NCBI RefSeq assembly: GCF_036194065.1
Contig: NZ_CP108096.1
Span: forward strand, 62,001-126,000
Direction: 5' to 3'
From: Streptomyces sp. NBC_00239
Lineage (GTDB): Bacteria; Actinomycetota; Actinomycetes; Streptomycetales; Streptomycetaceae
Length of the DNA: 64,000 nucleotides
The notes under the pieces are model-generated. The model had not been told where the DNA came from. It saw nothing but the letters and a program-made list of their open reading frames with translations, and made no database searches. Shown here piece after piece: positions 1 through 64,000 of this stretch (positions are counted from its first letter, which is position 1; every line of letters starts with the position of its first letter). The translations under genes and the position numbers were made by a program.

Positions 1-74
1 CTCTGTTCCGGGCCTTCCGCACCGAGCTCGGCCAGCGCGTCGCGCAGCTGGCCGAAGCCGACACCTTCAAGTGA
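1..74 (+). CDS. 3' end of an unknown protein (partial)
   Basis: An open frame enters from the left edge and ends in TGA at 72-74. It encodes 23 residues, starting LFRAFRTEL and ending EADTFK. A strong hairpin follows the stop by 5 bases, which supports this as a real gene end. Too little remains to name a family. Confidence 0.6.
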   Translation, partial: LFRAFRTELGQRVAQLAEADTFK

Positions 75-79
75 CCTCC

Positions 80-112
80 CTGGGGGCCGTGGCCATGGGC
101 CACGGCCCCCAG
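80..112 (+). terminator. Perfect 15-bp hairpin terminator
   Basis: CTGGGGGCCGTGGCC pairs perfectly with GGCCACGGCCCCCAG around a 3-base loop, starting 5 bases after the stop at 74. It has no U-tract, as is usual in Streptomyces. Its position argues against starting the next gene at the upstream GTG at 71. Confidence 0.85.
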
Positions 113-145
113 GCGTTCCACGCCCCGCCCCTTGCGAGGAGATCG

Positions 146-625
146 TTGAAGACCCGTACCTTCACCATCGAAGAGATCCGCGCCCTCGGCGTTCCGCACG
201 ACCTGCCGCAACACCGCGCCGTTGCCGACTTCCATGTCTCCAACGGCCGTTGGGCCGAGACACGGCGGTGCATCTTCCAGCACGCCGACGCCTTCTGGGC
301 CGTCGACTACGACAGGCCGCTCACCGAGCAGCAGGACGTCGTGGACCACGGATGGGGCCGGTGCGTGGTGGCCATCCGTGTTGTGCCCGCACGCGTACCG
401 ATCACAATGTGGGTGCCGGCCGACGCCGGAGTTGAAGCCGACCCTGCCGTAGACGCCTGGATCGTCGAAGTCCGGCACCCGGCCGGCCGGTTCCGGTTCA
501 GCTACCGCGACGACGAGTACGACCTGGCCCAGGAGCGACTGGGTGATCGGCAGCGGCGCCACCCCGACGCCGAGGTACGACTCGTGCGGATGACCATCAC
601 GTACACCGTGGTCAGCGCGGACTAA
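146..625 (+). CDS. Hypothetical protein, 159 aa
   Basis: No family was recognised. The TTG at 146 was chosen because GAGGAG sits just before it; the same frame opens at 71 but would have to read through the terminator hairpin. The product is soluble, acidic and rich in V, R and D, with no membrane segment or signal peptide. The middle holds alternating hydrophobic stretches (VVAIRVVPARVPITMWVPAD) followed by a charged FRFSYRDDEYD segment, suggesting a small beta-rich domain. Coding character is good throughout. The following 270 bases are non-coding. Confidence 0.65.
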   Translation: MKTRTFTIEEIRALGVPHDLPQHRAVADFHVSNGRWAETRRCIFQHADAFWAVDYDRPLTEQQDVVDHGWGRCVVAIRVVPARVPITMWVPADAGVEADPAVDAWIVEVRHPAGRFRFSYRDDEYDLAQERLGDRQRRHPDAEVRLVRMTITYTVVSAD

Positions 626-899
626 CCTGCATGCCCCAAGCTCGTTGGCTTCGAAAAAGGCTGTGCCCCGGGCCGCTTACTCCTAGGAGCAGAGGCGGAC
701 ACCGGGGCTTACCAAGCTGTGCCCCGGACAGTGTGCGGGGGGGGGATCGCAGTGACTGCGACCCGGGGCTCACATACGGCACAGTAGCCCCAACTGATGC
801 CCAATGCACGTGAATTACGTCGTGGCGGACGCGAGTAGACATCCGCATGGCCATCGAGGACGGCATGGGCTCCGGCCGTCCCCTCCCCCTCGGCGTCTG
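626..899. repeat. Non-coding interval with two copies of GCTGTGCCCCGG
   Basis: GCTGTGCCCCGG occurs at 660-671 and again at 716-727. Related CCGGGGCT cores in the opposite sense occur at 702-709 and 763-770, and there is a run of nine G at 737-745. The block lies between a + strand gene and the end of a reverse-strand gene. It could be a set of protein binding sites or overlapping terminators. No gene was seen here. Confidence 0.5.
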
Positions 900-1649
900 T
901 CAGCCTGCGGGCCGCAGCTGCGTTTTGGCGAGCTGGTAGGCCCCGGCGATGCGCCTGCGGTCCCAGCCGGGCTCTTTGGGCAGCGCCCGCAGAAACCGCC
1001 GGAGCTCGCTGGACTGGATGATGGTCACCCCCTGGCTGATCAGCCCGCCAGGAGGAACGGCGGCGTAGTGGACGGCGACGACGGCCTGGACGGGGCAGCC
1101 GAGCGCTTCAGCGACGCGGCTGGCCTCCCACAACACGGTGTCGAGGGAGTCCTTCTGGGGGTGGTTGCCGTACCAGAGCTTCCCGCTTCGCAGGTGGACC
1201 TTGGCCTTGCGTGACTTCCATGTCTTGGTGTCCACGTAGACGGGGCCGCACTTGCCCAGGACGATGTGGTCGAGGTTGGCGCGGGACCGGGGTATTTGGC
1301 GGTCGTGGAGGACTGCCCACCGTCCGAGTCCGCACCAGACGAGTGGGGCGAGGATCCAGCGAGTGCGCCGTTCGCCGGCGGCGCCGGTGGCCCAGGTGCT
1401 GCCCTTGCTCCGGTAGATGCGGCGCAGGGCGAGTACCGCCGTCACCACGGCGACCGCGAGACCTGCGTGCCAACTGGTCACGGCCGCGACAAGGAAGCCG
1501 ATGCCGAGCGCCATCGGCGCCACCAGCAACGGGATCGCCCAGGCCGCGGTGCGGTGCTGCTTGCGGCGTTCGGCCGCTCGGATGGTGTCGGCCATGGCCT
1601 GGGCGCTCGCTCCGGCGCCGGGGCGGCGCCTCGATCGCGTCTTGGGCAT
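900..1649 (-). CDS. NERD-domain membrane protein
   Basis: 249 aa. Two hydrophobic segments (about residues 37-57 and 60-76) are followed by a NERD (nuclease-related) domain: GERRT at 92-96, NLDHIVLG near 125-132 and VDTKTWK near 139-145, matching the domain's conserved acidic/lysine core. NERD proteins are suspected DNA-processing enzymes and are common on plasmids and chromosome arms; the activity of this one is unknown. The start is well supported by AAGGAG five bases before the ATG. A CTGTGGACAGAGTCCGG motif lies 55 bp upstream and recurs before two other genes in this window. Confidence 0.8.
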   Translation of the reverse strand: MPKTRSRRRPGAGASAQAMADTIRAAERRKQHRTAAWAIPLLVAPMALGIGFLVAAVTSWHAGLAVAVVTAVLALRRIYRSKGSTWATGAAGERRTRWILAPLVWCGLGRWAVLHDRQIPRSRANLDHIVLGKCGPVYVDTKTWKSRKAKVHLRSGKLWYGNHPQKDSLDTVLWEASRVAEALGCPVQAVVAVHYAAVPPGGLISQGVTIIQSSELRRFLRALPKEPGWDRRRIAGAYQLAKTQLRPAG

Positions 1650-1704
1650 GCGGTCTCCTTCAAGATCACACAGGTGTGGAGACGGCGATGGTGCGCGAGG
1701 CGGG

Positions 1705-1721
1705 CTGTGGACAGAGTCCGG
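1705..1721 (-). promoter_or_regulatory. Shared upstream motif, copy 1 (CTGTCCACA core)
   Basis: On the coding strand of the NERD gene this reads CCGGACTCTGTCCACAG, 55 bp before the start. The same 17 bp lies before the lipoprotein gene (7595-7611), and 15 of the first 16 positions recur before an acetyltransferase gene (44110-44125), always in the same orientation to the gene. The core CTGTCCACA resembles a Streptomyces DnaA box, but a promoter-linked role fits the placement better. Confidence 0.5.
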
Positions 1722-1820
1722 GGAGATCCTTGGCCGGCTGCCGCGGAGGGGGCCGGCGCGTTCGGCGGCTATGCCTGAGCACGTCCGTGGTGCGCTCGCA
1801 CTGGGACGGGCTCAGGCGCC

Positions 1821-1847
1821 CGGCACCCCGGGGTGCTGCGGGTGCCG
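1821..1847 (-). terminator. GC-rich hairpin after the TniQ-like gene
   Basis: CGGCACCC (1821-1828) pairs with GGGTGCCG (1840-1847). An alternative perfect palindrome GCACCCCGGGGTGC occupies 1823-1836. It begins about 17 bases past the stop of the reverse-strand gene that ends at 1864, the position expected of an intrinsic terminator. Confidence 0.6.
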
Positions 1848-1863
1848 CGCGGCCTGCAGATTG

Positions 1864-3378
1864 TTACGGGCGTTCGCGCGGCTCGTCGGGAACGATCCCC
1901 GTGGCGCGGTCGTGGGCGTCGAAGATCCGCAGAACGCCGGGAGACTCCAGCGCGCCGAACACCTTGCTCAGCAGTTCCTGGGCCCGTTCTTCATCCTCGT
2001 TGACCTCGTCCTCGGCCGTGGTGTCCGGTTCGTGATCCATGCGCTGAGACCAGCGTTCGTGCACCGCGAGGTAGTGGGCGCACTGCTCTGCGCTGGTGAA
2101 GCGGCGGACCGAGTATCCGCCGCAGGAGGTGCACCAACGCTCCTCAAGATCCCGGTCGCGTCGCGCGGCGCCGGGGCCGATCAGGCTGCTCAGCCCCATG
2201 CGCTGACCGCTGTGGTGGAGGGGGCGCAACGTCTCGACGAGGTCGGCCAGCGAGAGGATCTCGTGGCGCTCCGAGGGCATGGGGCCGAAGCCGCGGCCCT
2301 CACGGGTGTCGGCGTGCTGACACACCGCACCGTGCGAGCGACCGCGGTAGTGGCCGCGGGCGTTCGTTGCGTACACCTGGACGTCGGCGAGGGGGCCGAG
2401 CTCGGCTCCTTCGAGGAACGGGGTGAGGTCCAGGATGGAGTCACGGAAGTCGCGGTGCTTGAGCTGCGCGAACAGCACGTCGATGGCGAAGGTGGTGCGG
2501 TCTTCCTCGGGCAGGGTCCGCAGGTCGGTGTCAGGCCGGATCGAGTCCCAGATCTGCTCAGGCCATCGCTCCGGGCCGAAGCCGGTGTCGGTGCCGCTGA
2601 GGCAGTAGCCACGGCCGCAGTCACACTGCGGGCCTCGGCGGTGCAACGGGGCGATCTCGAACGGAACGGACACCAGGGTGTCTACCGGATCGCGCTTGAC
2701 GGTCTTGTACGGGCCCTGGTTGTTGACCGTGATGAGTTGCTCCGGGTGTCCCTCGGGGCGGTAGACGGTGACACGGACGCTCATCCGCAGGCGACGCGCG
2801 GCCTTCTTGGCTGCCGTGCGCAGCGCAGCAGCTCCACCGAGGCGCGTGATCTGCGGCTCGATGAACTGCAGGTTCCAGGACGACGAGGCAGGCAGGCCTT
2901 CGGCTTCCGCTTTCGAGCGTGCCTCGGCCAGCAGATGGTGGAGGCGATCGGCCGCCTGGTCCGCGGTCAGCGGCCCTTCCGGGGCACTTCGGTTCGGCCT
3001 CGGAGGGACAGCTGCCATCGCATGGGCCAGTTCGACGTCGATCCCGGTGGCAGCGTGCAGCTGGCGCGCGGTGTGGTCCGGCATGTGCTGGGCCAGGTCG
3101 CGGAGCCGCTCGTTGGCCGAGCGCCCAGGCTCCAGACCGAGGCGTTCCATCATCTGGTGCCGGCGGGCTCCATTGGCCTCGGCCAGCCGGTCGATCCAGT
3201 CCACGAGCGACTCGCCGGCCCGCGGCAGCACGACGTGCGGGAGCCGGGAGGGCGCCGGGCCGGGTTGTTCTGCGCTGCGCGCAACGGCGCGGCGCGCATC
3301 CGAGAGGGAGGTCCCGGGATGGCCCTGCTGGTACTGGCGGACCGCGCGGTCGATCTCGCGTCGGTTCTTGTTCGTCAT
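1864..3378 (-). CDS. TniQ-like protein with Cys-rich C-terminal part
   Basis: 504 aa from the ATG at 3378 (MTNKNRREID); the open frame extends 26 codons further upstream without a good ribosome site. Residues about 45-125 match the start of TniQ-family proteins (LPRAGESLVDWIDRLAEANG, then an ATGID/AM motif). TniQ proteins guide target choice in Tn7-like transposition and CRISPR-associated transposons. No TnsA/B/C partner is present here, so the role is open. Later there is a CxCGRGYC cluster (252-259) and a C-x2-C...C...H set (416, 419, 433, 440) that could bind zinc. The acidic tail holds DTTAEDEVNEDEER. Its first 30 residues resemble the start of the gene at 33266-34624. Confidence 0.65.
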   Translation of the reverse strand: MTNKNRREIDRAVRQYQQGHPGTSLSDARRAVARSAEQPGPAPSRLPHVVLPRAGESLVDWIDRLAEANGARRHQMMERLGLEPGRSANERLRDLAQHMPDHTARQLHAATGIDVELAHAMAAVPPRPNRSAPEGPLTADQAADRLHHLLAEARSKAEAEGLPASSSWNLQFIEPQITRLGGAAALRTAAKKAARRLRMSVRVTVYRPEGHPEQLITVNNQGPYKTVKRDPVDTLVSVPFEIAPLHRRGPQCDCGRGYCLSGTDTGFGPERWPEQIWDSIRPDTDLRTLPEEDRTTFAIDVLFAQLKHRDFRDSILDLTPFLEGAELGPLADVQVYATNARGHYRGRSHGAVCQHADTREGRGFGPMPSERHEILSLADLVETLRPLHHSGQRMGLSSLIGPGAARRDRDLEERWCTSCGGYSVRRFTSAEQCAHYLAVHERWSQRMDHEPDTTAEDEVNEDEERAQELLSKVFGALESPGVLRIFDAHDRATGIVPDEPRERP

Positions 3379-3631
3379 CGGTGTCGCACCTTGTCCACGG
3401 TCGGCTGTCCCACGCTCTGCGACCGTCGATGAAGGACATCGCGGCAGGCCAATCACCTCGCGCGAGTCTCAGACTCTTGGCCTCGGTGCCTGATGCGGCG
3501 TGGTCGCGGTCGGGCGGGACTCGGGCGCGGCGCGGTTGCCCTGCCCTGATCGTACCCAGCAGGCCCAGGCGTCCGAGCCGGTATCGGCAACCCGGAGGGC
3601 AGCGGAGCAGCTAGTAGTCCGAAGCAGGTAC

Positions 3632-4579
3632 TCAGGTCGACCGCTGTCCCATCGGGGTGGACGCTCCGGTCCGCCCATGGCGGGGCCGTTGATAGGCCGT
3701 GGCGATGATGGGAGTGCGGCGGGGACCGATCGCACGGGCGTACCGGTGATTGCCACCGTGGTGGACAACGGTCGCAGAGATCTCCTCGAGGGCCTGGACA
3801 AGCCAGTCGCGGCCGGACTGTCCGGACCGGCGCGGCGATGCTCCGAATTCGACGAGGCGGCGCTCAGCACCACGATGTCCGACTTCATCACCTTTGATCT
3901 TGGCAACAGTGCGATCGGAGAGCACCGTGGCGTCGGGCAGGACCGTGAGTTTGCGGGGACGCGTACGTCCCAGGTACACGAAGTCCTGGGCGGCATACAC
4001 GTGCCCGATGTGGCCGGGGCTCAGGAGCTCGGTGCCGCCTTCGGGCGTGCGCCGGACACGCGGCTGCGGGTCGGAATGCGCTATTACGCCACGTATACCC
4101 TGCCGCGCGGCTGCGGTGAACGCCCGTGCGCAGAACCAGGATTCGGCGTTGGACTCGGCTCGGTCGAGCAGGACAAGCCGGTTGAGTTCGAGGGTCTCGG
4201 TGTACCTGCGGGTCCCCTCGAACACGTCGAGGACGGCGCCATTCATCGGGATGCCAAGGCAGAGGACGCCCAGGAGCCGGCCCCCGGCGGGTTCGCCGGG
4301 GCCGGGTGGCTCGTCGATGCGCTGCAAACCAAAGACGAAGCGGACGGCGGGCCAGGAGCCGCTGTAGTGGTGGATCTCGACGAAGCGACGTGCGGGCCCT
4401 TCCGCTATGGCAACGACACGGTGCAGGCCGGGGTCGAACCCGCCCTCGCTCGTGCGGCGCCAGGTCGGTGTGCGCTCGTGCCACCGCTGGCACAGGTCTT
4501 CGGCACCGGGAAGCTGGAGGGCCTGCTGCTGGGGCGCGGTCAGGTGGAGCTGGCGGGGCTCGGTCTGCAGCGGGGTCAC
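3632..4579 (-). CDS. Mom-family DNA adenine modification protein
   Basis: 315 aa. The central region fits the Mom family, named for phage Mu Mom, a GNAT-fold enzyme that converts adenine in DNA to N6-carbamoylmethyl-adenine and so hides DNA from restriction. Seen here: IHHYSGSWP (69-77), ELNRLVLLD (131-139), SWFCARAF (147-154) and SPGHIGHVYAAQDFVYLGR (187-205), in the order expected for actinobacterial members. The GTG start overlaps the stop of the 73-aa gene upstream (GTGA), so the two are translationally coupled. The C-terminal 60 residues are basic and less conserved-looking. No phage structural genes are nearby. Assignment is by motif pattern from memory, not by search. Confidence 0.7.
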   Translation of the reverse strand: MTPLQTEPRQLHLTAPQQQALQLPGAEDLCQRWHERTPTWRRTSEGGFDPGLHRVVAIAEGPARRFVEIHHYSGSWPAVRFVFGLQRIDEPPGPGEPAGGRLLGVLCLGIPMNGAVLDVFEGTRRYTETLELNRLVLLDRAESNAESWFCARAFTAAARQGIRGVIAHSDPQPRVRRTPEGGTELLSPGHIGHVYAAQDFVYLGRTRPRKLTVLPDATVLSDRTVAKIKGDEVGHRGAERRLVEFGASPRRSGQSGRDWLVQALEEISATVVHHGGNHRYARAIGPRRTPIIATAYQRPRHGRTGASTPMGQRST

Positions 4580-4797
4580 GCTCCCTCCTCGTCGCGTGTG
4601 GCTCCCGCTGACAGGCCCTCGAGGTAGCCGACCTCGGCGCCGTGGCGGTACCCGATGCTCTCCGCCGTGGTCAGAATGCGGCGTGCATGCTCCTCGGCCT
4701 GCTCAGGGTCCACACGTACGTCACCGCGGAGCAGCGCGGCGAGATTGTTGATCGCGGGCTGCCCGATGCGGGTGGGGAAGTCGGTGCGGTCAGGCAT
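4576..4797 (-). CDS. Small hypothetical protein, 73 aa
   Basis: An acidic protein with a helix-forming middle (AEEHARRILTTAESIGYRHGAEVGYLEGL). No family was recognised. GGAGGAG precedes the ATG by about a dozen bases, and the stop overlaps the start of the Mom-family gene by 4 bases, so it is probably co-translated with Mom. Phage Mu pairs mom with a small regulator, com, but this protein shows no Com-like zinc cysteines, so it is not called Com. Confidence 0.65.
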   Translation of the reverse strand: MPDRTDFPTRIGQPAINNLAALLRGDVRVDPEQAEEHARRILTTAESIGYRHGAEVGYLEGLSAGATRDEEGA

Positions 4798-4857
4798 AGG
4801 TCTCGATCGCCTCCTCCGGCAGCTCGGCCGGCGGAAGTGTCTTCTGCGCTGTCACGT

Positions 4858-5388
4858 TCAGGCCCCGATTGCCGGGGAGTTCGCGGCCGGCACCGGCGCC
4901 CACCAGATCGTCGTTGCGAGGCGGCACTGGAAGTGGGTCATTCCCCCGGTGTCCGGGATGCTCAGGATGTACAGGCCCTCGGTGTTGTAGGTGACGTCCA
5001 CGAGGGTCTCCTCGGTCGGCTCGTCCGATCCGCGAAGGGCCTTGCCGCCGAACACGATCTGCAGATTCCTGGTGCGCGCGCTCGCCCCGGTCTGCGTGAG
5101 CGGGGTCTTGCGCCACCGACTCATGTCCGGCTCGGGGGTGCGCGCGATGCGTCCGTTGCCCGGGTAGAGCATGACCCGGTTGGAGCGCTCGGGTACGGCT
5201 TCGCGCGCGCCGACGTGAACGAGCCAGCCCTCCTCGCTGCCGTTGTCGTGCTGCCCGGTCTTGCGTTGGGGCGCGGCGAGCAGGTATCCGGCGCGGGTCA
5301 CCTGGTGGCCGCGGGTGTCCACGCCGTACGCGAGGACGTGTTCGTCCCCAGACAGGCCGGCGACTGCGCTTTCCAGATCGTGGTGCAT
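4858..5388 (-). CDS. Hypothetical protein, 176 aa
   Basis: The ATG at 5388 has AAGGAG eight bases before it. The frame is open for another 106 codons upstream, but that part is Pro/Arg/Ala filler typical of a high-GC shadow. The product is soluble with no signal peptide. It contains EEGWLVHVGAREAVPERSNRV in the middle and a hydrophobic, Trp-containing end (LATTIWWAPVP). No family was recognised. It lies 60 bp upstream of the 73-aa/Mom pair on the same strand, so it may belong to the same transcript. Confidence 0.65.
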   Translation of the reverse strand: MHHDLESAVAGLSGDEHVLAYGVDTRGHQVTRAGYLLAAPQRKTGQHDNGSEEGWLVHVGAREAVPERSNRVMLYPGNGRIARTPEPDMSRWRKTPLTQTGASARTRNLQIVFGGKALRGSDEPTEETLVDVTYNTEGLYILSIPDTGGMTHFQCRLATTIWWAPVPAANSPAIGA

Positions 5389-5726
5389 GGCAGAACTCCT
5401 TGGTGGTGATGGGCGTTTGAGATCGCGTGCCGGGATCTCGCCACGCTCTGGGCGTGACGGTCGGGCGGGTGGTGGCGGGCGCGCGCAGGCCGGTCGGCGG
5501 CCGGATCGTCGTAGCGCGCGCCGCCGACCGGTGCGGTGCGGCTGGTGGGGTTTCGAGGGCGAGGCCGCTGAGGCGCGCTGTCCCTCTGAACTGCGTGCCT
5601 TCGCGTGCGCGGCGGGCCGGGCGCGCCGGGGCGTCGTCGCCGCGGAGCGGCCAGGTCTTGCGCCGGGTGCCGCCGGGGCGGCCGCCCCGGCGGTGCTGGT
5701 CAGCACCGCCGGGCGCGGGGGCGGCG
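5389..5726. other. Non-coding interval with terminator hairpins
   Basis: This 338-bp GC-rich stretch lies between two reverse-strand genes. The left part is the leader of the 176-aa gene; the right part holds the overlapping hairpins listed separately. Open frames that cross it have shadow-like composition (Arg, Pro, Ala). No other signal was seen. Confidence 0.5.
5670..5711 (-). terminator. Two overlapping perfect palindromes
   Basis: CCGCCGGGGCGG joined to CCGCCCCGGCGG makes a perfect 24-bp palindrome at 5670-5693. CGGCGGTGCTG-GT-CAGCACCGCCG at 5688-5711 is a second, overlapping hairpin. They lie 16-57 bases after the stop of the reverse gene ending at 5727. Because they share bases they cannot both form fully, which may simply make termination robust. 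Confidence 0.75.
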
Positions 5727-6434
5727 TTAGGGCTGGGGAAGGCTGAAGACCACGATCGTCGGGGTCTTCGACTGGGCCGCTGCGGCGATCGCCGCGGTCA
5801 CTGCCTCATTCAGGGTGGTCGGCTCGGTTGCCCTGCCCTGGTCGATCTGGGCCGCCGTGACGGGGGCGGGCACCGCGGCGGAGACGTCTGGCTGAGCGTC
5901 ATGGATGACGCGCAGGAGACTGCGGACAAGGAGCTCGGAGTGGGTCCCGAGCTGAGTGGCCGCCCGACCGGCCGGGTTGATCCGGCGTGCGATGGACGTC
6001 ATCTGGCGGGGGGTGAGGTTGTCGATGAGGTCGGCGGTCAGATGGCCGTCGAACTTGTTCCAGAACGCGTCGAAGGCGATCGGGATCGCCTGGTGGAGGT
6101 CCTTGGTGAAGTCCGCAACCCACGCGGGCTGGTGGATGCTGCGGCCGCGGCCGGAGGGCTGAGCCGAGTGGAGGACGAGCAGGACCTCGATGATCAGGTC
6201 GGCGGTCGGGCTGCCGTCGGGCCGCACCGTCGGGGGCTTTTCGCTGATCCGGCGTGCCGCGAGCGCCATGTGCTCGTGCGTGAGGGTGCTCACCTCGCGC
6301 GGCGTGATGACGCCGCCGAAGTGGCTGGTCCGCAGTTCCGCGGCGGTGAGGAGGGCCTTGCGTACCCGGTTGTGGAACTCGTGCGGGTTGTAGATCTCCT
6401 TGTCGAGATCCTGGGCAAGGGGCAGGTGAATCAT
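5727..6434 (-). CDS. Hypothetical protein with an internal duplication, 235 aa
   Basis: The start is the ATG at 6434, preceded by GGGAG; 16 extra in-frame codons upstream overlap the promoter. No family was recognised. Two segments of about 50 residues look duplicated: LT..HMALAARRIS followed by VLLVLHSAQP, then LTPRQMTSIARRIN followed by SLLRVIHDAQP. The gene is monocistronic-looking, with its own promoter and palindromic operator upstream and a strong terminator downstream. It ends with an Ala-rich stretch and a hydrophobic IVVFSLPQP tail. It may be a structural or regulatory partner of the Mom-containing run, but only position supports that. Confidence 0.65.
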   Translation of the reverse strand: MIHLPLAQDLDKEIYNPHEFHNRVRKALLTAAELRTSHFGGVITPREVSTLTHEHMALAARRISEKPPTVRPDGSPTADLIIEVLLVLHSAQPSGRGRSIHQPAWVADFTKDLHQAIPIAFDAFWNKFDGHLTADLIDNLTPRQMTSIARRINPAGRAATQLGTHSELLVRSLLRVIHDAQPDVSAAVPAPVTAAQIDQGRATEPTTLNEAVTAAIAAAAQSKTPTIVVFSLPQP

Positions 6435-6483
6435 GAAACTCCCTGGTTCGGGGAGCGAGGGAACCCCCCTCGCGTGACCCATA

Positions 6484-6514
6484 TAGCTTAAGCTACAATG
6501 CGATCTTCAGTCAA
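6484..6514 (-). promoter_or_regulatory. Promoter with operator palindrome
   Basis: On the reverse strand TTGACT (6509-6514) and TAAGCT (6485-6490) are separated by 18 bp, a plausible housekeeping promoter about 50 bp before the ATG at 6434. The perfect 12-bp palindrome TAGCTTAAGCTA (6484-6495) covers the -10 box, as a repressor site would. The interval 6435-6663 is otherwise non-coding and lies between divergent genes. Confidence 0.55.
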
Positions 6515-6663
6515 GTTAATTGGGTCATGTGAAGGGGTCGGCCGCTCGCGTCGCGGACGTCAGCCGACCGCAACAGCGCTTGATCCAGGCCGCAGTTCGA
6601 CCGCACCACGCTCTGCAGTACCCGCCCGCCGGCAGATGACCGGCCCGCCCCACGGGGGATTCG

Positions 6664-7455
6664 ATGACCTACATGACACAGCACCCGCCCAGGAGAACGC
6701 GTCCGGCATTCCTGATGCTGCCGTTCGCCCTCGCGGCCCGCGTCTTCCGCCCGGCCCGGCCCGGCCGGCTAACCGACGGAACGATCGAAGCCGTTCAGCT
6801 GGCGCGGACGGTCATCGGGATCGCCGCGACAATATGGATGATCTACGCGTACCCGATGCAGCAGTCGATGTCCGCCTTCGCCAAGGAAAAGCTCGCGGAG
6901 GTCCTCATCAGCACCGGCGTGCTGGTCGTCGCCGGCCCCTTGGCGCTCGTGCTCTTCGTGGCCGCAGCGCGTGCCCCGGGCCGCGCCGTGTACGTACGCC
7001 GGCTATCGGGACCGATGGCGGGTTTCGCGGCGCTGTTCGCGTCCGTGCTCATCCTGTTTCTCCTGCTGCAGAACAGCGGCGGGGCCCGCCTGGCTCCGCA
7101 GTTCGGCGCGTTCCAGATCGTCTTCCTCCTTGCCGCCCTGGCCGCGGTGCTCTTCGCCGTACCCTTCGGCCTCGCGGCGGCAGTGCTGTGCGTCCACTAC
7201 GTCTTCCGCACCGGCGACGTTCACGAGGTTCTCCCCCCGTTGCTCTCACCGCTGCTGGTCTGGGTGATGTTCGGCTTCCAGCTCACCGGCGGGTCCCCCG
7301 TGGTCGCGCCGCCAGCGGTCCAGCTGCTCTTCCTGATCGGTCCGCCGGTGTCCGTCAGCCTGCTCTCGCTGTGGGAACTGCGGCGCCTGCGCAACAAGTT
7401 CGGCGTCACCCTCCTCGGGGCCCTACACCGAGGGCGCCGACCGGCGCACTGGTAG
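6664..7455 (+). CDS. Multi-pass membrane protein, 263 aa
   Basis: There are about six hydrophobic segments after a basic N-terminus: AVQLARTVIGIAATIWMIYA, ISTGVLVVAGPLALVLFVAA, GFAALFASVLILFLLLQ, FQIVFLLAALAAVLFAV, a VLPPLLSPLLVWVMFG segment and a VQLLFLIGPPVSVSLL segment. There is a short basic tail. No transporter or enzyme motif was recognised. The ribosome site is weak (GGGGG before the ATG). It is transcribed away from the preceding reverse-strand gene. Confidence 0.65.
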   Translation: MTYMTQHPPRRTRPAFLMLPFALAARVFRPARPGRLTDGTIEAVQLARTVIGIAATIWMIYAYPMQQSMSAFAKEKLAEVLISTGVLVVAGPLALVLFVAAARAPGRAVYVRRLSGPMAGFAALFASVLILFLLLQNSGGARLAPQFGAFQIVFLLAALAAVLFAVPFGLAAAVLCVHYVFRTGDVHEVLPPLLSPLLVWVMFGFQLTGGSPVVAPPAVQLLFLIGPPVSVSLLSLWELRRLRNKFGVTLLGALHRGRRPAHW

Positions 7456-7594
7456 CCCCCATCGTGCACGGCCAGCCTCGCGCCGTCGCGTCGTACAGAA
7501 CGCGGTGTCCGCGAGCGGGGACCTGGTCACGTGCCCTGTGGCGTCGTGTCCGGATGGTGGAGACGAGCGTCGCGTAGCGGCTGGTGCTGCGCGG

Positions 7595-7611
7595 CCGGAC
7601 TCTGTCCACAG
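7595..7611 (+). promoter_or_regulatory. Shared upstream motif, copy 2 (CTGTCCACA core)
   Basis: CCGGACTCTGTCCACAG, identical over 17 bp to the complement of 1705-1721. It lies 89 bp before the lipoprotein start and points the same way relative to the gene as the other copies. Nearer the gene, TGTTCCCG (7648-7655) and CGGGAACA form an inverted repeat that could be a second control site. No gene is seen in 7456-7700. Confidence 0.5.
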
Positions 7612-7700
7612 GGCGACGGCTGGAGGGTCAGGGACGTCACTGACCGTTGTTCCCGCGCGGCGCCTCGGCGTTCCGGGAACACCTCCAGGTAGGAGTTCCT

Positions 7701-8327
7701 GTGCCGTTCCGAAAGACCGTCCTGCGCGCTGCCGCACCGATCGCCGTTCTCGCCCTGGGGCTGACCGCGTGCGGCGGAGGCGACAGCTCCGAGTCCGACT
7801 CCGGCAAGTCAAGCGACAGGTCGGCGGCAGCGGGGAAGGGCGAGGCGAGCGTCTCACCGCGCGATCCGGCCGGCGGCGAACTCGCGCCGGGCAAGGCCGC
7901 TACGGGGGAAGTGAAGGAGGGCAGCCAGAGGGTCACCTATGACGTGGTCGCAGAGAAGGTCGACGTGGGCACCGAGGCCGAGGCGCAGAAGCTCGTCACC
8001 GACAAGGAAGCGGCGAAGGGGCTGGTCCTGGCGGTGGCCCATGTGAAGTTCACGCATAAGGGCGGCCCCGCACTCGCCGAGCGTTCCGAGGCGAACAAGG
8101 GCACCAGGATCTATGCCGACGGCCAGCGGGGCGCACTTCTGATCGGCGCCGCGGACACGGGCGCCGGCTGCGAGGACCCGTACGACATCGAGGGATGGAA
8201 GGCCGGCGAAAGCCACACGCTCTGCGAGTCGTATCTGGTCCCGGCAAACGCCAAGTCGATCGAGGTGCATTGGTCCGCGAACGATGAGGGCGACCCGAGC
8301 ATCTGGAAGTTCGCGAACAAGGGCTGA
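7701..8327 (+). CDS. Secreted lipoprotein, 208 aa
   Basis: The GTG at 7701 has AGGAG at 7691-7695, five bases away. A short basic N-terminus (VPFRKTVLR) leads into a hydrophobic core and the lipobox LTAC, with GGGD after the cysteine, so the mature protein should be lipid-anchored on the outer face of the membrane. A Ser/Asp/Gly-rich linker follows, then a domain of about 130 residues with two cysteines (AGCEDPYDIE and HTLCESY) that could pair, and a beta-rich end. This arrangement resembles DUF4352-type extracellular lipoproteins, but that link is only a guess. Confidence 0.75.
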   Translation: MPFRKTVLRAAAPIAVLALGLTACGGGDSSESDSGKSSDRSAAAGKGEASVSPRDPAGGELAPGKAATGEVKEGSQRVTYDVVAEKVDVGTEAEAQKLVTDKEAAKGLVLAVAHVKFTHKGGPALAERSEANKGTRIYADGQRGALLIGAADTGAGCEDPYDIEGWKAGESHTLCESYLVPANAKSIEVHWSANDEGDPSIWKFANKG

Positions 8328-8365
8328 CCGGGACGCATCTCGGTCCGCTGCCTGTCCGGATGACT

Positions 8366-8394
8366 GGCCCCCGCAGCCGATCGGCGCGGGGGCC
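8366..8394 (+). terminator. Hairpin terminator after the lipoprotein gene
   Basis: GGCCCCCGC (8366-8374) pairs perfectly with GCGGGGGCC (8386-8394) around an 11-base loop, 38 bases past the stop. It also faces the 3' end of the reverse-strand glycosyltransferase remnant and could serve both directions. Confidence 0.75.
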
Positions 8395-8502
8395 TCGCCT
8401 TCGGTGCCCCGGCGGCCCTTCATCGCTCATCTCTACCGGCCGTTGCCAGTGCTCATGACCGCCCGGATGTGCTGGACGGTGCTCATGAGCCGCCGGCACT
8501 GC

Positions 8503-8999
8503 TCACGCAGCGGCGGATTCCACAGGGAGGGTGAGGGCGTGCAGCTCCCGCTCGGCTCTCCCCTTGAGCCAGGCGTGCTGTCGCGCGTCGTACTCCGCCT
8601 GATCACGGTAGGTGTCTTCGGCGGTCCACTGGCCGGGGTGTATGCGCCGGTGATACACGACCTCGGGAATCAGCTCTCCAGCAGCACGGCTGGTGACGCC
8701 GAGGACGTAGGCGTAGTCCTCGCCCTTGTGGAGTCCGCCATGCCCGACAGCCTGTGCGAGGCGAGTGTCGGTGAGCAGCATGCAGTGACCCATGGGGGGC
8801 TTGGTGTTTTGCGGGTCGGGCCAGTGCGTCCAGACGTCGCCGGCCGCGTGCCGGCCGGTGGGCGTGGGGCACATCCAAGTCGACAGGGTGTCAGCTGTGG
8901 CGTCCCAGTCGGCCGAGTATCCGGCGATCCAACTCAGCCCCGTCTCCTCGGCGCGCTGGTTGCGGACGGCCAGGGAGTACGGGGGAAGAACATCATCGT
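8503..8999 (-). pseudogene. 3' half of a split glycosyltransferase gene
   Basis: From the element junction at 8999 the reverse frame reads NDDVLPPYSLAV and runs to the stop at 8503. It aligns along its length with the C-terminal half of the intact glycosyltransferase at 9364-10131 (shared pattern WPDP...GEDYAY...VVYH). It has no N-terminal donor-binding half; upstream of the junction the open frame enters transposon DNA and is noise. The missing 5' half is at 18488-18796, same strand, and joining the two at the shared 7-bp core restores one frame across the DDD motif. The open frame up to 9342 is therefore not an intact gene. Confidence 0.8.
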
Positions 9000-9030
9000 T
9001 AGTCGCGGCAAACCCTGTGTCCCACACAGG
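8993..9030. repeat. Left end of the element: core, terminal repeat and sub-terminal palindrome
   Basis: Core TCATCGT (8993-8999) leads inward to TAGTCGCGGCAAACCCTGTGTC. Read inward from the other end, the sequence is CGTAGTTGCTGC...CTGTGTC, so both ends share CGT(T)AGTYGC and CTGTGTC. The perfect inverted repeat CCTGTGT-CCC-ACACAGG (9014-9030) follows and is a likely recombinase binding site. Confidence 0.65.
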
Positions 9031-9363
9031 CCGTGTCGCTTTACGACGGGGCGGTCGCTCGATTCCGCTCGGATGCCAGGTGGACCACGGTGTCGCTTTC
9101 TGGAGGCCAACTTCTCCTGGAATTGTGGCAGACGTCACGCGCGGACGGGTGATGTCCTCGCGTCGGAGAGGGGTGCGCCCGTACGAGACCGCGGCCTGCG
9201 AACGGACAGCGCTCGATCTGGGAGGTCTGCCGGGGCGGCGTATGAGTGAGGGGATGCGGGTCTCCATTCGGTGGGACGGTGGGGATGGGTGCGGGTGTCG
9301 GCGTACGGGCGCGCCGGCCATCGCGGACGGCGCGCCCGTCAAGTCACCCTGGGTGCAGTCCAG

Positions 9364-10131
9364 TTACGCCGACATCTGTTGCGTAATTCCTGCGCGGAGG
9401 GACGTCAGGTGTTTGCCATGGCGCCACGCGAATTGGCGAGCGCGGGATTCCATTGCCGGATATGAAGGCTGGGCGGTCATCTGTTCCGGGTGCTTTCTGT
9501 AGTGGTAGACAACGGTGGGCAGAAGAGCCCCGGAAGCGGTGCCGGTAATGCCGACCAGGTAGGCGTAATCCTCCCCCTGGGGCAGGGCCGCGTATCCGCC
9601 GCTTCCGCGGATAAGGTCGGTGCGGGCGAGGAGGGTGGTAGGACCAATCGGGATGGTTGCCTCGGGATTTGGCCAGTAACTCCACACGTCGCCGGCTTCA
9701 TGGAACCCGGGAGGTGTCGGACAGCGCCACGTCGATACGGCGCCGTCCGCGTGAAGGTCTGCGGACCAGCCGGCGCACCAGCCGAGACCGTGCTCGCGGG
9801 CGTGCCGGAGGCGCACAGACAAGGATCCTTCTGGCAGGAGGTCGTCGTCATCGGCTGTGGTGCACCAATCCGCGGAGACCTCGTTCACGGCGAAGTTCCG
9901 GGCTGCGCCTGCTCCGACGGCTCGGGGTAGAGGGACCGTCTGGACGCGGGGGTCGTCGCGCAGGCGCGTGGGCAGCTGCGAGATCGGCACGCCGTCGAGC
10001 GCGAGAACCCACTGCCATTCCACGTCCTGCTGGTGCAGGCTGGCGTGCAGCTCCAGCAGGTACGGGATGCGGTCCGAGCGCAGCCGGGTCGGGGTTATGA
10101 CGGCGACTTCGGCGTGGTCAGAGACGGTCAC
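9364..10131 (-). CDS. GT-A type glycosyltransferase (element cargo)
   Basis: 255 aa. The GTG at 10131 has AAGGAAG upstream. It starts with a nucleotide-sugar-binding beta strand (VAVITPTRLRSDRIPYLLEL), a loop with RNFAVNE near 79-85, the metal-binding acidic run DDDD at 94-97 and an acceptor/catalytic segment QGEDYAY near 185-191. This is the family GT2 plan, minus any membrane segment. It lies inside the transposon and is clearly homologous to the gene the transposon interrupts, so it may substitute for it. The donor and acceptor are unknown. Confidence 0.75.
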   Translation of the reverse strand: MTVSDHAEVAVITPTRLRSDRIPYLLELHASLHQQDVEWQWVLALDGVPISQLPTRLRDDPRVQTVPLPRAVGAGAARNFAVNEVSADWCTTADDDDLLPEGSLSVRLRHAREHGLGWCAGWSADLHADGAVSTWRCPTPPGFHEAGDVWSYWPNPEATIPIGPTTLLARTDLIRGSGGYAALPQGEDYAYLVGITGTASGALLPTVVYHYRKHPEQMTAQPSYPAMESRARQFAWRHGKHLTSLRAGITQQMSA

Positions 10132-10180
10132 AGCGGCGACTTCCTTGCTAGGTCGGAGATAGCGTTAATAGTCCGGAGGA

Positions 10181-10203
10181 TCCCCGGTTTCGGAAACCGG
10201 GGA
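10181..10203 (-). promoter_or_regulatory. 23-bp palindrome upstream of the cargo glycosyltransferase
   Basis: TCCCCGGTTTC-G-GAAACCGGGGA is a perfect palindrome with 11-base arms, 49 bp before the glycosyltransferase start. It could be an operator or a transcript hairpin that insulates the gene from upstream transcription. CGAAACCGG recurs nearby (10245-10253). Confidence 0.5.
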
Positions 10204-10965
10204 CCCCCTGCTATAGATGCCTGCATCGGTTTCGAGAGTGCCAACGAAACCGGACACAAGGCAGATCTTGCGAGGGCATTCAGATTCGAGCGATCCGGAC
10301 AGTCCCGATCCGGCCCGCCCGGAAGAATTGTTCAACGGGTCGGCTGTGGATATTTTCCAACGCCTTGCAGTGGATTCGCGGGTCAGCCGGGGGCCTGCAG
10401 TGCCAGCTATGCAAGGGTGGAGATCCGTCATACCGGGACGGTAAAACGCGAGGCGCGGGCGGCCGGTGAATGTGCGTCGGCGTCCCGGCGGACGACACCG
10501 CGGTCGCGGCGGACGGCCCGCACTGCGGAACGACGGCACTAGGCCGTCCGCTACGAGGCGACCGTCCTCGTCGATGCTGTCAACGAGTGGCTGTGAACCC
10601 CTGGCCACGTGCTCGACGAGCGGCGCCCGAGGTATCTGAGGTGCGCGGGACCTGACGGTTGTCGTACCGTGGTGAGGTTCCTGCTGCTTGGTGACCTCGG
10701 TGGCAGGGCCCGGACTCTTCGTTTCACGATCTTGAGGTGAGCTTGTACCCCCAGGCCAAGTAGCCGTCCGTCGTTTCCCCGCGTTCTGATGTGTCGAACG
10801 TGTCCGGGGGCGGACGTCGCGCTGGTCTGAGTTGCGTCACCCACCCCCGCCTTTCTCCTTGTTGTTCCCGGGTGCAGCTCTGCCGTCTGCCCTGGGCTCT
10901 GTGCTGTGCTGACCCGTTGCGGCTGACGGCGGGCTCCCCGATTCTTCTGGATCAGGAGCTTTTCC
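10204..10965. other. 760-bp stretch without a confident gene, inside the element
   Basis: It lies between the divergent cargo glycosyltransferase and exporter genes. Base composition is lower in GC near 10200-10360 than in the flanks. Open frames on both strands here lack ribosome sites and have irregular composition. The last 150 bases must hold the exporter promoter and a long leader. Decayed gene fragments may be present but none could be named. Confidence 0.4.
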
Positions 10966-12438
10966 GTGGTTTCCCCCGCGCTCGGCAACGAGCCGCAATC
11001 CTCCTCCGAGCCCTCGGCTCAGCCAGGTACGTCCAAGGTGGCCCTGGCCGCGAAGATCTCCCTGGTGGTGGTCCTGGTCGCCGAGCTCATGAACGTCCTG
11101 GACCACTCGGTCGTCCTCAACGCCATCCCCACCCTCCAAGCCTCGCTCGGCGCCACCCCGGCCCAGGTCCAGTGGCTCACCGCCGGCTACGGCCTCGCCC
11201 TCGCCCTCGGCCTGGTCACCGGCGGCCGACTCGGCGACACCTACGGCAGGCGCAGGGTCTTCCTGATGGGCACCACCGTCTTCACCACGGCTTCCCTGCT
11301 GTGCGGCCTCGCCATGGGGCCCGGGATGCTCATCGGCGCCCGCGTGCTCCAGGGCGCCGGGGCCGCCGTGATGATCCCTCAGGTCCTGGCCACCCTCCAC
11401 GTCACCTTCGACGGCGAACACCGCAGCCGCGCCTTCAGCCTCTACGGAGCCGTCCTGACCGTCGGCTCGGTCCTGGGACCGGTCCTGGGCGGTGTGCTCA
11501 CCGGCGCCGACCTGTTCGGGCTGGGCTGGCGGACGATCTTCCTGATCAACCTCCCCATCGGCCTCGCCGTACTCCTCGGAGGCTGGAAGTTCATCACCGA
11601 GTCGACCGCGCCGAAGGCGGAGCGCCTGGACCTCACGGGTGTGCTGCTCTCCGCGCTCGCCGTGGTCCTGATCGTCTTCCCGCTCACCGAAGGCCACGCC
11701 CACCGGTGGCCGCTGTGGTGCTTCGCCATGCTCGCCGCAGGACTCGTCGTGCTCGGTATCTTCCTGCGTCAGCAGCAGCGCAGGCAGCACGATGCCCCGC
11801 TCGTGGTGCTGGCCCTGTTCCGGGACAAGGCGTTCTCCGGCGGGCTGTCCGCGCAGATGACGTTCGGCCTGCTGTCGGGGATGTTCTTCATCACCTGGAC
11901 ACTGTTCCTCCAGCGTGGCCTGGGCATGAGCCCGCTCCACGCGTCCCTGGCCTTCGTGCTGCTCACCGTCGGCGAGATGGCCGGCGTCCTGATCACCATG
12001 AAGACCGCGGGACGCTACGGGCGCCGCCTGCCCCAGGCCGGAGCACTGATCGCCCTCGTCGCGACGGCGGCCTACGGGCTCCAGATCAGCAGCGGCCAGG
12101 CGGACCTGGCCCTCCTTGAGATGGCGCTGCCGTTGCTGCTGCTCGGCCTCGCCTTCGGCACCATTGGAGGACCGCTCGCCGACCTGTCGCTCAGCAAGGT
12201 CGCGCACGAGAACGCCGGCTCGGCCTCGGGGCTGTTCAACACCTCGATCCACCTGGGCATGGCCCTGGGAACCGCCCTGACCGCCCTGGTGTTCTTCTCC
12301 GCCACCGGCGGCTCGTCCGACGCCGCGGTCAACCGCGACGCCTTCACCCACGTCCTGTGGTGGGTCGGCGCTGCCTTCGCCGCCATGTGGGCACTCATGT
12401 TCCTCCTGCCCGCACGAACGAGCAGCCAGACCGGCTGA
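10966..12438 (+). CDS. DHA2-family MFS drug exporter (14 TM)
   Basis: 490 aa, full length for EmrB/QacA-type proton-driven exporters. The first helix carries LMNVLDHSVVLNAIPTL, the DHA2 pattern. Motif A follows the second helix as GGRLGDTYGRRRVFL, and motif C appears as GSVLGPVLGGVL. About fourteen hydrophobic segments can be counted. The GTG start has AGGAG eight bases upstream. It points away from the other element genes and is the likely selectable cargo (efflux of a drug or natural product; substrate unknown). It shares a bidirectional terminator with the recombinase operon. Confidence 0.85.
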   Translation: MVSPALGNEPQSSSEPSAQPGTSKVALAAKISLVVVLVAELMNVLDHSVVLNAIPTLQASLGATPAQVQWLTAGYGLALALGLVTGGRLGDTYGRRRVFLMGTTVFTTASLLCGLAMGPGMLIGARVLQGAGAAVMIPQVLATLHVTFDGEHRSRAFSLYGAVLTVGSVLGPVLGGVLTGADLFGLGWRTIFLINLPIGLAVLLGGWKFITESTAPKAERLDLTGVLLSALAVVLIVFPLTEGHAHRWPLWCFAMLAAGLVVLGIFLRQQQRRQHDAPLVVLALFRDKAFSGGLSAQMTFGLLSGMFFITWTLFLQRGLGMSPLHASLAFVLLTVGEMAGVLITMKTAGRYGRRLPQAGALIALVATAAYGLQISSGQADLALLEMALPLLLLGLAFGTIGGPLADLSLSKVAHENAGSASGLFNTSIHLGMALGTALTALVFFSATGGSSDAAVNRDAFTHVLWWVGAAFAAMWALMFLLPARTSSQTG

Positions 12439-12445
12439 ACCACGG

Positions 12446-12487
12446 CCCGCTGCGGCGGCACACGGAAGAACGTGCCACCGCAGCGGG
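12446..12487. terminator. Bidirectional terminator between exporter and TnpC-like gene
   Basis: CCCGCTGCGG (12446-12455) pairs with CCGCAGCGGG (12478-12487). After one mismatch the stem continues GGCAC/GTGCC. It begins 8 bases past the exporter stop and lies about 40 bases past the stop of the converging reverse gene, so it can end both transcripts. Confidence 0.85.
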
Positions 12488-12523
12488 TAACCCAGAGCGC
12501 TTCCGACATACGGCCTAGATCGG

Positions 12524-13021
12524 TCAACTGCACGATCCATACGGCGCGGTGCGGTCCGCGGCGGCCGGCAGCGTCCGGACGTTGGCGCCGTCGGTGATCT
12601 GACGGCGGAGGCGTTCGATCTCCTCGTGCTGGGCGGCCAGCCGGGAGATCGCCAGCGTCCTGAATCCGATGAGCTTCTCCAGGCGCTGGTCACGGTCCGC
12701 GACGCGGCCCTTCAGTTCCTCTCGCTCGGCCTTCAGCCGCTTGATCTGTGCGTCCCGCGGGTCGACGATCTTCCCGGCCTGCTGGAGTTCGCGCACCCGG
12801 CGCTCGAACTCTTCGGCCAGGTGCTGGTAGGTGCCGGGTCTGTGGGTGCCGTCGCGGTTCTTCTTCGGGTAGAAGCCGGTGCGGGTCACCCCGGCGACCG
12901 CCGCGAGCGTCTTGAGGTCGGTCTTGCCGCCCGGCGGCAGGTTGCCGCGCAGGATCCGCTCCATCGCGGCCCGGATGGCGGCCTCGTTGCGGGCCTTGTC
13001 CTCCTCGGTGAGCCGAGCCAT
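12524..13021 (-). CDS. TnpC-like transposon accessory protein (DUF6262-like)
   Basis: 165 aa from the ATG at 13021 (AGGA five bases before). Residues 1-60 are a small helical DNA-binding-like domain (RNEAAIRAAMERIL ... LKTLAAVAGVTRTGFYPKK). The rest is a heptad-rich coiled coil (about 75-145, with QIKRLKAEREELKGRV). Tn554 encodes TnpC, a short protein that helps set transposition orientation and frequency; this gene has the same size, position downstream of the recombinases, and HTH-plus-coil plan. Assignment rests on layout and composition. It begins 12 bases after the stop of recombinase C. Confidence 0.7.
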   Translation of the reverse strand: MARLTEEDKARNEAAIRAAMERILRGNLPPGGKTDLKTLAAVAGVTRTGFYPKKNRDGTHRPGTYQHLAEEFERRVRELQQAGKIVDPRDAQIKRLKAEREELKGRVADRDQRLEKLIGFRTLAISRLAAQHEEIERLRRQITDGANVRTLPAAADRTAPYGSCS

Positions 13022-13033
13022 CACATTCCTCTC

Positions 13034-15205
13034 TCACGCCGCCGTAGAAGCTGCGTCGATCTCGGCGACCACGCGCAGGGCACGGTCGCGTTCGGGCAGG
13101 AGCCGCTTCTTCTCGCCCTTGGCCACCCGAGGGCTCTCGACGAAGGTGTCGATCACGGTGACCTGTCCGAGCCACACAGGCCGGTGACTGCGATGGTGGG
13201 TGGCCTGCGGGCAGCGGGCCGAGTCGCACATCCCCACCAGCGGCTTCTTGGCGTTCGGGGTGCCCGCCAGCTTGAGGCACAGCGCCTTGGACGGGTCGCG
13301 GAACCAGCAGAAGTTCGCCGCTCCGACGTGAAGCACCTTCGACAGCTTGCTGAGAAGGTTCTCCAAGTGCCGGTCATCCTCCAGAACCTTCGGATCGTGG
13401 CGGGCGGCCTCGTTGAGCTGTGCATCCACATGCTGGAGTGCCTCGATCAGCCCGCGGGCACCGGGACCGGCGGGCTCGCGGCCCTCCTTGAGGTCGTGGA
13501 ACGCCTCCACGGTGAGCTCCATGTGCTTCTCCTGCTCGGCCTCCTCGACCTCAGTGAGGAACAGCCGCTGGGATCCGCCGGGGCGCGCGGCGTACCCCTC
13601 TGTCGTGGCGACGGAGATGTGCTTCAGCGCAATCTTCGCGGCGAGCAGCCCGCCGGGCCGCGCGGCGATCGACAGAGCGAGCGTCCGGCGCAGCATCCGG
13701 GCGCTGATGGGACCGGCCGGGATGACCGGCAGACCCCAGCGTTCACGGTTCCCCGACTCCTCCAGCCACTTCCTCATGCGGTCGAGGCCGAACGACAGGG
13801 CGACGGTGTTGAACAACGCGGCGCCGGGCGGCGCCCCCAACAGGCGCTCAGCCAGGGCGACGGCGCGGTGCACGTCTTCGACCACGACCCACTCGTCGGG
13901 CACCCCGCCGAGCTTCTGTCCCTTGATCAAACGGCCGGCGAGCCGGTACCGGGTGCCGCCCGACTTCGTCACCGTCTGGCGCCGGCAGCTGACGTTCAGC
14001 TCGACCAACTCGCTGTTGCGCATGCCGCTGAGCGCGGTGGTCACCACCAGACACGCCACAAGGACGTTGGCGACCATCGACTGGACCCCGGTGTCGGACA
14101 GCGGGGCTGTCCACGGCACCAGTGCACCGTCCTCTTCGCGGGCGATCGTGGGTGCTGTGCGCGCCCAGTAGTTCTCGAAACCAACATCCTTGGCGAGCGC
14201 CAGCAGCTCGGGCGCGATCTTCTCGCGCAGGTACGCTCCGGCGATGGTGCTGGTGCAGACCTGGTACGCGAGGCGATACCACGCGAGGTCCTTCAGGGGC
14301 GCGAGGTCATCGGTCCTGATACGCCGGGCCTCGGTCCGGCCATCGGTCAGCGGCAGCGGCACGCGATCGGCGTGCATCTGGGCGATCAGGCGCTTCACGT
14401 CCGGGATGTGGGCCAGCGTGGCACGCGGGAAGTCCACCGTCGTCGCCGCGTCCTCGCGGACCTTCTCGACGAGATCGGCCAGGTGCGGCCCGACGGTGTT
14501 GACCAGGTAGAGGCAGGTGGCCAGCACAGGCTGGAGGAGGTGATCGGGTACCGACGGAGTGCGGTTGGCCCGCAGCCACGTACCGCCGACGACCTTGATC
14601 GTGCTCCGGCCGTCCCACGGGACGAAACCCGCCCGGTAACTGTCCGTGGATAGCAAGTCGCCGTACAACGTGATTAGTTGGACGACGCGCACGCTCTCGG
14701 CCAGGGTCTCGGGCTCCGCCTGGACCGGTGGTGCATCCGGCTTGGGGACGTACCACTGTGCCTCGGCTGCGAACCTGTCGCAGTGCTCCTGAGTCACCTC
14801 CTCCAGGGAGGTGACCCCGTTCGCCGTGAGCCAGTTGAACCACGCGGTGAACTGCCGCAGGAAGCGATTACAGGTACGGGGACTGCGGTTCTTGCGCAGT
14901 GCCAGAGCGCACTCCAGCACGCTGTCGTGCTGCGGGGCGAGCAGCGCGATCAGGATCTCCTTGGCGACCACACGCCAATTCGGGTTCACGATCTTGAAGA
15001 AGTTCCAGGTCAGCTCGTGCCGTTTGATGGACCGCGGCTTGTCGGCCAGGCCCCACAAGTCCCACAGGTCATCCTCGAACCGTGAGCGTACGGAGCCGGG
15101 CAGCAGCGCCAGCCCGGTGGCCTCATGGACGTAGCAGCCGGAGAAAGCGGAGACGGGCCGGCGGGTGATCGTGACCGGGGCGCGCAGAGGGCGGGGGAGC
15201 TTCAT
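13034..15205 (-). CDS. Tyrosine recombinase C of the element
   Basis: 723 aa from the ATG at 15205, which overlaps the upstream stop as ATGA. The catalytic domain is visible: SGMRNSEL (first Arg, about residue 392), MLRRTLA (second Arg, about 503, with Arg in place of the usual first His), LKHISVATTEGY (His about 527, nucleophile Tyr about 536). A long tail of about 180 residues follows with helical repeats and a Cys/His cluster (MCDSARCPQATHH) that may bind zinc. It strand-exchanges DNA via a covalent 3'-phosphotyrosine. The size and the C-terminal Cys cluster resemble Tn554 TnpB. Confidence 0.8.
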   Translation of the reverse strand: MKLPRPLRAPVTITRRPVSAFSGCYVHEATGLALLPGSVRSRFEDDLWDLWGLADKPRSIKRHELTWNFFKIVNPNWRVVAKEILIALLAPQHDSVLECALALRKNRSPRTCNRFLRQFTAWFNWLTANGVTSLEEVTQEHCDRFAAEAQWYVPKPDAPPVQAEPETLAESVRVVQLITLYGDLLSTDSYRAGFVPWDGRSTIKVVGGTWLRANRTPSVPDHLLQPVLATCLYLVNTVGPHLADLVEKVREDAATTVDFPRATLAHIPDVKRLIAQMHADRVPLPLTDGRTEARRIRTDDLAPLKDLAWYRLAYQVCTSTIAGAYLREKIAPELLALAKDVGFENYWARTAPTIAREEDGALVPWTAPLSDTGVQSMVANVLVACLVVTTALSGMRNSELVELNVSCRRQTVTKSGGTRYRLAGRLIKGQKLGGVPDEWVVVEDVHRAVALAERLLGAPPGAALFNTVALSFGLDRMRKWLEESGNRERWGLPVIPAGPISARMLRRTLALSIAARPGGLLAAKIALKHISVATTEGYAARPGGSQRLFLTEVEEAEQEKHMELTVEAFHDLKEGREPAGPGARGLIEALQHVDAQLNEAARHDPKVLEDDRHLENLLSKLSKVLHVGAANFCWFRDPSKALCLKLAGTPNAKKPLVGMCDSARCPQATHHRSHRPVWLGQVTVIDTFVESPRVAKGEKKRLLPERDRALRVVAEIDAASTAA

Positions 15206-16944
15206 CGGGTGGCCTCCTCGGGCCGCAGGGGGATCTCGCTGTCGTCGCCGGCCACATCCAGTTCGCCCTTCGCCTTCGCCTCCGAGGAGAACTTCGGCAG
15301 GATGTCGTGGGAGAGCCGGTGCGCGTACGGGCCGAACACCCGCAGGTAGTGGTCGGTCGTCATCTGCTGGAACTGGCGGCCGAAGAAGGCGTCGAGCCGC
15401 AGCAGGTTCGACGCATGCCGCGGCAAGAACACCGCCAGCGGGCACAGCAGGCACACCCACGGGCGGGCCGGGCACGGCTTCCCGGCCGGACCATGGACAC
15501 CGGCCAGCTGGTCGGTGCAGGCCGCGGTGAACACATCGCGCTCGCCGCCGACGAGTTCGGCGATGGCGGCCGTATCCAGCCCCAAGCGCCGCACCTCGTC
15601 GGGGAAGTCAGCCGCGAACTGCGCGGCCCTCTCGCTGGTCAGAACGACGGGCGGAAGTGCCTTGCGCAGGATCTCGGCCTGCCCGTCGTTGATGATCGAA
15701 TCGATTTCGTCGAGCTGGTCGGGGTCCGTGGGAGTGGCGTAGTGATCCCCCTCGGTGCGCGCACTGTGGTTCGGATCGATCAACGCGCGCCCGGTCCAGC
15801 CACGCCGGGCCAGCCGCTCGTCGTAGGTGTGCCGGATGCGTCCGCCATGGATGGAGAACTTTCGGCCCTGGTCATCGACGAGCCCGTTCAGTTCCACGAA
15901 CTTGCGCCGATGCGCCCCTTTCACGTGATCGCGGGCGGCGTCACCACTGTCGGTGGCGCCGATCCACAGCTCCTCCTGGAGGTCGTCGACGGCAAAGCGC
16001 CGCAGCGTGGAGGAATGATCCAGCCACTGCTCCAGCAGGCGCACCGCGGGACCCGTCAGAACCGAACTCTCGCGGGCCGTACGGCCTTTCACGTAGGACA
16101 GCAGAATCGTCGCGTCGCCCGCCCACTCCACATCGCCGACGCCTAGGTCGGCGATGCCGTCGGGCACGACGCCGCAGTACACGCCGAGCAACGCCTTGTA
16201 GGCGGCCATGATCGGGCGGTTCGGGAAGAGGTCGTCCCGCACCTGCTGCGCGGCTGCGCAGCCAGTGATGGAGAACGTCTTGCGCATTCCGCGCTTTTCA
16301 CCGGTGCGGGCCCGAAAGTAGTCGAGGTATGCGTTGTACGTCAGCGGGCCGCGCCGGAGCATGAGCCACGCGATGTCCTCCTCCGCGTTCTCCCGGTCAG
16401 TGAGAAGCGGATCTGAACCCCATTTGTCGCTCTGGACTGCCAGTTTGTAGCGGGCATAGCTCTCGTCCACCGCGCGCCGGCACGTCGTCTCCAACCGCTC
16501 CCACTCGTCGTCGGTGTACGCCTTGTACGTGCTTAGCACTGGCCGGGCCTGGACAGGTTCGCCGTCGAGGTACGCGCGGACATCCGGGCGCAAGCACCCG
16601 GTGGTCAAGTCGAGGTCCTTGAGGAGTTGACGGGTGTTTCGCTCCCGGGTGGGGTTGCTGGCCATCCAGAACCGCATCAGCACGCCGCGGGTCAGCTCGG
16701 AGGCGGGCCCGTCGAAACCGTTCTTCGACAGCGCGTGGACCATCCTCCGCGCGGCGATCCCGTAACCATTGGCCGTGCCCCGCCTCTTGATGCCTCCATG
16801 GGGATGGGCGTTGGCCGCGAGACCTACCGCCAGGTCACGTGCCAGTTGCGGGTTGGGCAACCCGGCGAGCCTGACGGTCCAGTCGGTGCCGTCGACGAAG
16901 ATGAAGTGGACACCCAGCGGCTCGTCCACGATGGTGGCGGGCAT
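15202..16944 (-). CDS. Tyrosine recombinase B of the element, first Arg lost
   Basis: 580 aa. The catalytic end has GGRIRHTYDERL (about residues 366-377) and NHSARTEGDHY with the nucleophile-type Tyr near 401, and a beta-hairpin Lys in SYVKGR. At the place of the first catalytic Arg (about 258-266) the sequence is VVPDGIADL, with no Arg, so this protein may be weakly active or a structural partner. A Cys-rich tail (CPARPWVCLLCPLAVF) follows, then a RHASNLLRLDAFFGRQFQQM segment. The ATG overlaps the stop of recombinase A by one base, and its own stop overlaps the start of recombinase C. Confidence 0.8.
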   Translation of the reverse strand: MPATIVDEPLGVHFIFVDGTDWTVRLAGLPNPQLARDLAVGLAANAHPHGGIKRRGTANGYGIAARRMVHALSKNGFDGPASELTRGVLMRFWMASNPTRERNTRQLLKDLDLTTGCLRPDVRAYLDGEPVQARPVLSTYKAYTDDEWERLETTCRRAVDESYARYKLAVQSDKWGSDPLLTDRENAEEDIAWLMLRRGPLTYNAYLDYFRARTGEKRGMRKTFSITGCAAAQQVRDDLFPNRPIMAAYKALLGVYCGVVPDGIADLGVGDVEWAGDATILLSYVKGRTARESSVLTGPAVRLLEQWLDHSSTLRRFAVDDLQEELWIGATDSGDAARDHVKGAHRRKFVELNGLVDDQGRKFSIHGGRIRHTYDERLARRGWTGRALIDPNHSARTEGDHYATPTDPDQLDEIDSIINDGQAEILRKALPPVVLTSERAAQFAADFPDEVRRLGLDTAAIAELVGGERDVFTAACTDQLAGVHGPAGKPCPARPWVCLLCPLAVFLPRHASNLLRLDAFFGRQFQQMTTDHYLRVFGPYAHRLSHDILPKFSSEAKAKGELDVAGDDSEIPLRPEEATR

Positions 16945-18398
16945 CAGGCGTTCACCTCGCCGTCGAACTCGGCCTCGGCCTCAGCTGCGGCGGCCCTGTC
17001 GATCCGGGCGAGCGCACTCTGGTAGAGGTCTTTGTAGATCCGGGTGATGTCCAGACGCGCGATATAAAGCTCCGTGGACGTCACGCTCCAGTGACCGAGC
17101 AGGTCACGCAGGATGAGCATCGGCTCGTGCTTGCGCAGGTAGAGCGCGAGCGCCGCATCGGGATCGGTGTCCTCTATCAGGTCGGCAAGCCGTGCGTAGT
17201 AGCCCTTGATCAGCTGTTCCAAGGTCCGCATTGCCATCGAGTGGCGCAGCCGGTGGGGCGCCACGGTCGGGAACCGAGGCTCGTATCTCTGTCGAATTCG
17301 TGCCGAGGTGCGCCGAAAGACGGTCGCCCAGTCGACGAACGGCGCGCCCGTGGACCGCAGGCCCACCAGCGGGGATTGCCCCTCGGGTGTGACCAGGCAC
17401 AGGCGCTCGGCCGGCCGCAGACTCCTCCACGAGCGACGTACCCCATTGAGGCGCGCCCCCTCCCAGTCGGGCTCCTCGACGTACAGCGGCTCACCGAGCT
17501 TCGACGGGGGCCGCCACCTGAAGCCCTCTGCCGAGGCTGCCCTGTCCAGATCGATGTACTGGTGCATCGTGGCCAGCGGCTCGTAGTGGACCCACGTCGT
17601 ACGGTCCTTCTCGCCCTTGGTGATCGCGTACGCGAGCGGGAAGAGCACGGGAAGCGTCGTCGGGCGGGCTGGGAGCGGCGGGATCTCGTAGGTCGTCAGG
17701 TGGGTGAACTCCTTACTCCTCAACCCGCTGGACAGTACGAAGCCGCCCATAGCGGAGTTCCGGGCGCCTTCCCGGGGGCGGCGGTAGCGGAGGTCAGGTT
17801 CACCGAGCGGGTCGAGACCAGCGAGTGCCCGCGCGAAAAGCTCGGCGAAGTCCCACTCCAGATGCTTGATCGTCGTGTGAGGCCGAGGGCGCCCCAGCTT
17901 GGCCATGTTCTTCCTGACCTTCTCCAGCACGCCGTGGGACATCCTGTGCCCCACGCGGTAGGTGAAGGGCACGACGCTGAGCACGCCCTCGTCCTTCGCC
18001 CAGTCGTAGAAGGCGGACAGGATGCTCACGTGCAGGTTCCACGTGGTGTGGTCCCAGCGCACCTTCAGGGGGCCGGCCAGTCGGTACTCGGCGTACATGC
18101 TCAGCGCAGCACGCAACTCCCGGCGGTCATTGAAGGGGTGAACCCCGCGCTCCTGGAGGAACGAGAGCCACGCAGAGAGGCAGCCGGCGCTGTTCTCCCA
18201 TGTCCGCACCGCCGGCGCGCCGTTGATCGGCAGATCCCCGAGGTACCTGTTCGCCACCGTCGTCGGTCGCGGGGACCCGGGGGCGTCCTCCAAGAGCAAA
18301 TCATCATCGATGAGAACCGGCATCTGCTCGCGGATCAGCGGCTGACGCGCCACATCCCAGGTCTCCCACCCCGAAGCCGAAAAGCTGATCTTCTGCAT
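16944..18398 (-). CDS. Tyrosine recombinase A of the element
   Basis: 484 aa from the ATG at 18398; a TTG at 18446 is the alternative start, and neither has a strong ribosome site. All catalytic residues can be seen: SSGLRSKE (Arg about 225), HRLRHSMAM (about 380), LGHWSVTSTELY (His about 433, Tyr about 445). An N-terminal SAM-like core-binding region precedes them (WENSAGCLSAWLSFLQERGV). This is the first gene of the A-B-C-TnpC operon and lies about 100 bp from the element's right end, the position of tnpA in Tn554. Confidence 0.85.
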   Translation of the reverse strand: MQKISFSASGWETWDVARQPLIREQMPVLIDDDLLLEDAPGSPRPTTVANRYLGDLPINGAPAVRTWENSAGCLSAWLSFLQERGVHPFNDRRELRAALSMYAEYRLAGPLKVRWDHTTWNLHVSILSAFYDWAKDEGVLSVVPFTYRVGHRMSHGVLEKVRKNMAKLGRPRPHTTIKHLEWDFAELFARALAGLDPLGEPDLRYRRPREGARNSAMGGFVLSSGLRSKEFTHLTTYEIPPLPARPTTLPVLFPLAYAITKGEKDRTTWVHYEPLATMHQYIDLDRAASAEGFRWRPPSKLGEPLYVEEPDWEGARLNGVRRSWRSLRPAERLCLVTPEGQSPLVGLRSTGAPFVDWATVFRRTSARIRQRYEPRFPTVAPHRLRHSMAMRTLEQLIKGYYARLADLIEDTDPDAALALYLRKHEPMLILRDLLGHWSVTSTELYIARLDITRIYKDLYQSALARIDRAAAAEAEAEFDGEVNA

Positions 18399-18477
18399 GG
18401 CCGCAGACCATAGGTTTCCGACACGGCAGAGTGCAACAGACTGCAACAGGCCCTATCTGACGAGGGCTTGGCAATGC

Positions 18478-18510
18478 GACACAGCTGTTAAGCAGCAACT
18501 ACGTCATCGT
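18478..18510. repeat. Right end of the element: terminal repeat and core
   Basis: Reading inward from 18510 on the reverse strand: ACGATGA core, then CGTAGTTGCTGCTTAACAGC and TGTGTCGC. This matches the left end (CGTTAGTCGCGGC...CTGTGTC) imperfectly. The small palindrome ACAGCTGT lies at 18481-18488. Together with the core repeat this fixes the right boundary to within a few bases. Confidence 0.65.
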
Positions 18511-18796
18511 CTACGAAGACGCAGCGCGGCTCTTCGACAAAGTTGAGCGAGGTGTTACGCGCCGGGGCAGGACCAGGGTCGGGCCTGGCCACCACCTTGA
18601 CCCGGGGGTCCTTGGTGATGGCCCTCGGGACGAGGTCGGGCTGGGCCGTCGCCCCGTTGGGGGCGAGGATCCACCTCCAGAGGATCTCCTCCTGAGCACG
18701 AAGGCTCTCGTACAGCTCCTCAAGGAACGGCAGGCGGGCGGGGTTCAGCGCGGTCGGGGTGATGACGGCGACCTGCGCGTGGGGGCGTCGGGACAC
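18488..18796 (-). pseudogene. 5' half of the split glycosyltransferase gene
   Basis: The GTG at 18796 has GGAAGG six bases upstream. The frame encodes a GT-A start, VAVITPTALNPARLPFLEEL, then PAPARNTSLNF and CVFVDDD, and stops after VVAA at 18488, seven codons past the element core. The sequence after DDD belongs to the transposon. It is the last gene of the operon coming from 23159 and lies 32 bp after the 124-aa gene. Rejoined with 8503-8999 it gives a protein of normal length for this family, with the DDD metal-binding motif exactly at the junction. Confidence 0.85.
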
Positions 18797-18828
18797 GGGA
18801 GCCTTCCAGGAGGTAGGGCGAGCGGGTG

Positions 18829-19203
18829 CTATGCGGCGTGCGGCGGTGGGGTGGACCGGGTGGCTCCGGGGCGCTGTGCCCACGGGCCGATGACGTACTT
18901 GTCGGGCAGGTCGATCAGGCGGAGCCCCGGTGGCAGCGACGTCTGGAACGCCTCCAGTTCGGCGCCGGTGGGCGGGGCGGCGGGGGCTCGGGCCGCTGCG
19001 GCTTCGAGGAGCGCCGGGGCGTGGATGTCCTCGCCCGGTGGTCCGGTCCAGCGCAGGACGAGCATGCCGGTGCCGTAGTCGGGGTGCTGCTCGGGCAGGC
19101 CGGGGTGGACGGGCCGGTGCCACCGGTGGACCGGATCGAGGATGGCGATCGGGTAGATCGCTCCGATGCCGTAGCAGGCTGCCTGTACTGGGTGCCGAGT
19201 CAA
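18829..19203 (-). CDS. Hypothetical protein, 124 aa
   Basis: The TTG start has AAGGAG (the last codons of the PTS gene) eight bases before it, so it is translationally coupled to that gene. No family was recognised. There is a helical, Ala-rich middle (APALLEAAAARAPAAPP) and a conserved-looking end (LRLIDLPDKYVIGPWAQ). One TGMLVLRWTGP strand suggests a small soluble fold. It belongs to the MFS/ATP-grasp/EIIC/glycosyltransferase operon, and its role is unknown. Confidence 0.65.
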   Translation of the reverse strand: MTRHPVQAACYGIGAIYPIAILDPVHRWHRPVHPGLPEQHPDYGTGMLVLRWTGPPGEDIHAPALLEAAAARAPAAPPTGAELEAFQTSLPPGLRLIDLPDKYVIGPWAQRPGATRSTPPPHAA

Positions 19204-19204
19204 C

Positions 19205-20524
19205 TCACAGCTCCTTCAATCGTGCTGGTGGGGTTCGGGTGTGCGGTGCCGCGGGGCAGGGAGAGGGGAGCTCGGGGCCCTGCGGGCTGTCGGGACGCGC
19301 TGTGTCGGGTGGGGCGGGTGTGCGGCCGGGAGTGCGCAGGTTGAAGCGGGTGATCGCGAACCGGAAGATGACGTAATAGAGGGCGCCGTAGGCCAGGGCG
19401 AGTGGCAGCAGCAGCAACGGCCGTTGCGATATGGGGTAGTTGAGGACGTAGTCGATCGCTCCGGCGCTGAAGACGAAGCCCGTATGGATGTCGAGGAAGT
19501 TGACGATCGCGAGGCTGAGTCCGGTCAGGACTGCGTGCACGAGGTAGAGGGGGAAGGCTACGAAGGCGAAGGTCAGCTCGATCGGCTCGGTGACCCCGGC
19601 CAGGGAGCAGATCGCTGCTGCGGGCAGCAGCAGGGATCCGACGCGGCGGCGGTGCTCGGGCAGCGCGCTGCGCCACATCGCGAGAGCGGCGGCGGGTAGG
19701 CCGGCCATATAGACGGGGAAGAAGCCGCCCATGAACACGCCGGCGTCCGGGTCGTGTTGCTGGATGAAGCAGGGCACATCGCCCTTGATGCCGTTGCCGC
19801 AGTCGCCGGTCAGGTACCAGACAACGGCGTTGAGGGGCTGGTGGAGTCCGATGGGGCCAAGGAGACGATTGAGGAACCCGAAGATGCCTCCGCCGACGAC
19901 CGCGTTGTCCGACACGGCGGCCGCGGAAGCGGTGAGCACCCGCTCGACGGAGGGGTAGGCGAGCCCGAGCAGGGAGCCAGCAGCGATGGCGGCGAGGGCG
20001 ACGATCCCGTACGCGGCGAACGGGGGGATACGGCGCCGACCGGTGGTGACACGCTTCCAGATGGCCATGGCAAGTAGGGCGCCGACGATCCCGGCGAGCG
20101 CGCCGTAGGGCCAGCGGCCGGGCGGAGCGTCGAGATGGTCGGCAGGCAGCGGGTTGAGGACCAGGACCACCTTGGCCAGGATCAGGTAGGAGATGAGGCA
20201 GGCCAGGACCGGTCCGGCGGCGTCCTTGGCGCGGTTCAGGCCCAGGGCGATGCCGACGGCGAACAGCGCCGGGAGGTAGTCGAGGACGGCGGAGCCCGCT
20301 CCGGAGATGACCGCGGCCGTGGTGTGCAGAGCCGGGTAGCGGCCCAGGAGGTCGTCTTGTCCCAGGCGCAGGAGCAGGCCGGCGGCGGGCATCGCGGCGA
20401 TCGGCAGCGCGATGCCCTGGCCCATGCGGCGCAGCCGTGCCGTGAGCGTGGTCGGGTCCGCCGCTGCCGCGCCGTCGTCGGCCGGGGCGGCGGTCTTTGA
20501 CCGGGTGAACGGCAGGGTCACCAC
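19205..20524 (-). CDS. PTS EIIC permease domain, glucose/GlcNAc type
   Basis: 439 aa. The family signature is clear: an opening LRRMGQGIALPIAAMPAAGLLLRLG, GGGIFGFLNRLLGPIGLHQPLN, a substrate-loop region with FFPVYMAGLPAAALAMW, and GVTEPIELTFAFVAFPLY with the conserved Glu. EIIC domains move the sugar across the membrane while EIIB phosphorylates it. No EIIB domain is fused here and none is nearby, so it must borrow EIIB or act differently. The C-terminal 45 residues are Pro-rich. GTG start at 20524 with GGAGG upstream. A sugar permease beside a ligase, an exporter and a glycosyltransferase is unusual. Confidence 0.85.
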   Translation of the reverse strand: MVTLPFTRSKTAAPADDGAAAADPTTLTARLRRMGQGIALPIAAMPAAGLLLRLGQDDLLGRYPALHTTAAVISGAGSAVLDYLPALFAVGIALGLNRAKDAAGPVLACLISYLILAKVVLVLNPLPADHLDAPPGRWPYGALAGIVGALLAMAIWKRVTTGRRRIPPFAAYGIVALAAIAAGSLLGLAYPSVERVLTASAAAVSDNAVVGGGIFGFLNRLLGPIGLHQPLNAVVWYLTGDCGNGIKGDVPCFIQQHDPDAGVFMGGFFPVYMAGLPAAALAMWRSALPEHRRRVGSLLLPAAAICSLAGVTEPIELTFAFVAFPLYLVHAVLTGLSLAIVNFLDIHTGFVFSAGAIDYVLNYPISQRPLLLLPLALAYGALYYVIFRFAITRFNLRTPGRTPAPPDTARPDSPQGPELPSPCPAAPHTRTPPARLKEL

Positions 20525-20630
20525 GTGTTCGGCCTCCGGTCGGCGTACGGCGGGCGGAGGCGCCGTGGTGCGGTGGCGGCCAGGGCGCGGGACATGTCGG
20601 GGCTCCTGTGACGACGGGTCGGGGGTTGGG

Positions 20631-21893
20631 TCAGCGCACGCAGGCGGTGGTGCGGACGGGTTCGGCGATGTACACGGTGAGGCTCTGCAGTACTTGGTCG
20701 AGGCGCGCCTGGCAGGCGTCGGCGGTGGGGGCGCAGACCACGGCGTGGGCGAGGCGGTCGTTGATGGTGCTGTGCGGGCCGGCGGTGACGATGTCGCCCG
20801 ACTGTCGTGTCCAGACCAGGCGTTCGAGCCAGTCGGCGGTGAACGCGCGGGCGTGGGCGGTCTGGACGGGCCCGGTGACGGTTGGGTAGCGGAACTCGAC
20901 GGCTGCGCTCTGTGCCATGGAGGCGTTCAGGTCCGGGGTGTCTCCGGCGGCCATGGCGGCCTGGGCCTGCGGGAGGGAGATGCCGGTTGCGAGGTGGACC
21001 AGGCGCGGGATGAGGTCTCCGCCGAGGCGGGCGTTGATCTCGATGATGCGCGGGCCTTGGCGGGTGAGGCGTACCTCGACGTGCAGGATCCCGGTGGTGA
21101 TGCCCACGGCCTTGATGGCCGAGGTGACGACGTGGTGGAGGGCCGGGTCGTCGAGGAGCGGGTCGGTGGCGTCGACGAGGTGGCCGGTCTCCAGGAAGGC
21201 CGGCTCGGCGCCGAGCCGTTTGCGGGTGATCGCGGCGATGTGTACGTCACCGCGGCCGCGGACGGCGCACTCGACGCTGATCTCGGGCCCGTGCAGGTAC
21301 TCCTCGACCAGGACGCCGGCGGCGGCGCTCGCCTCCAGGCCGATCAGGGTCGCGGCGGCCGCGCTGTCGTAGTGGGCGGCGACGTGCTCGCGGTAGTCGG
21401 CGCGGTGTACGCCGGCGCTGCCGCCGAGGCCGCGCGGCTTGATGACGACGGGGTAGCCGATGGCGTCGGCGGCCGCGGTTGCCTCTTCGGCACTGTTGAC
21501 GAGGACGGAGCGGGCGGAGGGGACGCCGTGTTCGGCGAGGAGTTGGCGGGTGCGGGCCTTGTCCCGGCAAGCCTCGACGGCGTCCGGATCGGCGCCGGGC
21601 AGGCCGAGCTCCTTGGCCAGGTGCGCGACGAGCTCGACGTGGTGCTCGAGGTAGGTGGTGACGCCGGAGATCGGGTGACGCAGGGCGATCTCGGTGACCG
21701 CTCGGTGGACGGCTTGGTGGTCGTGCAGGTCGACGGTGACCGCGTCGCTGACGTAGGGCCGGGTCCAGGCGGGCGGCTGGTTGTCGAGGAGGACAAGGTG
21801 GTGGCGGGCGCCGAACTCCTGCAGGAGAAAGGAGCGGTAGGCGCGGTCGCCGGCGCCCAGGACGAGCAGGACGGGCTGGTTGTGGCGGGACAT
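20631..21893 (-). CDS. ATP-grasp ligase
   Basis: 420 aa. The ATG has AGGAGCC upstream. The pre-ATP-grasp start is VLLVLGAGDRAYRSFLLQ. The ATP-binding strand pair is YPVVIKPRGLGGSAGV (K for ATP, Gly-rich lid). EEYLHGPEISVE and the metal-binding IIEINARLGGDLIPRLVHLATG (Glu/Asn pair) complete the fold. Such ligases join a carboxylate to an amine through an acyl phosphate, as in peptide or amino-acid-conjugate natural products. Substrates are not evident. The gene follows an exporter by 15 bp and precedes a PTS permease, which suggests a small biosynthesis-and-export unit. Confidence 0.85.
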   Translation of the reverse strand: MSRHNQPVLLVLGAGDRAYRSFLLQEFGARHHLVLLDNQPPAWTRPYVSDAVTVDLHDHQAVHRAVTEIALRHPISGVTTYLEHHVELVAHLAKELGLPGADPDAVEACRDKARTRQLLAEHGVPSARSVLVNSAEEATAAADAIGYPVVIKPRGLGGSAGVHRADYREHVAAHYDSAAAATLIGLEASAAAGVLVEEYLHGPEISVECAVRGRGDVHIAAITRKRLGAEPAFLETGHLVDATDPLLDDPALHHVVTSAIKAVGITTGILHVEVRLTRQGPRIIEINARLGGDLIPRLVHLATGISLPQAQAAMAAGDTPDLNASMAQSAAVEFRYPTVTGPVQTAHARAFTADWLERLVWTRQSGDIVTAGPHSTINDRLAHAVVCAPTADACQARLDQVLQSLTVYIAEPVRTTACVR

Positions 21894-21908
21894 GGTGGCG
21901 GCTCCTGG

Positions 21909-23159
21909 TCAGTGAAGGGCGGGAACGGGGCGGGAACGGTGGATGAGCGCGGCCAGGGGCCAGGCCAGTGCGGCGCCGACGGCGCCGACGGTGAAGGTGG
22001 CGGCGGCGGCTAGTTCGTCGCCGCCGTGGGTGAGCGCCCATCCCGCGAGGGAGGGGGCGATGATGACCGCGCCGGCCAGCGTCGTTCCCCAGATCCCCGC
22101 GTACAGGCCGCGGGCGGTGGGCGGCGAGATGCGGTTGAGGAGGTCGGACGCGGCGACGAAGACGACGATCTCGCCCGGCACGGCGAGCGCGGCGGTGGCG
22201 GAGTAGCCGAGGGTGGTGGAGGCGAAGCCGGCGGCGCCCATGCTCGCGCCCAGGGCGAGGGAGCTCGCGGCGAAGAGGCCGGTCATCGGTTTGGGCTGAT
22301 CGGCTTGGCGGCTGAGCCAGCGGTTCAGCAGCGGGGAGAGCAGCAGGACCGCGGCAGCGTTCGCGGTCTGGGTCCAGCCGTAGGCCGCGGCGTCGAGTCC
22401 GTCTTTGGCCATGAGCATCGGGAGGGAGGAGAACAGGCTCGCGCAGCAGGTCAGGGCGCACAGACTGGCCAGGAGCAGCAGCCACAGGCCCCGGTCGCCG
22501 AGCGCGGCGCGGTAGTTGGCGGACGGGCGGCCGTCGGGGTGACGGTGAGGGTCGGCGGGAGGCAGAAAGCGCCAGACCAGGAGCGCGAAGAGCGTGCAGG
22601 CGGCGGCGTTGACCCAGATCAGGGCCTGGATACCGAGGGGGCCTGCGAGCATGCCGCCGGCGGTTCCGGCGACGGCCGCACCGACGTTGACGGCGAAGTG
22701 CCGCCAGGCGTTCACGCCTGCGCGGACGCCGTCCTCGGGGAAGGCGTCGGCGATCGCGGCGGTGAACACGGGCCGCGAGGCGTCGTAGACGATGCCGGCG
22801 GTGAAGGTCGCTGCGAACAGCGCGGGTACGGCGTGAGCCTGGGCGAGCAGGGGCAGGGCGGCCGCGGCGAGCAGCATCGTGGTGATGAGGGTGGCGCGGT
22901 GGCCGATGCGGTCGGCGAGCCAGCCGCACAGGATGGAGCCCAGCAGCCAGCCGGCGCCGAACACGGCGAGGATGGTGCTGACGGTCCCGGTGGTCAGGTG
23001 CAAGTCGCTCAGGCGGTACGGCAGGAACGGGTACGTGAACCCGAAGCCCCGGACGAGGAAGGTGCCGGCCATCAGCGTCCAGATCGCCGCCGGCCATCGG
23101 CGTGTGGTTCCGTTCCCGGCCCGGTCCGGTCGGCCGACCGGCGTGGCAGTGGTGGACAC
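21909..23159 (-). CDS. MFS exporter (12 TM)
   Basis: 416 aa from the GTG at 23159 with GGAG five bases before; the upstream in-frame extension is Pro/Arg-rich noise. Twelve hydrophobic segments, with motif A as GWLADRIGHRATLI after the second and a long hydrophilic loop (FLPPADPHRHPDGRPSANYR) between helices 6 and 7. Proton-linked efflux of a small molecule is likely. As first gene of the operon with an ATP-grasp ligase it could export the ligase product. Substrate unknown. Confidence 0.8.
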   Translation of the reverse strand: MSTTATPVGRPDRAGNGTTRRWPAAIWTLMAGTFLVRGFGFTYPFLPYRLSDLHLTTGTVSTILAVFGAGWLLGSILCGWLADRIGHRATLITTMLLAAAALPLLAQAHAVPALFAATFTAGIVYDASRPVFTAAIADAFPEDGVRAGVNAWRHFAVNVGAAVAGTAGGMLAGPLGIQALIWVNAAACTLFALLVWRFLPPADPHRHPDGRPSANYRAALGDRGLWLLLLASLCALTCCASLFSSLPMLMAKDGLDAAAYGWTQTANAAAVLLLSPLLNRWLSRQADQPKPMTGLFAASSLALGASMGAAGFASTTLGYSATAALAVPGEIVVFVAASDLLNRISPPTARGLYAGIWGTTLAGAVIIAPSLAGWALTHGGDELAAAATFTVGAVGAALAWPLAALIHRSRPVPALH

Positions 23160-23417
23160 ACAGACTCCAGCTGGGTTGCGGCGCGGATGGGCGGCGCCGT
23201 GAAGCGAAGGAAGGGGGCGGGGGTGCCGCCGGCGCGGGTGGCGGCACCCCCTGGTTGGCCGGGACGGGTCTGCTCTCGGAGGACGGGGAGCAGAACCTGG
23301 CGCCACTTCGGGGGCTGAAGGGCGGTCCTCGGCCGGGCCCGGCCGGGCAAGGGGTAATGCCCGGCCGGGAGTTCAGGGCGCTGCGGCGTCAGCCGCGCGT
23401 CAGGACCCTGTGGCTGG

Positions 23418-23795
23418 TCAGTCGAGCTGCATGTAGACGCACTGCTCGAGGTACTTCTTGTGGACCCAGCCGGTGGTGCCCTTCGTGATCCCGGTCTTGG
23501 ACTTGTGGTCGAGCTTGATCTTGATCCACGAGCCGCTGCTGGAGACCTTCGTGCCGGAGTCGCTCCAGCGGTAGAGCAGGCCGATCGACCGGTAGTTCGT
23601 GCTCGGCCCGCTCCGGAAGTTCACTGCCTTCCCGGTCACCGACCAGGTGGGGCAGGTGTTCTTCGCCGCGAGGGTGGCCGGGGCCTGCGCGGGGGTGCTC
23701 GCAAGGGCGGATGGGGCGGCCGCCAGGGTGACCGCGGCCCCCATGGTGAGGGTGGCGACCGCAACTCCGGCGCGGCCTATGAACTTGGTCTGCAT
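23418..23795 (-). CDS. Secreted bacterial SH3-like protein
   Basis: 125 aa from the ATG at 23795 with AGGAGAC nine bases before. There is a clear signal peptide with a basic start, a hydrophobic core (AGVAVATLTMGAAVTLAAA) and a likely cut after SALA. The mature part is an SH3b fold: AVNFRSGPSTNYRSIGLLYRWSD is the RSGPST loop, followed by SWIKIKL and TGWVHKKYL strands. Cysteines in NTCPTW and LEQCVY may pair. SH3b domains bind cell-wall peptides. It stands alone, with no lytic domain. Confidence 0.8.
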   Translation of the reverse strand: MQTKFIGRAGVAVATLTMGAAVTLAAAPSALASTPAQAPATLAAKNTCPTWSVTGKAVNFRSGPSTNYRSIGLLYRWSDSGTKVSSSGSWIKIKLDHKSKTGITKGTTGWVHKKYLEQCVYMQLD

Positions 23796-24301
23796 GCGTC
23801 GTCTCCTGAGCCGTTGACTGCGTTTCTCAATGAGCCGTCCGAATTCGCGGGCAGGACGAGTTACGACGTCCCGCGTGTGAAGCGGAAAGCACACGCCAGA
23901 AATCTAGGAGAGGTGCCCTGTGGATAAGTTCCGGCGATTTCCGACCCCCTCGCGCACCATCACGGCGAGCACGGTTTGTACGGAAATTCCGCTGGATGAT
24001 TCATCTCAACTGTGCGATTCCAGGCCCCAGATCGGATAGTCCACGAGGGATCAGCGGACTCCTTCCGGGCCTGTTCTGGGGGAGGTTTTCCGTGCCGCCT
24101 GGATCACTCTGCGGCTCGGATGGGAATTCAGGGTTGAGGCGGCACACGAGTGCGGTGGAATCAGCGCTGCCTCTGGAAAAGGCGGGGTGCCTCTCATCAC
24201 ATAGGCATGGAGCCCGTCGCTCGCCCGGTGCGCGGCCGCCATGGGAGATCGGTCGAAAGCCGAGCTCCTGAAGGGCAGTTGGTTCTCGCTATCGTGGGCG
24301 G
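23796..24301. other. 500-bp non-coding interval with an inverted repeat
   Basis: It lies between divergent genes. CGTGTG-N10-CACACG (23874-23895) lies about 80 bp upstream of the SH3 gene and could be an operator. The stretch 23930-24120 is relatively AT-rich for this window. Short open frames here have no ribosome site, and nothing else could be supported. Confidence 0.4.
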
Positions 24302-24544
24302 ATGCCAGCCCAGGACTACGTCGGGTTCTCGACGATGTTCGCTCTGGTGGGTATCGGGCATCTCTTCACCGCCGCGAACCGGTGGACGGGCGCACGACGG
24401 CAGGCCGCCCACGACCGAGCCCCGGAGAGCACCGCTCCCTTCGCCACCCGGCGCGCCAGGAGGACGTTCCACTTCCTGCTGGCCGCGGGCGTCTTCTATA
24501 CCCTCGCGGGCATCTGGCTGGGTTGGAGCGCATCGAGCGGCTGA
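24302..24544 (+). CDS. Small membrane protein, 80 aa
   Basis: Two hydrophobic segments (FSTMFALVGIGHLFTAANRW near 9-28 and FHFLLAAGVFYTLAGIWLGW near 56-75) flank a basic, polar loop. No family was recognised. The ribosome site is weak (GTGGGCGG). Its 3' end overlaps the converging gene at 24496 by 49 bases, a little unusual and a mild reason for caution. Confidence 0.5.
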   Translation: MPAQDYVGFSTMFALVGIGHLFTAANRWTGARRQAAHDRAPESTAPFATRRARRTFHFLLAAGVFYTLAGIWLGWSASSG

Positions 24545-24903
24545 CCGCCCTCGGAGTCCCGGGGTGCGGCCCGGTACGCGGCGATCAGTTCCGCCACGGG
24601 TTCGCTGGTGAAGCCGTCGGCTTCCTCAAGGGCCGCGAGTGGCAGCGGGTCGTGCGCGGCGTAGCCGAGGGCCGGCCGCCCGGTGAGGTGCCCGCACAGG
24701 GCGTCCAGGTGCTCCAGGAGGGCGGCTCGACGCTGTTGTTCGCCGGTCATGCCCTGCCACCAGTGCCACCGCTCCGCAGCATCATCTGGCCGGGCGGGCA
24801 GTGCACGGCGCAGTGCCTCAGCTCGGTCGGCGAGCGCCTTCCAGACGGGCAGGCGCAGCGCGGAGGTCAGGCTGTCCGATGCGGTCTCCACGGTGGCGGT
24901 CAT
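24496..24903 (-). CDS. Hypothetical protein, about 135 aa
   Basis: The start is uncertain: ATG at 24903, or TTG at 24933 ten codons earlier. The protein is helical, rich in Ala and Leu, with tryptophans (RWHWWQGMTGEQQRRAALLEHLDAL) and an acidic segment before GFTSEPVAELIAAYRA. It has no membrane segment and no recognised family. It faces the small membrane protein and overlaps its 3' end. Confidence 0.5.
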   Translation of the reverse strand: MTATVETASDSLTSALRLPVWKALADRAEALRRALPARPDDAAERWHWWQGMTGEQQRRAALLEHLDALCGHLTGRPALGYAAHDPLPLAALEEADGFTSEPVAELIAAYRAAPRDSEGGQPLDALQPSQMPARV

Positions 24904-25154
24904 GCCGTTTACGGTCGCACTCGGCACTGACAACGCGAGGTACCCGAGCAGCGGATGATCCGTTTGCGCTCTGAGGTGCGCCCGGTCGGGTCAGCCGACG
25001 CCGTTCGTCTGCACCTGCTGCTGGGCGAGCCGGACGGACCTGGACAGGCTCCGATCCCTGGTGGTCGGCGCAGCGGGGTTCCGGTCTCCGGGGGCTGTGC
25101 CGGCAAGGGAGGGGCGGGTGGCTCGGCGGTCTCGGCGGAGGCGGCCGGGGCAAG

Positions 25155-25766
25155 TTAGCGGGCGCGTGCGGTGGCGTAGTTCGTGTACCGGGGCGCGTGC
25201 GGCGAGCGCTGGAGCGTGGCATCGGCGATCTTCTCGAACTCGCCGCCGTACTGCGTGACGACGTCGCCGAGGATGTTGGCAAGGTTCTCGGCGACCTCGA
25301 CGAAGGGGTCGCCCGTCACCCACTCGGTGAGGACGTCGTCGAGGACCTCCAGGGCGGCGGTGTGTACGCGGGCGGCGGCGACGTCGGGGCCGACGTCCCA
25401 GGCGAGGCTGCGGACGACCTGGGATTCCGAGGATCCCGGCCGGCCCGCGAGGAGAGCGCCGGGGTGTCCGGTGTGCTGCTCTGCGGCCTGGAAGCCGTGC
25501 ATGAGGGCGACGGCGAGCGTGGTCATGGCCTGCTGGCCGGCCATCATCAGTGCTCCGCGGACGAGACGTACGTCCTGCGACGGTGGCGGTCCGATGTGCC
25601 GCACGGGGCCGCGAGTGGCGGTGAGTTCGCCGTGGGTGAGGCGTTCGGGAGGGAAGTCGTTGGCGGCCGCGTAGCGGTCCTCGGCGTCACCGGCCATGCG
25701 GCGCCAGGAGAATCCCTGGGCATCGACGAGCCGGGTGGGCAGCTGTGTGAGGGTGGGTTGGTCCAT
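25155..25766 (-). CDS. Hypothetical protein, 203 aa
   Basis: A soluble, largely helical protein with no recognised family. It contains DVRLVRGALMMAGQQAMTTLAVALMHGFQAAEQHTG in the middle (helical and amphipathic) and a long acidic helix VLDDVLTEWVTGDPFVEVAENLANILGDV near the end. Good codon pattern; ATG at 25766 with only a weak ribosome site. It lies 64 bp after the topoisomerase-like gene on the same strand. Confidence 0.55.
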   Translation of the reverse strand: MDQPTLTQLPTRLVDAQGFSWRRMAGDAEDRYAAANDFPPERLTHGELTATRGPVRHIGPPPSQDVRLVRGALMMAGQQAMTTLAVALMHGFQAAEQHTGHPGALLAGRPGSSESQVVRSLAWDVGPDVAAARVHTAALEVLDDVLTEWVTGDPFVEVAENLANILGDVVTQYGGEFEKIADATLQRSPHAPRYTNYATARAR

Positions 25767-25830
25767 GGCGCCGAGTGTGGCACTGGGCCGGGCCAGTTCT
25801 CACGGCTTCCTTCCGGCTCGTCGGCGGTGG

Positions 25831-26772
25831 TCAGGGCGCGGGTGGTCCCTCGGCTTCTCGGCGCAGGGCCTCGCTCACCCGTGTGTGCAGGGTGTCCAGG
25901 AGCTCGCGTTCGGCCTGCTCGGCTCGGGCGAGGGTGTTCCACGCGGCCACGTCGTCGATGAGGGCCTCGATCGCGTCGCTGAGCCGGCCGCGCAGCAGGC
26001 CGGGGTCGAGTGCTTCGACCTCGACCGCGCTCGTGGGGTCGAGCCCTTCGGCGCGGCATTCCTGCTGGTAGCGCTTGAAGTTGACGTCCGCGGTGTTCAC
26101 GTAGTGGGTGGTGAACTGGCCGGAGCGGACGTCGGCGGCGGTGACCGCGATCTGCTGGAAGTCGAGGTCGAGCTGGCCGTTGCCGTAGCGCTCCATCCGT
26201 TCGAGGACCGACCGGGGCACCGAGCGGCCACTTGGGTCCCAGTCACCGACGAAGCAGGTGGTCAGCGGCTTGGGCTGGCGGAGGTAGTCGTCGACGGCTT
26301 CCCGTACGTACGTCTTGGAGGACTGTCCGCGGCAGGAGTAGAGGCCCACGCCCCAGGCTGTGGTGATCGGCAGCAGGACGCCGGCCGCAGAGTCGCTCTC
26401 GCACCAGACTTCGACGCGTCGGAACTGTGAGGCCCAGAGGTTGCGCCGGAAGGACTGGGCGGTGTGGGCGAGGGCGTCCTCCACGCTGTCGTACTGGTCG
26501 TCCAGGCGGACTGTCCGGGTTCCATCCGTGATCCAGTCCCAGGGCATCAGCGCGTGCTCGCGCATGTAGCCGAGTTCGCGGACGACCACGGAGTAGTTCC
26601 GGCGAGAGCGGCCGGTGTCCTTGTCCCACAGGTGGCCGATGCCGAGGTAGTAGATGTGCCGAGCGCTGCACGGTTGGGCGCCCTCCGCGATGGCGTACAG
26701 GGCGGCGCGGAGTTCCTCGATCTGGGCCTTCGTGCGGCGCGGACGCTTTATGGGGCTAGCGCTGTAACCCAT
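25831..26772 (-). CDS. Spo11/topoisomerase VI-A-like protein (Topo mini-A type)
   Basis: 313 aa from the ATG at 26772. The N-terminal winged-helix part carries CSARHIYYLGIG (Tyr 41/42), matching the R-x-IYY active site of Top6A/Spo11, where the tyrosine attacks DNA. The Toprim domain follows: VEVWCES (Glu 125) and FVGDWDPSG (DxD at 177-179), the metal-binding acidic residues. Full TopVI needs a B subunit, and none is nearby. Stand-alone bacterial 'mini-A' proteins are known on mobile elements with unknown roles. The pattern is clear; activity is an inference. It lies just downstream of the lexA terminator, on the same strand. Confidence 0.75.
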   Translation of the reverse strand: MGYSASPIKRPRRTKAQIEELRAALYAIAEGAQPCSARHIYYLGIGHLWDKDTGRSRRNYSVVVRELGYMREHALMPWDWITDGTRTVRLDDQYDSVEDALAHTAQSFRRNLWASQFRRVEVWCESDSAAGVLLPITTAWGVGLYSCRGQSSKTYVREAVDDYLRQPKPLTTCFVGDWDPSGRSVPRSVLERMERYGNGQLDLDFQQIAVTAADVRSGQFTTHYVNTADVNFKRYQQECRAEGLDPTSAVEVEALDPGLLRGRLSDAIEALIDDVAAWNTLARAEQAERELLDTLHTRVSEALRREAEGPPAP

Positions 26773-26810
26773 GGGTTCAGTCAACGCCTGTCCGGCGCCC
26801 GCTGTCATCC

Positions 26811-26860
26811 CCCGCCGTCCGGTGCCCCGCCCCGAACCGGGGTGGGCGCCGGACGGCGGG
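26811..26860 (-). terminator. Strong terminator after the lexA paralog
   Basis: CCCGCCGTCCGG (26811-26822) pairs perfectly with CCGGACGGCGGG (26849-26860). A second inner pairing, GCCCC with GGGGTGGGC, extends the stem. It lies 66 bases past the lexA stop and separates lexA from the topoisomerase-like gene. Confidence 0.85.
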
Positions 26861-26925
26861 CCGGGGCGGGACCGTCACGGTTCATTTCCTCCCGCCCCGG
26901 AGTCCGGTCCGTCGCGCCGGGAGGG

Positions 26926-27615
26926 CTACACGCGGCGCATTACGGCGGTGACCCTGCCGAGGATGGTGGCTTCATCGGCGCAGATCGGCTGGTAGTCCTT
27001 ATTCTCGGGCATCAGCCAGACACCGGTGGTGTTTCGCTTGAACCGCTTCACGGTGGCCTCCCCGTCGATCATCGCGGCGACGATGTCCCCGTTCTCGGCG
27101 GCCGGCTGCGAACGGACGACAACCTGGTCTCCGTCGGTGATCGCGGCGTCGATCATGGAGTTGCCGGCGACGGTGAGGATGAAGAGGTCTCCACCGCGGA
27201 CGATCTGCCGGGGCAAGGCGTACCAGTCGTCAATCTGCTGTTCAGCGGTGATCGGCGTACCCGCGGCGATGCGGCCGACCAGCGGGGCGTGCACGACGTC
27301 CGGATGCGGCACCGCGGCAGAGTCGTCGGCGGGTGAAGTCGCTGCCCCGGCGGCGATGACGTAGGCGCGGGGGCGTTGCGGGTCCTTCCGGACGACGCCC
27401 TTCTTCTCCAGTGCACCCAGCTGATGCGCGACCGACGAGGTGCTGTTCAGACCGACCGCCTGGCCGATCTCGCGCATCGACGGCGGGTAGCCCCTGGTCT
27501 CGACCGACTCCGCAATGCAGTCGCGGATGCGCCGCTGACGGTCGGTCAGTCCGTCACTGCCGGCCCGGATGCCCGGCGGACGCCCGCTGCGGCTCGATGT
27601 GGTGACAGCCTCCAT
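26926..27615 (-). CDS. lexA: LexA-type SOS repressor (second copy type)
   Basis: 229 aa. The N-terminal winged helix has [16 protein letters not shown] and [25 protein letters not shown], the LexA DNA-recognition helix. The self-cleavage site is A118-G119 in RIAAGTP, with Ser153 (AGNSMID) and Lys190 (EATVKRF) as the catalytic pair, all in place. RecA filaments should trigger its cleavage. GGGAGGGG precedes the ATG. Streptomyces chromosomes encode one LexA; a copy in an accessory region beside DnaE2 suggests a plasmid-borne or arm-borne paralog, though this window alone cannot show it is a second copy. Confidence 0.9.
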
Positions 27616-28021
27616 GGCGCCCCTCCCCTAAAGATCTACACATGTCGACCGTATCTGCCCCCACCGACATATGCGCACTGGTATTCGAAGTCGCGCCCGC
27701 CACTGTGCAAAGTGCGATGCCGTCCGGTGTCCAGCCCTCTGCCGTAACCGTCGTCGGTCGCGCGCCTGGTCAGCCCGGGAGGTCTGCCTGCTGCTGGTCG
27801 GGGGCATCCGGTGCGGCGCCGGCATCGTCCTCGGCTGCGGGGGCATCGCCGTACGGTCCGAAAGGGCCGCTCTGTCCAGGCGCGCTCGCCCCGAGCATCG
27901 GGGCACCGCCTTTGCGTCGGTGGAAGTCGTGAATCACCGGGACACGGTACGACGGCCCACCGACATCGTGTCCGCCACCCTTCAGCACTTTGCAAAGTGC
28001 GACCACCCCTGTCCTGCCTGG
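27616..28021. repeat. Control region with a 12-bp repeat and 16-bp palindrome
   Basis: TGCAAAGTGCGA occurs at 27706-27717 and 27991-28002. The second lies in the perfect palindrome GCACTTTGCAAAGTGC (27985-28000); the first in a near-palindrome CACTGTGCAAAGTG. Both look like binding sites of one regulator, bracketing a small ORF upstream of lexA. Near the lexA start, TCGACATGTGTAGA on the reverse strand (about 27634-27647) resembles a LexA box with a base missing in each half. Confidence 0.5.
27770..27937 (-). CDS. Possible small acidic protein, 55 aa
   Basis: GTG at 27937; starts VIHDFHRRKGGAP and ends with an Asp/Ala/Gln-rich tail (EDDAGAAPDAPDQQQAD). No ribosome site of note and no family. 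It lies 84 bp after the 152-aa gene on the same strand. The frame continues upstream to 28006, across the palindrome, which is less likely to be coding. A weak call. Confidence 0.35.
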   Translation of the reverse strand: MIHDFHRRKGGAPMLGASAPGQSGPFGPYGDAPAAEDDAGAAPDAPDQQQADLPG

Positions 28022-28480
28022 TCAGAAGACGGAGTCGATGGTGAACGGCCGCGTGGCCGGCTTCTTGCCGTGCGCAGCGGTGTAGATGAACGGCAGGAAG
28101 GCGCGGCCCCCTCCGACCAGGTGCAGCCCTACTCCGGGGTGACGTGCCGACGAGGTGGTGGAGTAGCCGTACACGCTGGTGATCTGCGGGGCGTGCGCGG
28201 CCATGAGGACCGCGGCGAGGTAGTGCTCGGCGCGGGCCGCCGTGATCTTCCCCGCGCTGTCGAAGAGCGCGGGCAGCGGCGGCGCGGGAGCGGGTTCGTC
28301 CTGGGGGTCGGCGCCGGTGGCCCCCGCAGTGGTGATCCCGGCCCACAGCCGGGCACCGCTGCTGAAGGTGATCACGAGTCCGCTGGGGCGGCCGGGGTCG
28401 GTCCACCGGTCCACGGCGGTGATGTCGGGGCCCTTGGCCAGGATCTCCGTGCACAGCTCCTGTACCTCGTCGGGGCCCAC
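28022..28480 (-). CDS. Hypothetical protein, 152 aa
   Basis: The GTG at 28480 has GGAGAGG seven bases before. A mixed alpha/beta protein with no signal peptide: an initial amphipathic helix (DEVQELCTEILAKG), strands GLVITFSSGARLWAGITT, and a C-terminal FLPFIYTAAHGKKP segment. No family was recognised. It lies 39 bases after the ImuB-like gene on the same strand and could share its SOS-controlled transcript. Confidence 0.6.
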   Translation of the reverse strand: MGPDEVQELCTEILAKGPDITAVDRWTDPGRPSGLVITFSSGARLWAGITTAGATGADPQDEPAPAPPLPALFDSAGKITAARAEHYLAAVLMAAHAPQITSVYGYSTTSSARHPGVGLHLVGGGRAFLPFIYTAAHGKKPATRPFTIDSVF

Positions 28481-28519
28481 TGCCGCCGCCTCTCCGGTTG
28501 TCGTATGCGTGTGATCAGC

Positions 28520-29554
28520 CTAGGCAGGGGGTCTGACATCGCGCCTTCGCGCGGCCGCGGGGCGGGCGAGGGCCGCGGGGCGTACGGCCGCTGCGCCGAA
28601 TCGGTGGCGTGCCTGGTCAGCGGCGGCTTCGAGCAGGCGGGCCTTGTGGTCGGCGGGGTCGAAGGTGAGCTGGTGGTGTGCTCCGTCGGCGGGGGTGAGA
28701 GCTTCGGCGCGGAGCGCGAAGCCGCGCACCCGGGCCCGCTGGAGGGCGAGTGTCTCGTAGAGGTCGTAGGCGGTGCGGGCGAGCTGCACGGTGTGGGAGG
28801 TGGCCTCGGGCAGGGTGCGGGTGCGGTGGGTGCTGGTGTGGTCGGCGTAGCGGACGGTCAGCGCGAGGCGGCGGGCGACCTGTGCTTCGCCGCGCATGCG
28901 GAAGCCGAGCTGTTCAGCGAGGTGCAGGACGGCCTGGCGGTGGCGGTCGGGGTCGAGTTCGTCGCTCGGGAAATCGACGCCGGCCGAGCAGGACTGCTCG
29001 GGCTGTTGGCGCAGGACGGGGCGCGGGTCGATGCCGTGGGCGCGTTCGTGCAGGAGGCGGCCGGTGGCGGTGCCGAGGATCTTCTGGACGGTCAGGAGCG
29101 GGGTTTCGGCGAGTTGGCCGATGGTGGTGATGCCGTAGCGGATGAGGGTCTGGGCGGTGGCGGGGCCTGCGCCGTAGAGGGCGGCGACGGGGCGGGGCCG
29201 CAGGAAGGCACTGGTGGCGGTGTCACTGGGGTCGATGCAGGTAAGGGCGCCGGGGGCGGTGGCGTCGGCGGCCATGGCGGCAATCATGCGGGAGCGGCCG
29301 CCGCCGATCGTGAGGTTGAGGCCGAGCAGGGCGAGGGCTCGCAGTCGTACGAGCTGGGCGAGTTCGTGGGGGGTGCGGCCGAAGAACCGCAGGGCGCTGC
29401 CGATCTCGATGTCGGCGGCGTCGGGCTGCAGGGCCTGGACGGTGGGCGTGATGGTTTCCAGCAGGTCGAGGAGCTGGGGGTAGAGCTCCGCGCCGGCACG
29501 GTCGGGCAGGTGCGCGTGGACGCGCAGGACGTAAGGCTGGCTCAAGGTCCTCAC
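28520..29554 (-). CDS. ImuB-like Y-family polymerase subunit, catalytically degenerate
   Basis: 344 aa. The GTG overlaps the dnaE2 stop (GTGA), so the two are coupled. The frame continues far upstream but inside dnaE2, as noise. Recognisable parts are the palm/thumb of Y-family polymerases: a helix-hairpin-helix region (about 126-165, ALYGAGPATAQTLIRYGITTIGQLAE) and the little-finger domain, with a clamp-binding-like QLTFD at 295-299. The N-terminal part with the first catalytic Asp is missing, and the usual SIDEA palm motif reads DIEIGSA near 48-54. Lacking its catalytic residues, it should act like ImuB, a hub that brings DnaE2 to the sliding clamp for damage bypass. Confidence 0.75.
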   Translation of the reverse strand: MRTLSQPYVLRVHAHLPDRAGAELYPQLLDLLETITPTVQALQPDAADIEIGSALRFFGRTPHELAQLVRLRALALLGLNLTIGGGRSRMIAAMAADATAPGALTCIDPSDTATSAFLRPRPVAALYGAGPATAQTLIRYGITTIGQLAETPLLTVQKILGTATGRLLHERAHGIDPRPVLRQQPEQSCSAGVDFPSDELDPDRHRQAVLHLAEQLGFRMRGEAQVARRLALTVRYADHTSTHRTRTLPEATSHTVQLARTAYDLYETLALQRARVRGFALRAEALTPADGAHHQLTFDPADHKARLLEAAADQARHRFGAAAVRPAALARPAAARRRDVRPPA

Positions 29555-32500
29555 CCGGCCGATCCGGGGCTGGCGTACGCCTTGAGGTTCGCGGTGCGGT
29601 CGCCCGCGGGCACCAGGTCGGCCCATGCCTGGAGCTGCGCACCGTTGGGCAGGTGGAGGACTCGCGCGGGCGGGGAGCCGGCGGCGGGTGCGGCCGGTGC
29701 GCCGAGGAGTTGGTGGACGGCGTCGGGCCCGTGGTCGCGGCGGGCGGCCGCGAGGGCTTCGAGGTCCCACGCCCTGTCTCCGACAACGGTCGCGCGGGTG
29801 CCGCGCCGCTGGACCTTGCCGCGCACCAGAACCATGGAGCTGTGGAACACGGTGTGAGCGACCGTGTCGTGGGCGGATTCGAAGAACGCGACATCGACCA
29901 GGCCGCTGCCGTCGTCGAGGGACGCGAAGATCACTCGCTTTCCGCTGGCGATCGGGGGAGTTTGGGTAGCGCCTCGCACCCCGGCTACGAGAACGGGCTG
30001 GCCGGGGCGCAGGGTGGGCAGGCGGCGGGCGCTGGTGACGGCGAGCTCGCGAAGGAGCTGGTGGTGGTGCTCCATGAGGTGGGTGGAGACGTCGATACCC
30101 AGGACGCTGAGCTCAGCGGCGAGGCGCTCGCGGGAGGTCATCTCGGGCAGGCCGGACGGCGGGGCGGTCAGGGAGGTGCCGTCGTCGAGAGGGAGCTGGC
30201 CGTCGTCGAGGTGCCGGTTGCGGGTCTGGCGGTGCAACTCGGCGATCTGCAGCAGCAGGTCGCGACGGCTGGCGGTGCCGCGCAGGCTGTCCAGGGCGCC
30301 GATGTTGACCAGGTTCTCGGCGACCGGGCGGGCGGGGCGGGCGCGCTGCCACAGGTCCTGGACGCTCGCGTACGGCTGGCCGTCGACGATGCGCCGGGTC
30401 TGTTCGTCGGTGATGCCGCGGACCTCGGCGAGGGAGAGGCGTACCGCGAAGCTGCCGTCGTCGGCGGGTTCGACGCGGTGTGTGGAGGCCGAGCGGTTGA
30501 CGTCGACGCCGTGCACCTGGATGCCGTGGCGGCGGGCGTCAGCGACGATGATCCGTTTGGGCCACATGCCCGGGTCGTGCTGGAGGACGCCGGCGTAGAG
30601 CGCGGCCGGGAAGTGCGCCTTCAAATAGGCGGATTGCAGGGCAGGCACGGCCAGCGCGACAGCATGCGCGCGGGCGAATCCATAGGCGCCGAACGCCTTG
30701 AGCTTTTCCCAGATCTCCGTCACCACAGGCTCGTCGTAGCCGTGGGCCAGGGCCCGGCCGCGGAACCACTCCCCCACCTTCGGCAGCCGGTCGGCGTCGC
30801 CGAGGGCCCGGCGGGCGAGCTCGGCGAGCGCGTCGTCGACACCGCACATGACCGCGACGATCCGGATGATCTGCTCGTGCCAGATCAGCACGCCGTAGGT
30901 GTCGGCGAGGATCGGCTCCAGGTCGGGGTGCGGGTAGGCCGGCGGCTCTCCATGCCGGGCGGCGATGTACTCGGCGGGCATGCCGCCGGCGACCGGACCC
31001 GGACGGAAAAGACTGATATCAGCAATGACGTCCTGTACATCGCGCGGTTGCAAACGGGACAGAAGATCCATTTGCCCAGGACTGGCGAGGGTGCTGACGG
31101 CGACCGTCCGCGCGTCCTGGATGAGTTTGAAGGCGAAGTAGTCGTCGAGCGGAACCTGGTCGAGGTCGAGGTCCTGGCCGGTGGCGCGCTTGATCTCGGC
31201 GACGGCATGAGCCATCGCGGACTGCGTCCGGCTCCCGAGGACGTCGAGTTTGATCAAGCCGAGATCCTCGATATCGGCCTTGTCGGCCATCAGCATCTCG
31301 TAGTTGCCGCCCGGGGTGGGCTGTACGGGCAGACGGGTGCGCAGCGTCGCGTCGGAGATCACAACGCCGCAGGGGTGCATGGCGATCCCGCGCGGCAGTG
31401 CGTCGAGTCCTTCGGCGAGTTCGAACAGCGGCCCGTAGCGGTGCGCCTGGGCGGCGAGGCTCTTGAGCTCGGGCAGTTCGGCAAGGGCGGCACGGATGTC
31501 GCGGGCGCGGATGTGGGGGAAGGACTTGGCGATGCGGCCGACCTCGCCGGGGGCGATGCCGAGGGCGAGTCCGGTATCGCGCAGGGCGTGCCGGGCCCGG
31601 TAGGTCTCGGGCATGGCGGTGACGCCGACGCGGTCGGTGCCATACCGGGCGAAGATCGCGTCATAGACCTCGAGCCGCCGGTCTGCTTCGACGTCGAGGT
31701 CGATGTCGGGCAGGTCGGTGCGGCGCATCGAGAGATAGCGGGCGAAGACGAGGTTGTGGTCGAGCGGGTTGGCCGCGGCGATGCCCAGCAGGTGGTTGGT
31801 CATCGAGCCGGCGCCCGAGCCGCGGGCCGCGACCCGGATGCCCAGCTGGCGTACGTCGTCGACGACTTGGGCCACGGTGAGGTGGTACGTGTCGTACTGG
31901 AGACGGCCGATGATGTCGAGCTCGTGGTCCAGTCTGGCGCGCACTTCCGGGGAGCGGTCGAGGCCGCGGCGGATCATGCCGGCCTCGCAGCGTTGGCGCA
32001 GCAGCCGGGCGGCGTCCGCCGCGTCGGCGGCGCCGACGGCTTCGGGTTCGGGCAGATGCGGGCGGCCCAGGCCGAGGTCGGCGCGCGGGTCGAGGGCGCA
32101 CCGCTGCGCGGTGGCCGCGGTGTCGGCGAGCAGCTGGCGGGCGCGGCGGGGGTCCGCTCCGGCGGCGAGCGTGATGCGGTCGGCGGCCTCGGTCATCTGC
32201 CGGGTGTTCTTGAGCCAGCGCTGGCCGGAGTCGAGGCGGCGGCGGTCGATGGGGCGCAGCAGGCGCGCGCTGTCGAGGACGTCGGCGAGCCGGTGCTGGG
32301 CGGGATGTGCGTATCGGACGGCGTTGGTGAGGACGGCCGGGATACCGAGGTTGTCGGCGAGGCCCAGGGTGCGGGCGGCCAGCCTGAGCGAGCCCGGCCC
32401 GGTCCCCTGCAGTCCGTGCCAGACGGCGGCCAGCCGCAGGTCGGGACCGAAGAGCTCGCGCCACGGGCGCAGCAGCTGCTCGGCGAGGTCGGGGCGGCCG

Positions 32501-32973
32501 GCGGACAGGGCGTGGGCCGGTTCGGAGGCGGGGCCGAGCAGGGCGGTCAGGCCGTCGCCGGCGTGTTCGCGCAGCAGGTCCCAGGTTGCCACCGGGTAGC
32601 TGTCGGTCGGTGCGGCGTGCGCGGCGGACAGCAGTCGGCACAGCCGCGTCCAGCCGGCGCGGCTGTGCGCGAGGAACTGGACGCGCAGGAGCGGCTCGCG
32701 GACGTGGGCGCCGCCGCGGACTGGAGTGCGGTGGCGCTCGGCGCGGGCCTCGGTCAGCGGGGCGACGGCCAGGTCGACGCCGAGGACGGGCCGGACGGCG
32801 TTCTTCTCGCAGGCCTTGGCGAAGCGGACGAACCCGGTGACGGTGTCACGGTCGGTCAGCGCGAGGACCTGCATGCCGCGCTCGGCGGCGGCCTGGACGA
32901 GGGCGGCCGGGGACGAGGCGCCGTAGCGGGGTGAATAACCGGAGGCGACGTGCAGATGGGCGAAGCCCTCCAT
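29551..32973 (-). CDS. dnaE2: Error-prone DNA polymerase DnaE2/ImuC
   Basis: 1140 aa from the ATG at 32973. Domains in order: PHP (HLHVASGYSPRYGASSP, then LTDRD where active PHP domains have a His), palm with the aspartates PDIDLDVE near residue 420, and fingers. After these come a helix-hairpin-helix region and a C-terminal OB fold (VAGVRGATQT...FASLDDGSGLVDVAFFE). DnaE2 performs error-prone bypass of DNA damage with ImuB. A near-consensus LexA box lies 55 bp upstream, so SOS induction is likely. The weakened PHP metal site suggests no proofreading. It begins a transcript that includes the ImuB-like gene. Confidence 0.9.
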   Translation of the reverse strand: MEGFAHLHVASGYSPRYGASSPAALVQAAAERGMQVLALTDRDTVTGFVRFAKACEKNAVRPVLGVDLAVAPLTEARAERHRTPVRGGAHVREPLLRVQFLAHSRAGWTRLCRLLSAAHAAPTDSYPVATWDLLREHAGDGLTALLGPASEPAHALSAGRPDLAEQLLRPWRELFGPDLRLAAVWHGLQGTGPGSLRLAARTLGLADNLGIPAVLTNAVRYAHPAQHRLADVLDSARLLRPIDRRRLDSGQRWLKNTRQMTEAADRITLAAGADPRRARQLLADTAATAQRCALDPRADLGLGRPHLPEPEAVGAADAADAARLLRQRCEAGMIRRGLDRSPEVRARLDHELDIIGRLQYDTYHLTVAQVVDDVRQLGIRVAARGSGAGSMTNHLLGIAAANPLDHNLVFARYLSMRRTDLPDIDLDVEADRRLEVYDAIFARYGTDRVGVTAMPETYRARHALRDTGLALGIAPGEVGRIAKSFPHIRARDIRAALAELPELKSLAAQAHRYGPLFELAEGLDALPRGIAMHPCGVVISDATLRTRLPVQPTPGGNYEMLMADKADIEDLGLIKLDVLGSRTQSAMAHAVAEIKRATGQDLDLDQVPLDDYFAFKLIQDARTVAVSTLASPGQMDLLSRLQPRDVQDVIADISLFRPGPVAGGMPAEYIAARHGEPPAYPHPDLEPILADTYGVLIWHEQIIRIVAVMCGVDDALAELARRALGDADRLPKVGEWFRGRALAHGYDEPVVTEIWEKLKAFGAYGFARAHAVALAVPALQSAYLKAHFPAALYAGVLQHDPGMWPKRIIVADARRHGIQVHGVDVNRSASTHRVEPADDGSFAVRLSLAEVRGITDEQTRRIVDGQPYASVQDLWQRARPARPVAENLVNIGALDSLRGTASRRDLLLQIAELHRQTRNRHLDDGQLPLDDGTSLTAPPSGLPEMTSRERLAAELSVLGIDVSTHLMEHHHQLLRELAVTSARRLPTLRPGQPVLVAGVRGATQTPPIASGKRVIFASLDDGSGLVDVAFFESAHDTVAHTVFHSSMVLVRGKVQRRGTRATVVGDRAWDLEALAAARRDHGPDAVHQLLGAPAAPAAGSPPARVLHLPNGAQLQAWADLVPAGDRTANLKAYASPGSAG

Positions 32974-33027
32974 GGCGTCCTCCGATCGTGCCTTGTCCCA
33001 CTGGTGTGCTCGCACCCCTCCCGGTTA

Positions 33028-33043
33028 TCGAACATTCGTACGA
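33028..33043 (-). promoter_or_regulatory. LexA box upstream of dnaE2
   Basis: TCGAAC-ATTC-GTACGA matches the actinobacterial SOS consensus TCGAAC-N4-GTTCGA at 11 of 12 defined positions. It is 55 bp before the dnaE2 start, overlapping a GATAAC-like -10 on the reverse strand. The adjacent LexA paralog is the obvious candidate to bind it. The rest of 32974-33265 is non-coding. Confidence 0.75.
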
Positions 33044-33265
33044 TGACTGTAACGCGAGAGTCCGCGTGGCGGAAAAGGGGAAGCCGAGTCTTCACCCGTA
33101 AGTGGGCGGCCCGAGATCGCGCTGGCCGTTGCCGGCAGCACGCAGATCGCGCAGCCGGCGGGTGCTCCTTGGCGGCGGCAGAGGCCCGACCCTGCCGGAG
33201 GACGGCAGGGCCGGGCGGGTTCCGGCTGGCTGTGAGCTGGGCGGCGGAGCCGGGACGGGGCCTTC

Positions 33266-34624
33266 TTAGCGGTGCGCCGGTGCCGGGTAGGCCAGCACGG
33301 CCGTGTATGGGTCGAGATGCGGCGGCCGGCTGCCCGGGGGCGCCTCTTCTACCGTGGCGGGCGCCATCAGTGCCTGCGCGACGGCACGGGGTTCCGGGAC
33401 CAGCTCAGCCGGCAGCAGCCGCCGGACCGCCCCGAACCCGGTGACTGACCATCCCCGGTCGCTGAACCAGATCATCAGCACGGAGTCCGTCGCGAAGGTG
33501 CGGAGCGTGGCTTCGCCTCCGACGGCGAAGTGCGCTCCCAAGACGCCTTGCTCGTCGAAGTCGAGCTCGTAGCCATCGGGGGCGTCTGTCCCGATGACGG
33601 CGAAGCCGGCATCAGCCAGGGCGGCGACGACGTGCTGCACGTAGGCGTCCTGTGGCCCCTCGGCGCACCTGGCCGGGGAGGTCGGCTGGGCGGGCGCGTG
33701 AGCGGCGGCCCACTCCAGGATCTGGCTGCGGGACACCCCCGGGCCGGTCCGCGCCTGGAGTCGGCGAAGGAATGCCGCGGCGAACAGCTCCGTGGGAAGC
33801 GGGCGCAGGCCCGTGCCCCGGCATCCGCCGCAGACGCACACATGGCCGCCGTCCGGCCGGTAGGCAGGAACATGTGCGTCGTGCTGCGGATCCAGCGCGG
33901 TCAGCCAGCCGTTGCCGTGGCACGCTCCGCAGGAGGCGCGGCTGGTCGGCGCGGCGCCGCCGAGTGCGTGTGCGAGGACTGCGCGGGCCAGGTCCTCGCG
34001 GCCGTGGGGTGTCTCGCAGGTGAAGTACCCGGTGGTGGTCGGTGTGCTCCAGGGGCGAGGGAACGGGACGTCCTCGATGTGCAGTCCGTCGACGGTGTGG
34101 ACGGTCACCTGCCGGAGCGACGGGGACTTCGGTGCCTTTCGCGCCTGGTAGGTCACGTCGTCCTGCCGCGGGCGTGATCCGTACGGACGCCGGAGCAGGT
34201 GACGGAGCGGGCCCGTGAGCGCGGCGACCACGGCGCAGAGGTAGTCGGGGGCGCTCCCCGTCTTCAGCGCGTCACGGAGGTGGTCAAGCGGGAAGTACCG
34301 GAGCGCCGGGGGGATGTCCGGCAGGACCTCCTCCGGGGCGGGGACGCCGGTCAGGCGGTAGAGGTCCTCACACAGTGAGATCGCGTCACCCATGGTGGGC
34401 CAGTCGGCGTGGTCTGCGGCGGCCAGATGTCCGCGGAGGCAGTCGCGCCAGGAGACCGCGATGTCGTGTGCGTCGGCGAGCGCCCGGAGTGTCTTGCGCA
34501 CCTGGTCCGGGTGAAGTTGACGGCTGCGGGCGGCTTCTAGCGCCTGCCCGTACGGGAGACGGGTTCCGGGAGCGTGCTGGATCTGTCGGGCCCGCTGCTG
34601 GGCGGTGGTGCGGTTCTTCGGCAT
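33266..34624 (-). CDS. Hypothetical protein with DnaJ-like zinc motif, 452 aa
   Basis: ATG at 34624 with GAGGAA upstream. In the middle, CGACHGNGW and CVCGGCRGTG form two CxxCxGxG-type repeats about 40 residues apart, as in the DnaJ zinc finger, so zinc binding is likely; no J-domain is present. The N-terminus (NRTTAQQRARQIQHAPGTRL) resembles that of the TniQ-like gene at 1864-3378, and proteins with such starts recur on Streptomyces plasmids. The C-terminal third is alpha/beta with VAALADAGFAVIGTDAPDGY. Function unknown. Confidence 0.65.
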   Translation of the reverse strand: MPKNRTTAQQRARQIQHAPGTRLPYGQALEAARSRQLHPDQVRKTLRALADAHDIAVSWRDCLRGHLAAADHADWPTMGDAISLCEDLYRLTGVPAPEEVLPDIPPALRYFPLDHLRDALKTGSAPDYLCAVVAALTGPLRHLLRRPYGSRPRQDDVTYQARKAPKSPSLRQVTVHTVDGLHIEDVPFPRPWSTPTTTGYFTCETPHGREDLARAVLAHALGGAAPTSRASCGACHGNGWLTALDPQHDAHVPAYRPDGGHVCVCGGCRGTGLRPLPTELFAAAFLRRLQARTGPGVSRSQILEWAAAHAPAQPTSPARCAEGPQDAYVQHVVAALADAGFAVIGTDAPDGYELDFDEQGVLGAHFAVGGEATLRTFATDSVLMIWFSDRGWSVTGFGAVRRLLPAELVPEPRAVAQALMAPATVEEAPPGSRPPHLDPYTAVLAYPAPAHR

Positions 34625-34964
34625 GGCTTGTTCCTCGGCCTCAGCGCGCTGGGCGCCCACATCGTGCTGCGGCTGGGAGTGCGAAGGATGGCCGGCACCA
34701 GGACGCAGCACGGGGTCCGGAAACCCTTGCCGTCAGCGAAGCCGCGCGGATGTGGACGAGCGGCGGACGACCGTGGCGGTACGTGCCTAGCCAGGCTGCC
34801 CATCGTAGAAGCCTCGCGTCCTGCGTGAGACCCACTACGCCGTATTCACCTCCGTGCGCCCCGCCGATCCACCGCCACATCCGCCCGCCCAGCACGACAC
34901 CGAGGGACTCCGTCCCGGTCCGGGGCGTGGAGAGGCGGAACTGGGCTGCGGGGCGCCGGCGTCG
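34625..34964. other. 340-bp interval without a supported gene
   Basis: It lies between two reverse-strand genes: the right half follows the end of the PlsC-like gene, the left half leads the zinc-motif gene. Open frames on both strands lack ribosome sites. The promoter of the zinc-motif gene is presumably here but no clear -10/-35 pair was seen. Confidence 0.4.
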
Positions 34965-35630
34965 CTACGCGGCGAGCGCGGCGGGCTCTCCCAGGTGGGC
35001 GGCCGCCGTCCGCCACGCCGCGGTCACGGCGGCCCGGGCCCGCGCCGTCCGTACGGCACGCTCGCCGGTCAGCTCCAGGGGCGCACCCACATGGACGTGC
35101 AGATGCGGGCGGCGCACGGGTGCGGTGATGAGTCCCGCGAGTTGCTTCACGGTGCTGCCCGAGGTGATCCGGCGGGCGCCAGCCTGTCCGACGGGCACCA
35201 CGGGGGCGCCGGTGCGCTCGGCGAGCCGGGCCAGGCCGCTGCGGAAGTTCCCGGGGGCGGTCTCCGCGGCGTCCCGGCGCCGTGGGAGCCCACCCTCGGC
35301 GTAGATGAGGATCATCCGTCCCTGCGCCAGGGCCTCGGCCGCCGCATCCAGCGCGTCCGCGGCGCGGCGGTCTCCACGGATGACGGGGATGTGCCCTTCC
35401 CTAGCCAGGGCGCGGCCGAGCAGCGGGACGCGCCAGAGCCCGGCGGCCGCCATGATGACCGGCTCGGCGCCGCCGAGGCGGCGGACGGCGGCGATCACGA
35501 TGGCGGGGTCCGCGAGGGAGGAGTGGTTCGCGGCGATGATGCTGCCCGGCCTGAGTTCCGCGTTGGCGTCGGTGGTAACCGAGAGGCGGCCCACGGCGGG
35601 CACCAAGATGTCGGCGATGCGGCTGAGCAT
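34965..35630 (-). CDS. PlsC-type lysophospholipid acyltransferase
   Basis: 221 aa from the ATG at 35630, which has GGGAG seven bases before; an in-frame ATG at 35708 adds 26 residues with a poorer site. The acyltransferase motifs are clear: NHSSLADP (H-x4-D catalytic pair), VIRGDRRAADAL, and IYAEGGLPRRRD in the place of the usual EGxRS motif. Such enzymes move an acyl chain onto lysophosphatidic acid or another lipid at the membrane. It has only one weak hydrophobic stretch. Its presence among DNA-related genes has no obvious reason. Confidence 0.8.
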   Translation of the reverse strand: MLSRIADILVPAVGRLSVTTDANAELRPGSIIAANHSSLADPAIVIAAVRRLGGAEPVIMAAAGLWRVPLLGRALAREGHIPVIRGDRRAADALDAAAEALAQGRMILIYAEGGLPRRRDAAETAPGNFRSGLARLAERTGAPVVPVGQAGARRITSGSTVKQLAGLITAPVRRPHLHVHVGAPLELTGERAVRTARARAAVTAAWRTAAAHLGEPAALAA

Positions 35631-35805
35631 GAGCGGTCTCCCGGTTCGACGATGTTGATCTTCATCGTCGGCGGTCAGGGCTGACCGGTCCTGAGTCGGC
35701 GTACTCATCTTCTGGCCGCAGGCCTACCCGGCACGGTGGTGCGCGGGTTCGTGGAGCAAGACGATGGCGGCTTCCTCGGCGCCTGCTGGTTCCTACTGGC
35801 TAGGG

Positions 35806-36294
35806 CTATGGAGTGTGGGTGAACTCCGCCCACTCGGGGAGCTGCGTCGGCGCGTGGAGGGCGGCGTCGATCAGGAGCGGGTTCCCGAACGAGACGCGCA
35901 CCGCCCGGAGGGCCATCTTGTACCGACCCGCGATGACATCCCCCACCCATGAGGCAAGGCCGGGTTCAGTGACGCCCTCGTCCACCGGAACGTGGTCCGT
36001 GCCGCCCTCTTCGGGCAGAGGTTCCAGCACCACGCACACCCGGACCTGGGCACCGTAGTTCCCTGTCGGCGCGGCCGCCGTAATCCAGGCGTCCGAGACC
36101 CGCAGCGGAGCGCCGAGCATCTGCCCGTGCGGAGCGAAGCACCCCAGCTCGTTGCCTTGGACGTGCAGCGCCACCGGCAACGGCAGGTTCGCGATGTCGT
36201 CCTCGATGTCGGCCGCGAAGATCAGGACCGCGTTATCGGTGTCCGCGCCGGAACGTTCCGCTGGCACGACAGCAGTCGTGAAGTGCATCCCCAT
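35806..36294 (-). CDS. Hypothetical protein, 162 aa
   Basis: A soluble alpha/beta protein that begins MGMHFTTAVVPAERSGADTDNAV. It has regular hydrophobic strands (LPLPVALHVQGNELGCF, YGAQVRVCVVLEPLPEE) and an acidic middle. No family was recognised. A second Met two codons in could be the start. It lies 71 bp downstream of the DUF6573-like gene on the same strand. Confidence 0.6.
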   Translation of the reverse strand: MGMHFTTAVVPAERSGADTDNAVLIFAADIEDDIANLPLPVALHVQGNELGCFAPHGQMLGAPLRVSDAWITAAAPTGNYGAQVRVCVVLEPLPEEGGTDHVPVDEGVTEPGLASWVGDVIAGRYKMALRAVRVSFGNPLLIDAALHAPTQLPEWAEFTHTP

Positions 36295-36365
36295 GCGGTG
36301 GACCCTATCGACAGCCGCTGACAGGCGAAGGTCCCTGCTGCCTCTTCCCGGCCCCCGTTAGGAGT

Positions 36366-36770
36366 TCACATTTCGTGGGGAAGCATCAGGGTCATGACGG
36401 GCTCGCCCGTATCACCGGGCTCGGTGATGGCGAGGAGTCGATCGGCGCCGGTGGATGCCTGGGTAGCGGGCAGGTCCTCAGCAGGCACCACGAAACACAC
36501 TTCGCTCTCGGGAGCCCTCGCCACGGCCCTCGCGACCGCCGACAGCACCGTGTGCAGTCGCTCGTCCTCACCGCCGTCGGGGCCGGCCACGAACTCCCCT
36601 TGAGCGCCGGCAGTGATGAGTAGCCGAACCTCGAAGCCGGCGTCGGTGGCTATCTTGGGCGCGATTTCGATGAGGTCGCCGCTCTGGATGAACTCTGCCC
36701 TCGTGTAGGAAGCGACCACCGGTCCGTACTGGTCATCCATGTCCCACGTCCCTGGTCTCGGCTGCGTCAT
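36366..36770 (-). CDS. DUF6573-like small protein, 134 aa
   Basis: The core YTRAEFIQSGDLIEIAPKIATDAGF...LLITAG matches the pattern of DUF6573 proteins (YTRAQAIADGVLVDVTE...AREAGF...VAVT), which are common on plasmids and phages and are of unknown function. It then has an acidic segment and a CFVVPAEDLPATQ region. ATG at 36770. The call rests on remembered motif pattern. Confidence 0.6.
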   Translation of the reverse strand: MTQPRPGTWDMDDQYGPVVASYTRAEFIQSGDLIEIAPKIATDAGFEVRLLITAGAQGEFVAGPDGGEDERLHTVLSAVARAVARAPESEVCFVVPAEDLPATQASTGADRLLAITEPGDTGEPVMTLMLPHEM

Positions 36771-36923
36771 GTCCTTTGAGCTTGCCGTCTTCGGGCTCGT
36801 GATCGCTGTCCCTCGAATGGGTGGTCGGTGTTTCCGATGCCCTGATGTCCGGCAGCGGCACGGCTAGGGTCTGCGGCACAAACGGCCCACCGCAGGAGGC
36901 TCGATCGGGCAGGATGCCGCTCG

Positions 36924-37595
36924 ATGACAGCGCTGATGGAGAACCTGCGCGGCACGACCTTCGTGGTGATCGACTTCGAGGCGCTCACCCCTGCGGGCCG
37001 GCCAGCGGAGCCGACCGAGGTCGCAGCCCTGGCTCTGGTCGTCCGAGACGGACATCTTGTCGAGGACGGCCGCTTCGAGTCCTTGATCCAACCGCCTTCT
37101 GATGTGCCGATCACTCCCCGGGATCTGGCCCACGGGATGAGCGAAGCCGCCCTGCGGCGGGCCCCCGGACCGGCCGCGGTGCTCGCCGGGCTCGACCAGA
37201 ATCTGACCGCACCGCCCTACCGGCTTGTGGCCCAGCATGCTTCGACCGAGGCCGGACTGATCGCCCGCCAGCGCCGGCACTGCCCCGTGCTCAGTTCCAC
37301 CCCGTTCCTGGACACCCTCAAGATGGCCAAGCAGGTCCTCCGCGGCATGTCGTCGTACGGGCTGGACGCACTGCTGCGCTACTACGGCATCGCGCAACCG
37401 GTCGGCCGCCACCGGGCGATGCCCGATGTAGAGGTCACCGCCGACGTGTTCCGACGGCTGCTCTGCGAGGGCGCGCTCGCCGGTCACTGGTCCACGTTGC
37501 CCGACCTCGATGCCGCTGCCGGGCTCCGGCCGAAGCGGGAGACCTTCATCGACGTTTCGGTGCAGGACGGCCTCTTCGACGTCCGGAACACGTAG
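36924..37595 (+). CDS. DEDD-family 3'-5' exonuclease-like protein
   Basis: 223 aa. Motif I is VIDFEA (Asp17, Glu19), motif II lies in VAQHASTEAGLI (usually ends in Asp; here Glu109), and motif III is HRAMPD (His163, Asp168), the DEDDh pattern of DnaQ-like exonucleases. The Glu in motif II may weaken activity but still offers a metal ligand. Length fits a stand-alone exonuclease. A weak CAGGAT site precedes the ATG. The next gene on this strand is a DNA ligase 115 bp on, so the pair may form a small repair unit. Confidence 0.75.
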   Translation: MTALMENLRGTTFVVIDFEALTPAGRPAEPTEVAALALVVRDGHLVEDGRFESLIQPPSDVPITPRDLAHGMSEAALRRAPGPAAVLAGLDQNLTAPPYRLVAQHASTEAGLIARQRRHCPVLSSTPFLDTLKMAKQVLRGMSSYGLDALLRYYGIAQPVGRHRAMPDVEVTADVFRRLLCEGALAGHWSTLPDLDAAAGLRPKRETFIDVSVQDGLFDVRNT

Positions 37596-37710
37596 CCGTT
37601 GCTTCCTCACCGCCGTCTTCTTGCCCGCTGGCCAGGCGGGGCGGCGCGCAGTGCGCTCGTGTCGGCGCGCGGTGCGGCGACCGGCGGCGCAGCCTGGTGG
37701 CGTGGAGTTC

Positions 37711-38565
37711 CCTGTGGCGGTGGCCCTCGCCCAGGCCGTGCCGGAGCTGCCGGCTGGCCGGGGTTGGTGGTTTGAGCCGAAGCTGGATGGTCACAGAACG
37801 ATCTTGTGGTGCGAGTCGGGCCGGGTACGGCTGCAGTCCCGTTCCGGGCGGGACGTGACCAGCTCCTGGACAGACCTGGCGCGCGCCGCTCGCCAGCTTC
37901 CGGCCGGGACGGTCCTGGACGGCGAAGCGGTCGTCTACATAGCGGGGCAGGTTGACTTCAGCGCGGCGCAGGCCCGCGCTGCCTCGTCCCCCGCCCGCGC
38001 CGCACAGCTGGCGGCGCGACGGCCGGCGTCGTTCGCCGCGTGGGACATCTTGGCGCACGCCGAGCTGGGGGATGTCCGGTCCCGGCCGTACGTCGAGCGC
38101 CGGGCGCTCCTGCTCGATGTCCTGGAGGATGTGGGTCCCCCGCTGCAGGTGGTGCCGGCCACGGACGACCGCGACACCGCTCTGGTCTGGTACGAGGCGC
38201 TTCGCGCCCAGGGTGTGGAGGGCCTGGTCGCCAAGCAGGCCACCTCGACGTACCGGGCGGCGAGGATCTGGCGGAAGGTACGCCATGCCGACACTCTCGA
38301 CGTGGACGTCGTGGGCTTCACTGGTCCGCGGTCGCGGCCGCGGGCCCTGGCGGTGCGGCTGCCGGACGGGCGGACAGTCCTGTCCCAGACGGTGAGTGTG
38401 CCGGTCTGGCGCGAGGTCGTGGCGCGGCTGGCCGATGTGGGTCCCGGGAGGCCCGCGCGCACCGCGTCCGGGGCGACGTACGAGGCGGTGGAAACGGGGC
38501 TCGTCGCCGAGGTCCTGGCGGGGACCACGCGGCATGGGGTGGTGACGGTGACCCGGCTGCGGTGA
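37711..38565 (+). CDS. ATP-dependent DNA ligase
   Basis: 284 aa from the GTG at 37711 with GGAG ten to seven bases before; the longer upstream frame overlaps the exonuclease gene. Nucleotidyltransferase motifs are all visible: I EPKLDGHR (nucleophile Lys23), III VLDGEAVVY, IIIa SFAAWDIL, IV GVEGLVAKQ, V WRKVR. An OB fold follows. This is the short monofunctional type (LigC-like) without nuclease or primase domains. It seals nicks with ATP. Such ligases occur on Streptomyces plasmids and in non-homologous end-joining sets; no Ku gene is near. Confidence 0.9.
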   Translation, partial: PVAVALAQAVPELPAGRGWWFEPKLDGHRTILWCESGRVRLQSRSGRDVTSSWTDLARAARQLPAGTVLDGEAVVYIAGQVDFSAAQARAASSPARAAQLAARRPASFAAWDILAHAELGDVRSRPYVERRALLLDVLEDVGPPLQVVPATDDRDTALVWYEALRAQGVEGLVAKQATSTYRAARIWRKVRHADTLDVDVVGFTGPRSRPRALAVRLPDGRTVLSQTVSVPVWREVVARLADVGPGRPARTASGATYEAVETGLVAEVLAGTTRHGVVTVTRLR

Positions 38566-38589
38566 CGTCTCGCCCTCGCATCTCGTGGT

Positions 38590-38616
38590 GCGCGCCCGCT
38601 GGGATCCGGGGCGCGC
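38590..38616. terminator. Hairpin between converging genes
   Basis: GCGCGCCC (38590-38597) pairs with GGGCGCGC (38609-38616) around an 11-base loop. It sits between the ligase stop (38565) and the stop of the converging acetyltransferase gene (38623), so it can serve both. Confidence 0.7.
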
Positions 38617-38622
38617 GGGGCA

Positions 38623-39423
38623 TCACGCTGCGAAGTTCTCCAGCCAGGCGATCCAGGCGCCGTCGGGCGCCCGGCCCAGGTGGAGGGCTGGTGTGTGGCC
38701 GGCCGCGTGGGCGCAGATCCGGCCGTAGGTCCCGTGGTGTGCGGGGCAGAGCCGAGCCGCTTCCTCGGCAGTGAGGGCCGTACGGTCCTCCGGGAGGCGC
38801 TGCCCCGCGGCGGTGGCGCGGGCCTGCGCGCCGCGTCGACGCTCGACCTCGTCCAGGTGCGAGGCGGTCAGGCGTAGCCAGCGCAGGTCGGAGTCGTCGT
38901 GGTCGCCGCCGGGGGTGTAGACGCACTGCTGGGATCCGTGCTCGTCGAGCTCGTCGATGAGGACCATGCCGAGCGACTCCAGCAGACGGCGCGAGCGGGC
39001 GTTGGCCGCCTGAGTGACAGCGACGACGGGACCGCCGTCGGGCACCGCTGCTGTCCACCAGCCGACGATGGCGCCAACCGCCTCCCGTCCCAGGCCGCCG
39101 CCCCAGGCGGAGGGGAGCAGCTGGTAGGAGACCTCTGCCCGGCCTTCGCACCGCGGGTCGGCCCCGATGCCCGCCAGTCCGACCGTCCGGCCGTCGGCGA
39201 CTCGGACGATGGCCCAGACACCGGGTGTCTGCGGGTACGCGGCCTGCCGGGCGGCGACACGCTCGGGTAAGGCGGGGCCGCCCAGGTAGGTACGCACCCT
39301 CTCGTCGGTCAGCAGCTCGCGGACGACGTCGGCGTCCTCGGGGGTGACCGGTCGAAGGAGCAGCCGTTCGGTGCGCAGCTCAGTGGGCCAGATGCTGTCC
39401 AGGGCGATGCCGGCGGGCTTCAT
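38623..39423 (-). CDS. GNAT acetyltransferase with unusual C-terminal part
   Basis: 266 aa. Residues about 12-165 are a RimJ/RimL-type GNAT domain (LRTERLLLRPVTPEDADVV, then SYQLLPSAWGGGLGREAVGAIVG, the acetyl-CoA loop, and NARSRRLLESLGM). The last 95 residues are separate: basic, then LCPAHHGTYGRICAHAAGHTPALHLGRAPDGAWIAW, with two Cys and four His that might bind a metal. The acceptor is unknown. ATG at 39423. GNAT enzymes of this class acetylate protein N-termini or small amines. Confidence 0.75.
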   Translation of the reverse strand: MKPAGIALDSIWPTELRTERLLLRPVTPEDADVVRELLTDERVRTYLGGPALPERVAARQAAYPQTPGVWAIVRVADGRTVGLAGIGADPRCEGRAEVSYQLLPSAWGGGLGREAVGAIVGWWTAAVPDGGPVVAVTQAANARSRRLLESLGMVLIDELDEHGSQQCVYTPGGDHDDSDLRWLRLTASHLDEVERRRGAQARATAAGQRLPEDRTALTAEEAARLCPAHHGTYGRICAHAAGHTPALHLGRAPDGAWIAWLENFAA

Positions 39424-39494
39424 TCGCTCAGCGTCGCAGACGCGGCCGCCGCCCCTGTGGCTCCGTCGCCCCGTGCGCGGCCGGAATTGGGACG

Positions 39495-39836
39495 TCAGCT
39501 CCGGCCGCTCGGGTGGCGGGGCCGAGCATGGTCACGCCGTGCGCTGCGTTCACGCTGAAGAGCGAGGCGGAGGTGGTGCAGGGTGACGACGGGCAGCAGG
39601 CCGCCCAGCCGCGCCGCGGCCCGCAGGTGCTCCACAGCCGCCTCCAAATGGGTGGCGGCCTCGGCCCGGTTGACGAGGTCTTCCGGAAGGTGACCGGCCA
39701 CATAGGCGAGTTGGTCGGCGAGCTCGGTGATTCCTGGGTCGTCGGGCACAGCACTGCCCCACTTCGCCGTGGCCTCCGCCAGTTCCTCGACTGCTCGGGA
39801 ACGGGCGGACGAGCAGCGGGCGGTCAACGTGGTCAT
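39495..39836 (-). CDS. Small helical protein, 113 aa
   Basis: MTTLTARCSSARSRAVEEL start, then helical segments DPGITELADQLAYVAGHLPEDLV and ATHLEAAVEHLRAAARLGGLL, ending in a basic tail. GGGAG lies about a dozen bases before the ATG. No family was recognised. It points the same way as the GNAT gene next to it and away from the large gene at 40039. Confidence 0.55.
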   Translation of the reverse strand: MTTLTARCSSARSRAVEELAEATAKWGSAVPDDPGITELADQLAYVAGHLPEDLVNRAEAATHLEAAVEHLRAAARLGGLLPVVTLHHLRLALQRERSARRDHARPRHPSGRS

Positions 39837-40038
39837 CGAGCCATCGTCTCCCGGCCCGCCCCATGACGTGGGAAGTTGAGCGAATTCGCTGCGAGGCCGG
39901 CCGCAGCTGGTGCTGTGGAGTACGGCAAGGTCCTGCCCTGCGTAGCCGCCCGGTGCCGTCGGCTCCTCGCTCCGAGTGGCCCCGGACGCCGGTAGCGTGG
40001 CGGCGGCACGGACCGTACGGAGCAGGGCGGGGCGGAGA

Positions 40039-41838
40039 ATGAGTCGAGGGCGGAGCCGTCTGGCGTCGCTGGATCGAACCGAATTGCAGCGCCTGGGTGT
40101 TGATCTGCCCGCGGTCGTGGAAGCCACGACGTCGCTCGTGCGGTCCGGGACGGGCAAGTGGCACGTGCCGGTGCCGGACGGCAAGAGGTGGGGGCACTGC
40201 CAGCACGCGGTCCGGCTTTCCGGTGGAACCGCCGAGCAGGTGGTGGTCCTGGAGGCCCTGGGAGAGCTGTGCTCCGGCTGCGTCAGCGCCATGGAACTGC
40301 CGGACGGCGCCGAGGTGCTGTGGCGGGTGCTCGAGGAGATCCTGCGGGCCGATGACCGTGCGGAGAGGCTGGCCGCCGCGGCGGGTCCACACACCTGGCC
40401 GTCGTACGCCAAGGAGTTGGAGCGGGCAGCCCGGCACGACGACGACACGGTGCGCGGTCTCCTCAAGCCGGTCCTCGATCAGCCTGAGCTCGGGGCCCAG
40501 GGGTGGCGGGCGCTGCGGGTGTGGACGGCCGTGGTGCAGCGCTCAGATCAGGCGCTGGCGGCGTACCGGGCGGCCGCACCGTCCGCGACGGCCACCATCT
40601 CAGTGACCGCGGCCTGTGACGCGGTCGCGGCCGACCGCAAGGTGCACGAGGAGTCCCGCGCTCTGGGCGCCGTGCTCGGCGTCGGCTACGGATACGGGTA
40701 CGGGCGGCCGTCGCTGGAACTTTGGACGATGGTCCGCGCGGCCTGGTCGATGGCGCGCGAGCAGGGACAGGACGCGGGCGGCGCCCTCGACTACGCCTCT
40801 GCCGTGGTGACCCGGGAGTGGGGCAAAGCCCGGGTGCGCGACGTGTCCGCGCTGCCGCTGCCGGCGATGACCTACTCAGCGGGGCACGCTTCGCCGGCCG
40901 CCTGGGCCGAGGCGGAGTTTCACCACCAGTGGCACTTCTTCGTGCAGCGCTGGTGCGCCCGCTTGGAGGCCGAGCTCGCCGGGGCGTCGCAGGGCTCGGA
41001 CAAGCAGCAGTTGCTGCTGGTATGCGGGTGGCCGCTGACCGGCCCGCACGACCGCGATCTTGCCTTTCTGGCCCAGTACGAGCAGATCGGGCCGCGGGTG
41101 CCCTGGGGCGGCGCGGACCAGCGTTACAACCCGTACGGCGAGAGCCTGCCCGCGGACGCCGTCGTCCTGGCTGTGCCCGAGTTCGCCGCCGAGCGCGCGC
41201 TCGAGCACGCCACCGGTCAGCGGGGACGTCTGGTCTCCGGCGAGCCGCTCACCGAGGACAGCATCACGCCGGACGGGCCCGCTCCTGCGGTGCTGGGCGC
41301 GGCCCGTGCACTGCTGCGGACCGCCTTTCCCTTGCTGGCCGAGGACGTCGCCGAGGACGGACGTCGCCCCCGGCCGTCCGAGCGGGTGCGTGAAGCCCGT
41401 GCCTGGCTGCGCGGGCGGCGCGGATCCCAGCCGGCGGTGCACTGGGCGCCGCAGCGTCAGGAGGATTCCCGCTACCGGTGGAAGGAGTCGTTCGAGATGG
41501 GCCAGTGGATCTGGGTCCCGGACGACACCGCCGGCGGCCCGGCCGGCCAGGAGCTGCGGGAACTGACCGAGCCGTACCCGCCGCACGGTGTCATGCGGCT
41601 CATCGTCGAAACCGGCGTCCGCAGCGAGGCGGCGTTGCACGTCGTGTACGGGATCGTCGGCGGCTGGGATCTGCGGCGCCGCGTGCTGACCTTCACGGGG
41701 CGCGACACCGAGCACCGGCTGAGTGTGCCCGTGCACCGGATCGTGGGCCTCACCGGCGACCGGGACCGACGCTCGCACGACGGTCCGCTGTGGGAGGAGT
41801 ACACCCCACCGGCCGCTCACCAGTACCGCTACTGGTGA
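40039..41838 (+). CDS. Large hypothetical protein, 599 aa
   Basis: ATG at 40039 with GGCGGAG six bases before. Soluble, no signal peptide. The N-terminal part (ELQRLGVDLPAVVEATTSLVR...KRWGHCQHAVRLSGG) includes a HC...CSGC set that may bind metal. The middle holds a GVGYGYGYGRPSLELWTMV glycine/tyrosine stretch and an FHHQWHFFVQRWCARLEAEL helix. The C-terminal part has YPPHGVMRLIVETG and a Trp-rich YRWKESFEMGQWIWVPDD. No known domain could be named. It is monocistronic between converging and diverging neighbours. Confidence 0.65.
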   Translation: MSRGRSRLASLDRTELQRLGVDLPAVVEATTSLVRSGTGKWHVPVPDGKRWGHCQHAVRLSGGTAEQVVVLEALGELCSGCVSAMELPDGAEVLWRVLEEILRADDRAERLAAAAGPHTWPSYAKELERAARHDDDTVRGLLKPVLDQPELGAQGWRALRVWTAVVQRSDQALAAYRAAAPSATATISVTAACDAVAADRKVHEESRALGAVLGVGYGYGYGRPSLELWTMVRAAWSMAREQGQDAGGALDYASAVVTREWGKARVRDVSALPLPAMTYSAGHASPAAWAEAEFHHQWHFFVQRWCARLEAELAGASQGSDKQQLLLVCGWPLTGPHDRDLAFLAQYEQIGPRVPWGGADQRYNPYGESLPADAVVLAVPEFAAERALEHATGQRGRLVSGEPLTEDSITPDGPAPAVLGAARALLRTAFPLLAEDVAEDGRRPRPSERVREARAWLRGRRGSQPAVHWAPQRQEDSRYRWKESFEMGQWIWVPDDTAGGPAGQELRELTEPYPPHGVMRLIVETGVRSEAALHVVYGIVGGWDLRRRVLTFTGRDTEHRLSVPVHRIVGLTGDRDRRSHDGPLWEEYTPPAAHQYRYW

Positions 41839-41871
41839 GCGGTGATCTGCTGATCTGACCGGTGGGTGCCG

Positions 41872-42555
41872 TCAGCAGCCGTACTGATTCAGGATCTTGC
41901 GGGCGGCAGCGTCGGCGGGTGTCAGGTGCTTGAGGCCGCCGTCGACGGCGTGGTTCAGGCGCAGGACGGGCAGGCCCTCGGCGATGGGGTCGATGACCAT
42001 CCGGCCGGGGTGATCATCCGCGAAGGTGGTCTGGGCGCGGCTGAGGTTGTACGGCGTGGTGTGCAGGCAGTGTCCTGGGCCGCCGAGTTCGCGCTCGTAG
42101 CGGTCGTACGCCCGAGGGAACAGCGATCGTGCCCAGTCGGGCGCCGAGCTCATGACGGCCAGCAGGACGATGCTGGCGAGGATGCTTTGCCACAGGTACA
42201 GGCCGAACCGGGCGAGCAGCCGGTGGACGATCGCGTAGAGCGCGATCGAGAGCAGGGCGGCGCCGGCAAAGACCGCGGCCAGGGCGAGGTGCTGGTGGCG
42301 GTGCCACAGCTTGGAGTACAGGGCCAGGTAGAAGCCGGTGAAGACGAGGACGAACGCGGCGCCGGCCGCGAGGAACGCGGCGGGCGGGCGGTAGTCGGGC
42401 CGTCCGTCCCAGGTGCGGGGCGGGTCGAGCCGGCGTAGGAACGCAGGTATCTGGCTGCGCTCCCGGCGCGGCCCGGCGGCGTCCGCGGGGTGGTTCAACG
42501 TGCTGGTCCTGTCGATCGTTGGGTGCGTGGCCGCCGGCCGGGCGGCCTCGCTCAT
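41872..42555 (-). CDS. Membrane protein, 227 aa
   Basis: A polar N-terminus (about 60 residues, Pro/Arg-rich) followed by three hydrophobic segments: FLAAGAAFVLVFTGFYLALY, LALAAVFAGAALLSIALYAIV and WQSILASIVLLAVMSSA. After these comes an outside-facing domain with two cysteines (GGPGHCLHTTPYNL and the terminal NQYGC). No family was recognised. It starts 5 bases after the stop of the alpha/beta hydrolase gene, so the two are co-transcribed. Confidence 0.65.
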   Translation of the reverse strand: MSEAARPAATHPTIDRTSTLNHPADAAGPRRERSQIPAFLRRLDPPRTWDGRPDYRPPAAFLAAGAAFVLVFTGFYLALYSKLWHRHQHLALAAVFAGAALLSIALYAIVHRLLARFGLYLWQSILASIVLLAVMSSAPDWARSLFPRAYDRYERELGGPGHCLHTTPYNLSRAQTTFADDHPGRMVIDPIAEGLPVLRLNHAVDGGLKHLTPADAAARKILNQYGC

Positions 42556-42560
42556 GGCGT

Positions 42561-43487
42561 TCAGCTGGCTCGTGAGTCTGCCGTACCGGCTCGGCCCGGC
42601 GGGATGAGCATCGCCGCGCGGTCGCGGCGGGAAAGGCGGCGGTGCCAGCGGATGGTGGGCGGGAGGGCGTCGGCGCAGGCCCGTTCGAGGGCGGTGAGGA
42701 AGTCCTCGGGGTGCTGGGTGGGCAGCCGGTGGCTGCCGCCGGGGATGACGTGGAGGCGGGAGGTGGGGATCTGGGCGGCAAGTCGCAGGGCATGGATGGG
42801 CGGGATGGTCTGGTCGTTCTCACCGACGAGGATGTGCACCGGGATGCGGGCGAGGGCGTCGAGCTGCTCGGCGACGTCGTGTCGCATGAGGGCCTTGAAC
42901 CAGCGGGCGGCGTGGTCGATCGGGGGTTGGGGGTAGGGGCGGGGCCGGACGAGTTCGCGGATGCGGTGTGCCGGCACCGGGGCGTGGATGCAGACGGCGG
43001 CCATGGCGTGGCGGGTCATCCCGATCACACGTTTCAGCGGCGGGTTGGGGGCGGTGGCGAGGTCGAGGCCGCCGGCGGTGGTCGCGGCGAGGAGGGCGGC
43101 GGTGACTTTGTCGCCGACGAGGTGCGGGTGCTGGGCGGCGAGCGCGAGGACGGCCATGCCGCCCATGGAGTGCCCGGCCAGCAGGACGGGCAGCGGTCCA
43201 GGGGCGGTGGCGGCGATGACGGCCTTGAGATCGTCGGCGAGGAGCGGGATGGACGGGAGGGCTCGGCCGCCGGTGGAGTTGCCGTGCCCGCGCTGGTCGT
43301 AGCGGACGATGCGGGTGCGTGGGCGCGGGAGGTGGCGCACGTGCTCGTTGAAGACGGAGGCCGCCGCCTGCCATCCGTGGACCAGGACGAGCGCGAGGTC
43401 GGGGTCACTGGGCCCGTCGACGTAGAGGGCGAGACGTGCACCGTCCGGTCGTTGGAGCTCGGCGGTGGGGGTGGGCAGCTTTGCCAT
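42561..43487 (-). CDS. Alpha/beta hydrolase
   Basis: 308 aa from the ATG at 43487 with GGAG six bases before; TTG at 43493 is an alternative. Fold marks: LVLVHGWQAAASVF (oxyanion loop), VRYDQRGHGNS, LLAGHSMGGMAVLAL (nucleophile Ser), LVGENDQTIPP (acid) and IPGGSHRLP (His). The triad is complete. Substrate unknown; it resembles small ester or lactone hydrolases. It is directly downstream of a GNAT gene and upstream of a membrane protein in one operon. Confidence 0.85.
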   Translation of the reverse strand: MAKLPTPTAELQRPDGARLALYVDGPSDPDLALVLVHGWQAAASVFNEHVRHLPRPRTRIVRYDQRGHGNSTGGRALPSIPLLADDLKAVIAATAPGPLPVLLAGHSMGGMAVLALAAQHPHLVGDKVTAALLAATTAGGLDLATAPNPPLKRVIGMTRHAMAAVCIHAPVPAHRIRELVRPRPYPQPPIDHAARWFKALMRHDVAEQLDALARIPVHILVGENDQTIPPIHALRLAAQIPTSRLHVIPGGSHRLPTQHPEDFLTALERACADALPPTIRWHRRLSRRDRAAMLIPPGRAGTADSRAS

Positions 43488-43489
43488 GG

Positions 43490-44032
43490 TCAACTCCGTT
43501 CGGGCAGCGGGAGGGTGATGTCGATGACGCCGCCGCTGGCGGCGGGGATGGTGAGGTTGCGGCGGTGCAGGATGCGCAGGGCGCGACGGTTGGAGGCGCC
43601 GAACATCGCGGTGACGGTGCGGCAGTCGGGGTTGGCGGCGGCCGCGGCGAGCGCGTGGTCGGTGAGCCAGGTCCCCAGGCCCCGGCCTTGCCAGGCATCG
43701 CCGATCAGGACGGCGAGTTCGTAGACGCCGGCGGTGCGGGTCTTGAGCAGGTGGGTGACGGCGGCCGCGGTCTCGGGGGCCTCGGGGCGGTCGTGCAGGG
43801 TGGTGAGCCAGCTGTCGCCCGCGGCGGGGTGGACGAGCCGGGCGAACTCCGCTTCCTTCAATTCCCGGCGTGGCGAGGCGTATCGGGCGTACCGGCTGTC
43901 GAGGGAGCAGGCGTGGTGCAGGGCGTTCACCAGGTCGAGGTCGCCCAGGTGGGCGCGGCGGGTGGTGAACGGTGAGCCGGGTTTCGTGGTGGGTTCGCTG
44001 GGGGCTGGCGTGATGGTGCTCGGCGTGGACAA
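43490..44032 (-). CDS. GNAT acetyltransferase
   Basis: 180 aa. The TTG at 44032 has GGAG seven bases before. The acetyl-CoA loop is AWQGRGLGTWLTDHAL, followed by RTVTAMFGASNRRALRILHRR; an upstream strand carries YELAVLIGD. This is a stand-alone GNAT fold, substrate unknown. Its stop is 2 bases before the hydrolase start. A copy of the CTGTCCACA motif is 77 bp upstream. Confidence 0.8.
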   Translation of the reverse strand: MSTPSTITPAPSEPTTKPGSPFTTRRAHLGDLDLVNALHHACSLDSRYARYASPRRELKEAEFARLVHPAAGDSWLTTLHDRPEAPETAAAVTHLLKTRTAGVYELAVLIGDAWQGRGLGTWLTDHALAAAAANPDCRTVTAMFGASNRRALRILHRRNLTIPAASGGVIDITLPLPERS

Positions 44033-44109
44033 TCCGCTGCTCCTTCGTCTCGTCGGGGGCGCGCCGGGACGGAGGCGGGCCGAAGCAGGGAAAGGGTGCG
44101 GTGCGGGTC

Positions 44110-44125
44110 CTGTGGACAGAGCCCG
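44110..44125 (-). promoter_or_regulatory. Shared upstream motif, copy 3 (CTGTCCACA core)
   Basis: Complement CGGGCTCTGTCCACAG, differing from copies 1 and 2 at one of 16 positions, and in the same orientation to its gene (GNAT start at 44032, 77 bp away). With the copies at 1705-1721 and 7595-7611 it forms a set placed 55-89 bp before starts. Confidence 0.45.
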
Positions 44126-44147
44126 TCCGCCGCTACTGGCGGGTTAC

Positions 44148-44342
44148 CTACCTCTGGCCGGAGTTGGGCTTTCCGCGCTGTTTGCGCGCTATGGCGCGGC
44201 GGGTCGCCCGGCTCGGCTTCGGGGGTTGCTCGTCCCAGGTGTCGTCGGGCACGACGGTCTCCGTGGAGGTCAGGACGGTCTCCCAGCGGATGCCGCGGGT
44301 GCCGGGGCGTTCACCCCGCGGGGTGCTGCTCGGTCCGGTCAT
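44148..44342 (-). CDS. Small basic-tailed protein, 64 aa
   Basis: The ATG overlaps the whiB stop by 4 bases (ATGA). It begins MTGPSSTPRGERPGTRG and ends in a very basic tail (SRATRRAIARKQRGKPNSGQR); between them is an acidic VVPDDTWDEQPP stretch. No family was recognised. The 4-base overlap with whiB supports translation. Confidence 0.6.
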   Translation of the reverse strand: MTGPSSTPRGERPGTRGIRWETVLTSTETVVPDDTWDEQPPKPSRATRRAIARKQRGKPNSGQR

Positions 44343-44749
44343 GTCTGGCTCCTCGTCCTGGTCGCAGGTCGCGAGTGGCTCGGGCGGGCTCGGCGCTCGG
44401 CGCGGCGGAGGTATTCGGCGGACTTGCAGGGCCGGCAGGGTTTCTGACCGGCCCGCAGGTGACGGCGGTAGGCGGCGGTGGTTCCACAGGGCTTGAGCGC
44501 GATCTTGTGTCCGCGGCCGCGCCAGCCGGCGGGCGGGTGGCCGGCGGCGGCGCGCTCGGCGCTGGTCTCGCCGCCCCAAGTGCCCCACTCCCGGTTGTTG
44601 CGGGCCTGCGTACGGCAGTGAGCGGCGAGCGGACAGCCGGCGCACAGCTTCCGGGCCGCGGCGGCCTGGGCGTCGTCGTGGAAGATCTCCGGGTCGGCGC
44701 TGGCGCAGGGTGTGGCCGCCTCGGGGTGGGCGAGGGCGGGGCTGCTCAT
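44339..44749 (-). CDS. WhiB-family iron-sulfur regulator
   Basis: 136 aa. The four [4Fe-4S] cysteines are Cys15, Cys36, Cys39 and Cys45 (CAGCPLAAHC), followed by the conserved turn WGTWGGET (55-62). The C-terminal part has a second cysteine set, CGTTAAYRRHLRAGQKPCRPC (88, 105, 108), seen in some actinobacterial WhiB-like proteins, then a basic tail. WhiB proteins sense redox state or nitric oxide and bind sigma factor A. It is part of a run of overlapping genes (57 aa, WhiB, 64 aa) downstream of a DciA-like gene. Confidence 0.9.
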   Translation of the reverse strand: MSSPALAHPEAATPCASADPEIFHDDAQAAAARKLCAGCPLAAHCRTQARNNREWGTWGGETSAERAAAGHPPAGWRGRGHKIALKPCGTTAAYRRHLRAGQKPCRPCKSAEYLRRAERRARPSHSRPATRTRSQT

Positions 44750-44919
44750 GCGGTTGCTCCGGCGGCGAGGGCGCCGGCCAGCAGGCGCAGCAGTGCATCG
44801 CGCTGCGCGTAGAGCACGTCGAGTTCGGGGTCGGTGATGGTCGAAGCGGTCTTGCGGGCGGGCCGGCTCCAGGTGGGCGGGGGTGCCGGTAGCGGGTGCT
44901 CGGCGTGGGTGGAGGTCAT
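44746..44919 (-). CDS. Small protein, 57 aa
   Basis: MTSTHAEHPLPAPPPTWSR, then a helical end (ITDPELDVLYAQRDALLRLLAGALAAG). Its stop overlaps the whiB start (ATGA), so whiB translation is probably coupled to it. No family was recognised. It lies 59 bp after the DciA-like gene. Confidence 0.6.
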   Translation of the reverse strand: MTSTHAEHPLPAPPPTWSRPARKTASTITDPELDVLYAQRDALLRLLAGALAAGATA

Positions 44920-44978
44920 GGGCGGGGCTGCTCTCGTTCGTACGCGTCGGGCCGATAGCGGGGGCGGGGGCGGGGTGG

Positions 44979-45842
44979 TCAGGGAGGTCCGGCGCGGGTG
45001 TGGCTCCGGCCGTCCAGGAGCGCGCGGCGGGTGAGCTTGTATCCGGAGGAGGCGTTCTCCCGGGTGATGACCGGCGCCTCGTTGGTGCGCAGTGCCGGGG
45101 TGGGGACGCCGACCTGGGCGAGCGCCTGCTGGTAGCCGTCGCACCCGTCCTGCCGTGTCCGGGCCGGCGCCTGGTCGGCGGCGGGTGCGGCGGGCGGGCT
45201 CTTGAGCAGGGCTCGGACCTGCTGGTAGCCGTCGCTTCCGTCTTCTCGGGTGCGGACCCGGCCCCTGGGCGTTCCGGCGGGGGCGGGCGCGAGCGCGGCC
45301 CGCGCGCGGTGGTAACCGGGCGAGGCGTTCTCGCGGGTGCGGATCTCTCCGCGCGGCGTGGGGGCGGCCGGTTCGAGTGCCGGGGCGGGGGAGGTCATGG
45401 AGGTGCGACCGCCGACCGGGAGGACCCGGATCTGCCGTACGGCTTCGGTGCCGACCGCGGTGTTGGCCTGCCGGATGAGCTGCGCGCTGATCAGGCGGGC
45501 CTGGGTGGCCCAGGCGCTGGTGGCGGGGACGAGGTCGAGCCGGCCGGTGCGCGGGTCGAAGGCCGCCGGCCGCAGGTTGTCGGCGATCTCCGGAGTGACG
45601 ATCGTGGGCCACTGGTCCATCACGGACCCGCCGGCCGCGGGGGTCTCCCAGCCGCGCTCGGTGACGAGCTGGGCCAGGGCGCCGCCGAGGCCCAGGGGGT
45701 CGCGGCCGTTGCGGCGGGCGACCGGGCGCCGCTTGGGGGCCCGCTTCGCCGAGGTGGTGGCGCCGCGTTCCTTGGCGGCCTTCTTCGCGGCGGCCAGGGC
45801 GACGCGCGCCAGGTCCACGCCGGTGGGCTCGTCGGTGCTCAT
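44979..45842 (-). CDS. DciA-like (DUF721) protein with four C-terminal repeats
   Basis: 287 aa. Residues about 48-142 match the DUF721/DciA fold (DPLGLGGALAQLVTERGWE, MDQWPTIVTPEIADNLRP, LDLVPATSAWATQARLISAQL). DciA loads the replicative helicase in bacteria without DnaC. The rest carries four near-copies of a 16-residue unit: TRENASPGYHRARAAL (169), TREDGSDGYQQVRALL (198), TRQDGCDGYQQALAQV (229), TRENASSGYKLTRRAL (260), spaced 29-31 residues. Its ATG overlaps the stop of the winged-helix gene by 4 bases. Confidence 0.8.
   Translation of the reverse strand: MSTDEPTGVDLARVALAAAKKAAKERGATTSAKRAPKRRPVARRNGRDPLGLGGALAQLVTERGWETPAAGGSVMDQWPTIVTPEIADNLRPAAFDPRTGRLDLVPATSAWATQARLISAQLIRQANTAVGTEAVRQIRVLPVGGRTSMTSPAPALEPAAPTPRGEIRTRENASPGYHRARAALAPAPAGTPRGRVRTREDGSDGYQQVRALLKSPPAAPAADQAPARTRQDGCDGYQQALAQVGVPTPALRTNEAPVITRENASSGYKLTRRALLDGRSHTRAGPP
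45018..45338 (-). repeat. Four protein-level repeats in the DciA-like gene
   Basis: The region codes for four units of the form TRE(N/D)xSxGYxxxRALL, separated by Pro/Ala-rich linkers of 13-15 residues. Conserved positions are Thr-Arg, Gly-Tyr and, in most units, Arg-Ala-Leu. The regular spacing and linker composition suggest tethered binding peptides. Confidence 0.75.
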
Positions 45843-47230
45843 GCGGGCCTCCAGCTGTGCACGACGGTGCGGCCGAGGCGGGCAAGGCGCTGGACCTGGT
45901 CGACCAGGGCCGAGCTGTACAGGCGGCGGGTGTAGGTCTCGCCGCAGGCGGTCAGGGTGGCGCGGACGAGGGCGGGGTCCTTGAGTGCGGCGGCGCGCAG
46001 TTCGATGACCTCGTCGCGGGTGAGCTGTTCGAGGGCGACCAGGCCGTCGTCGCCGACGGCGAGTTCGCGCTCGTCGGCCGCCGGGGTGGCAGGCTGCTGC
46101 AGCTGGGCGAAGGCCGCGTCGACCTCGCGGGCCACGGCGCGGCTGGCGGGCCTGCGGCAGTCGTCCTGCCACCACTCGGCGTGCCGGTCGTGTTCGGCGG
46201 GGCGTGAGTCGCGCCAGTGGTCGACGATCGCGGTGCGCTTGGCGGGGGTGTCGTACAGCAGGTGCGCGCCCTTGAGGCGGCTGGCGAGGAAGCCGGAGGG
46301 GCGGTGGACACGGCGGGCGGGGGCTGCGAGTCCGACGACGGCGATGACCTCGGCCGTGCTCCATCCGGCGTCGGCGACGTGCCGCACGATCCAGGCGATC
46401 CGTGGGACGGCGGCGCGGTGGAGCCAGCCGACCTGCTGGATGAGCTCGGCGGCGAGCTGGTAGCGGCGGCCGGTGGTGTTGAGCTTCCGGCGGGTGGGCT
46501 TCTTGGGGGCGGGGGACTTGTGCTGCCCGCTGGCGAGCTTGCTCTCAGAGGGAGAGTTGAGATCACCCGCAGTAGAAGAACTAGAAGTACTACCCACCAT
46601 TGGGGTGCAAGACGGGGTTCCCGAAGTCGCCTTCAGCGTGCGGCGGTTAGCCCCCTTTGTCCGCTTCTTGCGGCGCGACGGGCGGGCGGCGGCGTGGAGC
46701 TCCTTGAGCAGCGGGATCTTGTCCTGGGCGAAGCCGCGCACGGAGCGGATGAGGGTGTCCGAGGGGCCGGTGCGCAGCCCTGCGGCGTCGTCGAAAGCCT
46801 GCGGGATGGTGCGCTCGAACTCGCTGGCCCGTCCGCCGCAGCCGGCTACGCGGGTGCCCCTGGCGCGGTAGGTGAGCAGGCCGCTCTCCCGCAGCATGGC
46901 GAGGTGGTATTTGACGGTGCGCTCGGAGAGCTTCAGCCACTGGACCAGGTTGCCGACGCTGGGGCGGCACTCGGTGAGGTGGGCGATCGCCTTGGCCATG
47001 CGCCAGGTGGTGATGCCGAACTTCTTCGGCCCGTGGGAGCCGGAGGAGGCGAACGGGCTGTACTTGTAGAACCAGTACACGGCTTCGAGCCATGCCTCGC
47101 CGCTCGGCGCGATGCGGCCGCCGGTCGTGGACATCCACTGACCGGCGGAGGGCACGCGGTGGCCGGCGACGTCGTGCTCCGCGGCAGGCGGCAGGGGCGC
47201 CGGCCGGGGTGGTGCAACGGTCGTGGGCAC
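45839..47230 (-). CDS. Winged-helix protein, candidate replication initiator
   Basis: 463 aa. The GTG has AGGA six bases before. Residues about 45-140 are a winged helix: VYWFYKYSPFASSG...ITTWRMAKAIAHLTECRPSVGNLVQWLKLSERTVKYHLAMLRESGLLTY. The latter half is the recognition helix of an ArsR/MarR-like fold. A Ser-rich linker (GSTSSSSTAGDLNSPSES) of lower GC separates a second helical domain (KLNTTGRRYQLAAELIQQVGWLHRAAVPRIAWIVRHVADAGW). Together with the overlapping DciA-like helicase-loader gene it suggests replication control of a plasmid. That is an inference; transcription regulation is the alternative. Confidence 0.6.
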   Translation of the reverse strand: MPTTVAPPRPAPLPPAAEHDVAGHRVPSAGQWMSTTGGRIAPSGEAWLEAVYWFYKYSPFASSGSHGPKKFGITTWRMAKAIAHLTECRPSVGNLVQWLKLSERTVKYHLAMLRESGLLTYRARGTRVAGCGGRASEFERTIPQAFDDAAGLRTGPSDTLIRSVRGFAQDKIPLLKELHAAARPSRRKKRTKGANRRTLKATSGTPSCTPMVGSTSSSSTAGDLNSPSESKLASGQHKSPAPKKPTRRKLNTTGRRYQLAAELIQQVGWLHRAAVPRIAWIVRHVADAGWSTAEVIAVVGLAAPARRVHRPSGFLASRLKGAHLLYDTPAKRTAIVDHWRDSRPAEHDRHAEWWQDDCRRPASRAVAREVDAAFAQLQQPATPAADERELAVGDDGLVALEQLTRDEVIELRAAALKDPALVRATLTACGETYTRRLYSSALVDQVQRLARLGRTVVHSWRPA

Positions 47231-47296
47231 AGGGGTTCCTGGGATTTCGGGTGCGCGAAGTAGGCCCGCGGCAGTTCGGGCCTGAAGGACAGGTGG

Positions 47297-47314
47297 GGCG
47301 CGCGGCGGCGCGCC
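47297..47314 (-). terminator. Hairpin after the 134-aa HTH gene
   Basis: GGCGCGC (47297-47303) pairs with GCGCGCC (47308-47314) around a 4-base loop, 4 bases past the stop at 47319. It separates this gene from the winged-helix gene that follows. Confidence 0.6.
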
Positions 47315-47318
47315 GGGT

Positions 47319-47723
47319 TCAGCAGTCGAGTGAGAACGTCATCTGGACGGGATCGGCCGTCTCGTCCGGTTCAGTGGACCGGGCAGGTTCTGCGGGCTGT
47401 GCGGGGGCGGGCGTGCCGGGGGCAGCGGAGTTGCGGACCCGGATCCGGGCCGGGGTGCGGCACACGATGCGCGGGGCGGCCGGGTTCGCGGCCTCCTCCG
47501 CGACCAGGTTCTGCAGTCGCTTGACGTTTCGGGGGGACAGGCCGGTGGCGTGGCGGACCTTGAGGTACGACGCGCCGCGGGTGAGCATCTCGATGGCGAT
47601 GAGCTCGGCGCGGGCGCGGTCGACGTTGTAGACCGGCCAGGGCCGCGCCGGCAGCACGGTGACCTTCTCGGTCGCCTCCGCCGTTGCTGCCACTTCTTCC
47701 TGCGGGTCGGCGTCCTCGGCCAC
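47319..47723 (-). CDS. Small HTH-type protein, 134 aa
   Basis: The GTG directly follows the sortase stop (TAAGTG), so the two are probably coupled. The middle holds a compact helix-turn-helix-like run (ARAELIAIEMLTRGASYLKVRHATGLSPRNVKRLQNLV). The flanks are acidic or Pro/Ala-rich. No family was assigned. It may regulate the sortase/adhesin pair or the replication-like genes downstream. Confidence 0.6.
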   Translation of the reverse strand: MAEDADPQEEVAATAEATEKVTVLPARPWPVYNVDRARAELIAIEMLTRGASYLKVRHATGLSPRNVKRLQNLVAEEAANPAAPRIVCRTPARIRVRNSAAPGTPAPAQPAEPARSTEPDETADPVQMTFSLDC

Positions 47724-48542
47724 TTAGGCACCGCCCTTGGCCGAGACGAGGTCCGCCTCGACGACGACCCGCTTGGTGTGGCCGGTGGCCGGCCAGCAGG
47801 TCACGAGGGTCAACTTCGCCTTGGTGGGGGTGGAGTCCGGGTGGCCGGGCACCTGGGCGATGACGTCCACGTCGGTCGGCGCGACGGTGTGTACACGGGT
47901 GACGGTGTAGACGTAGGTGATGCGGTGCGCGGTGGTCACCTGGATCTCAGCGCCGGTGGTGATGCGGTCGATGTCACGGAAGGCGGGGTCGGCGACGCCG
48001 GAACGGTGGCCGGCCAGCGCGAAGTTCCCGGTCTGGCCCGGCTGTTCGGTGTCCGGGAAGTGGCCGACACCCGCGCGCAGCTGCATCTCGCCGACCCCGT
48101 CGTAGACGGGCTGGGCCCAGTCCTTGCCGAGGGCGGGGATGCGCAGGACTTCGGCGATGCGGCCGCCGGGTCCCGTTCCGTTCGTGCCGCCCACCGCGTG
48201 GGCGCCCTGGGCGGCCGGGTTGGCGGCGCTCCAGTCGGACAGGGTGCGGCTCGCGGCGTCGCGGGAGGCCCCGGTGCTGTCCGCGACCTTCGCCTTCCCG
48301 TTGGCGGGTGCGGCGGAGGAGGTCAGCGGGTCCGGCGTCTGCACGGCGCTGGACTTCGCGGCGGCCGGGGTGCGGTCGCCGGAGTCGTGGCCGGTCTGCG
48401 TCCACAGCAGAGCGGCGACGCCCAGACCCGCGGCCGCCGCGGCCGCGGCGAGCACGAGACGGCGTCGGCCGAAACGGGCGGGGCCGGACTCGCGGGAGTT
48501 GATGGCGTCGTCGGACTCGGAGGTGCTGTTCGTGCGGGGCAT
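47724..48542 (-). CDS. Class E sortase
   Basis: 272 aa from the ATG at 48542 with AGGAAA before it. One membrane segment after a basic stretch (RRRLVLAAAAAAAGLGVAALLW), then a Thr/Ala-rich stalk and the sortase barrel. Catalytic residues: His179 (LAGHRS), Cys249 (TLVTC), Arg258. The class E pattern is consistent with actinobacterial housekeeping sortases, which join surface proteins to peptidoglycan and prefer LAxTG-type signals. The neighbour upstream encodes a protein ending LPQTGA, a plausible substrate. Confidence 0.85.
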   Translation of the reverse strand: MPRTNSTSESDDAINSRESGPARFGRRRLVLAAAAAAAGLGVAALLWTQTGHDSGDRTPAAAKSSAVQTPDPLTSSAAPANGKAKVADSTGASRDAASRTLSDWSAANPAAQGAHAVGGTNGTGPGGRIAEVLRIPALGKDWAQPVYDGVGEMQLRAGVGHFPDTEQPGQTGNFALAGHRSGVADPAFRDIDRITTGAEIQVTTAHRITYVYTVTRVHTVAPTDVDVIAQVPGHPDSTPTKAKLTLVTCWPATGHTKRVVVEADLVSAKGGA

Positions 48543-48576
48543 GAGTGTTTCCTGCGAGTGAGAGCGGCGCGGGCCG

Positions 48577-48622
48577 GGCGGTGGGGTGGTGCTCAGCTGG
48601 GGCTGGTCACCACCCCACCGCC
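48577..48622 (-). terminator. 15-bp hairpin between adhesin and sortase genes
   Basis: GGCGGTGGGGTGGTG (48577-48591) pairs perfectly with CACCACCCCACCGCC (48608-48622) around a 16-base loop. It starts 36 bases past the adhesin stop and ends 35 bases before the sortase start, so it may attenuate transcription into the sortase gene. Confidence 0.8.
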
Positions 48623-48657
48623 GCCGGGTCCGCAGTGGACGCGGGGCGCAGCGGTGG

Positions 48658-49905
48658 TCAGGCGCCGGTCTGCGGCAGGACCGGGATGGTGACCGGGCGC
48701 GGCTTCGGCTTCGGCTGCTCGGGGATCTTGGTGTCCTTGACCGCGACCTCGGCCGTCTTGCCGTCGGTGACGGTGGCCTTCTGGTCGGCGGCGAGCTGGT
48801 AGCCCTCGACGGCCTTGACCTCGTGCACGGTGTAGGTGCCGGGTGCGAGGTCCTTGGCCTGCCAGGTCCCCTTGGCGTCGGTCTTGCCGGTGGCAACGGT
48901 CTTGCCCGCGCTGTCCTTGACGGCGAACTCGACGCCGTCGAGGGCCTTCTTGGTGTCGGCCGCGGTCTTGGTGACGACCAGGGCGCCCTTGGGGCTGTCG
49001 GTCTTCAGGTGCACCTCGGCCTGGGCGCTGGAGGCGCCGCCGGCGAGCAGCAGGCGCTGGGCCTTGGCGTTGTTCGGCGTCAGTGCGCGCAGCTGGGTGG
49101 CGGGCAGCGTCTTGGCCTGGGCCTTGAAGTCGACGGTGCCGTCCTTGGCCGGGGTGATGGTCGCGGTGGCGATGCCGTCGGCGTTGGTGGTGATGCTTGC
49201 CGCTCCCGCGGCCGCGCCGGAGACGTCGAGGTCGAGCTTGATGCCGGGCACCTTGTGGCCGGAGGCGGCGGTGACGTCGAGGGTGACGGACGTCTTCACC
49301 CCGGGCTTGAGCGGGCTGTCGATCGGCTTGACGTTGACCTTGTACGGGCCGGCGAACATCGCGGCCTCGTTGAGGTAGCCGGTGGCCCACTTCTTCGCCG
49401 ACGGCGAGACGTTGGAGTAGCCGAGACGCTCCAGGGCGCGCTTGCCGTCGGGCAGTGCGTACGTCGTGCCGGCCTCGAGGTAGGTGTAGACGACGGCGTC
49501 GACCGCGGCGGCCTGCTCGTCGTTCTTGGTCTGCCCGTACTTGCCGAGCACGTAGGCGGCGCGGGCGAGGTCCTCGGCGGAGGCGTTCTTGCCGGTGGCC
49601 TTGGAGGTCCAGGCGGTGACGGACTTGGCGGGCCCGTATCCGCCGGCCGCGTCGGGGCCGGCGAGCTCGGGGTCCGCACAGTAGGCGAGGCCGTCGACGC
49701 CGGCGACGGTGTAGCCGCCGATGTGGGAGGTGTCCGGCTTTCCGGTACTGTCCGGAATCAGGTATCCAGGTCCCCACTTGTCCGCCGCGACCGCGTGCGG
49801 CGCGAGCAGAATGCCCGTGCCCAGCGCAACCGCCGTGCCAAACACGACATGACGCTGAATTCGGGAGCGGGCATGCGAGCGGGGGCGTGTTGATGCAACA
49901 CTCAT
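48658..49905 (-). CDS. Secreted thioester/SpaA-type adhesin ending in LPQTGA
   Basis: 415 aa. A signal peptide with a basic start, hydrophobic core and likely cut after APHAVA. A thioester-domain-like region follows: Cys76 in AYCADP and Gln131 in DEQAAAVDAVVY could form the Cys-Gln bond used by surface adhesins to grip host molecules. Then come two beta-rich domains and a SpaA/Cna-B-like domain (about 308-400, LDGVEFAVKD, GTYTVHEVKAVEGYQL). The last six residues are LPQTGA. A normal sorting signal would continue with a hydrophobic segment and a basic tail; here translation stops at once. ATG with GGAG six bases before. Confidence 0.8.
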   Translation of the reverse strand: MSVASTRPRSHARSRIQRHVVFGTAVALGTGILLAPHAVAADKWGPGYLIPDSTGKPDTSHIGGYTVAGVDGLAYCADPELAGPDAAGGYGPAKSVTAWTSKATGKNASAEDLARAAYVLGKYGQTKNDEQAAAVDAVVYTYLEAGTTYALPDGKRALERLGYSNVSPSAKKWATGYLNEAAMFAGPYKVNVKPIDSPLKPGVKTSVTLDVTAASGHKVPGIKLDLDVSGAAAGAASITTNADGIATATITPAKDGTVDFKAQAKTLPATQLRALTPNNAKAQRLLLAGGASSAQAEVHLKTDSPKGALVVTKTAADTKKALDGVEFAVKDSAGKTVATGKTDAKGTWQAKDLAPGTYTVHEVKAVEGYQLAADQKATVTDGKTAEVAVKDTKIPEQPKPKPRPVTIPVLPQTGA

Positions 49906-50189
49906 CCAGATCTCCGTTCGGGGACTGCCAACCGGACCCGGCCATTAACGGTTCCTAGGCCACTTCGTGACCGGGTCCGGTGGACCCGTCCCTCGCGGGA
50001 CGGGTAGTTCAGTGGTGAATAAACAGGGCATAAGATCAACGTGCGACGCGATGCCCCACTCACCAGGTGCGATACAGAAACGTACGGTAGATTCGTGTAT
50101 CGATCAAGCCGGTTGCTGTCAGCCGGTTGCCGTTATGGTGCAGTGATCGTCGCCGAAGTCGTCTAGACCACCACCTCGCAGGAGTTCAT
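49906..50189. promoter_or_regulatory. Divergent control region with hairpin and direct repeat
   Basis: It lies between the adhesin (reverse) and XRE regulator (+) genes. ACCCGTCCC-TCGC-GGGACGGGT (49984-50005) is a perfect hairpin. AGCCGGTTGC occurs at 50107-50116 and 50121-50130, a 14-bp spacing typical of operator half-sites, 60-80 bp before the XRE start. The stretch 50010-50110 is relatively AT-rich. No gene was seen. Confidence 0.5.
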
Positions 50190-51092
50190 GTGCCCCGTCA
50201 GTTCGACGGCCGCAAAGTACGCGCTGTCCGACGCGGTAGAGAGCTCAGCCAGAAGCAGCTGGGCGCGTGCGAGGGCGTGGGCGTCAGCGGCCCCACCGTT
50301 GCCCGGTGGGAGAGCGGCGACGAGATGCCCAAGGGCGACAAGCTCCCCGCGATCGCTGCCGCACTCGGTCAGCCGCTCGACGCCCTGTTCCCCCACGAGG
50401 GCCCCGCGGACCTGCAGCTCCTGCGCTGCGACGCCGGCCTCAGCGTGGCGCAGGCCGCTGCGGTCATCGACGCCACCCGCGTGCCCCTGGCCAACGCGGA
50501 ATCCGGCAGACGCCGGCTACAGGACGCGTACGTGGGCCCTCTCGCGGACGCCTACGGGGTGACCCGGGAAGAACTGCTGGCCGCCCAGGACGTCTCGTTC
50601 GGCCTTCGCACTGCACGAGCGTCTGCGCCGTCGCGGGACGAGCAGCCGTCCCTGCCCCGCACAGTCGCGGAGAAGATCAACTACCTTCTGCAGTACGGGT
50701 ACGAGGGCCAGACGGCTCCGTCCGACGAACAGATCGCGCAGGCCGTCAACGAGCACGCGCGCGCGCACGGCCGCATGGGAAGTACCACAGCCGACGACAT
50801 CGCCGCGCTCCGCGAGGGTGCCACGACTGACGTCTCGGATTCGGTGCGTGCCGGCCTGGCTCACGCTCTCCAGGTCGATGCCGCCCTCTTCCGGGACGAC
50901 GAGGAGTTGAGCCCCACGGTCCGCGAGTTCCTCGCAGCCGTCCGCTTCTTCCGGTCGATCCAGGAAGGTCAGATCCTCGGCCTTGCTGCCCGCGGCAACC
51001 ACACGGGCTTGTCGGCCGAAACGATGACCAAGATCAACGAGATCGTCGGAGAGCTGAAGCACAAGTTGCCGGGCGTAGAAGACGGGTCCTGA
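50190..51092 (+). CDS. XRE-family regulator with two HTH domains, 300 aa
   Basis: GTG at 50190 with GGAG five bases before. Two helix-turn-helix domains in tandem: VRAVRRGRELSQKQLGACEGVGVSGPTVARWESG (about 10-45) and LLRCDAGLSVAQAAAVIDATRVPLANAESGRRRL (about 76-110). The C-terminal part (PRTVAEKINYLLQYGYEGQTAPSDEQIAQAVNEHA onward) resembles the N-terminal sensing half of other XRE regulators found on actinobacterial plasmids. It probably regulates itself through the AGCCGGTTGC repeat upstream and perhaps the adhesin gene. Confidence 0.8.
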   Translation: MPRQFDGRKVRAVRRGRELSQKQLGACEGVGVSGPTVARWESGDEMPKGDKLPAIAAALGQPLDALFPHEGPADLQLLRCDAGLSVAQAAAVIDATRVPLANAESGRRRLQDAYVGPLADAYGVTREELLAAQDVSFGLRTARASAPSRDEQPSLPRTVAEKINYLLQYGYEGQTAPSDEQIAQAVNEHARAHGRMGSTTADDIAALREGATTDVSDSVRAGLAHALQVDAALFRDDEELSPTVREFLAAVRFFRSIQEGQILGLAARGNHTGLSAETMTKINEIVGELKHKLPGVEDGS

Positions 51093-51422
51093 AGCCGGCC
51101 GCCGGCGCCAACCAGGAGGTCGTGCGCAGCGGACAGGTCCACAGGACATCGGCGGAGTCGTCGTGCCACGCGCTGTGATGGCAGGACCCGGCGCCCCAGG
51201 AGCACATACTGGCGCCCTTCAGTAGGGCGGTGTGCGGAGAGCGGGCCAGAAGGCGAGCTGTTCATCCGGGCGCCGGCCTGCAGCAGACGTCCGGTCCGGG
51301 CGCCGGCCCCCCTCGGGTGCGGCCCCGAAACACAGATCCCCGGCCCTATGCCTCCTCGCGGGGAGGCATAGGGCCGGGGAAAGCTGAGCGGCCAGGCACT
51401 GAGGTCCTGGCGCACCGTACGG
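51093..51422. other. 330-bp non-coding interval between converging genes
   Basis: Apart from the large hairpin at its right side (listed separately) nothing was seen. There is no open frame with a ribosome site on either strand. Confidence 0.4.
51337..51380. terminator. 19-bp perfect hairpin
   Basis: TCCCCGGCCCTATGCCTCC (51337-51355) pairs perfectly with GGAGGCATAGGGCCGGGGA (51362-51380) around a 6-base loop. It lies between the XRE gene and the stop of the converging HAD gene (51423), so it can end both transcripts. It is the longest perfect stem found in the window. Confidence 0.9.
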
Positions 51423-52052
51423 CTACGCGGCTGCGGTGAGGTCCACGCCGAGCAGGTTCGAGAGATCGGTAACCGTCTGCTGGGGGTCCTTGTTGTGCAC
51501 CCCTGCGAAGCCGAGCTGCTCCGCCGCCTGGACGTACGCCTCGGTGTCGTCGACGAAGACGCACTGGTCGGCGGGCATGTCCATGAGCTTGAGCGCGATC
51601 TCGAAGAGCTCGGGGTCGGGCTTGCGCATCTGGTAGTGCTCGGAGATCACCACGGCGTCGTAGAGCTTCTCCAGCTCGTATCCGTCGTACAGATCCCACG
51701 GGGCGAGCCCCACGGAGTTGGACAGGATGCCCACCTTGATCCCGGCGCGCCTCGCCGCGGCGGCCGCGTTGATCAGCAGCGGCTCAGGACGCAGGCCACC
51801 GAAGATCCTGCCCATCAGGTTGTCGGGAGAGACACCCAGCTTCTTGCCCGCGAACTCGTTCCACTCGGTCTGGCTGACCGCTCCGCGCTCGAGATCGCTG
51901 GTGATCCGGACGCCCTCGCCGTCCTGGTAGAGGGCGTTGATGCAGGCACCCTTGGGGAGCCCTTCGCGCTGCTCGAAGGCGAGCACCACAGGCAGCAGCG
52001 GGGTGGTGAGCACGCCTCCGAAGTCGAGGACGAGGCCGGTGCGGTGAGACAT
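51423..52052 (-). CDS. HAD-superfamily hydrolase
   Basis: 209 aa. Motif I is LDFGGVL (nucleophile Asp in a D-x-G variant), motif II is ILSNS, motif III Lys is MRKPDPELF, and motif IV is VFVDDTEAYVQAA. The cap inserts after motif I (subfamily IA). Members are phosphatases or dehalogenases; the substrate is not evident. ATG with GGAG seven bases before. Note the FGG in motif I: the second, general-acid Asp (DxD) is replaced by Gly, which is usual in dehalogenase- or epoxide-hydrolase-like members rather than phosphatases. Confidence 0.8.
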   Translation of the reverse strand: MSHRTGLVLDFGGVLTTPLLPVVLAFEQREGLPKGACINALYQDGEGVRITSDLERGAVSQTEWNEFAGKKLGVSPDNLMGRIFGGLRPEPLLINAAAAARRAGIKVGILSNSVGLAPWDLYDGYELEKLYDAVVISEHYQMRKPDPELFEIALKLMDMPADQCVFVDDTEAYVQAAEQLGFAGVHNKDPQQTVTDLSNLLGVDLTAAA

Positions 52053-52381
52053 GCAGGAACTCCATTACTGAGAATTTGGGCGCCGTCCGTACTGGACAGC
52101 GTCCGGCCCGGCTTACGCGTGGCGGCGACAGCGCCTGCGCTTCGCATGCCAGGGTCGGCGGTACCTACGGGGCGGGATCGACGCCACCCACAGTCTGGCC
52201 CAAGGTACCAGCCGTCATTTTGAGGACGCGGGTAGCCCCGTCCGCGCTTGATGGCTCGGCCGGGTATCTCGGGCACTTTCGCATTATGCATTCCTCCCGT
52301 CTCGGTGTGTGGGGCTGCTGAATTCGGCAGCCGAATTGGAAACCGCAGTGTGATGTGGATTTATGGTCTGCCGCGGACCGC
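52053..52381. other. 330-bp non-coding interval with a small hairpin
   Basis: GGCTGC-TGAATTCG-GCAGCC (52313-52332) is an imperfect hairpin 50 bases past the stop of the MAB_1171c-like gene and may terminate it. GC drops in 52190-52350. The HAD promoter should lie near 52060-52150 but was not identified. Confidence 0.4.
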
Positions 52382-53617
52382 TCACGTCTTCAGTTCTGCG
52401 GACTGCTGGAGAATTCTTTGAGCGTCGGCCGGGGTTATGTGGGCGTATATCTTGCTCACCTGTGTGAGCCAGGCTGCTTCGCTATTCGTGTCGACGAAAG
52501 GTTTCTCCTGCAGCTGCCCTGTCGCGTACTGGCCGGCCTTTGAGGAGGCGGCGGCCCGGATCGCGGCCGCGATCCAGTACGCCTCGGCGGCCGGCTCGGG
52601 GTCCTCGTGCGACTCGGTCGCGTCCTCCGCAGCCCACAGCAGTGCTTCCGGAGCGTAGTACCGGAGCTTTTCGCAGGCATCGGCGATGTCCTGGGTCCAT
52701 CGGTCCAGGCGTACGTCGCTGGGGACACGCAGGTGGATCAACTCCGACAGGCGTGACCCCGGCGGGTAGAGGCTCGTTCCGGGGAAGGTCTTCACCAGGT
52801 CGAACCAGAGCGGGTGCAGCAGGTAGAGGGTTTTCATGGTTTTCCAGCGAGCAGCGGCCGCACTGGTTGTGGGAATACTCGCTCCTGTCGCCACAATCAG
52901 GAACAGCAGATTCATCCACATTGCCGTGAGGTCGATGAGCGTATCCATCAAGGACTGGCTCACCGGGAACAGCACTGCCGCCCACACAATGACGATTCGG
53001 GCCATGGTGTGGACGAGTCCCATCCACATCGAGATTCCCATCAAACGGAGACCGATGCGCATGCTCGTCGTCTCCGCTTGCCGCGATGCACGTGACCACT
53101 GATATCCGCATACGGCAGTAGTGACCAGCGGGAAGAAATAGAAAACGCTCATGTATGCCGCGGCGCCCCATTCCCCGGCATGGTCGCTGAGGAAGTCATC
53201 GCTCTGCCTGGGGCGGTCCACCACGGTGAAGAACAAGATGGTGAGGAGAGTCACGCCGATGGCGCCCGCCGGGTAGGAAGCGCGCGCGATCCAGCGCGAG
53301 ACCGCGACATGCCGGGGCACCACCGCCTCGGAGCTCTTGCCGTAGCTGGTCGCGACGTACGTCAGGGACGCGATGATCGCCGCGGTGCTGGCGAAGTGCC
53401 TCATCAGTGCGCTCAGGTCGACCACGGGAATGCGGTCCACGGCCAGCATCACGGCCGGCGTGTACAGCCACAGGGCTACGGCGAATCCGGCGTAGCCACC
53501 CCAGAGGGCGCGGCGGTGCGCGTCTGCGTACCGGACCGCCGGGAAACGCCAGACGGCGATGATGGTCATCACGGCCGCAGTCAGGTACCTGAAAGAGTCG
53601 AGCATGCCGTCCGTCAT
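52382..53617 (-). CDS. MAB_1171c-family membrane protein
   Basis: 411 aa. Seven or so hydrophobic segments in the first 250 residues (e.g. YLTAAVMTIIAVWRF, ALWGGYAGFAVALWLYTPAVM, VTLLTILFFTVV). A soluble domain follows: LYLLHPLWFDLVKTFPGTSLYPPG and RWTQDIADACEKLRYYAPEALLWAAEDATE, and then AYWIAAAIRAAASSKAG. This plan matches the MAB_1171c-type (DUF6545) membrane proteins found next to ImmA-like genes. Its ATG overlaps the stop of the ImmA-like gene upstream by 4 bases, so they are coupled. Function unknown. Confidence 0.7.
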   Translation of the reverse strand: MTDGMLDSFRYLTAAVMTIIAVWRFPAVRYADAHRRALWGGYAGFAVALWLYTPAVMLAVDRIPVVDLSALMRHFASTAAIIASLTYVATSYGKSSEAVVPRHVAVSRWIARASYPAGAIGVTLLTILFFTVVDRPRQSDDFLSDHAGEWGAAAYMSVFYFFPLVTTAVCGYQWSRASRQAETTSMRIGLRLMGISMWMGLVHTMARIVIVWAAVLFPVSQSLMDTLIDLTAMWMNLLFLIVATGASIPTTSAAAARWKTMKTLYLLHPLWFDLVKTFPGTSLYPPGSRLSELIHLRVPSDVRLDRWTQDIADACEKLRYYAPEALLWAAEDATESHEDPEPAAEAYWIAAAIRAAASSKAGQYATGQLQEKPFVDTNSEAAWLTQVSKIYAHITPADAQRILQQSAELKT

Positions 53618-54282
53618 TCCTGGTGAGAGCCGCGGCGCGGCGGCGCAACGGGGTGGGACAGCGAGGACTCCAGGAGGCTGGTCATGTCGTCCCCGTCGAA
53701 CGGGTGCCTGCGGGCCAGCCGCTTGATCAGGGATGCCGACAGCTCGGCCTGCTTCTCCTCGGGACTGTCGAAGTTGACACGCCCCTGGACCAGGGCCGAG
53801 GGGAAGCGGCGAAGGACTTCCTCCCGGATGTGTTCAGGGACGTACCGCTCGATCTCTTCAGCGGTCAGGGTCGTCCCGTGGTCCAGCCACTCGTGTGCGA
53901 GTTCGTGAAGGATGATGTGCTCGGTCTGGTTGCGGCTGGACCGGCGGCGGTAGAGCACGATCGTGAACTCCGGCGCCTTCACCCGAAGGCCGCACGCGGT
54001 GCCCATGCCTCCGTCAGGATCATCGAAGGGCACCAGCCGAATCTGGCGCTTGAGCACCTGCTCCATGTTCCGCACCAGCGCCTCGACACTGAACGGGGTA
54101 GGGACAGGCAGATCGGCGAGCAGCCTCTCGCATTCCTTCACGAGAGCGCGCTGCGACGGGTCCCTACGCCAGCGCAGCAATCCATTCGCGAAGTGCAGGG
54201 GGTGTCTGCCGATCTGCACTCTGCGCAACCCGGAGCTCCAGCTCCGGGCGGTCGTCTGCCGTGGAACCCACCTCTTCATCAC
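53614..54282 (-). CDS. ImmA/IrrE-family metallopeptidase-like protein
   Basis: 222 aa. GTG with GGAGG six bases before; ATG one codon on is possible. The zinc motif HELAHEWLDHG is at 126-136. The N-terminal 45 residues are basic and may be disordered. ImmA-like proteases cleave an XRE-type repressor, or act with a partner to relieve repression. Its XRE partner is not next to it; the nearest is the divergent gene at 55152. The C-terminal part is acidic (HPFDGDDMTSLLESSL). Confidence 0.8.
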   Translation of the reverse strand: MMKRWVPRQTTARSWSSGLRRVQIGRHPLHFANGLLRWRRDPSQRALVKECERLLADLPVPTPFSVEALVRNMEQVLKRQIRLVPFDDPDGGMGTACGLRVKAPEFTIVLYRRRSSRNQTEHIILHELAHEWLDHGTTLTAEEIERYVPEHIREEVLRRFPSALVQGRVNFDSPEEKQAELSASLIKRLARRHPFDGDDMTSLLESSLSHPVAPPRRGSHQE

Positions 54283-55151
54283 GTGCGTCCTCCTCGCCCC
54301 TGCCCCGATTCACTTCCGGGGGCGCCTTCCAACCCGTACCCAAACACGCGTTCTATTTGCATGTCGAACCGGTTGACGCCGCACGCGCCATCCAGCCGGG
54401 CGATACCCCTACAAGACCCGTCGCTGTAAGTGACGGAAGATCAACAACCCTGCGCAACGGCTCAACTGCGTAGCGGGTGGGGCGGAGCCCACTATGTCCC
54501 GCCGATTCGCCCAAATGCAAGCAAGAATTCCGGTTACTCGTGGCAAGTCCGGTTGGACCGCCGGTTTCCGGCATCCCTGAATCCGGGACCGCCGCTATTG
54601 CCTAAGAGGGCGCCATTCGTCCCTGATAGGAAGTCACAAAGACTGTTGCCGCAGCTCACAGGCGGTGCATCCAATGCTCTAGCCTGTCCCAGCAACACAT
54701 TCCATCCATCCGCGAAAGAGGTATCCGTGCGCGCTGCCGCACCGGCAATGTCCGGCAATCCCGGATTGTCGCGAGATGCCTATCTCCGCCGTTCTCAGGC
54801 ACGTCTGTCCCAAAATCGACATATTGCGCAGCGTAAATGTGACGCACGCCGGAACCTCAGCTCCGGCCGCCCTTTGTGCTGGGCTCAGGCCATCCGAGCG
54901 CTTACACTGAGTCACGATCGCGGCATGAGTCGACCGTAAGAACCGCCGGAGCGGTGGAGCGGATGGCTCACCGCCGGGACTCGGAGCAGCTGATCCTGCT
55001 CGTCCCGCGACGTGCACGTCACTACCCCCCCGATGGTCATCTTCCGGGCCCAGTGGTCCAGCCGCACCCTCGGTGCGTGCAAGGTGAACCTAACTTCCGG
55101 ACATCACAGCGTCAACTATAGTTGAACCACTTCGAGAGAGAGCAGCGCACC
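54283..55151. promoter_or_regulatory. 870-bp divergent intergenic region with operator palindrome
   Basis: The perfect 14-bp palindrome TCAACTATAGTTGA lies at 55112-55125, just 26 bp before the XRE start. This is a typical autoregulatory operator. GC is lower than the flanks from 54330 to 54860. Open frames here on both strands lack ribosome sites. A duplicate or decayed XRE partner gene for the left module might once have been here, but none is readable. Confidence 0.5.
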
Positions 55152-55640
55152 GTGCCCCATGCAGGCGAGAGAGCGGACAGTGAGACGCCGCCGCCAACGG
55201 CCCCGGTTCCCGCACCCGGCCCCGGGGCGTCCTTTGCCGACCGACTGAACTACCTGTTCGACCGGGTCAGGCCGCCGGGTGCGGACGAGTACAGCAACGC
55301 CCATGCCGCCCGGGAGATCTCCTCGTACGGCGAGGAGAACATCACCGGCGCGTACATCTCACTGCTCCGCAAAGGGCAGCGGAACCCGACCGTCAAGCTG
55401 GTGCCGCTGTTCGCCCGCTTCTTCGGCGTGGAGGCGGGATTCTTCGTCCAGGACGAAGTCACGCTCAGGGTTACCAAGCAGTTCGAGCTGCTGCGCAGGC
55501 TGAGCCAGGCCAATGTGAAAGAGATCGCACTTCGGTCCATCGGCCTGTCCCCGCAGAGCCTCGACGAGGTGCTGAAGAAGATCGAGGCCGTGCGTGAGCG
55601 GGAAGGGCTGCCCTCCGCCCCGGACCAAGATCTTCCCTGA
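55152..55640 (+). CDS. XRE-family regulator, 162 aa
   Basis: GTG at 55152; the ribosome site is an AGAGAGAG run. The core after a Pro-rich start is an extended HTH: LNYLFDRVRPPGADEYSNAHAAREIS, then ENITGAYISLLRKGQRNPTVKLVPLFARFFGVEAGFFV. This fold is the usual partner of an ImmA/IrrE protease and membrane protein in Actinobacteria. It likely binds the TCAACTATAGTTGA palindrome upstream. It is the first gene of a four-gene + strand operon. Confidence 0.85.
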   Translation: MPHAGERADSETPPPTAPVPAPGPGASFADRLNYLFDRVRPPGADEYSNAHAAREISSYGEENITGAYISLLRKGQRNPTVKLVPLFARFFGVEAGFFVQDEVTLRVTKQFELLRRLSQANVKEIALRSIGLSPQSLDEVLKKIEAVREREGLPSAPDQDLP

Positions 55641-55685
55641 TCAGCGGATACGCTCGGCTATCAGCGGCTCTTGAGAGGAACACGC

Positions 55686-56240
55686 ATGTGGCACAGCCGT
55701 CGTGCGCGCCGGCCCGTCGACCACGTCGGGGAAGTCGAGCAGCGCTGCCGAGCATTCGTTGAGGAACTGGATCTTCCTCCCGTCGACAGCGTCCTCGGCC
55801 TGTTGCCGTTCGTGCAGCAGAAGATCGGACGGGAGGTCCAGCTGGTCCCGTTCACGCCGGACCTTTCGGACCTGGAGTCGCTGGACCCCTCCGCACCATG
55901 CGGCATGTGGATCGTCACCGACACGACGGACTACTTGTTCTACGACGAGGGCGTCAGCCCTGCGTACACAGAGATCGTCGCCGGTCACGAGCTCGCTCAC
56001 ATGCTCAAGCACGGCAAGAAGAGCAAGTCTTTGGACATCTCCGGCTTCGGCGGTGTGTTCACCGACATCGACCTGGCCACCGTCCGGCTGGTCCTCGGCC
56101 GGACCGAGTACACGGAGCCGGACGAGTTCGAAGCGGAGCTGATCGGCTCACTCCTCCAGGAGCATGTCCGCCGCTCGCGGGCCGCTGCCGCCCGCGGTTC
56201 TGCCGATGACGACCCCATAGCCCGTACGCTGCTGCGCTGA
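55686..56240 (+). CDS. ImmA/IrrE-family metallopeptidase-like protein
   Basis: 184 aa from the ATG at 55686 with GAGAGGAA five bases before. The zinc motif is HELAHMLKHG (101-110). The flanks fit the family: REVQLVPF then CGMWIVTDTTDYLFYDEG before the motif and DEFEAELIGSLLQEHVRRSR after it. It is the probable protease partner of the XRE regulator 45 bases upstream. It is a paralog of the gene at 53614-54282 on the other strand, with a different N-terminus. Confidence 0.85.
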   Translation: MWHSRRARRPVDHVGEVEQRCRAFVEELDLPPVDSVLGLLPFVQQKIGREVQLVPFTPDLSDLESLDPSAPCGMWIVTDTTDYLFYDEGVSPAYTEIVAGHELAHMLKHGKKSKSLDISGFGGVFTDIDLATVRLVLGRTEYTEPDEFEAELIGSLLQEHVRRSRAAAARGSADDDPIARTLLR

Positions 56241-56255
56241 CCAGAACTGAGCACC

Positions 56256-57476
56256 GTGAAAGACATACTCCACCCCCTGTGCCTGGTGATCGCTGGCACA
56301 GGTTTCCTCTTCCTGCTCCGCGACCTGGGCAAGCGCCCGCGCAACCCCGCTGTGATCGCCCTCGCGTTCACGTACGGGTTCTCCGCCCTCAGCTACCTCA
56401 TCTCGATCACTTGGGTCTGGGTGCGCATCGACAGCACCTTCGGCGTCACGAACATTGCCGTGCCCCTGGCCCAGAGCTGCGTGATCCTCGTGTTCGCACT
56501 CCAGGCTGCCGTCCTCGCCTACTGGTCCCGGCCCGCTGAAGCGGCCCGGCGCCGTAGCCGTCATCTGCTCCTCGGAGCCGTCGGCGTGATCATCGGGATG
56601 GCAGTGCTCTTCGCTCTGCTGACTCCCACCGCCCAGCGGCCCACCGACTTCTCGAACTACTACGCGCACGATCCGTTCTTCCAGTGCTACATGACGCTCT
56701 ACATCGGCGCGTACACCGTGGCCGAGGTCTATCTGGTGCGGGCCTGCTGGAAGTACGCGCGCTCCGCGGCCAACGGGTCGATCGCCACTGGCCTGCGCCT
56801 CGTTGCGGTCGGGGCGGCCATCACCCTCGGCTACTGCACGATCCGCATCGCAGCCGTCGTCGGCGGGATCTTCGACTTCAGCGTCAAGGGCCTCGACCCC
56901 TACGCCTGGCTCTGCGGCGACGTGGGCGCCACCCTCACGCAGATCGGCTATTTCCTGCCGACCCTGTCCCGGCGCATCGGCAACACCAGGACCTGGGCGA
57001 ACACGCACCTGTCGTACCGGCGCTTGGCGAAGCTATGGACCGCCCTGGCCCAGGCCCACCCCAAGATCACCCTGCTCCAGCCGGATCCCCAGCACGGCTC
57101 GCTCCTCCACCGCGGTAGTGCGCAGTTCCCGCTGCTGCGGCGCCGCGTGGAAATCCGCCACGGCCAGAAGCTGCTGCGCCGCTACCTCGACCCCGCCGCG
57201 CGCGCCGAGGCCGAAGCCCGCCGCGCCGGCGAAGGACTGGGCGGTGCCACGCTGGCGGCGGCCGTCACCGCGGACCAGATCCACGCTGCCCTCGTCCGCT
57301 TCTACGCAGATGCCCCGGTCGACGCTCCCACTGAGTACGCCGACGTGCACCTGCCCCTGCCCACGGCCGCGGAGGAACTACTCCACCTCGAGCGAGTCGC
57401 CGGCTTCTTTACCCCGCCTCGCCCAGAGGCACCCACCGCCGACCTTGCCAGCATCACTTCAGGAGCCGTTACGTGA
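56256..57476 (+). CDS. MAB_1171c-family membrane protein
   Basis: 406 aa. GTG at 56256. Seven hydrophobic segments (e.g. LCLVIAGTGFLFLLRDL, VIALAFTYGFSALSYLISITWVWVRI, LGAVGVIIGMAVLFALL) then a soluble part that starts SYRRLAKLWTALAQAHPKI. The later residues RRRVEIRHGQKLLRRYLD and AAVTADQIHAALVRFYAD correspond to the EI(R)DG-like region of the family. Its stop overlaps the amidase start (GTGA). Role unknown; signalling across the membrane to the XRE/ImmA pair is one idea. Confidence 0.75.
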   Translation: MKDILHPLCLVIAGTGFLFLLRDLGKRPRNPAVIALAFTYGFSALSYLISITWVWVRIDSTFGVTNIAVPLAQSCVILVFALQAAVLAYWSRPAEAARRRSRHLLLGAVGVIIGMAVLFALLTPTAQRPTDFSNYYAHDPFFQCYMTLYIGAYTVAEVYLVRACWKYARSAANGSIATGLRLVAVGAAITLGYCTIRIAAVVGGIFDFSVKGLDPYAWLCGDVGATLTQIGYFLPTLSRRIGNTRTWANTHLSYRRLAKLWTALAQAHPKITLLQPDPQHGSLLHRGSAQFPLLRRRVEIRHGQKLLRRYLDPAARAEAEARRAGEGLGGATLAAAVTADQIHAALVRFYADAPVDAPTEYADVHLPLPTAAEELLHLERVAGFFTPPRPEAPTADLASITSGAVT

Positions 57477-59047
57477 TCCTCCGCCGCACCGTCCTTGCCA
57501 CCACGGCTGCCCTCGCCGCCGCTACCGCCATGCCCACTTCCGCCAGCGCGCGCACCGGTGTCGGCAAAAGACCACCGAGCACGATCCCCCTGCGCCAGGC
57601 GTCCGCCGCCGATCAGCTGGCCGCTCTTCGCGAGCGCCGGATCACCAGCCGCAGCCTGCTGGAGCAGCACCTCGAACACATCGCCAAAGCGAACCCGAAG
57701 CTGAACGCCATCGTCACCCTCGACGCCGACGGCGCCCGCGCCGCCGCCGACAAGGCGGACCAGCACCTCGCCACGACCGGCAAGCCGCTCGGTCCGCTCC
57801 ACGGCCTGCCGATGACGGTGAAGGACGCCCTCGAGGTCAAGGGGATGCGCACCACGTGCGGGTCCCCCAGCCTGACCGACCACGTTCCCGACCGTGACGC
57901 CGACGTCATCGCGCTGCTGCGCAACGCCGGCGCGATCATCATCGGCCACACGAACGTGCCCACCATGTGCCAGGACATCCAGACGTCGAACCCGATCTTC
58001 GGCAAGACCGTGAACCCCTTCGACGCCGAGAAGACCGCCGGCGGCTCCTCCGGCGGCCCGGCGGCCGCGGTCGCCGCAGGCTTCACCAGCCTCGAAGTCG
58101 GCTCCGACCTCGCCGGCTCGCTACGCCTTCCCGCCGCGTACTGCGGTGTCTACGCGTTGCGGACCTCCCGTGGCGCCAGCCCGATCGTGCCCACCCGCGG
58201 CCACATCCCCCGCCTGCCCGGCTGGGACACCAGCAGCGACATGATCACGCTCGGCCCGATCGCCCGGAGCGTCGAGGACCTCGGCCTCCTCCTGGACGTC
58301 ATCGCCGCGCCCTCGCCCGCCGACCGCGCCGGCTGGAAGATCGACCTGCCTGCCCCGGCCAAGACCAAGCTCCGCCACTACAAGGTCGGCATCTGGGCCG
58401 ACGACGCGTACTGCCGTGTCGACGCCGACACCCGCGCCCTCCTCGACCAGGTCGCCAAGCTCGTACGCGGGCTCGGCGCCACCGTCGACGACTCCACCAG
58501 GCCCGTCGACTTCGCCGAAAGCGACAAGCTGTTCCAACGCCTCATGTACGCCACGGCCTCGGCCACCGCCACCGATGCGGCGTTCTCGGCCGACGTCGCG
58601 GCGGCCGAGAAGGTCCCGGCAGACGACCCGAGCGGCCTGTTCCTGCACTCCCGCACCATGCGCCATCGCGACTGGTGCGTCGCCGATGAAGCACGCCAGA
58701 AACTCCGCGCGACCTGGGACAGCTACTTCGACGAGCACGACATCCTCATCACCCCGGCTGCGCCCACGGCCGCCGTGCCCGACCAGACCAGCACGCCGGC
58801 GCCGCAGCGGTACATCACCGTCGACGGGAAGAAGCGCTCGTTCTACGACCAGACCAGCTGGCTCAACTTGACCAGCCCGGTCGGCCTGCCCTCCTTGGTG
58901 CTCCCCGCTGGCAAGACCGAAGCCGGGCTGCCGCTGGCCATCCAGATCATCGGCCCGTACCTGGGAGACCGCACCGTCCTCGAAGCGGCCAAACAACTCG
59001 CGTCCCGACTTCCCGAACCCATCCGGGCATCGGCGTTCTCCGTGTGA
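57473..59047 (+). CDS. Exported amidase (amidase signature family)
   Basis: 524 aa. It opens with RRTVL and an Ala-rich hydrophobic stretch cut near SASA, which looks like a twin-arginine signal. Catalytic triad of the family: Lys117 (TVKDAL), cis-Ser192 in GGSSGG, nucleophile Ser216 in GSDLAGSLRLPA. The enzyme hydrolyses amide bonds; the substrate outside the cell is unknown. The GTG overlaps the stop of the membrane-protein gene by 4 bases, tying it to the XRE/ImmA/MAB_1171c operon. It may be the regulated output of that module. Confidence 0.85.
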   Translation: MILRRTVLATTAALAAATAMPTSASARTGVGKRPPSTIPLRQASAADQLAALRERRITSRSLLEQHLEHIAKANPKLNAIVTLDADGARAAADKADQHLATTGKPLGPLHGLPMTVKDALEVKGMRTTCGSPSLTDHVPDRDADVIALLRNAGAIIIGHTNVPTMCQDIQTSNPIFGKTVNPFDAEKTAGGSSGGPAAAVAAGFTSLEVGSDLAGSLRLPAAYCGVYALRTSRGASPIVPTRGHIPRLPGWDTSSDMITLGPIARSVEDLGLLLDVIAAPSPADRAGWKIDLPAPAKTKLRHYKVGIWADDAYCRVDADTRALLDQVAKLVRGLGATVDDSTRPVDFAESDKLFQRLMYATASATATDAAFSADVAAAEKVPADDPSGLFLHSRTMRHRDWCVADEARQKLRATWDSYFDEHDILITPAAPTAAVPDQTSTPAPQRYITVDGKKRSFYDQTSWLNLTSPVGLPSLVLPAGKTEAGLPLAIQIIGPYLGDRTVLEAAKQLASRLPEPIRASAFSV

Positions 59048-59068
59048 GTTCCAGGAAGGTCAGCCGTG

Positions 59069-59953
59069 TCACGCACGGGGACGCAGAAACTCGCGTGCCC
59101 CGCGCAGGATGGTGTTCAGTTGCCGCTGGGTCGCCTGACTGCGGAGGCGAACATCGATGGCTCCCGGAAGGGAGCTGTCTGCCCGCCGGCCTGCGGGCAG
59201 ACCCGCGGGATCGAGACCGTCCCGCTCGGCAATGAGGACACCGAGTTCGTGACGGCTCAGCGCATCCGCCCCCGCGAGGTGACGGACGCCGGCCGCGTTG
59301 CTGACTGCCAGCTCCAGGAGCGCGGAGGCCAGGTCGGCGACATCTACCGGACAACGGACATCGTCGGTGAACAGGGCGCCATCGACGGTACCCGCGGCGA
59401 GATGGTGCACGAGGCGTTCGTGCTCGGACCTGCCGTAACCGATGATCAGCGACGTGCGGGCGACGACCGCCTCCGGATACACGGCCAGGACCCCGGTCTC
59501 CGCTGCGGCTTTGGCTGCGCCGTACGGAGTGACGGGGTCGGGGAGAGCGGACTCGTCGTAATCCACCGCGGCGCCGGAAAACACGGCGTCCGAGGACACC
59601 TGCACCATGCGGACTCCGCGCTGCGCCGCCAGCATCGCGAGCCGGATAGGGCCCGTTGCCGTGACCGCCCAGTCGGCCCCGCCGCTCGATGCGTTGATGA
59701 TGATGTGCGGGTCCACCTCGGTCACGACCGCCTCCAGACGGTCCACGTCCCGCAGATCAAGGTGATGCCACGTGGCCCCGGAGGCATCGCCGACCTTGGT
59801 GGCGCACGTCGCGGCGGTGGGGTACCCGGCCGCTCCCGCCTGACGGATCAGTTCGGTCCCAAGGAAGCCGCTGCCACCGACGATCAGTACTGTCCTGAAC
59901 GGAGTCGGAAGGTCCAGCGGTGTGGTCGCCCCAACTTCCTTGCGGACGACCAC
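59069..59953 (-). CDS. RmlD-like NAD(P)-dependent reductase
   Basis: 294 aa from the GTG at 59953, chosen as the first start before the fold; no good ribosome site was seen. A Rossmann start TVLIVGGSGFLGTELIRQA binds NAD(P). The catalytic pattern YGAAKAAAE (YxxxK) follows VSSDAVFSG, as in dTDP-4-dehydrorhamnose reductase and related short-chain enzymes. It could act on a sugar or a polyketide. It is the last of three reverse genes (XRE/DUF5753, DUF397, this), with a 34-base gap. Confidence 0.75.
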   Translation of the reverse strand: MVVRKEVGATTPLDLPTPFRTVLIVGGSGFLGTELIRQAGAAGYPTAATCATKVGDASGATWHHLDLRDVDRLEAVVTEVDPHIIINASSGGADWAVTATGPIRLAMLAAQRGVRMVQVSSDAVFSGAAVDYDESALPDPVTPYGAAKAAAETGVLAVYPEAVVARTSLIIGYGRSEHERLVHHLAAGTVDGALFTDDVRCPVDVADLASALLELAVSNAAGVRHLAGADALSRHELGVLIAERDGLDPAGLPAGRRADSSLPGAIDVRLRSQATQRQLNTILRGAREFLRPRA

Positions 59954-59987
59954 ACCTTGATCTGGGACGAACGATGCGCCAGCGATG

Positions 59988-60230
59988 TCAGCCGAGCCCG
60001 GCAAGGTGATCGAACTCGCCGGCCTTCGCCCCGAGGATGGCCGCCTCAAACTCCTGCTGACTAAACACCAGCGGGTCACCGTCAGGGTTTTCCGTGTCAC
60101 CGACCAAGATCCACCGTCCCTTGCGCGCGAACCGCATGCAGTTGCCTCCGCCACCGCTATCGAAGCTAGGCACTTGCCACTCGACGTCGCTCAGATCCAG
60201 AGTCGACGGGTCGGGCTTTTGTACAGTCAC
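59988..60230 (-). CDS. DUF397 protein
   Basis: 80 aa. The family pattern is visible: VEWQVPSFDSGGGGNCMRFAR, then ILVGDTENPDGDPLVFSQQEFEAAILGAKAGEF. DUF397 proteins pair with an XRE/DUF5753 regulator and modulate it, possibly as an antitoxin-like partner. The GTG overlaps the regulator's stop by 4 bases, the usual coupling. Confidence 0.85.
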   Translation of the reverse strand: MTVQKPDPSTLDLSDVEWQVPSFDSGGGGNCMRFARKGRWILVGDTENPDGDPLVFSQQEFEAAILGAKAGEFDHLAGLG

Positions 60231-61135
60231 TGCAGCTCCCTGATCATCTTCTTAAACAACATACGGGTGTCGTCTGGGTCGAGCGCCCTCTGCCAGAGGC
60301 TGCTGAAAGCCGATGTGTACGCATCCGTATACAGGGCTTCATCGAAGTATCCCGAGCTGACCATGTTCTCCAACCACACGACGGAGCGCGCTGGTTCGGG
60401 AAAGTGCATGAGGACGAACGCCCCGGATGTGCCGGGGTGGCAGTCCACTGACTCGGGCAGGACGCGGATGGCGTTCCAGGGCTTCTCGGACTCCAGGAGC
60501 AGCCGCTCGAGCTGGCCTTTGAGGATCTCCTTGTCCTTGACCGTCTTCCGCAACCCCTCTTCGTCGAGGAGCGCACGAAACTGGCGCGGGGCGCCGCCGG
60601 CGATGCGGCTCTGCCGGTCCATGCGGATGTCCACGAGGCCTTTGATCTCGACAGGACTCAGTTCTTCGCGCATCGCCGAGATGACGTACTCGGCGTATTC
60701 GCGGGTCTGGAGCCGACCGGGAACGATCTTAGGCTCGTAGTTGTCCTCGCCCGAGGCCCGCAGCTCCAGAGCGAGGAAGCCCTCGAACCGCATCGGGCCG
60801 AGTAGGGCTGCGTTCCGGCGCCACAGGGCGGGCCGGGGGCTGTTGGTTGTTGTGTCGCTGTCGGCCTGCAGGAAGGCCAACACCTCACGGCGCTCGGCGG
60901 GATCTGCCTCAAGACAGTCCAAGATCGCTTCCGCAAGCTCTGGGGCGACGCGCTTCCTCCTGCCCAGCTCAATCCTGCTGACCGCGGATCCGTCCAGTGC
61001 GAAAGGGGGGTTATGCCGCCCGAGTCGTTCCGCTACGTCGCCCTGCGTCAGATCCCGCCGCTCGCGCAACTGCCGGAAGGCAACACCGACTTCACGGAGC
61101 ATCAGCGACCCGGGGGCCTCGTTCCCATGCGACAT
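60227..61135 (-). CDS. XRE-family regulator with DUF5753 domain
   Basis: 302 aa from the ATG at 61135. N-terminal HTH: VGVAFRQLRERRDLTQGDVAERLGRHNPPFALDGSAVSRIELGRR. The rest is a DUF5753 sensing domain (IVPGRLQTREYAEYVISAM, DIRMDRQSRIAGGAPRQFRALLDEEGLR, VWLENMVSSGYFDE). It is the partner of the DUF397 protein just downstream. Such pairs tune development or antibiotic regulons in Streptomyces; targets here are unknown. Confidence 0.85.
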   Translation of the reverse strand: MSHGNEAPGSLMLREVGVAFRQLRERRDLTQGDVAERLGRHNPPFALDGSAVSRIELGRRKRVAPELAEAILDCLEADPAERREVLAFLQADSDTTTNSPRPALWRRNAALLGPMRFEGFLALELRASGEDNYEPKIVPGRLQTREYAEYVISAMREELSPVEIKGLVDIRMDRQSRIAGGAPRQFRALLDEEGLRKTVKDKEILKGQLERLLLESEKPWNAIRVLPESVDCHPGTSGAFVLMHFPEPARSVVWLENMVSSGYFDEALYTDAYTSAFSSLWQRALDPDDTRMLFKKMIRELQ

Positions 61136-61335
61136 GGTGGCCAGTGTGACGGCTCGGAGCGATCCCGACAACCAATCTCTTCAGCAATTTGCTCAACCAT
61201 GTTGCTAGGGCTACGGCGTTGGGCCATCCTGGCCAGGGTCACGATCTGTGTCGGCGCTGTCGCTTCTCATGGCATCTGCCGCCGGACTGTGCGGACCGTT
61301 GCTGGTTCCACCGTTGTCCGAGGAGGGCTGCAAGG

Positions 61336-61746
61336 ATGCCCCGCCCCACGTTGTTCCACGTGCTGGTCCAAGAGCGCCGATGGGACAACTGGGCTGTCTT
61401 TGCTGGTCACTTGGAGCGCACGGCCCGCGACTTGGCTCTGAAGAACGACTCTCCCCGGTTCTCCGGGGTCTTCATTGCCCGGCGTACGTTCGACCGGTGG
61501 ATGCTCGGTGATTTGAGAGCAATACCGCAGCAGGACACCCGGGTGGCTGTGGAACACCTTCTGGGGTTCCCCTTCGATGAACTGTTCGGCCCACCCCGCG
61601 ATGTCCCTAGAGAGGCTGACATCCGGGGCGACCGCGGCGAGCCCGGCGCCGAACGGAGTGGAGCCGCTCTCGCCGATCCTCAGTCCCAACGGGCGGCACA
61701 GTACGACACGGCGATGCCGGCGTTCGACGAACGGCCTGGAGGATGA
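61336..61746 (+). CDS. Small regulator-like protein, 136 aa
   Basis: The ATG at 61336 has GAGGAGGG upstream. Its first 85 residues (PTLFHVLVQERRW...VFIARRTFDRWMLGDLRAIPQQDTRVAVEHLLGFPFDELF) closely follow those of the next gene (FRRLVEERGW...VNVARRTFDRWMAGELKGLPQRDTRMILEHLFQQP), so it is a short paralog. It lacks the TPR-like part. The HTH-like RRTFDRWM helix suggests DNA binding. Its stop is 1 base before the next start. Confidence 0.7.
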   Translation: MPRPTLFHVLVQERRWDNWAVFAGHLERTARDLALKNDSPRFSGVFIARRTFDRWMLGDLRAIPQQDTRVAVEHLLGFPFDELFGPPRDVPREADIRGDRGEPGAERSGAALADPQSQRAAQYDTAMPAFDERPGG

Positions 61747-61747
61747 C

Positions 61748-63127
61748 GTGCATACGACACGGATGACGCTGTTTCGCCGGCTGGTTGAGGAGCGGGGCTG
61801 GACCACGGTCGAGACGTTCAACCCCCACTTCTCCCGCGCGGGGCGAGAACTGGCCAAACAACCCGACATGAAACGCCTCGCGGCCGTCAACGTCGCCCGC
61901 CGCACCTTCGACCGGTGGATGGCCGGAGAGTTGAAGGGCCTGCCGCAGCGCGACACCCGAATGATCCTGGAACACCTCTTCCAGCAACCCGCCACACTGC
62001 TGTTCGCCACGCCGGATGGCACGCATCAGGAGGCTGCCGCAAACCCCAGGCCGGCCGATCGGTCACACTCGGCGGTCCCCGTCCTGCGCCCCGCCGGGGC
62101 CTTCGACGACCCACAGGCCGTGATCACGCAAACGGAGTTACTGACGCAATCCAGCGTAGATGCGGTGGTATTGGATCATTTCAGTGCGGAGATCCAGGGG
62201 ATCGTCGACCGGTACGAGACCCAGGGCCCACAGGCATTGGCCGGCGAGGCACGTGTCCTGCGGGGTGCACTCGGCGCCCTGCTGAGCGGCCGCCAACACC
62301 CGCCAGCCGTACACGCCGAACTGTTCAGGCTAACTGGACGAGCGGCAGGCCTCTTGGCGTACATGGCCGTCAACGCGGGGGCCGAGTCCAGCATCGCGGA
62401 GGCCTACTGTGCGCAGGCCGAAACCTTTGCCGAGCACGTCGGAGATACATCGCTCCAGATGTGGGCCGCGGGCACCCGGTCTCTGAGCCTGTACTACCAG
62501 CAGCGTTACGCCGAGGCCGATGCCGCGGCGGCCGCCGGAATCGACTTGGCGCCCAACGACGGGCAGGCCATCCGGCTCCTGGCCAACGGACGAGCGCGGG
62601 CCCTGGCCCGGCTCGGCGACCGAAGGGGCGCGGAGCGGGCCATCGGCAGGGCACTGGACCTTTCTGAACAGCAGTCCTTCCTACCTTCCGGGATCACCTC
62701 GTGCATTTCCTTCGTGCCCTACAGCCTGGCCCGGACCCTGGCCAACGAGGTCACCACGAGGTTGTCCCTCGATGACACGGGCGAGGTTCTGTCCTGTGCC
62801 CAACGAATCGACGGCCTGATCGAGGAGTCCGACTCCGAGTGGAGCCGGTCGCTGGTGGCGCTCGATGTCGCCACGGCGCTCCTGCAGCACAAGCAGCCGG
62901 AGGTGGAGCATGCCATGGCTCTGGGGCGCCGCGCGCTCCATGCCGGCACGACCGCGCCGATCACCTCCGTATGGAAGCGGGCGATCGAACTGTACGAGCG
63001 GGCGGAGCGCTGGCACGGCGAGCCCGATGTAGGTGACTATGCCGAAGAACTTCGGACCTGGCGGTCACGCCCCCAGGCCAAATCGATCGTCAGTGGCTCG
63101 GGCGTGGAGCTCGCACCGCAGCAGTAA
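61748..63127 (+). CDS. Regulator-like protein with TPR-like repeats, 459 aa
   Basis: GTG at 61748 with GGAGG five bases before. N-terminal HTH-like unit (residues about 5-85, RRTFDRWM). The long C-terminal half is helical with TPR-like pairs (AEAYCAQAETFAEHVGDTSLQMWAAG, ARALARLGDRRGAERAIGRALDLSE). Codon 131 is TTA, so translation should depend on the bldA tRNA and be tied to development. A second copy of the gene begins at the right edge of the window with 75 identical bases. Confidence 0.75.
   Translation: MHTTRMTLFRRLVEERGWTTVETFNPHFSRAGRELAKQPDMKRLAAVNVARRTFDRWMAGELKGLPQRDTRMILEHLFQQPATLLFATPDGTHQEAAANPRPADRSHSAVPVLRPAGAFDDPQAVITQTELLTQSSVDAVVLDHFSAEIQGIVDRYETQGPQALAGEARVLRGALGALLSGRQHPPAVHAELFRLTGRAAGLLAYMAVNAGAESSIAEAYCAQAETFAEHVGDTSLQMWAAGTRSLSLYYQQRYAEADAAAAAGIDLAPNDGQAIRLLANGRARALARLGDRRGAERAIGRALDLSEQQSFLPSGITSCISFVPYSLARTLANEVTTRLSLDDTGEVLSCAQRIDGLIEESDSEWSRSLVALDVATALLQHKQPEVEHAMALGRRALHAGTTAPITSVWKRAIELYERAERWHGEPDVGDYAEELRTWRSRPQAKSIVSGSGVELAPQQ
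61760..61834 (+). repeat. 75-bp exact direct repeat, copy 1
   Basis: Identical to 63926-64000, in the same frame of both regulator-like genes. The bases before it (codons 2-4) differ. The spacing between copies is 2,166 bp. This points to a recent tandem duplication or gene conversion. Confidence 0.9.
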
Positions 63128-63135
63128 GGAGAATC

Positions 63136-63894
63136 GTGACGCCCGAACTGGACGTCTTTCCCGGAGCTTTTCCGCACCGTCCGCCCCCGGACCTCGACAG
63201 CACCGGCCTTCTCGTTGAGCACGACTGGCGGGCGTTCTCCGCCGTCGAGCAGATGGCGAACCACTGGGCACGCCCGGGGTGGGCGGAGGGCTTTCGCGTC
63301 TACTACTGGATGTTGACATTCCCCGATGCCGAGGACCTGGTGAGCCGCGCGCGACACTGCCAGGACGCACTCGCGGACCTGGGCATGGACCCCGTCCCCC
63401 AGGACGGACTGCATGTGACGGTGACCCGCATCGGCGATGCCGGCGTGGTTACCAATGATCAGTTGTATCTCCTTGCCGACCTGGCAGGAGAGTTGCCGTT
63501 GACGTCCTTCCAGATCGCTGCCCACCCCATGGCGGGATCGCGAGGGGCCGTTCGGTTCACCCTCGCTCCGTGGTCGCCGCTGGTCCGCCTGCATGCCGCC
63601 CTCAGCGAGGTCGGACGACGCGCTGGCGTTCCCGGCGGCAAGCCCACCCTGGCTTTCCGGCCCCACCTGGGCGTGCTGTACAGCAACCGGGAGCGTCCCG
63701 CTTCCCCGGTGGTCGAGAGCGTGGCCCGCCTGCGCACCCTTGATCCGGTCCCCTTGGAGATCAGCAGCGTGGAACTCGTCGAGCTCTGGCGTACCACCGG
63801 TCCCGTGCCGGCCTACCGGTGGCGTGTCGTGCGGAGCGTCCCCCTGCGTCCGCGCTCGGATCTCCCTGCCCTGTCCGGTCGGCAGCGGGGCTGA
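63136..63894 (+). CDS. 2H phosphoesterase-like protein (2'-5' RNA ligase type)
   Basis: 252 aa. GTG with AAGGAG before. Two short His motifs, LHVTVTRIG (His93) and FRPHLGVLYSN (His177), about 84 residues apart, fit the 2H phosphoesterase superfamily (2'-5' RNA ligase, cyclic phosphodiesterase). The second motif reads HLG rather than HxT, so activity is uncertain. It lies between two copies of the regulator-like gene and is 8 bases after the first. Confidence 0.7.
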   Translation: MTPELDVFPGAFPHRPPPDLDSTGLLVEHDWRAFSAVEQMANHWARPGWAEGFRVYYWMLTFPDAEDLVSRARHCQDALADLGMDPVPQDGLHVTVTRIGDAGVVTNDQLYLLADLAGELPLTSFQIAAHPMAGSRGAVRFTLAPWSPLVRLHAALSEVGRRAGVPGGKPTLAFRPHLGVLYSNRERPASPVVESVARLRTLDPVPLEISSVELVELWRTTGPVPAYRWRVVRSVPLRPRSDLPALSGRQRG

Positions 63895-63913
63895 CGGGGA
63901 CGGAGGGCACGAG

Positions 63914-64000
63914 GTGCACACCGTGCGGATGACGCTGTTTCGCCGGCTGGTTGAGGAGCGGGGCTGGACCACGGTCGAGACGTTCAACCCCCACTTCTCC
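63914..64000 (+). CDS. Second copy of the regulator-like gene (partial)
   Basis: GTG at 63914 with GGAGGG before. The frame opens V-H-T-V-R and then MTLFRRLVEERGW, as in the first copy, and the DNA is identical to 61760-61834 from 63926 to the window edge. The rest is outside the window, so its length and intactness are unknown. Confidence 0.75.
   Translation, partial: MHTVRMTLFRRLVEERGWTTVETFNPHFS
63926..64000 (+). repeat. 75-bp exact direct repeat, copy 2 (runs off the window)
   Basis: Identical to 61760-61834 as far as the window allows; the true length is probably greater. Confidence 0.9.

Follow-up and report, generated by a model that had tools for sequence, protein, structure and literature searches.

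The window analysed here, a stretch of 64,000 nucleotides from Streptomyces sp. NBC_00239 (contig NZ_CP108096.1, positions 62,001 to 126,000, on a 312-kb contig within a 9.3-Mb genome), holds two fragments of a GT2 glycosyltransferase gene that are kept apart by about 9.5 kb. The locus raises the question of what came between the fragments, where exactly its ends lie, and to which group of mobile elements it belongs. Our answer, given a probability of about 0.9 on the comparison of sequences, is that a member of the four-gene GInt/SE group, a site-specific integrative element, inserted in the GT2 gene at the codons for the four metal-binding aspartates. The split gene and the insertion are in themselves certain for practical purposes.

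The interrupted gene, its insert and its relatives

Genes of the locus, with positions in the window and strand:
18488..18796, minus strand, N-terminal half of the split GT2 gene (GTG start, PF00535)
16944..18398, minus strand, gene A, GinA/IntA-like ordinary tyrosine recombinase (reading frame open up to 18446)
15202..16944, minus strand, gene B, degenerate recombinase (predicted fold; first Arg absent)
13034..15205, minus strand, gene C, large recombinase (HxxR replaced by RxxR)
12524..13021, minus strand, gene D, small coiled-coil-like protein (GinD/Srap/TnpC position)
10966..12438, plus strand, cargo, DHA2-type MFS exporter
10378..10533, segment found directly after gene D in two sister elements (L164 and L165; DNA homology)
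9364..10131, minus strand, cargo, inner GT, an intact GT2 gene homologous to the split one
8503..8999, minus strand, C-terminal half of the split GT2 gene, severed from its own start

Both fragments are found on the same strand where the earlier note had placed them, and genes A, B, C, and D lie between them on one strand, with the MFS exporter on the opposite strand; the two cargo genes had not figured in that note. The N-half closes with FVDDD, followed by VVAA and a stop codon contributed by the element. Insertion breaks the target gene: its N-half now ends in DDDVVAA-stop and its C-half is cut off from a start of its own. The host genome holds several GT2 relatives, among them another intact one on contig C1.

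That a single gene was interrupted, as the earlier note had claimed, is borne out by uninterrupted relatives, some of them syntenic, which match both halves contiguously and in register; this alignment had been suggested in the note and was run here. The glycosyltransferase of one genome (G090) aligns in a single frame with the N-half (68% identity) and the C-half (73% identity). Continuous genes are also present on plasmids of Streptomyces sp. NBC_01304 (N-half ending and C-half starting at residues 106/107) and S. anulatus NBC_01523 (residues 112/113). On both plasmids the uninterrupted gene is adjoined by homologues of two neighbours in the window, a 124-aa protein and a PTS EIIC; the NBC_01304 plasmid also carries homologues of the neighbouring ATP-grasp and MFS genes (MFS, 75% identical).

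A genome scan with protein A found nine loci, of which those of S. ureilyticus (L164), S. microflavus JCM 4496 (L165), and Streptomyces sp. SPB162 (L166) are close sisters, with 91–95% identity. In each of the three, the near end (the side of gene A) falls within a GT2 gene of which the other half was recovered by whole-genome search, and the gene is split at the same codons in all four elements (protein A, 91–100% identical). DNA homology between S. ureilyticus (L164/L156) and the window runs from 18511 to 12518 and from 9384 to 8993, ending at both proposed ends; over the three sisters, homology stops at 18511–18512 on the near side and at 8991–8996 on the far side. The S. microflavus element measures 55,443 bp and that of SPB162 14,750 bp; in S. 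ureilyticus the middle is not visible because the assembly places the element on two contigs. Operon and far-end module are common to the elements of 9.5, 14.7, and 55.4 kb and the cargo differs, which is the tripartite layout of GInts (operon, variable cargo, short 3′ end); the MFS exporter is absent at the corresponding place in L164 and L165. The tree of the gin genes groups S. ureilyticus with S. microflavus and leaves the window's element outside (support 100).

The multiple GT2 copies of the host could speak for a rearrangement or an assembly artefact, by which halves of two different glycosyltransferase genes were moved apart, but the same intact relatives match both halves contiguously, the three sisters repeat the arrangement, and the ends are conserved. 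We regard this explanation as extremely improbable and reject it on the two plasmid genes of NBC_01304 and S. anulatus, which run contiguously through both halves.

Ends, cores and target sites

Ends and repeats, with positions in the window:
9000..18501, integrated element, TAG...CTA, 9,502 bp (same inner ends in four sister elements; sister homology stops within a few bases)
18502..18507, near 6-bp core (ATGACG on the minus strand)
8994..8999, far 6-bp core (ACGATG on the minus strand)
18476..18501, minus strand, near inverted end TAGTTGCTGCTTAACAGCTGTGTCGC (conserved ends)
9000..9023, plus strand, far inverted end TAGTCGCGGCAAACCCTGTGTCCC (conserved ends)
9000..9384, conserved far-end module (the inner GT ends with codons from its edge)
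8993..8999, left copy of TCATCGT, containing the true core
18504..18510, right copy of TCATCGT, one codon off register

As core we take the 6 bp that flank the terminal TAG and CTA of the element on the outside. In all four elements the near end reads GAY-GAY-GAY-G of the target, then TAGTTGCTGCTTAA, and the far end reads CTA, then ACGAYG. Near and far cores are, respectively, ATGACG and ACGATG in the window; ACGATG and ACGATG in S. ureilyticus; ACGACG and ACGACG in S. microflavus; ATGACG and ACGACG in SPB162.

The earlier note had set the junctions at a shared TCATCGT, with the frame of the motif restored on rejoining there and the boundaries unusually well fixed. The repeat is present at both junctions (and four times in all on the plus strand of the window), the halves do match their relatives in register, and the boundaries were nearly right, but the right copy is displaced by one codon (3 bp). 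Rejoining across the 6-bp core yields four aspartates (DDDD), joining at TCATCGT only three (DDD); DDDD is the reading in nine of ten sites of the family that carry no insertion (inner GT counted), and the 7-bp repeat is therefore a by-product of repeated Asp codons. The tenth site reads NDDD and belongs to a decayed copy with stop codons.

Imperfect inverted ends, also claimed in the note, were recovered: they match in 8 of the first 10 bases, followed by gapped similarity, and agree with the 13–19 bp imperfect inverted ends of SEs. As a control, 4 of 5000 random 26-bp pairs from the interior of the element aligned equally well. The GC content of the far module is 0.675, with 0.45 in its lowest 20-bp stretch. 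Among 43 loci scanned (L084, L120, and L121 left aside), the near-end motif is recognisable in most, though in L078 and L170 it is weak or out of place; the far-end motif is recognisable in several loci.

Thirteen elements were read at both ends, with identical cores in eight and differing cores in five. Three nearly identical copies in one genome (G055) all have CGCGCG as far core, and one has CGAGCG as near core, as expected for a near core contributed by the target and a far core contributed by the donor. On the five differing pairs, such a rule is a possible one. The mechanism we infer from known relatives. The recombinases would recognise the near-repetitive GAY-GAY-GAY-GAY DNA of the GT2 family; strand exchange would take place 6 bp apart; a circular form would join TAG to CTA across 6 bp; and on insertion the near core would be the target's own, the far core coming from the previous site, as in SEs and Tn554.

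Relatives of gene A are found in 22 of 150 genomes of the genus (E<=1e-10) and in 33 of 392 genomes at a stricter threshold (E<=1e-120), own genome counted in both. In other relatives the near end lies in a different gene, in several cases at a well-known motif; these motifs we take to be integrase RHT, serine-recombinase ARVST, radical-SAM GGEPT, methyltransferase FAGPG, and HAD DxD. A general rule of insertion at conserved-motif codons is a lead only, since further relatives lie in genes without names; such a rule would explain how sites are found in many hosts.

A second glycosyltransferase as cargo

The element carries within it an intact homologue of the gene that it disrupts, in the manner of a target-gene-like carrier. 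This inner GT is free of internal stops and shares 49.7% identity with the C-half and 41.6% with the N-half of the split gene; it represents a third GT subfamily, the target in the window grouping with the glycosyltransferases of G090, G293, and G224, and the targets of the sisters falling with another clade. Two of the four elements carry it, those of the window and S. microflavus (94.8% identity over 250 residues); whole-genome searches did not find it in S. ureilyticus or SPB162. As the gin tree pairs S. ureilyticus with S. microflavus, the inner GT would most simply be ancestral to these two elements and that of the window, with one loss. Between window and S. microflavus its dN/dS is 0.143 (bootstrap 0.070–0.266) at a dS of 0.167; for comparison, gene A has a dN/dS of 0.138 at a dS of 0.187, and dS over genes A to D is 0.132–0.187. 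The dS is like that of the operon and the dN/dS is low, which indicates an inner GT that has moved along with the operon under constraint; purifying selection has acted on it since the elements of the window and of S. microflavus diverged. Inner GT and far module are 48 kb apart in S. microflavus and fused at about 9381 in the window, so that the far module provides the final codons of the window's copy. Few genomes carry the clade: of two scans at E<=1e-86, one (n = 392) returned only the own genome, and the other (n = 394) the own genome and S. microflavus.

Two roles were weighed for this gene. We consider it probable that it is ordinary cargo, perhaps acquired from a tandem array of glycosyltransferases beside a former site and unrelated to the function of the broken gene. 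The cargo of GInts is described as diverse and mostly taken from relatives in the available part of PMC5385486, and in one genome (G267) two GT2 genes stand side by side, one of them sharing 63–65% identity with the inner GT across two aligned segments. The sharing of one family by target and cargo is then a coincidence that needs explanation, and, although the clade is rare in genomes, 3 of the 33 closest listed inner-GT proteins are on the contig of one of the 40 gene B relatives compared (a shared contig being taken from equal size). Rather doubtful, though possible, is a rescue copy, a target-gene-like gene kept for supplying the activity lost by insertion and lowering the cost to the host; the element's own GT2 may in that case offset the loss of the broken target. 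Full length, relationship to the targets, purifying selection, and presence in two of four sisters, with probable ancestry in three on the gin tree, are consistent with such a role, as is the core at the equivalent place of the inner GT, ACGACG, which is that of the S. microflavus insertion. Against it stand the identity of only 42–50% to the gene replaced, in a separate subfamily; the failure to find the inner GT in two sisters that also break a glycosyltransferase gene; the further intact relative on contig C1; and the ten elements with both ends known, among which that of the window alone holds a clear homologue of its own target.

A precedent for rescue is the Tn554-type element Tn552-II, for whose target-gene-like gene, tgl, it was suggested by the authors (PMC12486829, available in part). 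As far as its description extends, to which our comparison is confined, Tn552-II likewise carries a gene homologous to the one that it disrupts, together with an att-like sequence in the equivalent position, and differs as a staphylococcal tnpABC element with another target gene. It is the nearest precedent found for the inner GT, which adds to Tn552-II a second example of what may be a built-in replacement. More speculative still is a Streptomyces lineage of such elements tuned to GT2, whose recombinases would read the repetitive metal-motif codons of two or more GT subfamilies and which would carry a third as a standing replacement, integration swapping one glycosyltransferase for another; we think this unlikely. 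If true, the host's glycosyltransferase would be exchanged for that of the element, beyond plain destruction.

The operon and its place among known elements

Proteins A, B, C, and D are about 484, 580, 723, and 165 aa long, respectively. The catalytic set of A is complete (R243, K277, H398, R401, H452, and Y461, numbered from 18446) in all 32 aligned sequences. Protein B has no Pfam match and is recombinase-like by its predicted fold, with R371 and Y402 invariant; C keeps R, K, H, and Y, and Arg substitutes the His of HxxR. The three tyrosine recombinases of the earlier note thus stand in full for A, with the reservations that C has Arg for His and that B lacks the first Arg; its small TnpC-like protein is gene D, coiled-coil-like and in the corresponding position. 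A, B, and C match one to one the four-gene operons on plasmids of Sinorhizobium, Nocardia, and Klebsiella, the last being of GInt layout and our partner for GInt protein comparison. Gene D matches its counterparts in Nocardia and, weakly (18.6 bits), in Sinorhizobium, and has no significant match to that of the Klebsiella operon (3.9 bits), its homology outside Actinobacteria being weak or not significant.

The element proposed in the note, recombinase-driven and interrupting a glycosyltransferase gene, was confirmed and is site-specific; its assignment as Tn554/RIT-like was not. A Tn554 or RIT transposon would also present a row of tyrosine recombinases with a small gene in the TnpC position and imperfect inverted ends, and Tn554-related elements likewise import a 6–7 bp donor core (PMC10214605, PMC12486829, as available in part). 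Tn554, with tnpA, tnpB, and tnpC only, is however without a counterpart of the degenerate gene B in the account accessible in PMC10214605; RITs there have three coding regions, with recombinases of 315–410 aa in the archetype, smaller than those of our four genes; and A to C pair one to one with four-gene operons. Such a transposon is accordingly very improbable, and the element is an actinobacterial branch of the GInt/SE group, with an ordinary, a degenerate, and a large recombinase and a small coiled protein. No description of four-gene elements of the GInt/SE kind in Streptomyces was found in the literature searched (titles and beginnings of abstracts).

RITs share the three adjacent recombinase-fold genes with the window element, which differs in its fourth gene, its much larger proteins, and its other ends. 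Tn554 and the actinobacterial Tn554-related transposons (PMC3414803, available in part) share a long and a shorter recombinase, a TnpC-type partner in part of them, and, for Tn554, the imported core; gene B sets the window element apart. GInts, as far as described in the part of PMC5385486 at hand, agree in a four-gene operon at one end, which encodes three recombinases and a small GinD-type protein, in variable cargo, a short 3′ module, site-specific insertion, and imperfect att repeats, GinD being described as resembling TnpC. They differ in that GinA and GinB have RHRHY and the third recombinase, GinC, is partial, whereas in the window the second is degenerate and the third near-complete; in the 6-bp core and the mid-gene insertion that breaks the gene in the window; and in their AT-rich 3′ stretches, the far end here not being AT-rich. 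GInts are listed there from several phyla, Actinobacteria not among them, and SEs are reported in Gammaproteobacteria only in the available part of PMC10214605. SEs have the order IntA, Tfp (no RHRY), large IntB, and Srap in the descriptions available in part, into which the window genes fit as ordinary recombinase, degenerate recombinase, large recombinase, and small protein, with the differences that B retains its conserved Tyr beside R371 and that C is without the canonical His. Imperfect inverted ends and a 6-bp spacer are shared with SEs, and so may be the rule, given in the accessible parts of PMC9345347 and PMC10214605 and reported for Tn554 too, that the near core belongs to the target and the far core to the donor.

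Glycosyltransferase genes without an insertion

A family 2 glycosyltransferase (GT2) gene that is intact and unoccupied, with the DDDD codons present, lies on contig C1 of the host genome itself (G000; L085, 8894-9619), and is a relative of the genes split by the elements of S. ureilyticus, S. microflavus, and SPB162 (the sisters). A decayed relative of the GT2 gene broken by the window element is found in genome G337 (L161, 9749-10370); its frame contains two stop codons, and the motif DDDD is changed to NDDD. At L119 (5960-7123), two adjacent GT2 genes, both decayed, are located 5-6 kb downstream of a gin operon, itself degenerate; one is like the sisters' target, the other like the intact GT2 cargo gene of the window element (63-65% over two pieces).

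Relatives in other genes and a possible older insertion

Three 6.9-kb element copies, >99% identical to each other, are present in genome G055 (L075, L076, and L083), two of them on the large contig and one on a 290-kb contig. Each sits in what we take to be a serine-recombinase gene, at ARVST codons; their far cores are all alike, and the near core deviates in one of the three. The target of the relatives at L079, L080, L116, and L118 is presumably a CpaE/MinD-like gene (named by eye), at VLSW codons; the L116 element has another copy in its genome, L117, whose site is a methyltransferase-like gene. In the relatives on S. anulatus plasmids (L101, L102), a protein kinase-family gene directly follows gene D, and the reading frame of the gene they are inserted in resembles that of a DNA polymerase III alpha subunit. 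At L070, a second near end of matching type, a partial one, occurs ~3 kb upstream (oriented 1595-1846), suggesting that an earlier element had integrated next to the current one.

A homologous operon in Sinorhizobium

The homologous four-gene operon of Sinorhizobium plasmid pSinA (L189) adjoins mercury-resistance genes. It is present there although GInts are reported as not found in Alphaproteobacteria (PMC10214605).
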